Assembly: GCA_030685015.1 (NCBI GenBank)
Contig: JAUXWS010000051.1
Location: 1 to 23,321 of the forward strand
Direction of reading: 5' to 3'
Length of the DNA: 23,321 nt
DNA from: a bacterium
GTDB lineage: Bacteria; CAIWAD01
Position numbers and translations under genes: made by a program. Of this stretch, positions 1 through 23,321 are shown one piece after another. Positions within the stretch are counted from its first letter, which is position 1. Each line of letters opens with the position of its first letter. The notes under the pieces are model-generated. The model made no database searches. It was not told the origin of the DNA and saw only the letters and a program-made list of their open reading frames with translations.

Positions 1-73
1 CGCGAAGCACACGCCCAAGAGTCGGATCCGGCAACGCCGGATCGTGCAGATGAGGGGAGTCAATCGGGTGCAT
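1..73 (-). CDS. Partial CDS, N-terminus only, product unknown
   Basis: On the minus strand an ATG at 73-71 is preceded by a near-perfect ribosome binding site (GGAGGT, 5 nt before the ATG, at 84-79). An open frame begins MHPIDSPHLHDPALPDPTLG and runs off the left edge after 24 codons. It lies 63 bp after the transaldolase stop on the same strand, so it is probably the next gene of the truA operon. Too little protein is visible to assign a family. GC at third positions (about 60 percent) is somewhat lower than in the neighbours. The SD can be buried in a hairpin (separate entry). The competing reading is that a plus-strand gene ends here (stop TAA at 74-76) before a terminator. Confidence 0.45.
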   Translation of the reverse strand, partial: MHPIDSPHLHDPALPDPTLGRVLR

Positions 74-78
74 TAAGT

Positions 79-127
79 ACCTCCACGCTGGGCTTGTGTC
101 ACACAATAACTCAGTGGGAGGTTTTTT
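79..127. promoter_or_regulatory. Hairpin: plus-strand terminator or SD-masking leader on minus strand
   Basis: The arms 79-90 and 112-122 pair over 11 bp with one bulged A and one G-T pair around a 21-nt loop. On the plus strand the stem runs straight into six T (122-127), the form of an intrinsic terminator. On the minus strand the same stem pairs the GGAGGT ribosome binding site of the gene starting at 73 with ACCTCC, which would hide it from ribosomes. The sequence alone does not say which role is real. No T-run follows the stem on the minus strand, so it is a poor terminator for the transaldolase gene. Confidence 0.55.
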
Positions 128-136
128 CACAGACTC

Positions 137-784
137 TCAGGCCTGTGGCACCTTTTTCCAATCGTCCAGGAACTGGGCGATGCCCTTGTCCGTCAAGGGA
201 TGCTGCGCCAGCTGTTGGATCACCTTGAAGGGGATGGTGGCGATGTCCGCGCCGATGCGGGCCGCCTCCAGCACGTGGATGGGATGGCGCACGCTGGCGA
301 CGATGATCTCCGTGTCCAGGGCGTAGGCATCGTAGATGCGGCGGATGTCAGCCACCAGGTCCATGCCCGTCTCCCCGATGTCGTCCAGGCGGCCGACGAA
401 GGGGCTGACGAAGCTGGCTCCGGCCTTGGCCGCCATCAGCGCTTGCAGCGGCTGGAAGATGAGGGTGACGTTGGTCATCACGCCCTCGCCGCTGAAGACC
501 TTCACGGCCTTCAGGCCCTCCACCGTCATGGGGATCTTGACGCAGACATTGGGATGCAGCTTGGCCAGCTCGCGGCCCTCGCGCACCATCCCCTCGGCGT
601 CCAGGCTCACCACCTCGGCGTTGACCGGGCCGTCCACCAGCTGGCAGATTTCGAGGATCAGCTCCTGGAAGGGCCGCTTCTCGCGGGCGATGAGGGTGGG
701 GTTGGTGGTGACGCCCGCCAGGATGCCGATGGCAGCCGCCTCGCGGATCTCCGCCAGATTGGCGGTGTCGATGAAGAATTTCAT
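137..784 (-). CDS. tal: Small transaldolase / fructose-6-phosphate aldolase family protein
   Basis: A 215-residue class I aldolase of the short transaldolase/FSA family, which transfers a dihydroxyacetone unit in the non-oxidative pentose phosphate pathway. It begins [13 protein letters not shown], has [10 protein letters not shown] at 24-33, the Schiff-base lysine in CVKIPMT (K83), and [14 protein letters not shown], all family hallmarks at the usual length. The residue that separates the two activities appears as Glu in NAEVVS (E57). Glutamate is expected in transaldolases and Gln in E. coli FsaA, so I favour transaldolase. The ATG overlaps the truA stop by 4 bp (ATGA), implying translational coupling. 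The start is fixed by homology; the longer upstream open frame is only the shadow of truA. Confidence 0.93.
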
Positions 785-1653
785 TCGCTCTTGACCTTCC
801 TCTTGGTTTCGCTCGCATGTCCACCGATGGACGCGGACGGGTCGCCGGTGGCGGCCGCCCCGTCCTCCCGGCAGCTCCACCCCACAGGGCCGCCCGTGGC
901 GAAGTCCTCGTAGACGACGCGCTCCAGATGCAGGCCCTGGGGTGGCGCCACCACGCCGCAGAGGGAGCGGTCGCCCCGCGCCAGGATCTCCGCCATCACC
1001 TCCGGACCCAGGCGGCCGCGCCCCACATCGTGCAGGGTGCCGGCCAGGCTGCGCACCATGCTGTGCAGGAAGCGGTCGCAGCGCACCCGGAAGATCAGCT
1101 CGTCGTCCCTTTCCGTCAGTTCCGCCAGTTGGAACTCGCACCAGGCGGCCGCAGGCAGCGAAGTGGCCACGCATAATCCGCGGCAGTCCCGCCGCCCCGC
1201 CAGCGGGGCCAGCGCCTCCCGCATGCGGTCGGCCTCCAGTCGGTGGCCCGTGCACCAAGCGTTCCGCCGGCGGAAAGGGTCGGCGCCCCGCACCATGCGG
1301 TAGAGGTACTGCCTGGCCCGGGCGCTGAAGCGGGCGGAGAAACCCGCCGGCCGTTCATCCACCCGCCGGACCAGCAGATCCACCGGCGCCAGGCGGCGCA
1401 AGCCATGCCACAACTCGCCGGCCCGGCGCGGTGTCACGGCGCTGAAACTGCAGAGGCTGGCCAGGGCATGCACGCCGGCATCCGTCCGGCCGGCTCCGGT
1501 CAGGCTGAGGGGCTGGTCCAGGATGCGCCCGCACAGGGCGCCCAACTCACCCTGGACGGTTCTCCTTCCGGGCTGGATCTGCCATCCCGCGAAGTCGGCG
1601 CCATCGTAGGCCACTTCTATGGAAAAGGTTCTCAGCGCCGCTGCCGGAGCCAA
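781..1653 (-). CDS. truA: tRNA pseudouridine(38-40) synthase TruA
   Basis: TruA converts uridines 38-40 of the tRNA anticodon arm to pseudouridine. The sequence shows the [15 protein letters not shown] entry strand, the catalytic motif [11 protein letters not shown] with Asp58 as nucleophile, [15 protein letters not shown], and [15 protein letters not shown] near the C-terminus. From the chosen start it is 290 residues, normal for the family. I chose a TTG at 1653 because AGGTGG sits a few bases before it and because the family homology begins about ten residues later. In-frame ATGs at 1746 and 1725 would add unusual N-terminal residues and have no clear ribosome site. The C-terminal 35 residues after YEDFA are low-complexity and probably dispensable. 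It overlaps the downstream transaldolase by 4 bp. Confidence 0.93.
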
Positions 1654-1746
1654 TGTCCACCTGCTTCCGTCCCTTTGCCGGCGGTCTCGTCCTGACGCGA
1701 AAAAGTACCACCAGAGCCGCGGCATTGCAAAGCAGCCGCCCGCCAT

Positions 1747-2131
1747 GGCGCCGGAGCCTGGGGCGGGCTGGCGCTGGGGGCAAGCCCACGCCCATGATTC
1801 ACTTCAGTCCAGATCGGATGAACTTCCCATGATCAATGTCTCCCCGATCAATACGTTTTTCTTTGCCTTGCCACCGAAGTCTGACGCATTACATGCATGC
1901 TCTCATCAAGCTTCCTGGGTCTGGGCCCTCTTGTGGCTTCCCACCTTCGGAAATCCCCATTGCCGGCAGGCGGCTTCCCGCCATGCCCACGCGGATCTGG
2001 AGATGGGCGGGCCGCCCCTCATGAGGATCAAGCCTGGATTCACCGTCACTCGCCTGGACAGGCGGGGCGGCCAGTGGGAGTCGGCGCGCACCCGGGCCAG
2101 TGGAGCTGGTGGGAAGGACTGAAAGGAACAG
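1747..2131. other. Intergenic stretch without a recognisable gene
   Basis: I see no convincing coding sequence here. Open frames exist in several phases but none has a ribosome site together with a recognisable product. It should carry the promoter of truA. A 7-bp direct repeat GATCAAT occurs at 1831-1837 and 1846-1852, a 15-bp spacing, in a locally AT-richer patch (1825-1880); that could be a regulator site, but the evidence is weak. Confidence 0.5.
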
Positions 2132-2155
2132 CCCCCCGACCGCATGGCCGGAGGG
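2132..2155 (-). terminator. Possible intrinsic terminator after the large secreted protein gene
   Basis: Beginning 26 nt downstream of the TAG stop at 2182-2184, the minus strand can form a GC-rich stem (arms 2132-2141 and 2146-2155, GCAT loop on the plus strand) with 8 of 10 pairs. It is followed on the minus strand by CTGTTCCTTT. The mismatches and broken T-run make it a moderate candidate. Confidence 0.4.
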
Positions 2156-2181
2156 CGTCGTAGTGGACTTGCCGCGTCGCG

Positions 2182-5100
2182 CTACTTGAGCAACAGCATG
2201 CTGCGGCTCTCCTCGTGACCGCCGGCCTGCAGCCGGTAGATGTAGAGGCCGGACGCCACCGGCGTGCCGGACGCGTCGCGCCCGTCGAAGACGCGACGGT
2301 GGGTGCCGACGCCCAGCGGCCCCTGCTCCAGGGTGCGCACCAGGCGGCCCTGGAGATCGAAGACCTCCAGCCGCACCTCGGCCGCCCGCAGGATCTGGAA
2401 TTCGATGGCCGTCTCGGGATTGAAGGGGTTGGGCACGTTCTGGGCCAGCTGGAAGCCGCGCACCTGGGCGGGCGGACCCTCCACTCCCGTGTCTTCGCCG
2501 GACCGGTGCAGGCGCGTCGTGTAGACGTCCTTGAGATCCTCCTTGCCCGAGGCCCGCATGTCCACCCAGCTCAGGTAGACGCCGTCGGCCAGGTCGTGGC
2601 TGAGGAAGGGCTCGCGCTGGGTGTGGAAGAAGTGGAGGACCTGGCCTTCGTAGCGGTGCTCGCCGATGGCGCCACCCTGTGGATTGACATGCGAGTCGCG
2701 GGCCCACAGATCCTTGTAGCCCGTCGTGTCGCCCGCCTCCTCGCTGGCCATGGCCAGCACCAGGCCCGACCAGCCGCCGCGCGGCACCACGGTGGCCGCC
2801 ACGTCCTCCTGCGTGCCGGCGCCGACGCCGACGGGGGTCGAGGTCTCGTCCCAGGCCAGGCTGCCGTCGGCCAGCACATGCTGGGCGTAGACGTCGTCGT
2901 TCTGGCCGTTGGAGAAGTCCGTGTAGGCGATGAAAGCGCCGCCCTGGCGATCGGAGACGAGCACGGGCGTCTTCTGGGACTGGGGACGCAGATCCACGTT
3001 GGCTGTCCACTCCACCGTGCCGGCGGAGTTCATGGAGTTCATGATGAGGTCGCTGTTGGAGAACTCGGCCGTGTAGTCCAGCCAGAGGCCCAGCACGTTG
3101 CCGTGGTCGCCCGCCACAGCGATGGCCTGCTCCTGCTTGCCCGCGCCGCCGGCGAACACGACGCCGCCCGCCGCCAGCACGGGCTGGCCCTGGGCGTTCA
3201 CGAGCTGCGCCATCACGTTGGTGTCTTGCCAGTTGCCGGAATCCCACATCAGATAAACGCCGCCGTTCGGGCCAAGGGCGATGTCGCTCAGCTTCTCATG
3301 GATGGACGGCGTGGAGGTGATGCGCAGACCGTCGTCGCCCCACAGCACATTGCCGGCCTCGTCGAAGGCCTGCACGCCCACCTCGGCGAGGAAGTCGCTG
3401 TAGTCCGTGTCCACGCCGCTCCAGGCGACGATGAGGCGATTGCCGGCGCGCAGCAGGCGGGTGCGCTCCTGGTACTCCAGGCCGCTCTGCTCGTCGAAAC
3501 CGGGGGTGACGGGCCGCGGGCCGTCCCAGACGGGCTGGCCGTTGCCGTCGATGCGGGACAGCCAGGCGCGCTGGGCGGACTCGGAGCCCGCCTCGATCAG
3601 CACGTAGGCGCCGCCGGCGCCGTCGGCCAGCACCTGATAGTTGATCTGCCCGCCGGCGAGGCCCAGGGCGACGGGGATGCCGTTGTTGGGGAAAACGGGG
3701 GCGCCGTTGGCGCGGGACAGCTTCTGCAGGTAGACGTGGGGACCACCCGCGTTGCGCGGATCGATCCAGAAGACCATGGTGCCGTCGGGCTGGGCCAGGT
3801 TCTTGACCCGGGCGCAGGAGCCGGAGATGCCCCAGGCCGAGTCGTGGCCGTTGTTGCCGAAACTGCGGACGCCGGTCGCATTCAGGTGTTGGGTGAAGAT
3901 GCCCAGGCTGCCGCGGCTGAGGTCGCCCCAGGCCACGAACAGCCCGCCCTGGTTGTCCGCCCGCAGGGCGGGCGCGATGGCGTCGGCGCCCAGGTCGGCG
4001 CGATCCACCACCACCGTCCCGTCGTTGCCCCACTGGCGCACGCCGGAGGAGTTGAGCTTCTGCGCATAGATGGAGCTGTAGGTTTCGGCGCGGCCGTCCT
4101 GCCAGACGATGAAAGCGCCGCCGGCGCCATCGCCCAGCACGCGGGCCTGCTGCTGGTGGCCGGGGGCCAGGGTGACGGGCACGCCACCGGCTCCCCACAT
4201 GGCCGTGTTGCCGACGGTCACCTTCTGGCAGTAGACGTCGGCCAGGGTGTTGCCCGGGTCGTTGCGGTTGTCCTCCCACATGAGCAGGGTCGCGCCGTCC
4301 CCGGCATAGGAGAGGCGGGGATTCTTCTCCGCGTTGAAGGCCTGGGCGGCGATGGGAATGCCACCCACGGCGAAGCTGGGCTGCAGGTTGGCGTTGTAAT
4401 GCTGCAGGTAGATGTCGCCGGCGCTGTCGTTGCGCAGGTCCACCCAGGACACGAAGCAGCCCGTGCCGCCGTCCCAGGTCACCTTGACCGAGTGCTGGCT
4501 CCCCGGGACCTGCACCACCGGCACGCCGCCGGCGCCGTTGACGAGGGTGCCGGCGGCCGTCACATGCTCGATGTAGAGGTTGTCGTCTGCGGCGTCCCGC
4601 TTGTCCACCCAGGCCAGGAAGGCGCCGCCCTGTCCGTCGTGCTCCATGGTGAGGGCCTCCTGGTCGCCCACCTCCCCCACGACGAGCAGGCCGTTGGGCA
4701 GAAAGGCGGCGGGAATGGAGCCCGCGGCCGTCACATGGGAGATGTAGATGTCCCAGGTGGAGCCGCGGTGGTCCGTCCAGGCCACCCAGGATCCGCCCGC
4801 GCCGTCGATGCAGTGGCTCTTGGACATGTTCTCGCTGCCGTTGGCGCAGGCCGTGCACATCACGACGCCGTCGGCCGGCCAGCCCGGGGCGAAGGCGCCT
4901 GAGCCGCCCGGGCCGTCCACCAGGCGATTGACGTAGATGTCGCCGCGCGGATCCTCGGCGAAATCGATCCAGCTGACGATGGCGCCGCCGGCCCCGTCGC
5001 CGATCAGGACCGGGTCCTCCTGGCGGATGGGGCCGTTGTTGACGATGAGCGCGTCCACGGCCCCGCCGTTGGAACTCCAGAGGGCCGGCTGGCCGGGCGT

Positions 5101-5355
5101 GGCGGCGCTCAGCTTCTGGGCGAAGAGGTCGCGCATGCCGAAGCGGGTGTCGGACCAGCTGATGATGAACTCGCCGGGTCCCCCTTCCTCGGCCGTGCGC
5201 TGCCACTCGATGTGGTAGCCCTGGCGGACGGCCGCCCCATCCGGCTGGTTCCAGTAGAGGGGCGGGTCCACGGCGGAGGCGCAGGCCACCAGGCCCAGCA
5301 GGCCGGTTCCCCTCAGGGCAAGCCTGCTCCAGGTTTGGCGCGGGGTGCGTCGCAT
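2182..5355 (-). CDS. Large secreted repeat protein with FlgD/T9SS-type C-terminal sorting domain
   Basis: A 1057-residue exported protein of unknown function. The N-terminus has basic residues, a hydrophobic stretch (about 16-28) and either a signal peptidase I site after CASA or a lipobox LVAC; I cannot decide between them. Residues about 35-950 consist of roughly a dozen repeats of 50-70 residues. Their signature is GG-x-hydrophobic-x-x-W-x-D-x-R, then D-I-Y-x-Q-x-L (for example GGAFIVWQDGRAETYSSIYA), which suggests a beta-propeller-like or beta-rich fold. The last 90 residues hold NVPNPFNPETAIEFQI, EVFDLQGRLVRTL and SGLYIYRL, the FlgD Ig-like/type IX sorting module used for cell-surface delivery in FCB bacteria. 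The ATG at 5355 has AAAGGGA about 6 nt upstream. It follows the LVIVD lipoprotein gene by 31 bp, probably in one transcript. Confidence 0.88.
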   Translation of the reverse strand: MRRTPRQTWSRLALRGTGLLGLVACASAVDPPLYWNQPDGAAVRQGYHIEWQRTAEEGGPGEFIISWSDTRFGMRDLFAQKLSAATPGQPALWSSNGGAVDALIVNNGPIRQEDPVLIGDGAGGAIVSWIDFAEDPRGDIYVNRLVDGPGGSGAFAPGWPADGVVMCTACANGSENMSKSHCIDGAGGSWVAWTDHRGSTWDIYISHVTAAGSIPAAFLPNGLLVVGEVGDQEALTMEHDGQGGAFLAWVDKRDAADDNLYIEHVTAAGTLVNGAGGVPVVQVPGSQHSVKVTWDGGTGCFVSWVDLRNDSAGDIYLQHYNANLQPSFAVGGIPIAAQAFNAEKNPRLSYAGDGATLLMWEDNRNDPGNTLADVYCQKVTVGNTAMWGAGGVPVTLAPGHQQQARVLGDGAGGAFIVWQDGRAETYSSIYAQKLNSSGVRQWGNDGTVVVDRADLGADAIAPALRADNQGGLFVAWGDLSRGSLGIFTQHLNATGVRSFGNNGHDSAWGISGSCARVKNLAQPDGTMVFWIDPRNAGGPHVYLQKLSRANGAPVFPNNGIPVALGLAGGQINYQVLADGAGGAYVLIEAGSESAQRAWLSRIDGNGQPVWDGPRPVTPGFDEQSGLEYQERTRLLRAGNRLIVAWSGVDTDYSDFLAEVGVQAFDEAGNVLWGDDGLRITSTPSIHEKLSDIALGPNGGVYLMWDSGNWQDTNVMAQLVNAQGQPVLAAGGVVFAGGAGKQEQAIAVAGDHGNVLGLWLDYTAEFSNSDLIMNSMNSAGTVEWTANVDLRPQSQKTPVLVSDRQGGAFIAYTDFSNGQNDDVYAQHVLADGSLAWDETSTPVGVGAGTQEDVAATVVPRGGWSGLVLAMASEEAGDTTGYKDLWARDSHVNPQGGAIGEHRYEGQVLHFFHTQREPFLSHDLADGVYLSWVDMRASGKEDLKDVYTTRLHRSGEDTGVEGPPAQVRGFQLAQNVPNPFNPETAIEFQILRAAEVRLEVFDLQGRLVRTLEQGPLGVGTHRRVFDGRDASGTPVASGLYIYRLQAGGHEESRSMLLLK

Positions 5356-5386
5356 GTCATTCCCTTTCTATGCGTGTTCGAGTTGC

Positions 5387-6460
5387 TCAGCGGGCCAGGG
5401 GGTCGTCCAGGATGAGCAGGCCGTCGATCTGGTCGGCCACATAGATGCGGCCGCCGTCCAGCTTGATGCGCCGGGCGTAGCTGCTCGACTGCTGCCAGCG
5501 GGGGAGGGGACGGGCGGGGTCGCGCAGGTCCGCCACGATCACCCCGCGGGAGCTGTTGGCCAGGTAGGCGTGGCGGCCGCCCAGTTCCACGTCCAGGGTG
5601 GTGCCGCCCGGTTTGAGGACGCTGCGCAGGTAGGGTCGGTTGGGGGCGGAGACATCCACCACGGCGAGGCCGTCGCCGCCCATGGCGATGGCGGCCAGCC
5701 CGTCCTGCACGGCGATGCGGAGGGCGTCCCCCGGCAGGCGCAGGCTGGCGATCTCGGCCAGGCGCATGGGGCGGCGCGCCCCCTGGTGTTGGAAGACCTT
5801 CAAGCCGAATCGGCCGTCGGCCAGATAGATGATGTCGCCCTCCACCTCCAGGTCGTTGCCGTCGTTTTCGAAGGCCGTGAAGGTGCTCACGTAATCCGAG
5901 GTGGGATTGTCGCCGTTCATGAACCAGCGCCCCGGGTCGCCGGGAGCCAGTCCCGCCGTGTCCAGGGGGAAGCTGTGCAGGGAGAGGCCGTCGCTGCGGT
6001 CGCTGTAGTAGAGGTGGACCAGGCCGTCCTCAATGAGGGCTTCCACCTGGTTGACGCCGCTGGCGAAGAAGGTGCGCACGTGGCGGGGCTGCAGGGGATT
6101 CCGGATGTCGAAGGCCAGCAGGTTGGTGGACAGCTTCAGGAACAGAAAACGGTCCGCCACCTGGGCGGCGGAGATGTAGCTCCGGTCGCCGGGGGCGTAG
6201 AGGCTATCGATGCCGGGGGCCCCACCCCGGGGAAAGGGGGCCGCCTCGTCGCCCCGGGCGAAGGTGAGCACCCCGGCCCGCTGGTTGGCGGCCACGAAGA
6301 GCATGTCGGTGCCCACCGCCAGGTCCGCCACCTCGTTGTAGGTGTCCGACCACGCGCCCACCAGGTTCAATCCGCTTTGCAGGGCATCCTCCCGGTCCGC
6401 GCACGAGTGCAGGCCGGCCAGAACCCCAAGGCCCAGGGCCAACAAATGACGTTGCTTCAT
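5387..6460 (-). CDS. LVIVD-repeat lipoprotein
   Basis: A 357-residue predicted exported lipoprotein. From the ATG at 6460 it has an N-terminal signal (MKQRHLLALGLGVLAGLHSC) ending in a lipobox-like LHSC with Cys20. The rest is made of beta-propeller-like repeats of the LVIVD type, visible as LLAFDIRNPLQPRHVRTF, GLAVVDVSAPNRPYLRSV, GVIVADLRDPARPLPRW and GLLILDDP. Such proteins are surface or periplasmic and their biochemical role is generally unknown. An upstream in-frame extension of 24 residues would displace the signal peptide, so I rejected it. An AAGGAA lies about 12 nt ahead of the start, a loose spacing. It is probably co-transcribed with the large repeat protein downstream. Confidence 0.85.
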   Translation of the reverse strand: MKQRHLLALGLGVLAGLHSCADREDALQSGLNLVGAWSDTYNEVADLAVGTDMLFVAANQRAGVLTFARGDEAAPFPRGGAPGIDSLYAPGDRSYISAAQVADRFLFLKLSTNLLAFDIRNPLQPRHVRTFFASGVNQVEALIEDGLVHLYYSDRSDGLSLHSFPLDTAGLAPGDPGRWFMNGDNPTSDYVSTFTAFENDGNDLEVEGDIIYLADGRFGLKVFQHQGARRPMRLAEIASLRLPGDALRIAVQDGLAAIAMGGDGLAVVDVSAPNRPYLRSVLKPGGTTLDVELGGRHAYLANSSRGVIVADLRDPARPLPRWQQSSSYARRIKLDGGRIYVADQIDGLLILDDPLAR

Positions 6461-6534
6461 GTTGTGCAGCAATTCCTTCCAATGGCTGACCGGTCGCCGG
6501 CGGTGATGGCCGGGATGGCATGGCTCAATCATTA

Positions 6535-6551
6535 AGCAAAAATCATTCCAG
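6535..6551 (-). promoter_or_regulatory. Candidate sigma-54 (-24/-12) promoter for the LVIVD lipoprotein operon
   Basis: On the minus strand CTGGAATGATTTTTGCT matches the RpoN layout: GG, exactly ten bases, then GC, with the TTGCT -12 element intact and TGG at -24. Two positions differ from TGGCACG. Transcription would start near 6524, giving a leader of about 65 nt to the ATG at 6460. No enhancer-binding activator gene is in the window. A tandem 9-bp duplication (ATTCCAGCA at 6545-6553 and 6554-6562 on the plus strand) overlaps its upstream half. Confidence 0.35.
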
Positions 6552-6564
6552 CAATTCCAGCAGC

Positions 6565-6717
6565 CTGGCGGACTTGATCACTTCGCGGTCTTCATCTCCC
6601 CCGCTCGGCCCGGATTTTCGCAGCTTCCTTGCACAAAGGTCCTGTTTGCGTCGCGAAATCTCCGAAAAACCGGTCTCGCCATGGGCGCGAATCCCCTCAA
6701 AGGTCCCAGCCCGACAG
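6565..6717 (+). repeat. Intergenic inverted-end repeat, copy A (degenerate)
   Basis: About 153 bp, related along its length to copies B and C: a left end CTGGCGGACTTG, then TTCGCGGTCTTCATC, later GCGAAATCTCC, ATGGGCGCGAATCCC and the right end AGCCCGACAG. The left terminus has two changes relative to copy B and the internal hairpin is partly lost, so it looks like an older copy. It lies between the LVIVD lipoprotein gene and the yedF-like gene, 99 bp from copy B, in the same orientation. Confidence 0.7.
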
Positions 6718-6816
6718 GCCGCCGGACGGCGGACGGGACCCCCCGCCCCGGAATCCGGCACGGTTGTAAGCCGGGCTTGACAGAGGGGAAACTCCGACAT
6801 CCGGCGGGCTGGCAGT

Positions 6817-6991
6817 CTGTCGGGCTTGGCTGTTTCGCGGTCTTCATCGCCCCTGCCCGACGCTTTCGTCGGACCTGCCGGCCCCATTCGACGCAGATTT
6901 CTTGCGAGCAAATGCCATTACGCAACGCGAAATCTCCGCCGAATGGTCCGCGACATGGGCGCGAATCCCATCGAAGGTCCAAGCCCGACAG
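6817..6991 (+). repeat. Intergenic inverted-end repeat, copy B (MITE-like, best preserved)
   Basis: A 175-bp element with perfect 13-bp inverted ends: CTGTCGGGCTTGG at 6817-6829 and CCAAGCCCGACAG at 6979-6991. AGT flanks both sides (6814-6816 and 6992-6994), a possible 3-bp target duplication. Inside it are a 6-bp perfect hairpin (CCGACG-CTTT-CGTCGG) and a long imperfect hairpin pairing CCATTCG.. near 6883 with ..CGAATGG near 6946 (16 of 18 positions). It contains no credible ORF, so it cannot move itself. It ends only 4 bp from the stop codon of the yedF-like gene and may also act as a transcript end. Confidence 0.8.
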
Positions 6992-6995
6992 AGTG

Positions 6996-7328
6996 CTAGG
7001 GCCGAATGACGCGATCCGCCGTGGACATCACCTTGACCGTCATGTCCATGCTCCCCACCATGCCCAAGCGCAGCTGCTCGCGCAATTCCAGGGCATCCAG
7101 GCAGGTGCCGCAGGAGGCGATGCGCGCCCCCGCCGCTTCCAGGGCCTGCAGCTCGGCCAGGACGGGGCTGCCCTCCGTCGTGAGCAGAACACCGTGGTTG
7201 ACGCAGCCGATGAGATCCACGGGCGTGCCGGAGGCGGCCAGTTCCGCCAGGAAGGACTTGAGCAGCTTGCGCCCCAAGGCGAGGTCACCCTCGCCCATGT
7301 GGTCGGAGGACAGATACAGGAAGGTCAT
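6996..7328 (-). CDS. YedF/DsrE-like sulfur-carrier-type protein
   Basis: A 110-residue protein matching the C-terminal DsrE-like domain of the selenium/sulfur metabolism protein YedF. It starts MTFLYLSSDHMGEGDLALG, has GCVNHGVLLTTEGSPVL and then ASCGTCLDALEL with Cys73 and Cys76 (plus Cys42), the likely sulfur- or selenium-handling cysteines. The family normally also has an N-terminal TusA-like domain; that domain is absent here and the gene has its own strong ribosome site (AAAGGAG, 6 nt before ATG), so this is a single-domain form rather than a fragment. It is the last gene of the minus-strand run and is followed immediately by intergenic repeat copy B. The exact substrate is unknown. Confidence 0.8.
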   Translation of the reverse strand: MTFLYLSSDHMGEGDLALGRKLLKSFLAELAASGTPVDLIGCVNHGVLLTTEGSPVLAELQALEAAGARIASCGTCLDALELREQLRLGMVGSMDMTVKVMSTADRVIRP

Positions 7329-7417
7329 GGGTTCTCCTTTGTGGTGGGATCCAATTTGGCTTCCAACCTGCCGCCGCGCCAGACGGGCCGGGTCGGCCGC
7401 CGGGGGAGCCGGACGGA

Positions 7418-8194
7418 TCAGATGCCGCGCAGCCGCCCGCCGTCCACCACCAGGCTGGCGCCTGTGACATAGGAAGAAGCGGGCGAGAGCAGGAAGGCGG
7501 CGGCACGGGCGAACTCCGCCACGGCGCCATAGCGGCCCAGGGGGATCTCCGCCTCCAGCAGGCGGCGTTGCTCGGCCGCCGGACGCCCTGCTTCCGCCGC
7601 CAGGGCGCCTTCCAGGAAGGCCAGGCGCTCCGTCGCGATGAAGCCGGGGATGAGGCTGTTGACGCGGATGCCTTCGCCGGCCCAGCTCCGCGCCAGGCTC
7701 TTCACCAGGCTGGCCACGCCGGCCCGCATCACGTTGGAGAGGATGAGGAAGTCGATGGGCTCGCGCACGGAGGTGGAGGTGAGGGCCACGAGGGAACCGC
7801 CTCCGCTGGCGACCAGATGGGGCCGGGCCGCCCGGGCCAGGCGCACGGCGCTGAGCAGAGTAAGCGTGAAGGCGGCCTGCCAGCCGGCGTCGTCGAAGGC
7901 CTCGAAAGCGCCCTTGGGCGGACCGCCGGCGTTGATGAGCAGGCCGTCCAGGCGGCCATGGCGGGTGGCCGCCTCCTCCACCCAGCCCGCCAGCGCGGCG
8001 GGGTCGCAGAGATCAACGGCCCGGCCCTCCGCCAGGCCGCCCAGCCCGGCCAGGGCCTCGGCCAGGCGGGCGGGATCGCGTCCGCAGATGGAGACGGCCG
8101 CCCCTTCCGCCAGCAGGGCCTGCGCCACGCCCAGGCCCAGGCCGCGCGTGCCGCCCGCCACCAGGAAGAAGCGTCCGGCCAGGTCGAGATCCAT
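7418..8194 (-). CDS. SDR-family oxidoreductase lacking the catalytic YxxxK
   Basis: A 258-residue short-chain dehydrogenase/reductase with a Rossmann fold. The cofactor loop is AGGTRGLGLG (13-22), the structural motif LLINAGG is at 86-91, and the C-terminus GASLVVDGGRL is classical. After the Ser/Thr cluster TSTS (139-142), the position of Tyr and Lys reads S153-N-V-M-R157, so both catalytic residues are replaced. This pattern (EPIDxLxLSNxxR) is known in a subgroup of FabG-like SDRs, so it is probably a lineage trait, but the activity is uncertain. The ATG at 8194 follows GGGGGAG by 5 nt; the longer open frame upstream was rejected. It lies in the aromatic catabolism run, with no proven link to that pathway. 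Confidence 0.85.
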   Translation of the reverse strand: MDLDLAGRFFLVAGGTRGLGLGVAQALLAEGAAVSICGRDPARLAEALAGLGGLAEGRAVDLCDPAALAGWVEEAATRHGRLDGLLINAGGPPKGAFEAFDDAGWQAAFTLTLLSAVRLARAARPHLVASGGGSLVALTSTSVREPIDFLILSNVMRAGVASLVKSLARSWAGEGIRVNSLIPGFIATERLAFLEGALAAEAGRPAAEQRRLLEAEIPLGRYGAVAEFARAAAFLLSPASSYVTGASLVVDGGRLRGI

Positions 8195-8250
8195 GGTACT
8201 CCCCCACTCGCCGTCCCGCGGTGCGGCGCAAACCTTCCCTGCGGCGCGGG

Positions 8251-8733
8251 CTACTTGACAGGAATGAGCAGATCCACTTCCGGCACCTCGCCGCAGGTGC
8301 GGTGGTCGTACCATTCCAACTGGACGCCCGCCGCCGCCGTCAGGCCGGTGGCGGGCAGCCACTCCCGGTGGAACCAGCGGAAGCCCTCGGGGATGGCGCG
8401 GCTCATGGCGCCCTGCACCGTGACGCGGGCACAGCGGGCGGCCGGCAGGACCAGCCGCACCTGGTCATCCAGGGCGCTGGCCGAGTCCGCCGCCATCACG
8501 CCGATCACATAGCGGAAGGAGCCGTCCGCGCCCTCGTCATGACAGAGGCCCAGCAGCAGGCCGGGCACGGTGGAGGCGGGCAGGGCCTCCTGCCGCTGCT
8601 CGCGGTGGAAGAGCTCCCAGAAGGCGGGAATCTCGCGGGCGCTCCGCTCCTCCGCCATGCTGGTGCGGATCTCATAGCCCACCACCGTCATTTCTGGCAG
8701 ATGGACAAGTTCCACCCGGGGTTCAGGCTTCAT
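8251..8733 (-). CDS. GyrI-like / AraC effector-binding domain protein
   Basis: A 160-residue stand-alone SOUL/GyrI-like ligand-binding domain of the type found at the C-terminus of AraC- and MerR-type regulators. It opens with VELVHLPEMTVVGYEIRT, has a central GLCHDEGADGSFRYVIGVMA and ends EWYDHRTCGEVPEVDLLIPV, the standard family ending. No DNA-binding domain is attached. Such proteins bind small hydrophobic molecules and some hydrolyse or sequester them. AAGGAGGAG, 5 nt before the ATG, is a very strong ribosome site. Its place below the homogentisate pathway might mean that it senses an aromatic intermediate, which is inference only. Confidence 0.8.
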   Translation of the reverse strand: MKPEPRVELVHLPEMTVVGYEIRTSMAEERSAREIPAFWELFHREQRQEALPASTVPGLLLGLCHDEGADGSFRYVIGVMAADSASALDDQVRLVLPAARCARVTVQGAMSRAIPEGFRWFHREWLPATGLTAAAGVQLEWYDHRTCGEVPEVDLLIPVK

Positions 8734-8826
8734 GTCGCTCCTCCTTGATCGGGCCGGGCAGCACCGCCACGGAAGGCGCGGTCGGATCGCGCCAGACGAC
8801 GGAGCCCGCCGCGGCCTTGGTCCCGC

Positions 8827-9474
8827 TCACCAGTCCTCCCTTCCATCGGGCAGGGTCAGGCCCCCGCTCGCCTCCAGCCAGTCCGCCACGCGATCGGCGG
8901 CGGCGGCCACGTCGTTGTCCGACAGGTCCAGCTCCAGGCGGGGCAGTCGGCTGGCGCGGGCCAGGCGGCGCATCTCCTCCTGCTCCGCCACGAAGGCGGA
9001 CAGGTCCTCGTACTGGGAGGGCTTGCCCGACACGGGCAGGCGCCGCTCCCGGGCCGCCACGAAACTCTCCGGCCGGCGGTGGCAGAAGACAAGGCGGAAG
9101 TTGAGCCGGGCCAAGCCCTCCTCCAGCCAGGCGAAATCGGGGGCGCGGCCGTGCTCGCGCAGCTGGTGGCACTGGGTGGACAGGTGGAAGCGGTCCACGA
9201 TCCACGAATAGTAGCGCTGCAATTGGAAGAGGCGCAGCCAGACGCGGTAGGTCTCCAGCGCCCGCTCCTCCTCCTCGGGGGCGTAGTTGATCAGTCCGCG
9301 GCCCCAGGGAAAATTGGTGAAGGCGCACCACTCGGCGGAGATGAGCGGCGAATGGTAGCGGTAGCGCCGCGGACCCACCACGCGCGGATGCTCGTTGAGG
9401 GCGAAGGCCAGCTCCGTCTTGAAGGTGAGCCGCGTCCCCTCGAGGATGATCTTGGGGGTCAGCTTGCCGGCCAT
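8827..9474 (-). CDS. P-loop kinase-like protein with degenerate Walker A
   Basis: A 215-residue protein resembling the deoxynucleoside/thymidylate kinase fold. The N-terminus KIILEGTRLTFKTELAFAL sits where Walker A (EGTxGxGKS/T) would be, but the glycine before Lys is Phe (TFKT). WIVDRFHLSTQ at 91-101 resembles the DR[FY]HxS motif of these kinases, and the LVFCHRRPESFVAARERR segment resembles their lid region. I cannot assign a substrate. The altered P-loop may mean weak or no nucleotide phosphorylation. It follows homogentisate dioxygenase by 39 bp with only a weak ribosome site. The next gene is 93 bp away. Confidence 0.6.
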   Translation of the reverse strand: MAGKLTPKIILEGTRLTFKTELAFALNEHPRVVGPRRYRYHSPLISAEWCAFTNFPWGRGLINYAPEEEERALETYRVWLRLFQLQRYYSWIVDRFHLSTQCHQLREHGRAPDFAWLEEGLARLNFRLVFCHRRPESFVAARERRLPVSGKPSQYEDLSAFVAEQEEMRRLARASRLPRLELDLSDNDVAAAADRVADWLEASGGLTLPDGREDW

Positions 9475-9513
9475 GGTCGACTCAATCCCACTCGTCGGTT
9501 GACAGGATGCGCC

Positions 9514-10677
9514 TCACCGCTCCAGCCAGGAGCGCGGGTAGTCCTCGTCCTCGATCCCCAGCGCGGCACGCGCCACCTGGAGCGGCCGGAAGGTGTCGAT
9601 CATCACCGCCAGCTCCTCGGTGGCGGCCTTCCCCACCGAGGCCTCGGCCCGCCCGGGATGAGGCCCGTGGACGAGGCCGTCCGGGTGCAGGGTGAGGGAG
9701 CCGAACTCGATGCCCTTGCGGCTCATGAACTCGCTGGAGGCGTAGAAGAGCACCTCGTCCGTCATCACGTTGGCGTGGTGGTAGGGCGCCGGCACGGCCT
9801 CCGGGTGGAAATCGAAAAGGCGCGGCACGAAGCTGCAGACCACGAATCCGTCGGAAGCGAAGGTCTGGTGCACGGGGGGCGGCTGGTGGATGCGGCCGAC
9901 GATGGGCTCGAAATCGGCGATGTTGAAGGCGTAGGGGTAGTAGTAGCCGTCCCAGCCCGCCACGTCGAAGGGGTGGTACTGCAGCAGGATCTCGCTCAGG
10001 ATGTTGCCCTGCTTGACGACGAGGGGGAACTCGCCCTCCTCGTCGATGGTGGCCAATTGCGCCGGGCGGCGGATGTCCCGTTCGCAGAAGGGGCTGTGCT
10101 CCAAGAGCTGCCCCAACTCGCCCCGGTAGCGCTCCGGCGTGCGGATCCAGCCCGCGCTTTCGACCACAAGCAGGTGCGCCGGCCCGGCGGCGGCGTCCAG
10201 ACGCCACCGGTGGAGCAGGCCGCGCGGAATGACGACATAGTCCCCCGGCCCCACCTCCAGGCGTCCGAACTGGGATTCCAGCGCGCCGGCGCCTTCGGCC
10301 AGATAGACCAGCTCGTCGCCCTGGGCATTGCGGTAGAACCAGTCCTCGGCGTGGTCCGGCCGGCAGACGGAGACGGCGATGTCCCGGTTGAAGAGGAGGG
10401 GGACGCGGCCGTCCACCATGCCGCCACCCACGGGCAGTTGGCGGCTGCGCAGATGGCGCATGCGCAGCGGACCGGCGTCCTCCGCTTCCCAGTCCAGGCG
10501 GCGGAGGAGGCGCTCCCCGCGCACGGCGGCGGGGCGGTTGACGTGGTAGAGCAGGGAGGAGGGGCCGGTGAAACCTTTGTTGCCCACCAGTTCCTCGTAG
10601 TGGAAGCGCCCGCGCGAACCCTGGAAGACGGTGTGGCGCTTGCGCGGGATCTCGCCCAGGCTGTGGTAGATCGGCAT
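9514..10677 (-). CDS. hmgA: Homogentisate 1,2-dioxygenase
   Basis: This enzyme opens the ring of homogentisate to give 4-maleylacetoacetate using Fe(II) and O2, in the cytoplasm. The 387-residue protein begins MPIYHSLGEIPRKRHT and has a cupin core (GDELVYLAEG, VGPGDYVVIPRG). The metal region contains H-H-A-N-V-M-T-D-E (H300/H301 to E308) and VHGPHPG (His337/His340). These correspond to the His, Glu, His iron ligands of the human enzyme, in the spacing of the shorter bacterial type. The length suits that group; the Pseudomonas and human enzymes are 40-60 residues longer. GGAGG lies 4 nt before the ATG. It is 14 bp after hppD, so co-transcription is very likely. Confidence 0.92.
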   Translation of the reverse strand: MPIYHSLGEIPRKRHTVFQGSRGRFHYEELVGNKGFTGPSSLLYHVNRPAAVRGERLLRRLDWEAEDAGPLRMRHLRSRQLPVGGGMVDGRVPLLFNRDIAVSVCRPDHAEDWFYRNAQGDELVYLAEGAGALESQFGRLEVGPGDYVVIPRGLLHRWRLDAAAGPAHLLVVESAGWIRTPERYRGELGQLLEHSPFCERDIRRPAQLATIDEEGEFPLVVKQGNILSEILLQYHPFDVAGWDGYYYPYAFNIADFEPIVGRIHQPPPVHQTFASDGFVVCSFVPRLFDFHPEAVPAPYHHANVMTDEVLFYASSEFMSRKGIEFGSLTLHPDGLVHGPHPGRAEASVGKAATEELAVMIDTFRPLQVARAALGIEDEDYPRSWLER

Positions 10678-10691
10678 CTCGCCTCCGGGGT

Positions 10692-11780
10692 CTACAGGGT
10701 GCCGCGCCGCTGCTGCTCGCGTTCGATGGATTCGAACAGGGCCTTGAAGTTGCCCTTGCCGAAGCTCTGGCTGCCCCGCCGCTGGATGATCTCGAAGAAG
10801 AGGGTGGGGCGGTCCTCCACCGGCTTGGTGAAAAGCTGGAGCAGGTAGCCGCGGTCGTCGCGGTCCACCAGGATGCTCTGCTCGCGGATGGCCGCCAGAT
10901 CCTCGGCGATGGGGCCCACCCGCTCCGTGACCGTCTCGTAGTAGCTGTCGGGCACGTCCAGGAACTGCACGCCGTTGGCTCGCAGGGCCCTCGTGGTGGC
11001 CAGGATGTCGTCGGTGAGAAGGGCCACGTGCTGCACGCCGCCGCCACCGTGGAACTCCACGTACTCCTCGATCTGGCTCTTGCGCAGGCCGGGGGCCGGC
11101 TCGTTGAGGGGAAACTTGATGATGTTGTTGGGGGCGGCCATCACCACGGAGCGCAGGGCGGTGAACTCCGTCGAGATGTCCTTGTCGTCGAAGGAGAGGA
11201 AGCGCTGGAAGCCCAGCACCCGCTCGTACCAGGCCACCCATTCCTCCATCCGGCCGTCTTCCTGGTTGCCCACCACGTGGTCGACGATGCGCAGGCCGAC
11301 GCCCTCGCCCGGCACACCCTGGGCCGCGTAGCCGGGCAGGAAGGGGCCGCGATAGGCCCCCGTCTCGATGAAGCTGTGGATGGTGTCGCCATAGACCTGG
11401 ACGGAGGCGCGCACCACCTGGCCGTGCTCGTCGCGCTGCTCCGTGGGCGGCAGGACCGGCGCCGCGCCGTTGGCCACCGCCAGGCGGAAGGCCTCGCCGA
11501 CGTCGTCAACTTCGAAGGCGAGGTCGCGCACGGCGTCCCCGTGGCGGGCCAGGAAGCGGCCGATCTCGTTCTCCTCCGGACGCAGGGACCCGGTCAGCAC
11601 GAGGCGGACCTTGCCCTGGACCATCAGGTAGGAGCAGCGGTCCTGCGCCCCCGTCTCCAGGCCGCGGTAGGCGGCGCGGGAGAAGCCGAAGGCGTTGCGG
11701 TAGTAGTACTCGGCCTGGAGGGCGTTGCCCACCCAGAACTCGACGTGGTGCAGGCGGCGAAGGGTCGGGTAGGCGGACAT
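10692..11780 (-). CDS. hppD: 4-Hydroxyphenylpyruvate dioxygenase
   Basis: It converts 4-hydroxyphenylpyruvate to homogentisate, the second dioxygenase-ready step of tyrosine breakdown. The 362-residue, two-domain vicinal-oxygen-chelate protein has the three Fe(II) ligands in place: His168 in RIVDHVVGN, His251 in [12 protein letters not shown] and Glu330 in LFFEIIQR. The C-terminal block that closes the active site ([20 protein letters not shown]) is intact. The ATG at 11780 is preceded by GAGGAG with 5-6 nt spacing and begins [19 protein letters not shown], the expected start. It lies 23 bp after the DUF423 remnant and 14 bp before hmgA. Confidence 0.96.
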
Positions 11781-11803
11781 GTCGCTCCTCGCTTGGTTGT
11801 GTC

Positions 11804-11974
11804 TCACAGGGCCAACAGGGCCAGACTGAGCCAGCCGCCCAGCCATGCCGTGCGCCACCAGTCGGCGGCCTGGGCGCTCAGGCTGTCGCGCAGGGCGTGG
11901 GCTCCGAAGGCGCCCAGCGCCACGGCCAGGAAGCCGTCCACGGCGGCGGCCAACCAGAACAGGTTCAACTGCAC
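11804..11974 (-). pseudogene. Short DUF423-type membrane protein, apparently truncated
   Basis: A 56-codon frame overlapping the phhA stop (GTG at 11974, stop TGA at 11806-11804). It encodes [20 protein letters not shown] followed by HALRDSL. The [10 protein letters not shown] block is the signature of DUF423/YgdD small membrane proteins, which are normally about 110-130 residues with four membrane helices. Here the product ends after the second helix start ([11 protein letters not shown]), and no continuation is seen in another frame before the hppD ribosome site. It is either a remnant caught between phhA and hppD or a shortened one- or two-helix protein. GTG is the likeliest start but has no strong ribosome site; coupling to phhA could serve. 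Confidence 0.6.
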
Positions 11975-13680
11975 AGCGCCAGTCCCCGCCCGATCAGCTC
12001 CCCCGCCTCCGGACCCGCCGCCTCGAGCCGGGCCAGGCGCTCCCGCAGGACCGGACCCAGCTCCGCCGGCAGGCGGTCCTCCAACTCGACCAGCTCCAGT
12101 CGCAGCAGCCAGTCGGCGGGATGGTCCCGCTCCAGGCGCTCCGCCACCCGGCCCAGGCGGCGCTCGATGTGCGCACCGCGCTCATCCGACTCGCGGACGC
12201 GGCGCACCTCGGCATAAAGGTTGGCCAGATCGCGGTTGGCGTCGTCCAGGTTGCACTTCATCGCCGCAGGCCCGGCCGGCAGGTCCTCCGGCTCCACGCC
12301 GCGATCCACCCAGCCGCCACTGACCGAGACGGCCTCCGTCCCACAGACCAGATCGTAGCTGCCCCAGGCCGGATCGAAGAGCAGGCGGTCGCCCCAGGTG
12401 ACCCGGCAGTCCTCGAAGCGGATCAGCTGGTTGTGCTCGCCCGTTTCCCGCAGTTCGCCGATGCGTCCCTCCAGCACCAGGCCGGAGGCGTACTCCAGGC
12501 GGCCGCGCCCGCCCCCGCCGAAACCCAGCTGGCGGAGGTCCTCCGCGCCCAATTCGCCGACGCAGCGGCGCCCGCCCGCCAGGCGGCCCACGGCGGCGCC
12601 GAAGCCGTGCACGTGGGTCTCGCGGCCATGGCCGCGGAGGGGCTGGTCATCCTCGGCCAGGAGGACGGGCCCGCCCCAACGCAAGTAGCCCAGCCGGCTC
12701 TCGCCGTCGGTCAGCACCTCCTGCAGCACGCCGCTCACCTGCAGGCCGGAGTCGAGTCGGGTGGTGGTGGGTGCCTTGGCGTGCAGCGCCTTCTCCAGGG
12801 CCGCCCGCCCGCCGGTGCGGCAGGCCATGGTGGCGGCGTACTCCTCCAGCACGCTGCGCAGGTGGGGGAAATCCGGCGTGACGAAGAGCTGGGGCTGCTG
12901 GCGCGTGATGTCGAAGGCGACCTGGACGCAGCCGACATCCAGCGGCAGGCGCTTCACCCGCGGCCCCAGGCAGTGCCAGCTCTCCCCCGCCGAGGAGAGC
13001 AGGCCGGCCCCGTAGATGCGTGGATCCTCCAGGGGTCCGATCAAGCCGTACTCCACCGTCCACCAGTAGAGGCGGCTCAACTCGTTGGATTCGCTCACCC
13101 AGTCCAGGGCGGCGGCCGTCTCCTCGAAGCGGCGCTGCGCGGCGTCCATGGCCGCGGGGGTGGCGGCGGGGTCCTCCTTCACCTCCGAGAGGTGGCGGAT
13201 GGCGCGGAAAAGGGCCATGTCCTGCCCGCTGTAGATGGCCTGGCGGGAGATGCCGCCGAAAGCGCGCAGATAGTCGCTGTAGTCGGGGTCGGCGATGATG
13301 GGGGCGTGGCCGGCCGCCTCGTGCACCACGTCCGGGGCTGGCGTGTAGAGGATATGCTGCAGTTTGCGCATGTCGCAGGCGATGGGCAGGATGCCCAGGG
13401 CCTGGAACTCCATGAAGGCCTGGGGCGGGATGAAGCCGGAGACGGCCACGGCCCGCCAGCCGATGCGCTTCATCTTCTCGTCCATCTCCTGGATGAGGGG
13501 GATGCGCTCGGGGGAGATGCCCGTGGCGCGCAGGCCCTCCAGGTAGGCGGCGTGGGCCTTGCGCGAGAAGAAAGCGCCCGACACCCGCATGATGTAGCGC
13601 CAGGCGGCCTGGTCGATGGCCGTGTAGAGGTCGGGCCGCTGCTCGACGGTCCAGGCCTTCAGATGCGCGGGAATCTCCAT
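11965..13680 (-). CDS. phhA: Aromatic amino acid (phenylalanine) hydroxylase, long form
   Basis: A pterin-dependent monooxygenase, most likely making tyrosine from phenylalanine given the downstream pathway. The Fe(II) site is visible as H120-E-A-A-G-H125 and Glu210 in [30 protein letters not shown] and [18 protein letters not shown] are typical of the catalytic core. The protein is 571 residues, versus about 260-300 for proteobacterial PhhA. Residues from about 300 onward form an extension I cannot match to a known regulatory domain; long enzymes of this size occur in Bacteroidetes-type bacteria. The ATG at 13680 follows CCGGAG by 6 nt. First gene of the minus-strand aromatic catabolism run; its stop overlaps the DUF423 remnant. 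Confidence 0.92.
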
Positions 13681-13889
13681 GATCGGCTCCGGCCTCCTGC
13701 TGGCGTCCGGCCATGGCCGGCCAGCGGCCGTCCCGCGGTCGGTTCCGTGTCTCACCCCTGCTCCTGTCGGCGCTTGTATGGATTGTGAGGGCCGGGCCGG
13801 CTGCCTGCCGCCCGGCATTAACCTCGATTGGCAGCGGGAAGATACGCAGAGCGGCGGGGGGCGGCAACGCGGATCGGCCCCCTGCTCCG
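13681..13889 (-). promoter_or_regulatory. Promoter/leader region of the aromatic catabolism operon
   Basis: On the minus strand TTGCCG (13867-13862) and TATCTT (13844-13839) are 17 bp apart, each 4 of 6 to the sigma-70 consensus, and would give a leader of about 150 nt. The leader contains a perfect 14-bp palindrome CCGGCCATGGCCGG at 13707-13720, flanked by CTGGC/GCCAG arms, close to the ribosome site. A GC stem (13857-13862 with 13877-13882) lies 8 nt after the stop of the upstream eIF-2B-like gene but has no T-run. In GC-rich DNA both stems could be chance. Confidence 0.3.
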
Positions 13890-14852
13890 TTAATTCATGA
13901 ACAGCCGCCAGCGCTCATGGTCGGCCCCGGCCGCCTCATCCAACTGGCGGCGGGTGGCGGGGTGGGGGCCGGTCAGGAAGTGGCGGACGGCGCCCAGGGG
14001 AAAGGACTCGAAGACCAGCCGTTCCCGGCGCGGACCGCGGATGAAGGGCCGGGCCGGATCCCCCGTGCACTTCTCCAGACCGGCCGCCAGGGCCACCGGC
14101 GTGCCGGCGGCGCGGGCCGTCTGGAGGAGCAGGCGGCTGCCCAGCTTGTTGACTCCCCACAGGTCGGCCGGTGCGAAGCCCTCCCCCTCCGCCGCAGGCA
14201 GAGCCGCCGCCGGCCGGCGGAGGTCCACTGTCGCCGGGCGCAGCAGGGCGTCCGCCCCCAGGAGCACCAGGTCCGCCGCCGCCGCCGCCCGCGCCAGCCC
14301 GCTGTCCGTCACCACCTCCGCCGCCTGTCCGCCCTCCTCCAGGCGGGCCGCCAGGGCGCGGCCCTCGCCGCCAGGGAGGGAAGAGGCCGCCAGCACGCGG
14401 CAGGAGGCGGGCAATGTCCGCAACAGATCCTCCACTTGCGAGGAATGGCTGATGGTCAGCAAGGTCATGCCGGGCGCGACCACGCGGGCAAAGGCGGCGC
14501 GCCGTCCCGCGGCGGCCCGCTCCAGCTCGTCCCGCAAGGTGGTCCGCGCCTCCTCCCCCGCTCGTGCCACCAGTCCGTCCCCGCAGCGGGCCAGGGACTC
14601 CCGCCACCCTTCCCGGCGTGGATCCAGGACCAGGCCGCGGCACAGCTCCTCCAGCCAGCGCCGGGCCAGGCTGCCGGTCGCCGCCAACACGGGGCGGGCC
14701 AGGGCGACCCGGCGCACCAGGCGGGGCAGCCGCTCCCCCGCCGCGGGGAGGGCGGCGGCGGCGGCCAGCAAGTCCAGCGCCCGTCCGCCCAGGTGGGCGC
14801 TGCCGGCGCGGCGGTCCAGGCGCAGGGCCTTCAGGCTTGCGTCGATGTCCAT
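13890..14852 (-). CDS. eIF-2B alpha/beta/delta-like (MtnA / ribose-1,5-bisphosphate isomerase superfamily) protein
   Basis: A 320-residue protein with the C-terminal Rossmann-like domain of the eIF-2B/MtnA family. It shows MTLLTISHSSQVEDLLRTLP, RVLAASSLPGGEGRALAARL, AEVVTDSGLA, ADLVLLGADALL and WGVNKLGSRLLL. In catalytic members (methylthioribose-1-phosphate isomerase, ribose-1,5-bisphosphate isomerase) the first motif carries a catalytic Cys and the GAD motif an Asp. The Asp is present, but the Cys position reads Ser/His (ISHSS). It may therefore be a divergent sugar-phosphate isomerase or a non-catalytic relative. The ATG at 14852 has GGGAGG 4 nt upstream and overlaps fetB by 22 bp. I cannot name a substrate. 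Confidence 0.72.
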   Translation of the reverse strand: MDIDASLKALRLDRRAGSAHLGGRALDLLAAAAALPAAGERLPRLVRRVALARPVLAATGSLARRWLEELCRGLVLDPRREGWRESLARCGDGLVARAGEEARTTLRDELERAAAGRRAAFARVVAPGMTLLTISHSSQVEDLLRTLPASCRVLAASSLPGGEGRALAARLEEGGQAAEVVTDSGLARAAAAADLVLLGADALLRPATVDLRRPAAALPAAEGEGFAPADLWGVNKLGSRLLLQTARAAGTPVALAAGLEKCTGDPARPFIRGPRRERLVFESFPLGAVRHFLTGPHPATRRQLDEAAGADHERWRLFMN

Positions 14853-15649
14853 GGTCCTCCCTCGCGGAAGAGGCCGTCCCCGTCCACCAGCCGCCAGTGC
14901 AGGGCCCGCACGGCCAGCCAGGCCGACAGGCTGACCGCGGCGAGGATGGCCAGCATGATCACGATCTGATAGGCGATGGCGGTGGCGGGCGGACTGCCGC
15001 CCAGGATCTGGCCGGTCATCATGCCGGGCAGGGAGACGAGTCCGATGGTTGCCGTCGTGTTGAGGGTGGGCATCAGGGCGACCCGCAGATCCTGACCGCT
15101 GAAGCGCCGGCGCGCCTCCTCCGGGCTGGCCCCCAGTCCCAGCAGCGTCTCCCATTCCTGCCGGCCTGCCGCCGAGGAAAGGCGGGCCAGGTGGCGCTCC
15201 AGGGCCAGCGTGATGCCGTTCATGGAATTGCCCAGGATCATGCCGCCCAGGGGAATCAGGTAGCGCGCCTCGAGCAGGGGCTGGGGCCGCACCACGGCCA
15301 CCAGGCAGAAGGCGAGCACACCGCCGCCGGCCAGCACCATCACCCCGAGCAGGAGGGGAGCCATCCCGCGGACGCGCAGGGCGGTGCGCCGCAGGACAGC
15401 GTGGGCCGCCGCCGCCTGCATGACGAGCAGCCAGCCCAGCGTGGCCGGCGGCGTGTCCAGCCGGAAGAGCACTTCCAGCACCAAGCCCATCGCCCCCAAC
15501 TGGAGGACCATGCGGGCCAGGGCCACGCCCAGTTGCCCCTTGAGCGGCAGGCGCAGGTTGCGGAAGACCCACAGTGGCGCCAGGGCCAGCAGGAAGGCGA
15601 GGGCCAGCCCCACCCAGCCGATCTCGCGCACGGCGCTTTCAGGCGTCAT
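14831..15649 (-). CDS. fetB: UPF0014/FetB-type ABC transporter permease
   Basis: A 272-residue integral membrane protein with about seven hydrophobic segments, the first at residues 10-28 (IGWVGLALAFLLALAPLWVF). The conserved block PLGGMILGNSMNGITLALER, followed by GLVSLPGMMTGQILGG, is diagnostic of the FetB/YbbM family. In E. coli FetAB exports iron and helps survival under oxidative stress. It overlaps the ATPase gene by 11 bp, with GGAGG inside the fetA coding region, so the two are translationally coupled. The C-terminal 25 residues overlap the next gene. A metal role is consistent with the DtxR-type regulator found nearby. Confidence 0.88.
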   Translation of the reverse strand: MTPESAVREIGWVGLALAFLLALAPLWVFRNLRLPLKGQLGVALARMVLQLGAMGLVLEVLFRLDTPPATLGWLLVMQAAAAHAVLRRTALRVRGMAPLLLGVMVLAGGGVLAFCLVAVVRPQPLLEARYLIPLGGMILGNSMNGITLALERHLARLSSAAGRQEWETLLGLGASPEEARRRFSGQDLRVALMPTLNTTATIGLVSLPGMMTGQILGGSPPATAIAYQIVIMLAILAAVSLSAWLAVRALHWRLVDGDGLFREGGPWTSTQA

Positions 15650-16268
15650 GGAGCGCCTCCCCGCGCAGCTCGACGCGGCGGTGGCAGAAGGCGAGCCAGC
15701 GGGGATCGTGGCTGGCCACGATCAAGGGCGGCACGCCGGGCGCCGCCAGGCGGTCCAGCAACAGGCGGGCCGCCGCCTCGTCCAGACCCGCCGTCGGCTC
15801 GTCCAGGAGCAGCAGGTCCACGGGCATGAGCAGGCCGCGCAGCACAGTGGCGCGCATGGCCTCGCCGCCGGACAGGACCGCGGGCGGGGCGTCAAGGTCC
15901 AGGGCAAGCCCCAGGGCGGCCAGTTCCTCCCGCAGCCGTGATCGGGGCGGCGTGGGCAGGCCGCGCAAGGTCAGGCCCAGCGCAAGGGCCTCCTCCAGGT
16001 CGTCCCCCGGCAAGAGCGGCTGCTGGGAGACCAGGTGCACGCGGCGGCGATGGGCGGCCAGGCCGCCGGCCTGCAGGGGCGCGCCCCGCCAGGAGAGGCC
16101 GCCCGCCCGCGGCCGGCCCAGTCCGGCCAGGACACGCAGCAGGGTGGTCTTGCCGCAGCCCGAGGCGCCGCGCAGCAGCAGCCGGCCCGGCTCCAGGCGC
16201 CGGCTCTGCGGACGGAGGAGGGTGCGGCCGGCGTAGCCCAGCTCGAGGCGGTCCAATTCGAACATCAT
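15639..16268 (-). CDS. fetA: ABC transporter ATP-binding protein, FetA-type
   Basis: A 209-residue ABC ATPase partner of the FetB-type permease. It has Walker A GASGCGKTT (34-42), a Q-loop near Gln82, signature LSGGE (132-136), Walker B LLLLDEPTAGLDE (152-164) and switch His187 in ASHD. The signature continues AMRATVLRGLL, where other ABC proteins commonly have QRVALARAL. The protein is slightly shorter than E. coli FetA (about 225). I start at ATG 16268 (CAGG 6 nt upstream); the adjacent ATG at 16265 and a TTG at 16283 are alternatives. It is divergent from the response regulator gene, with 71 bp between the two starts. Confidence 0.87.
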   Translation of the reverse strand: MMFELDRLELGYAGRTLLRPQSRRLEPGRLLLRGASGCGKTTLLRVLAGLGRPRAGGLSWRGAPLQAGGLAAHRRRVHLVSQQPLLPGDDLEEALALGLTLRGLPTPPRSRLREELAALGLALDLDAPPAVLSGGEAMRATVLRGLLMPVDLLLLDEPTAGLDEAAARLLLDRLAAPGVPPLIVASHDPRWLAFCHRRVELRGEALHDA

Positions 16269-16339
16269 GCCAACCTGATCCAAACACAGGATTGCGAAAA
16301 TGGGGTGGCGGCAAGTTCGTCAATCCCCGGGAGCGCGCC

Positions 16340-17038
16340 ATGGATCCACAGAGCATTCTGATCGTCGAGGACGAGGCGGACATCCAGGAGTTGTTGCGCC
16401 ACGTGCTGGAAAAAGAGGGCTACGCCGTGCGCACCGCCGGGGACGGCGAGATCGCCTTGCGCGAAGTGCGGACCGCCCCCCCCGACCTGCTCCTGCTCGA
16501 CCTCATGCTGCCCGGCATGGACGGGCTGGAGCTGTGCCGGCGGCTGCGGGCGGCCCCCGCGACCAAGACCCTGCCCATCGTCATGCTGACGGCGCGGGGC
16601 GAAGAGAACGACATCGTGAGCGGCCTCAACCTGGGGGCCGACGACTACATCACCAAGCCCTTCAGCCCCCGGGTGCTGATCGCCCGCGTGCAGGCCGTCT
16701 TCCGCCGCCGCCAGGAGGAGGCCGCCGGCCAGTCCGAGGCGGAACTCCTGCGCCGCGGCCCCCTCACCATCCATCGGGGCCGGCGCGAGGTCCTGCTCGA
16801 GGGACGCCTCCTTGCCCTTACCTGGACCGAGTTCCAGATCCTGGCCCTGCTCGCCGCCCGGCCGGGTTGGGTCTTCACGCGCTACCAGATCGTGGACGCC
16901 GTGCGCGGCGAGGACTACGCCGTCACCGAGCGCGCGGTGGACGTCCACATGGTGGGCCTGCGCCGCAAGCTGGGCGTCCAGGGCGTGCTGCTGGAGACGG
17001 TGCGGGGGGTGGGCTACCGCTTCCGCGACGAAGATTAA
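16340..17038 (+). CDS. OmpR/PhoB-type response regulator, orphan
   Basis: A 232-residue two-component regulator. The receiver domain has the acidic pair E10/D11 (IVEDEADI), phospho-acceptor Asp54 (LLLDLMLPGMDG), the Thr switch in IVMLTARG and Lys in YITKPFSP. A linker is followed by a C-terminal winged-helix domain (LTWTEFQILALLAARPGWVF, AVDVHMVGLRRKLG, LLETVRGVGYRF) typical of PhoB/OmpR. GGGAG lies 8 nt before the ATG. No histidine kinase gene is adjacent: the next gene downstream is the DtxR-type regulator, 380 bp away. Its targets cannot be told from the sequence; the divergent fetAB operon is the obvious candidate. Confidence 0.93.
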   Translation: MDPQSILIVEDEADIQELLRHVLEKEGYAVRTAGDGEIALREVRTAPPDLLLLDLMLPGMDGLELCRRLRAAPATKTLPIVMLTARGEENDIVSGLNLGADDYITKPFSPRVLIARVQAVFRRRQEEAAGQSEAELLRRGPLTIHRGRREVLLEGRLLALTWTEFQILALLAARPGWVFTRYQIVDAVRGEDYAVTERAVDVHMVGLRRKLGVQGVLLETVRGVGYRFRDED

Positions 17039-17370
17039 TCCCCCTGCGCCTGTGGACTGCGCCATGCCGTGATCGCCACCGCCACTTCATCTCAGGATGT
17101 TTCGCGAGAATCGGGCACGGGCAGCCTGTCGGGCATGAACCCACAATGGAATCGCGCCCATGCCGAAGGCCATTCGGCGGTGATTTCGCGTCGCGCAATG
17201 GCACCTACCCGCAAGAGATCTTCGTCGAATGGGACCGGCAGGCCCGGCGCAAGCGTCGGGTGGGGCGATGAAGACCGCAACGTGGCCCAGCCCGACAGGA
17301 TGCTTGGCGCGCCTCAGTTACCAAGCCGGGCTTCACCTGATGTGGGCCGCCATGGTCGCCCCTTCCGGTT
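17039..17370. other. Intergenic region holding repeat copy C
   Basis: No gene recognised between the response regulator and the DtxR-type gene. The middle is occupied by the dispersed inverted-end repeat (17126-17298, own entry). The first 85 bp show no clear T-tailed terminator for the response regulator. The last part leads into a promoter at 17371. Confidence 0.5.
17126..17298 (-). repeat. Intergenic inverted-end repeat, copy C (opposite orientation)
   Basis: A 173-bp element, inverted relative to copies A and B. The ends are CTGTCGGGCATG and CCCAGCCCGACAG. It shares with copy B (reverse complement) ATTCGGCGG, CGCAATGGCA/CGTAATGGCA, CGCAAGA, CGTCGAATGGG, GCGTCGGG and GGGGCGATGAAGACCGC. 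The internal hairpin is kept although its sequence differs: CCGGCG-CAAG-CGTCGG here (one G-T pair) versus CCGACG-AAAG-CGTCGG in copy B. The loop motif AATGGCA is also kept. No clear target duplication is visible. Confidence 0.75.
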
Positions 17371-17379
17371 TGCTACAAT
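17371..17379 (+). promoter_or_regulatory. Extended -10 promoter for the DtxR-type regulator
   Basis: TGCTACAAT is an extended -10 (TGn plus TACAAT, 5 of 6 to consensus) in an otherwise GC-rich stretch, 40 bp before the ATG. The expected start is near 17386, leaving a leader of about 33 nt with the GGAAGGAAG ribosome site. No good -35 lies at 16-18 bp, as is common for extended -10 promoters. Confidence 0.45.
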
Positions 17380-17418
17380 TCCCCCAGGTCAGCAGGCCCC
17401 CGGGGCCGGGAAGGAAGC

Positions 17419-17904
17419 ATGAGTCCGGAATCCATCGCTCTCACCCTGAGTTCCAGCCAGGAGATGTACCTGAAGACGATCCACCTGCTCTGCGAGGAGC
17501 AAAAGGTGGCCCGCGTCAAGGACATCGCCGCCAACCTGAACGTCACCATGTCCTCCGTCAACGGCGCCATCAAGGGACTGACGGATCGCGGCTTCTGCCG
17601 CCACAGCCGCTACGGCTACGTGGACCTGACCGACGACGGGCGCGAGGCGGCCCTGGCGGTGCTGGACAAGTACCGGGTGCTGACCCGCTTCCTGCACGAG
17701 ATCCTGGGCGTGGACCGCAAGACGGCCGACGCCGACGCCTGCGAGATGGAGCACATCGTCTCGCCCCAGACCCTGGACCGCATCGGCACCTTCCTCGAGT
17801 TCATCGATCATTGCGGCAAGGACGCCGGCGCCTGGGTCCGCCACTACCAGGTCTTCCTCAAGGGCCGCCTGAGCGGGGAAGGCTGCCCCGACTGCGATTT
17901 GTAG
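17419..17904 (+). CDS. DtxR/MntR-family metal-dependent transcriptional regulator
   Basis: A 161-residue iron- or manganese-sensing repressor. The N-terminal winged helix spans roughly residues 10-75 (VKDIAANLNVTMSSVNGAIK as helix-turn-helix, GYVDLTDDG as wing). The dimerisation/metal domain follows with FLHEILGVD and DADACEMEHIVSPQTLDRI (His93, Cys108, Glu111, His112 are the likely ligands). There is no SH3/FeoA-like third domain, so it is MntR-sized. The C-terminus ends GCPDCDL, a CxxC that could bind a metal or be structural. GGAAGGAAG sits before the ATG. Close to fetAB, which points to metal homeostasis. Whether it responds to Fe or Mn cannot be told. Confidence 0.92.
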   Translation: MSPESIALTLSSSQEMYLKTIHLLCEEQKVARVKDIAANLNVTMSSVNGAIKGLTDRGFCRHSRYGYVDLTDDGREAALAVLDKYRVLTRFLHEILGVDRKTADADACEMEHIVSPQTLDRIGTFLEFIDHCGKDAGAWVRHYQVFLKGRLSGEGCPDCDL

Positions 17905-17907
17905 CAG

Positions 17908-17942
17908 CTGTCGGGATTGGCCACTTCGCGGCCTGCATCACC
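17908..17942 (+). repeat. End fragment of the inverted-end repeat (copy D)
   Basis: This stretch reads CTGTCGGGATTGG, then CACTTCGCGG, then CTGCATCACC. It aligns with the left 35 bp of copies A and B (CTGTCGGGCTTGG...TTCGCGGTCTTCATC), but the rest of the element is missing and is replaced by a GC terminator. It begins 3 bp after the stop of the DtxR-type gene. Confidence 0.55.
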
Positions 17943-17957
17943 AGCATGACATGGCAA

Positions 17958-17980
17958 GGGGGGCGCCCGCCCCCCTCTTC
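17958..17980. terminator. Bidirectional-looking terminator hairpin between convergent genes
   Basis: A 7-bp perfect stem GGGGGGC-GCCC-GCCCCCC at 17958-17975, followed on the plus strand by TCTTC. It lies between the DtxR-type gene (plus, ending 17904) and the OsmC-family gene (minus, ending 18002), and so could serve both. Confidence 0.6.
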
Positions 17981-18001
17981 GTGTCCGGATGGGTCGCCCC
18001 C

Positions 18002-18403
18002 TCAGGAGGCGGCGACGGCCCTCACCTCGATGAGGGGCGGCTCGTGCAGGTGCTGCTTGACGGCGCACAGCTCGGCGGAGCGCAGCACGGCGTCCCGATA
18101 CTGCACGGGGAAGCCGGCGGGCAGGTGGATGTCCAGCTGCAGGCGGCCGACGCGCCGGCCCGTGCTGTCGGGCTCGATCGCCATCTCGATGGTCATGTCG
18201 TCCGTGGCGATGCCCCGCGTGTCGCAGAAGCCCTTGACATAGATGCCGGCGCAGGTGGCGATGGAGGCCAGGAAGAGGTCGAAGGGCGGGGGGGCGCTGC
18301 CCTGGCCGCCGCCCCGGACGGACTGGTCCGTGCGGATGTTGAATCCGTTGTAGTGGGCGTCCACCCGCTTGCCACCTGGGAAGTCGACTTTCATGCTCGC
18401 CAT
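18002..18403 (-). CDS. OsmC/Ohr-family protein
   Basis: A 133-residue OsmC-like protein, a family of thiol-dependent hydroperoxide reductases and related proteins. The two family cysteines are present: Cys51 in LASIATCAGIYVKGFC, at the start of the long helix, and Cys113 in SAELCAVKQHLHEPP. PPPFDLFLASIATC is the typical strand-helix junction. A third Cys (Cys60) is also present. It resembles the YhfA-like branch more than Ohr, so peroxidase activity is probable but unproven. AGGAAGGA lies before the ATG at 18403; the ATG three codons in is an alternative. It is transcribed away from the molybdenum cofactor operon. Confidence 0.85.
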   Translation of the reverse strand: MASMKVDFPGGKRVDAHYNGFNIRTDQSVRGGGQGSAPPPFDLFLASIATCAGIYVKGFCDTRGIATDDMTIEMAIEPDSTGRRVGRLQLDIHLPAGFPVQYRDAVLRSAELCAVKQHLHEPPLIEVRAVAAS

Positions 18404-18540
18404 GGATCCTTCCTCTTCACATTGTGTGGTTCGTCAGCCCAGTGGCCTGCCAGACTCGCCCAAAAAGCCCGAGCCGGACAGCCTGCCAGTTGGTCCATCG
18501 GGCCGCCCCAACCTGGCAATTTTGTTTGATACCTACAACT

Positions 18541-18556
18541 ATTTTCAAATGAAAAT
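18541..18556. promoter_or_regulatory. 16-bp AT-rich palindrome, candidate operator
   Basis: ATTTTCAAATGAAAAT is a perfect inverted repeat (7-bp arms, AA centre) in a sharp AT-rich island between osmC (minus) and moeA (plus). It sits 3 bp upstream of the candidate moeA -35. On the other strand its right part gives TTGAAA, a possible -35 for osmC. The placement is that of a regulator binding site for two divergent promoters. The regulator is unknown; the DtxR-type protein 600 bp away is one candidate. Confidence 0.45.
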
Positions 18557-18559
18557 GGT

Positions 18560-18587
18560 TTGCCTGTCCCGGCCTCCATGCTATCAT
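18560..18587 (+). promoter_or_regulatory. Candidate promoter of the molybdenum cofactor operon
   Basis: TTGCCT (18560-18565), 16 bp, then TATCAT (18582-18587, 5 of 6 to TATAAT) preceded by TGC as an extended -10. Transcription would begin around 18594 and leave a leader of about 110 nt before moeA. It is the best promoter-like sequence in the 299-bp divergent region. Confidence 0.5.
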
Positions 18588-18594
18588 GGCCGCA

Positions 18595-18668
18595 CGGAGG
18601 ACCGCGTGCCTCCGGCCGACCACGGTTCGACCACGCCGGACAGCCAGGGCGGCTGCCCCTGGTCGGCC
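18595..18668 (+). promoter_or_regulatory. Structured 5' leader of the moeA operon
   Basis: Within the predicted leader, CGGAGG (18595-18600) pairs with CCTCCG (18609-18614), and GGCCGACCA (18614-18622) pairs perfectly with TGGTCGGCC (18660-18668). Inside the second stem, CCAGGG and CCCTGG form a competing hairpin. Shared bases between the stems allow alternative folds. Molybdenum cofactor operons are often preceded by the Moco RNA riboswitch, but I do not recognise its conserved core here. It may be a different element or just GC-rich folding. Confidence 0.35.
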
Positions 18669-18702
18669 CCCGCGAACTCCCACGGCAGGCAGACGAGAGT
18701 AC

Positions 18703-19938
18703 ATGGCCCGACCCGACCAGCCCATCCTGCTCAGTGTGGCCGAGGCTTATGCCCTGCTGCAGGCCGCCCGGCCGGACTGGGGCCGCGAGGAGCTGCCGCT
18801 GGAGGCGGCCGCCGGACGCGTGCTGGCCGCGCCGGTCCTGGCCGACCGCGACCTGCCCCCCTTTCCCCGGGTGACCATGGACGGCGTGGCCCTGGCCCAT
18901 GCCGCCTGGGCGGAGGGTGGCCGCGCCTTCCACCTGGCTGGTGTCCAGGCGGCCGGGGAGCCGCCCCTCCGTCTGCCGGATCCCGCCTCCGCCATCGAAG
19001 TGATGACCGGCGCCTTCCTGCCCCTGGGCTGCGATTGCGTCGTGCCCGTCGAGGAGCTTGAGCGCGAAGGGACGCTGGTGAGGCTGGCGGCCGACCACCC
19101 CCTCACGGCCGGCGCCTGCGTGCATGTCCAGGGCAGCGACGGACAGGCGGGGAGCCTGCTCCTGGCGCCCGGCACGCGCCTGGACAGCCCGGCCCTGGCC
19201 GTGGCCGCCAGCGCGGGAGCCACCCGCCTCAGCGTCCTGCGGCGGCCGCGCATCGCCCTCATCGCCACCGGCAGCGAGCTGGTGCCGCCCGGGGAGCGAC
19301 CCCTGCCCTGGCAGATCCGGGCCAGCAACGGCCTGGCCCTGCGCGCCGCCCTGGCCGCGGCGGGACAGGGCGAGGCGGAGCTGAGCCTCGTGGACGACGA
19401 TCCCGGCCGCCTGGCCGCCGCCATCGAAGGCGCCCTGGCCCGGGCCGATCTGCTGGTCCTCTCGGGGGCGGTCTCCCGGGGCCGCTTCGACCATGTGCCC
19501 GGCCTGCTGCGGGAGGCGGGAGCGCGTCTGCTGTTCCACGGCGTGGCCCAGCGGCCGGGCAAGCCCCTGCTGGCGGCCGTGTTGGCGGGCGAGCCGCCGC
19601 GGCTGGTGCTGGGGCTACCGGGCAATCCGGTCTCGGCCCTGGTCTGCCTGCACCGCTACCTGCTGCCCCTGTTGGCGGAGGTGGCCGGCCGCCCCCCGGC
19701 CCCCCGCCCCGTGCGGCTGGCCCAGGCGGTGGAGGGGATCGGCCCCCTGACCCTCTTCCTGCCCGTGGCCTTGAGCGAGGAGGCGGGCGCCACCCTGGCC
19801 TGGCCGCATCCCACCGCGGGCAGCGGCGACTACCTGGCCCTGGTCGGCAGCGCGGGCTTCGTCCAGCTGGATCAGCCCCACGCCGGCCACAATCGGCAAG
19901 AGACCGGTGCCGTCGCCGTTTTCCACCCCTGGAGCTGA
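18703..19938 (+). CDS. moeA: Molybdopterin molybdotransferase MoeA
   Basis: MoeA inserts molybdate into adenylylated molybdopterin, the step that makes the molybdenum cofactor. The 411-residue protein shows the expected blocks in order: LPPFPRVTMDGVAL, EVMTGAFLPLGCDCVVPVEE, ALIATGSELVPPGE, SNGLALRAAL, SGAVSRGRFDHVPGLLREAG, RPGKPLLAAVL and GLPGNPVSALVCLHRYLLP. The usual SGGVS is SGAVS here and the phosphate-loop context is kept. The ATG at 18703 is chosen because homology begins there; the ribosome site (GACGAGAG) is modest. First gene of the operon; the moaA ATG lies 7 bp past its stop. Confidence 0.94.
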   Translation: MARPDQPILLSVAEAYALLQAARPDWGREELPLEAAAGRVLAAPVLADRDLPPFPRVTMDGVALAHAAWAEGGRAFHLAGVQAAGEPPLRLPDPASAIEVMTGAFLPLGCDCVVPVEELEREGTLVRLAADHPLTAGACVHVQGSDGQAGSLLLAPGTRLDSPALAVAASAGATRLSVLRRPRIALIATGSELVPPGERPLPWQIRASNGLALRAALAAAGQGEAELSLVDDDPGRLAAAIEGALARADLLVLSGAVSRGRFDHVPGLLREAGARLLFHGVAQRPGKPLLAAVLAGEPPRLVLGLPGNPVSALVCLHRYLLPLLAEVAGRPPAPRPVRLAQAVEGIGPLTLFLPVALSEEAGATLAWPHPTAGSGDYLALVGSAGFVQLDQPHAGHNRQETGAVAVFHPWS

Positions 19939-19945
19939 GGTGACC

Positions 19946-20884
19946 ATGCTGCTGGATCCAGCCGGCCGGCGCATCCGCAAGCTGCGCGTCTCCCTGACGG
20001 ACGCCTGCCAGTTCCGCTGTTTCTACTGCCTGCCCGCGACTCCCCGCTTCCTGCCGCACCAGCGCCTGCTGCCCGCGGCAGAGCTGATCGAGCTGGTCGG
20101 GCGCCTGGCGGAGCTGGGCATCGACGAGCTGCGCCTCACCGGCGGCGAGCCCACCCTGCGCCCCGAGCTGCTGGAGATCGTGCGCGGCCTGGCGCGCCTG
20201 CCCATCGCCAAGCTGGGCATGACGACCAACGCCCAGCGTCTGGAACCGCTCCTGCCCGCCCTGCGCGGGGCGGGGCTGCACGGCGTCAACATCAGTCTGG
20301 ACAGCCTGCGGCCGGAGACCTTCGCCCGCATCACCGGTGGCCGCCAACCCGCGCAGGTGCTGGCCGCCGCCCGAGCCGCGCGCGACCAGGGCCTGCAGGT
20401 CAAGCTCAACGTGGTCCTCTTCCGCGGGCTCAACGACGGCGAGGTGCCGGACTTCCTGCGCCTGGCCGAAGCAGAGGGCGTGACCGTGCGCTTCCTGGAG
20501 CTGATGCGCATCGGGGTCGCGTCCCAGCGGCAGCCTGCCTTGTTCATCCCGGCGGACGAAGTGATCGCCACGCTGCGGGCGGCGGGGGAGCGGCTCACGC
20601 CCCTGCCCGGGCCGCCCGACGCCACCTCCTTCGACTACGCCACGGCGGGCGGCGGCCGCATCGGCTTCATCGCCAGCGAGTCGCGCCCCTTCTGCGCCGG
20701 CTGTTCGCGCCTGCGGCTGTCGGCCACCGGCTTCCTGCGCGCATGCCTGATGAGCGGCGATGGCCTCGACCTGCGCGGCTTGCCTCCCGCGGAGCTGCTC
20801 GCGGCGCTGGCGCGGGTGCTGGCCATGAGGCCGCTGGACCGCATCGCGCAGGTGGACGAGGTGATGGCCAGGATTGGAGGGTGA
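19946..20884 (+). CDS. moaA: GTP 3',8-cyclase MoaA (radical SAM)
   Basis: It starts molybdopterin synthesis by rearranging GTP to 3',8-cyclo-GTP. The 312-residue protein carries the radical-SAM cluster C21-x3-C25-x2-C28 (CQFRCFYC), the SAM-binding [12 protein letters not shown] (65-76), NISLDSL, and the second C-terminal cluster C250-x2-C253-x13-C267 ([10 protein letters not shown]...FLRACL). It ends ARIGG, the functionally important Gly-Gly tail of MoaA. GAGG precedes the ATG at 19946 by 5 nt. An in-frame start at 19907 inside moeA was rejected. MoaC follows after 1 bp, and together they make cyclic pyranopterin monophosphate. Confidence 0.96.
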
Positions 20885-20885
20885 A

Positions 20886-21389
20886 ATGGAAGGATTGAGC
20901 CACCTGGATCCGGACGGACGCCCCGCCATGGTGGACGTGGGCGGCAAGCCCGTCACGGCGCGCCGCGCCCTGGCGGAGGGGCGGGTCCGGCTGCCCGCTG
21001 CCGTGGCCGCCCTGCTTCGCGACGGCGAGCTGGACAGCCCCAAGGGGCCCGTCCTCCACACCGCCATCCTGGCCGGGACGATGGCCGCCAAGCGCACGGC
21101 CGAGCTGATCCCCCTCTGCCACCCGCTGCCGCTGGAGCGCGTGCGGCTCAGCATCCAGGTGGAGGCGGGCGACGAAGGGTGCGCCGTCGCCCTACTGCGC
21201 TGCGAGGCCGCCCTCCACGGCCGCACCGGGGTGGAGATGGAGGCCCTCACCGGCGTGGCGGTGGCGGCCCTCACCATCGTCGACATGTGCAAGGCGCTCA
21301 GCCACGAGCTGGTCATCGACGGCATCCGCCTGCTGGAGAAGGAGGGTGGCCGCCGCACGGTGCGTGACGGTCGCCTGGTGCCGGCATGA
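20886..21389 (+). CDS. moaC: Cyclic pyranopterin monophosphate synthase MoaC
   Basis: It converts the MoaA product 3',8-cyclo-GTP to cyclic pyranopterin monophosphate. The 167-residue sequence has [18 protein letters not shown] near the N-terminus, [18 protein letters not shown], and [20 protein letters not shown] with the catalytic Asp133 and Lys136 (DMCKA). The ending [14 protein letters not shown] is typical. The ATG at 20886 is preceded by GGAGGGTGAA. A TTG twelve bases earlier overlaps moaA and is less likely. The stop overlaps the mobBA start by 4 bp (ATGA). Confidence 0.96.
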
Positions 21390-22552
21390 GCGGGGGACGT
21401 CACGGCGAGGGCCGGCGTGGCGAAGGCCGCGGCCCCCTCTTCCACCCCTTCGAGCTGGCCGTCTGCGGCCACTCGGGCAGCGGCAAGACCACCCTGCTGG
21501 AGCGGCTCGTACGCCGCTTGGCCCCCACCCGCCGCGTGGGCTATGTCAAGCGCGACGTCCACGGTTTCCAGATGGACCACGAGGGCAAGGACACCTGGCG
21601 CCTGCGCGAGGCGGGGGCCTGCGCCCTGCAGATCCAGTCCGGCGAGGCCTGGGCGGGCGGCCTGACGGGAGGCGCCGCGCCCGCCCTCTCCCGCCAGCTC
21701 TTCGCCGCCTGCGATCTGGTGCTGCTGGAAGGCTATCGGCGGGAGCCGCGCCTGGACAAACTTGTCTTCCTCGAGGGCTGCGAACCCACCGAGCAGCCGC
21801 TCCGCGTGGCGGGGCTGCTCACCAAGGAGTCCGGTCGGGTGGACCAAGCTCTTCCCGCCGCCTGGGCCGCCGCCCTGCCCGCGGGGGAGGCGCCCCCCCT
21901 CTTCCATCGTGACGACGTGGCGGGCATCGCCGATTGGCTGCTGGAGCGCTTCACGGCCCGGCTGGCGGCCCGCCCCCTGCGCGGCCTGGTCCTGGCGGGC
22001 GGCCACAGCAGGCGCATGGGCCGCGACAAGGCCCTGCTCGAGTACGACGGCGTGCCGCAGGTGGAGCGCGCCGCCCGCCTGCTGGAGTCCTGCTGCCAGA
22101 CCGTGCACATCTCAGCCCGGGCCGGCCAGGGGCGCGAGATGCTGGGCCGCCCCCTCATCGAAGACCGCTTCGTGGAGATGGGTCCGGTCGGCGGCATCCT
22201 TTCCGCCCTCGAGGCGGACCCGGAGGCGGCCTGGCTGGTTCTGGGCTGCGACCTGCCTTTCGTCACGCCGGAGCTCCTGGACGCCCTGTTGGCCGGGCGC
22301 GACCCCTGGCGCGTGGCGACGGCTTTCCGCGATCCCGCCAGCGGGCTGCCCGAGCCGCTCTGCGCCGTGTGGGAGCCCCGTTCGCGCGCGCTCCTGCTGG
22401 GCAACCTGGCGGCGGAGACACGCTGCCCGCGTCGCGCCCTGGACCACAAGGGCGCCCTCCTCCTCGACCTGCCCGATCCGCGGGCGCTGGAGAACGTCAA
22501 CCGGCCGGAGGAGCTGGAGGCGGCGCGCCTGCGGTGGCGGGAGGATCGATAA
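21386..22552 (+). CDS. mobBA: Fused MobB-MobA molybdenum cofactor guanylyltransferase
   Basis: A 388-residue fusion. Residues 22-190 are MobB, a GTP-binding adaptor: Walker [10 protein letters not shown] (28-36), [31 protein letters not shown]. Residues 199-388 are MobA, which links GMP to molybdopterin for bis-MGD enzymes: [20 protein letters not shown] (200-219), [35 protein letters not shown] and the ending NVNRPEEL. The first 20 residues are a Gly/Arg-rich lead-in. The order is MobB first; separate genes are more usual. Presence of MobA implies DMSO-reductase or formate-dehydrogenase type enzymes elsewhere in the genome. moaD, moaE and mog/moaB are not in view. Confidence 0.94.
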
Positions 22553-22714
22553 TCTCCGGGATAGGCCCAGGGCGCAGGAGGGCGGCCGCCTGGACGGTGG
22601 AAGCGGAACCGGGCTGGGGTGGATCGCCCTTGTGGGGCCCACTGGACAGCCTTTAAATCTGCACACCGTTTGGGGGCGTGTTCAGCGAACTTTTCAGCGA
22701 AACCCCAGTGCCCC

Positions 22715-22740
22715 GGGAGGGTGGGGAGGTGGTGGGAGGG
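22715..22740 (+). other. G-quadruplex motif in repeat unit 1
   Basis: Runs of G at 22715-22717, 22719-22721, 22723-22726, 22734-22736 and 22738-22740 with loops of 1, 1, 7 and 1 nt fit the canonical G3+N1-7 pattern with one run to spare. The same bases overlap a possible hairpin in which CCCCA (22703-22707) pairs with TGGGG (22722-22726) and CCC pairs with GGG inside it, so the two folds exclude each other. Confidence 0.6.
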
Positions 22741-23012
22741 AAAACATGTGATCTTCACGAAACGGAACAGGATCACCCCGCCCATCCCCACGAACCGTGT
22801 GGATGGTTGGCGGCCATCGCGCATTCTGCGAGCAGGTACCTTGCATCCAAAGAGCGCGAAGGCCGGAGAAACACGTTGGGCGGCAGCCTGGACAGCAAGG
22901 GCGGAGTCGGGTTGGAGTGGATCGCCCCTGTTGGGCCGACTGGACAGCCCCTTTATCTGCACATCGTTTTTAGGCATGTTCAGCGAACTTTTGGGCGAAA
23001 CCCCAGTGCCCC

Positions 23013-23038
23013 GGGAGGGTGGGGAGGTGGTGGGAGGG
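23013..23038 (+). other. G-quadruplex motif in repeat unit 2
   Basis: Identical in sequence and spacing to the motif in unit 1, 298 bp further on (G-runs at 23013, 23017, 23021, 23032 and 23036). The third unit shows its first three runs (23310-23321) before the window ends. Confidence 0.6.
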
Positions 23039-23321
23039 ATCGCGCGTGTTTTTCAAGAAACGGAACAAGACCACACCGCCCATCCCCACGAGCCCTGTGG
23101 GAGGTCGGCATTCGTCGCCATCCCGCGACCATGTACCTGGAATCCAATGGACCCGAGGACAAGGGAAGCATGATGGGCGGCCGCGCAGACGTTGGATCCG
23201 GCATCAGGCTGGGGCGGATCGCCCCTGTCCATGCGTCTGGACGGCTCCTTCTTCTGCACGCCAATCGGGGGGCTATTCAGTGAACTTTTGGGCGAAACCC
23301 CAGTGCCCCGGGAGGGTGGGG

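Follow-up and report, generated by a model that had tools for sequence, protein, structure and literature searches.

The window analysed in this study, a stretch of 23,321 nt that represents the entire contig C51 of the source genome (G000), ends in an array of tandem units of approximately 298 bp, and the question raised by this locus is what these units are and why their central part is kept. A repeat search of the window identified three in-register copies of 147 nt, starting at positions 22580, 22878, and 23175 and spaced by 298 and 297 nt, and over these 147 nt the second and third units share 83 and 76% identity, respectively, with the first. The same search yielded a 241-nt repeat pair with 81% identity in the array, and units 1 and 2, when aligned along their full length, were 78.5% identical across ~298 nt, with a single gap of 1 nt. 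A 45-nt block is identical in the two complete units (22697-22741 and 22995-23039). The array and its identical block, both noticed in a preliminary description of this DNA, are thus real. The contig stops inside the core of the third unit, and because the window comprises all of contig C51, the array cannot be extended rightward. The features of the array are as follows:

22580..22877, + strand: array unit 1, 298 nt (repeat search, alignment)
22681..22690, + strand: upstream box of unit 1, TTCAGCGAAC (family consensus TNCNGNGAWC; alignment of 17 copies)
22711..22740, + strand: G-tract core of unit 1, CCCCGGGAGGGTGGGGAGGTGGTGGGAGGG, G4Hunter maximum 2.28
22878..23174, + strand: array unit 2, 297 nt (repeat search, alignment)
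22979..22988, + strand: upstream box of unit 2, TTCAGCGAAC (alignment of 17 copies)
23009..23038, + strand: G-tract core of unit 2, same letters as the core of unit 1
23175..23321, + strand: array unit 3, ending with the contig inside its G-tract (sequence, repeat search)
23276..23285, + strand: upstream box of unit 3, TTCAGTGAAC (sequence, model match)
23306..23321, + strand: cut G-tract core of unit 3, CCCCGGGAGGGTGGGG, followed by the contig end (sequence)

Each array unit holds one copy of a short, G-rich, dispersed intergenic element, which was named element A. It is composed of a box, TNCNGNGA(A/T)C, with the consensus TNCNGNGAWC, a 20-nt spacer, CCCC, and then GGGnGGGnGGGG..GGnGGGAGGG, the conserved stretch spanning about 65 nt. 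In 17 aligned copies, the core pattern after CCCC is GGG-n-GGG-n-GGGG..GG-n-GGGAGGG; the spacer between the box and CCCC is 20 nt long (22 nt in two of the 17), and the G-tract block measures 29 or 30 nt depending on the copy. The exact box TACGGGGATCNTTT occurs four times in five genomes, in all cases within an element. A role of the box as a free binding site was rejected, as it is present only together with the core. The best explanation, to which we assign a probability of roughly 0.5, is that the array units carry a lineage-specific dispersed intergenic repeat, element A, which is a maintained, quadruplex-capable DNA signal and has been locally duplicated.

Using patterns and a sequence-only model, 11 copies of element A were identified in the source genome, namely 10 full copies and the one cut by the contig end. 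Three of these are on C51, two on C20, and one each on C36, C58, C67, C78, C95, and C101. Thus, the array exists as it was first described, but its core is not private to it and recurs at eight further places on seven other contigs. Because most copies are single and dispersed, the array represents the local multiplication of a dispersed element. A second tandem pair, with cores 314 nt apart, is located on C20, so that tandem duplication is seen at two loci. A search of related genomes, which the preliminary description had suggested, identified seven copies in a sister species (G002) and three diverged copies in another species (G001); in the latter, the box, the 20-nt spacing, and GGG(T/C)GGGTGGGGGTTAGGG are kept and the last GGGAGGG is lost. 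In the source and sister genomes, the full copies score 60-76 bits and the contig-cut copy 36 bits, with the next matches at about 28 bits and below, and the model search found no ladder of decayed copies in these two genomes. A GTDB scan of 84,980 species gave no convincing copy outside the clade; there were isolated matches only, mostly long G/C runs with the appearance of sequence artefacts. The pattern was also absent from viral contigs in a pattern search. On its 5' side, the array of the window is preceded by moeA, moaA, moaC, and a mobB-mobA fusion (Pfam). In the sister species, there is no array after mobA, and ~300 bp without the element are followed by a gene with no Pfam match.

Four loci carry element A in both the source genome and the sister species: those of a metal ABC permease, a mannosidase-type hydrolase, an ABC-2 permease, and recN. 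At these orthologous loci, identity is 95% in the core (95/100), a value biased upward because the pattern used to collect the copies fixes most core bases; the values for the box (45/56, 80%), the spacer (26/52), and the outer flank (141/400, ~35%) are free of this bias. The earlier suggestion that the core is more strictly kept than its surroundings is therefore borne out, and the conservation of box and core against ~35% in the flank indicates that element A has been maintained. Orthologues also have locus-specific variants in common, the CAG.GAAC box of the metal permease locus being one example, and this favours descent over independent arrival. At recN, the element is present in the source and sister genomes, and the intergenic region of the third species (G001) is shorter and contains no element, showing that gain or loss of the element is possible. 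A TATCTT box located about 8 nt ahead of the recN ATG is kept in three species. This box suggests a leaderless transcript, and the element at recN is likely to sit upstream of the presumed promoter.

A sibling family, B, is represented by eight copies in the source genome, eight in the sister species, and one in G001. Its members consist of GGGAACCTGA-N8-TTTTCCGTTTGGCCGCGCGCTCCCC, a small palindrome, and then a G-tract, GGGCGGGTGGGGGGAGGTGGGAGGGCGC, which is similar to the G-tracts of element A. The upstream block of family B resembles an ECF-type promoter, GGAAC-N16/17-cGTT. The type of palindrome is species-specific, TTCGAA in the source genome and TTCTAG in the sister species, and differs even at matching loci, namely beside dnaK and beside the gene starting MSxQxDILALWPELDWIE. 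By inspection, no GTAG or CGTC tag was found alongside the palindrome, and family B has no orientation bias towards genes.

The quadruplex motif was defined as four or more GGG runs separated by loops of 1-7 nt. By sequence, all copies of element A follow this rule, with G4Hunter scores of 2.2-2.6, and the motif was matched by all of the nine B and G001 sequences tested (9/9). Both families, as well as the G001 copies, have retained the G-tracts despite differing loops and flanks. Three contigs end inside the G-tract of an element after its third G-run: C51 in the source genome, and C143 and C264, both with family B copies, in the sister species. The numbers of contig ends in G-tracts expected by chance are 0.03 and 0.09 per genome. 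Such ends fit polymerase trouble at DNA of this kind; repeat-driven assembly breaks are the alternative, above all for C51.

Copies of element A in the source and sister genomes lie between genes, and the element is oriented towards the start of the next gene at all 10 independent loci (10/10, P = 0.002). The downstream genes are those for a metal permease, an ABC-2 permease, a mannosylglycerate-hydrolase-like enzyme, a cysteine desulfurase, recN, tex, aroC, an L-2-hydroxyglutarate-oxidase-like protein, a glycosyltransferase, and an unnamed protein, and no common pathway was found among the genes adjoining the copies. Neither of the two G001 copies with readable neighbours is located upstream of a sense gene, giving 10/12 in total (P = 0.04). 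These two copies and the absence of a common pathway count against the best explanation, as do the unbiased orientation of family B and the element-free recN region of G001. We favour the view that element A is a REP/BoxC-like repeat family whose core could form a quadruplex and which is probably read as DNA upstream of genes. Its G-tracts would fold into a quadruplex when the strand becomes single during transcription, during replication, or under negative supercoiling. A host factor may recognize the DNA of box and core, held at their fixed spacing upstream of genes, and would thereby modulate the downstream genes. It is possible that the array acts as a protein-binding array, which was one of the readings initially proposed. 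The ~300-bp arrays would have arisen when an intergenic stretch with element A was duplicated locally in tandem, after which the core was presumably kept and the rest of the unit drifted. A more specific version, in which element A is a genus-wide composite signal whose box and G-quadruplex, two helical turns apart, are read by a dedicated factor, orientation-specifically upstream of genes, and which is multiplied in ~300-bp arrays, appears doubtful.

The main rival to a maintained DNA signal is a non-autonomous mobile repeat that resembles REPs or MITEs and is mobilized by a Y1 (HUH, RAYT/IS200-type) transposase, with any function being incidental; spread and occasional tandem copying would then explain the distribution. 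We regard this as possible and would entertain it only tentatively. Each of the four near genomes contains Y1_Tnp genes, but a survey of 20 Y1_Tnp loci with the quadruplex pattern revealed no A or B copy next to such a gene. Movement would also account for the presence of the recN element in two species and its absence from the shorter intergenic region of a third, and for the palindrome of family B with its species-specific subtypes at orthologous places, whereas the untagged palindrome, the lack of a ladder of decayed A copies in the source and sister genomes, and the long conservation at orthologous loci speak against it. As far as the available portions of the REP/RAYT reports go (PMC2817692, PMC3733652), those systems likewise comprise dispersed short intergenic repeats in genomes with Y1 transposase genes, and the palindrome of family B is a further likeness; in contrast to them, the present families have no GTAG/CGTC tag, are not associated with Y1 genes, and number about ten copies here where REP copies often reach hundreds, and family A lacks such a palindrome. 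Membership in the BoxC/PIT/TM intrastrand-triplex repeats is very unlikely, although the habit is the same in the accessible text of Holder et al. 2015 (PMC4666352): those repeats of E. coli and other bacteria are low-copy, intergenic, and G/C-rich, form subtypes, combine a conserved C-run with G-tracts (a pyrimidine run followed by purine tracts), have diverse neighbours, and are more often located upstream of genes. The triplex rule given there (three Y-R-R or R-R-Y stems, each 6 nt or longer, with 1-6-nt loops and one mismatch tolerated from 7 nt) is matched by 0/17 copies of element A and 0/9 other copies, whereas the E. coli control passes, and the pyrimidine run of element A is only CCCC. 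The BoxC/PIT/TM repeats are characterized as intergenic without strand bias; element A is intergenic but biased (10/10 in two species), and family B is unbiased. Element A departs from them in its second box, placed at a fixed distance of 20 nt, in sharing the orientation of the next gene in two species, and in its occurrence in ~300-bp tandem arrays. Counting against the best explanation, a comparable E. coli repeat family is described, in the part of that report available, as having no promoter or terminator activity (PMC4666352).

Another reading, that each copy is transcribed into a small RNA or into a structured leader acting in cis, is unlikely. The position of element A ahead of the next gene and in its orientation would suit this reading, and the short hairpins beside the core are slightly stabler than shuffled sequences (Stouffer z of about -2.7 and -2.6, to which the orthologous copies contribute non-independently), but single-strand folding of the whole element is no better than that of shuffles (z from -0.13 to +1.76), and RNAalifold returned only four invariant C-G pairs with a covariation term of 0. 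No match to Rfam 15 was obtained at the gathering score, in line with the initial impression that no known RNA family is involved, and the TATCTT box beside the ATG of recN suggests that the start site lies downstream of the element. The multi-copy structured RNA envisaged in the preliminary description is therefore not supported, nor is the decaying repeated gene: the change between 29 and 30 nt in the core alters the frame from copy to copy, and the copies are intergenic. A coding repeat was rejected, since the variable length of the G-tract disrupts the frame and the copies share no reading frame. The exclusion of a CRISPR array holds, as the units are homologous over all ~298 nt, unlike short near-identical repeats with unrelated spacers. 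That the contig ends within the third unit could point to an assembly artefact or a chance low-complexity match, yet this is hardly credible: dispersed copies of the core are found on other contigs and, at orthologous loci, in another MAG, and the units, which are mismatched at 21% of the ~298 nt, are not one sequence assembled twice.

Taken as a maintained quadruplex-capable signal, element A resembles the bacterial promoter G-quadruplexes at the nas promoter of Paracoccus denitrificans (PMC5123632) and at Deinococcus DNA-repair genes (PMC12607872) in that the motif lies upstream of genes, here including recN. Those are, in the portions of the reports available, separate motifs at individual promoters, whereas here a homologous composite element recurs genome-wide. 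The quadruplex-forming simple repeats of Xanthomonas and Nostoc are likewise lineage-specific, but are short simple-sequence repeats in the text available (PMC4692102); here, there is one quadruplex motif per ~300-bp unit or single copy. An incomplete literature search found no publication on element A. Conservation of quadruplex motifs in bacteria has often been argued from counts; in the present case, the G-tracts and a second box persist in locus-matched homologous copies from two species, with the surroundings at background identity. The family would thus allow a direct test of whether the quadruplex itself is maintained, with element A, family B, and the diverged G001 form as ready-made comparisons.

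Elsewhere in the window, positions 2182-5355 (- strand) encode a large protein whose C-terminus, NVPNPFNPETAIEF...GLYIYRL, resembles a type IX secretion sorting domain by eye. In G001, a Y1_Tnp gene on contig C281 has tandem G-rich repeats of ~22 bp, GTCCGGGGCAAGCCCGGGGGAA, on both sides (at about 1089-1190 and 2125-2367), which may form a REP-type array of another kind.
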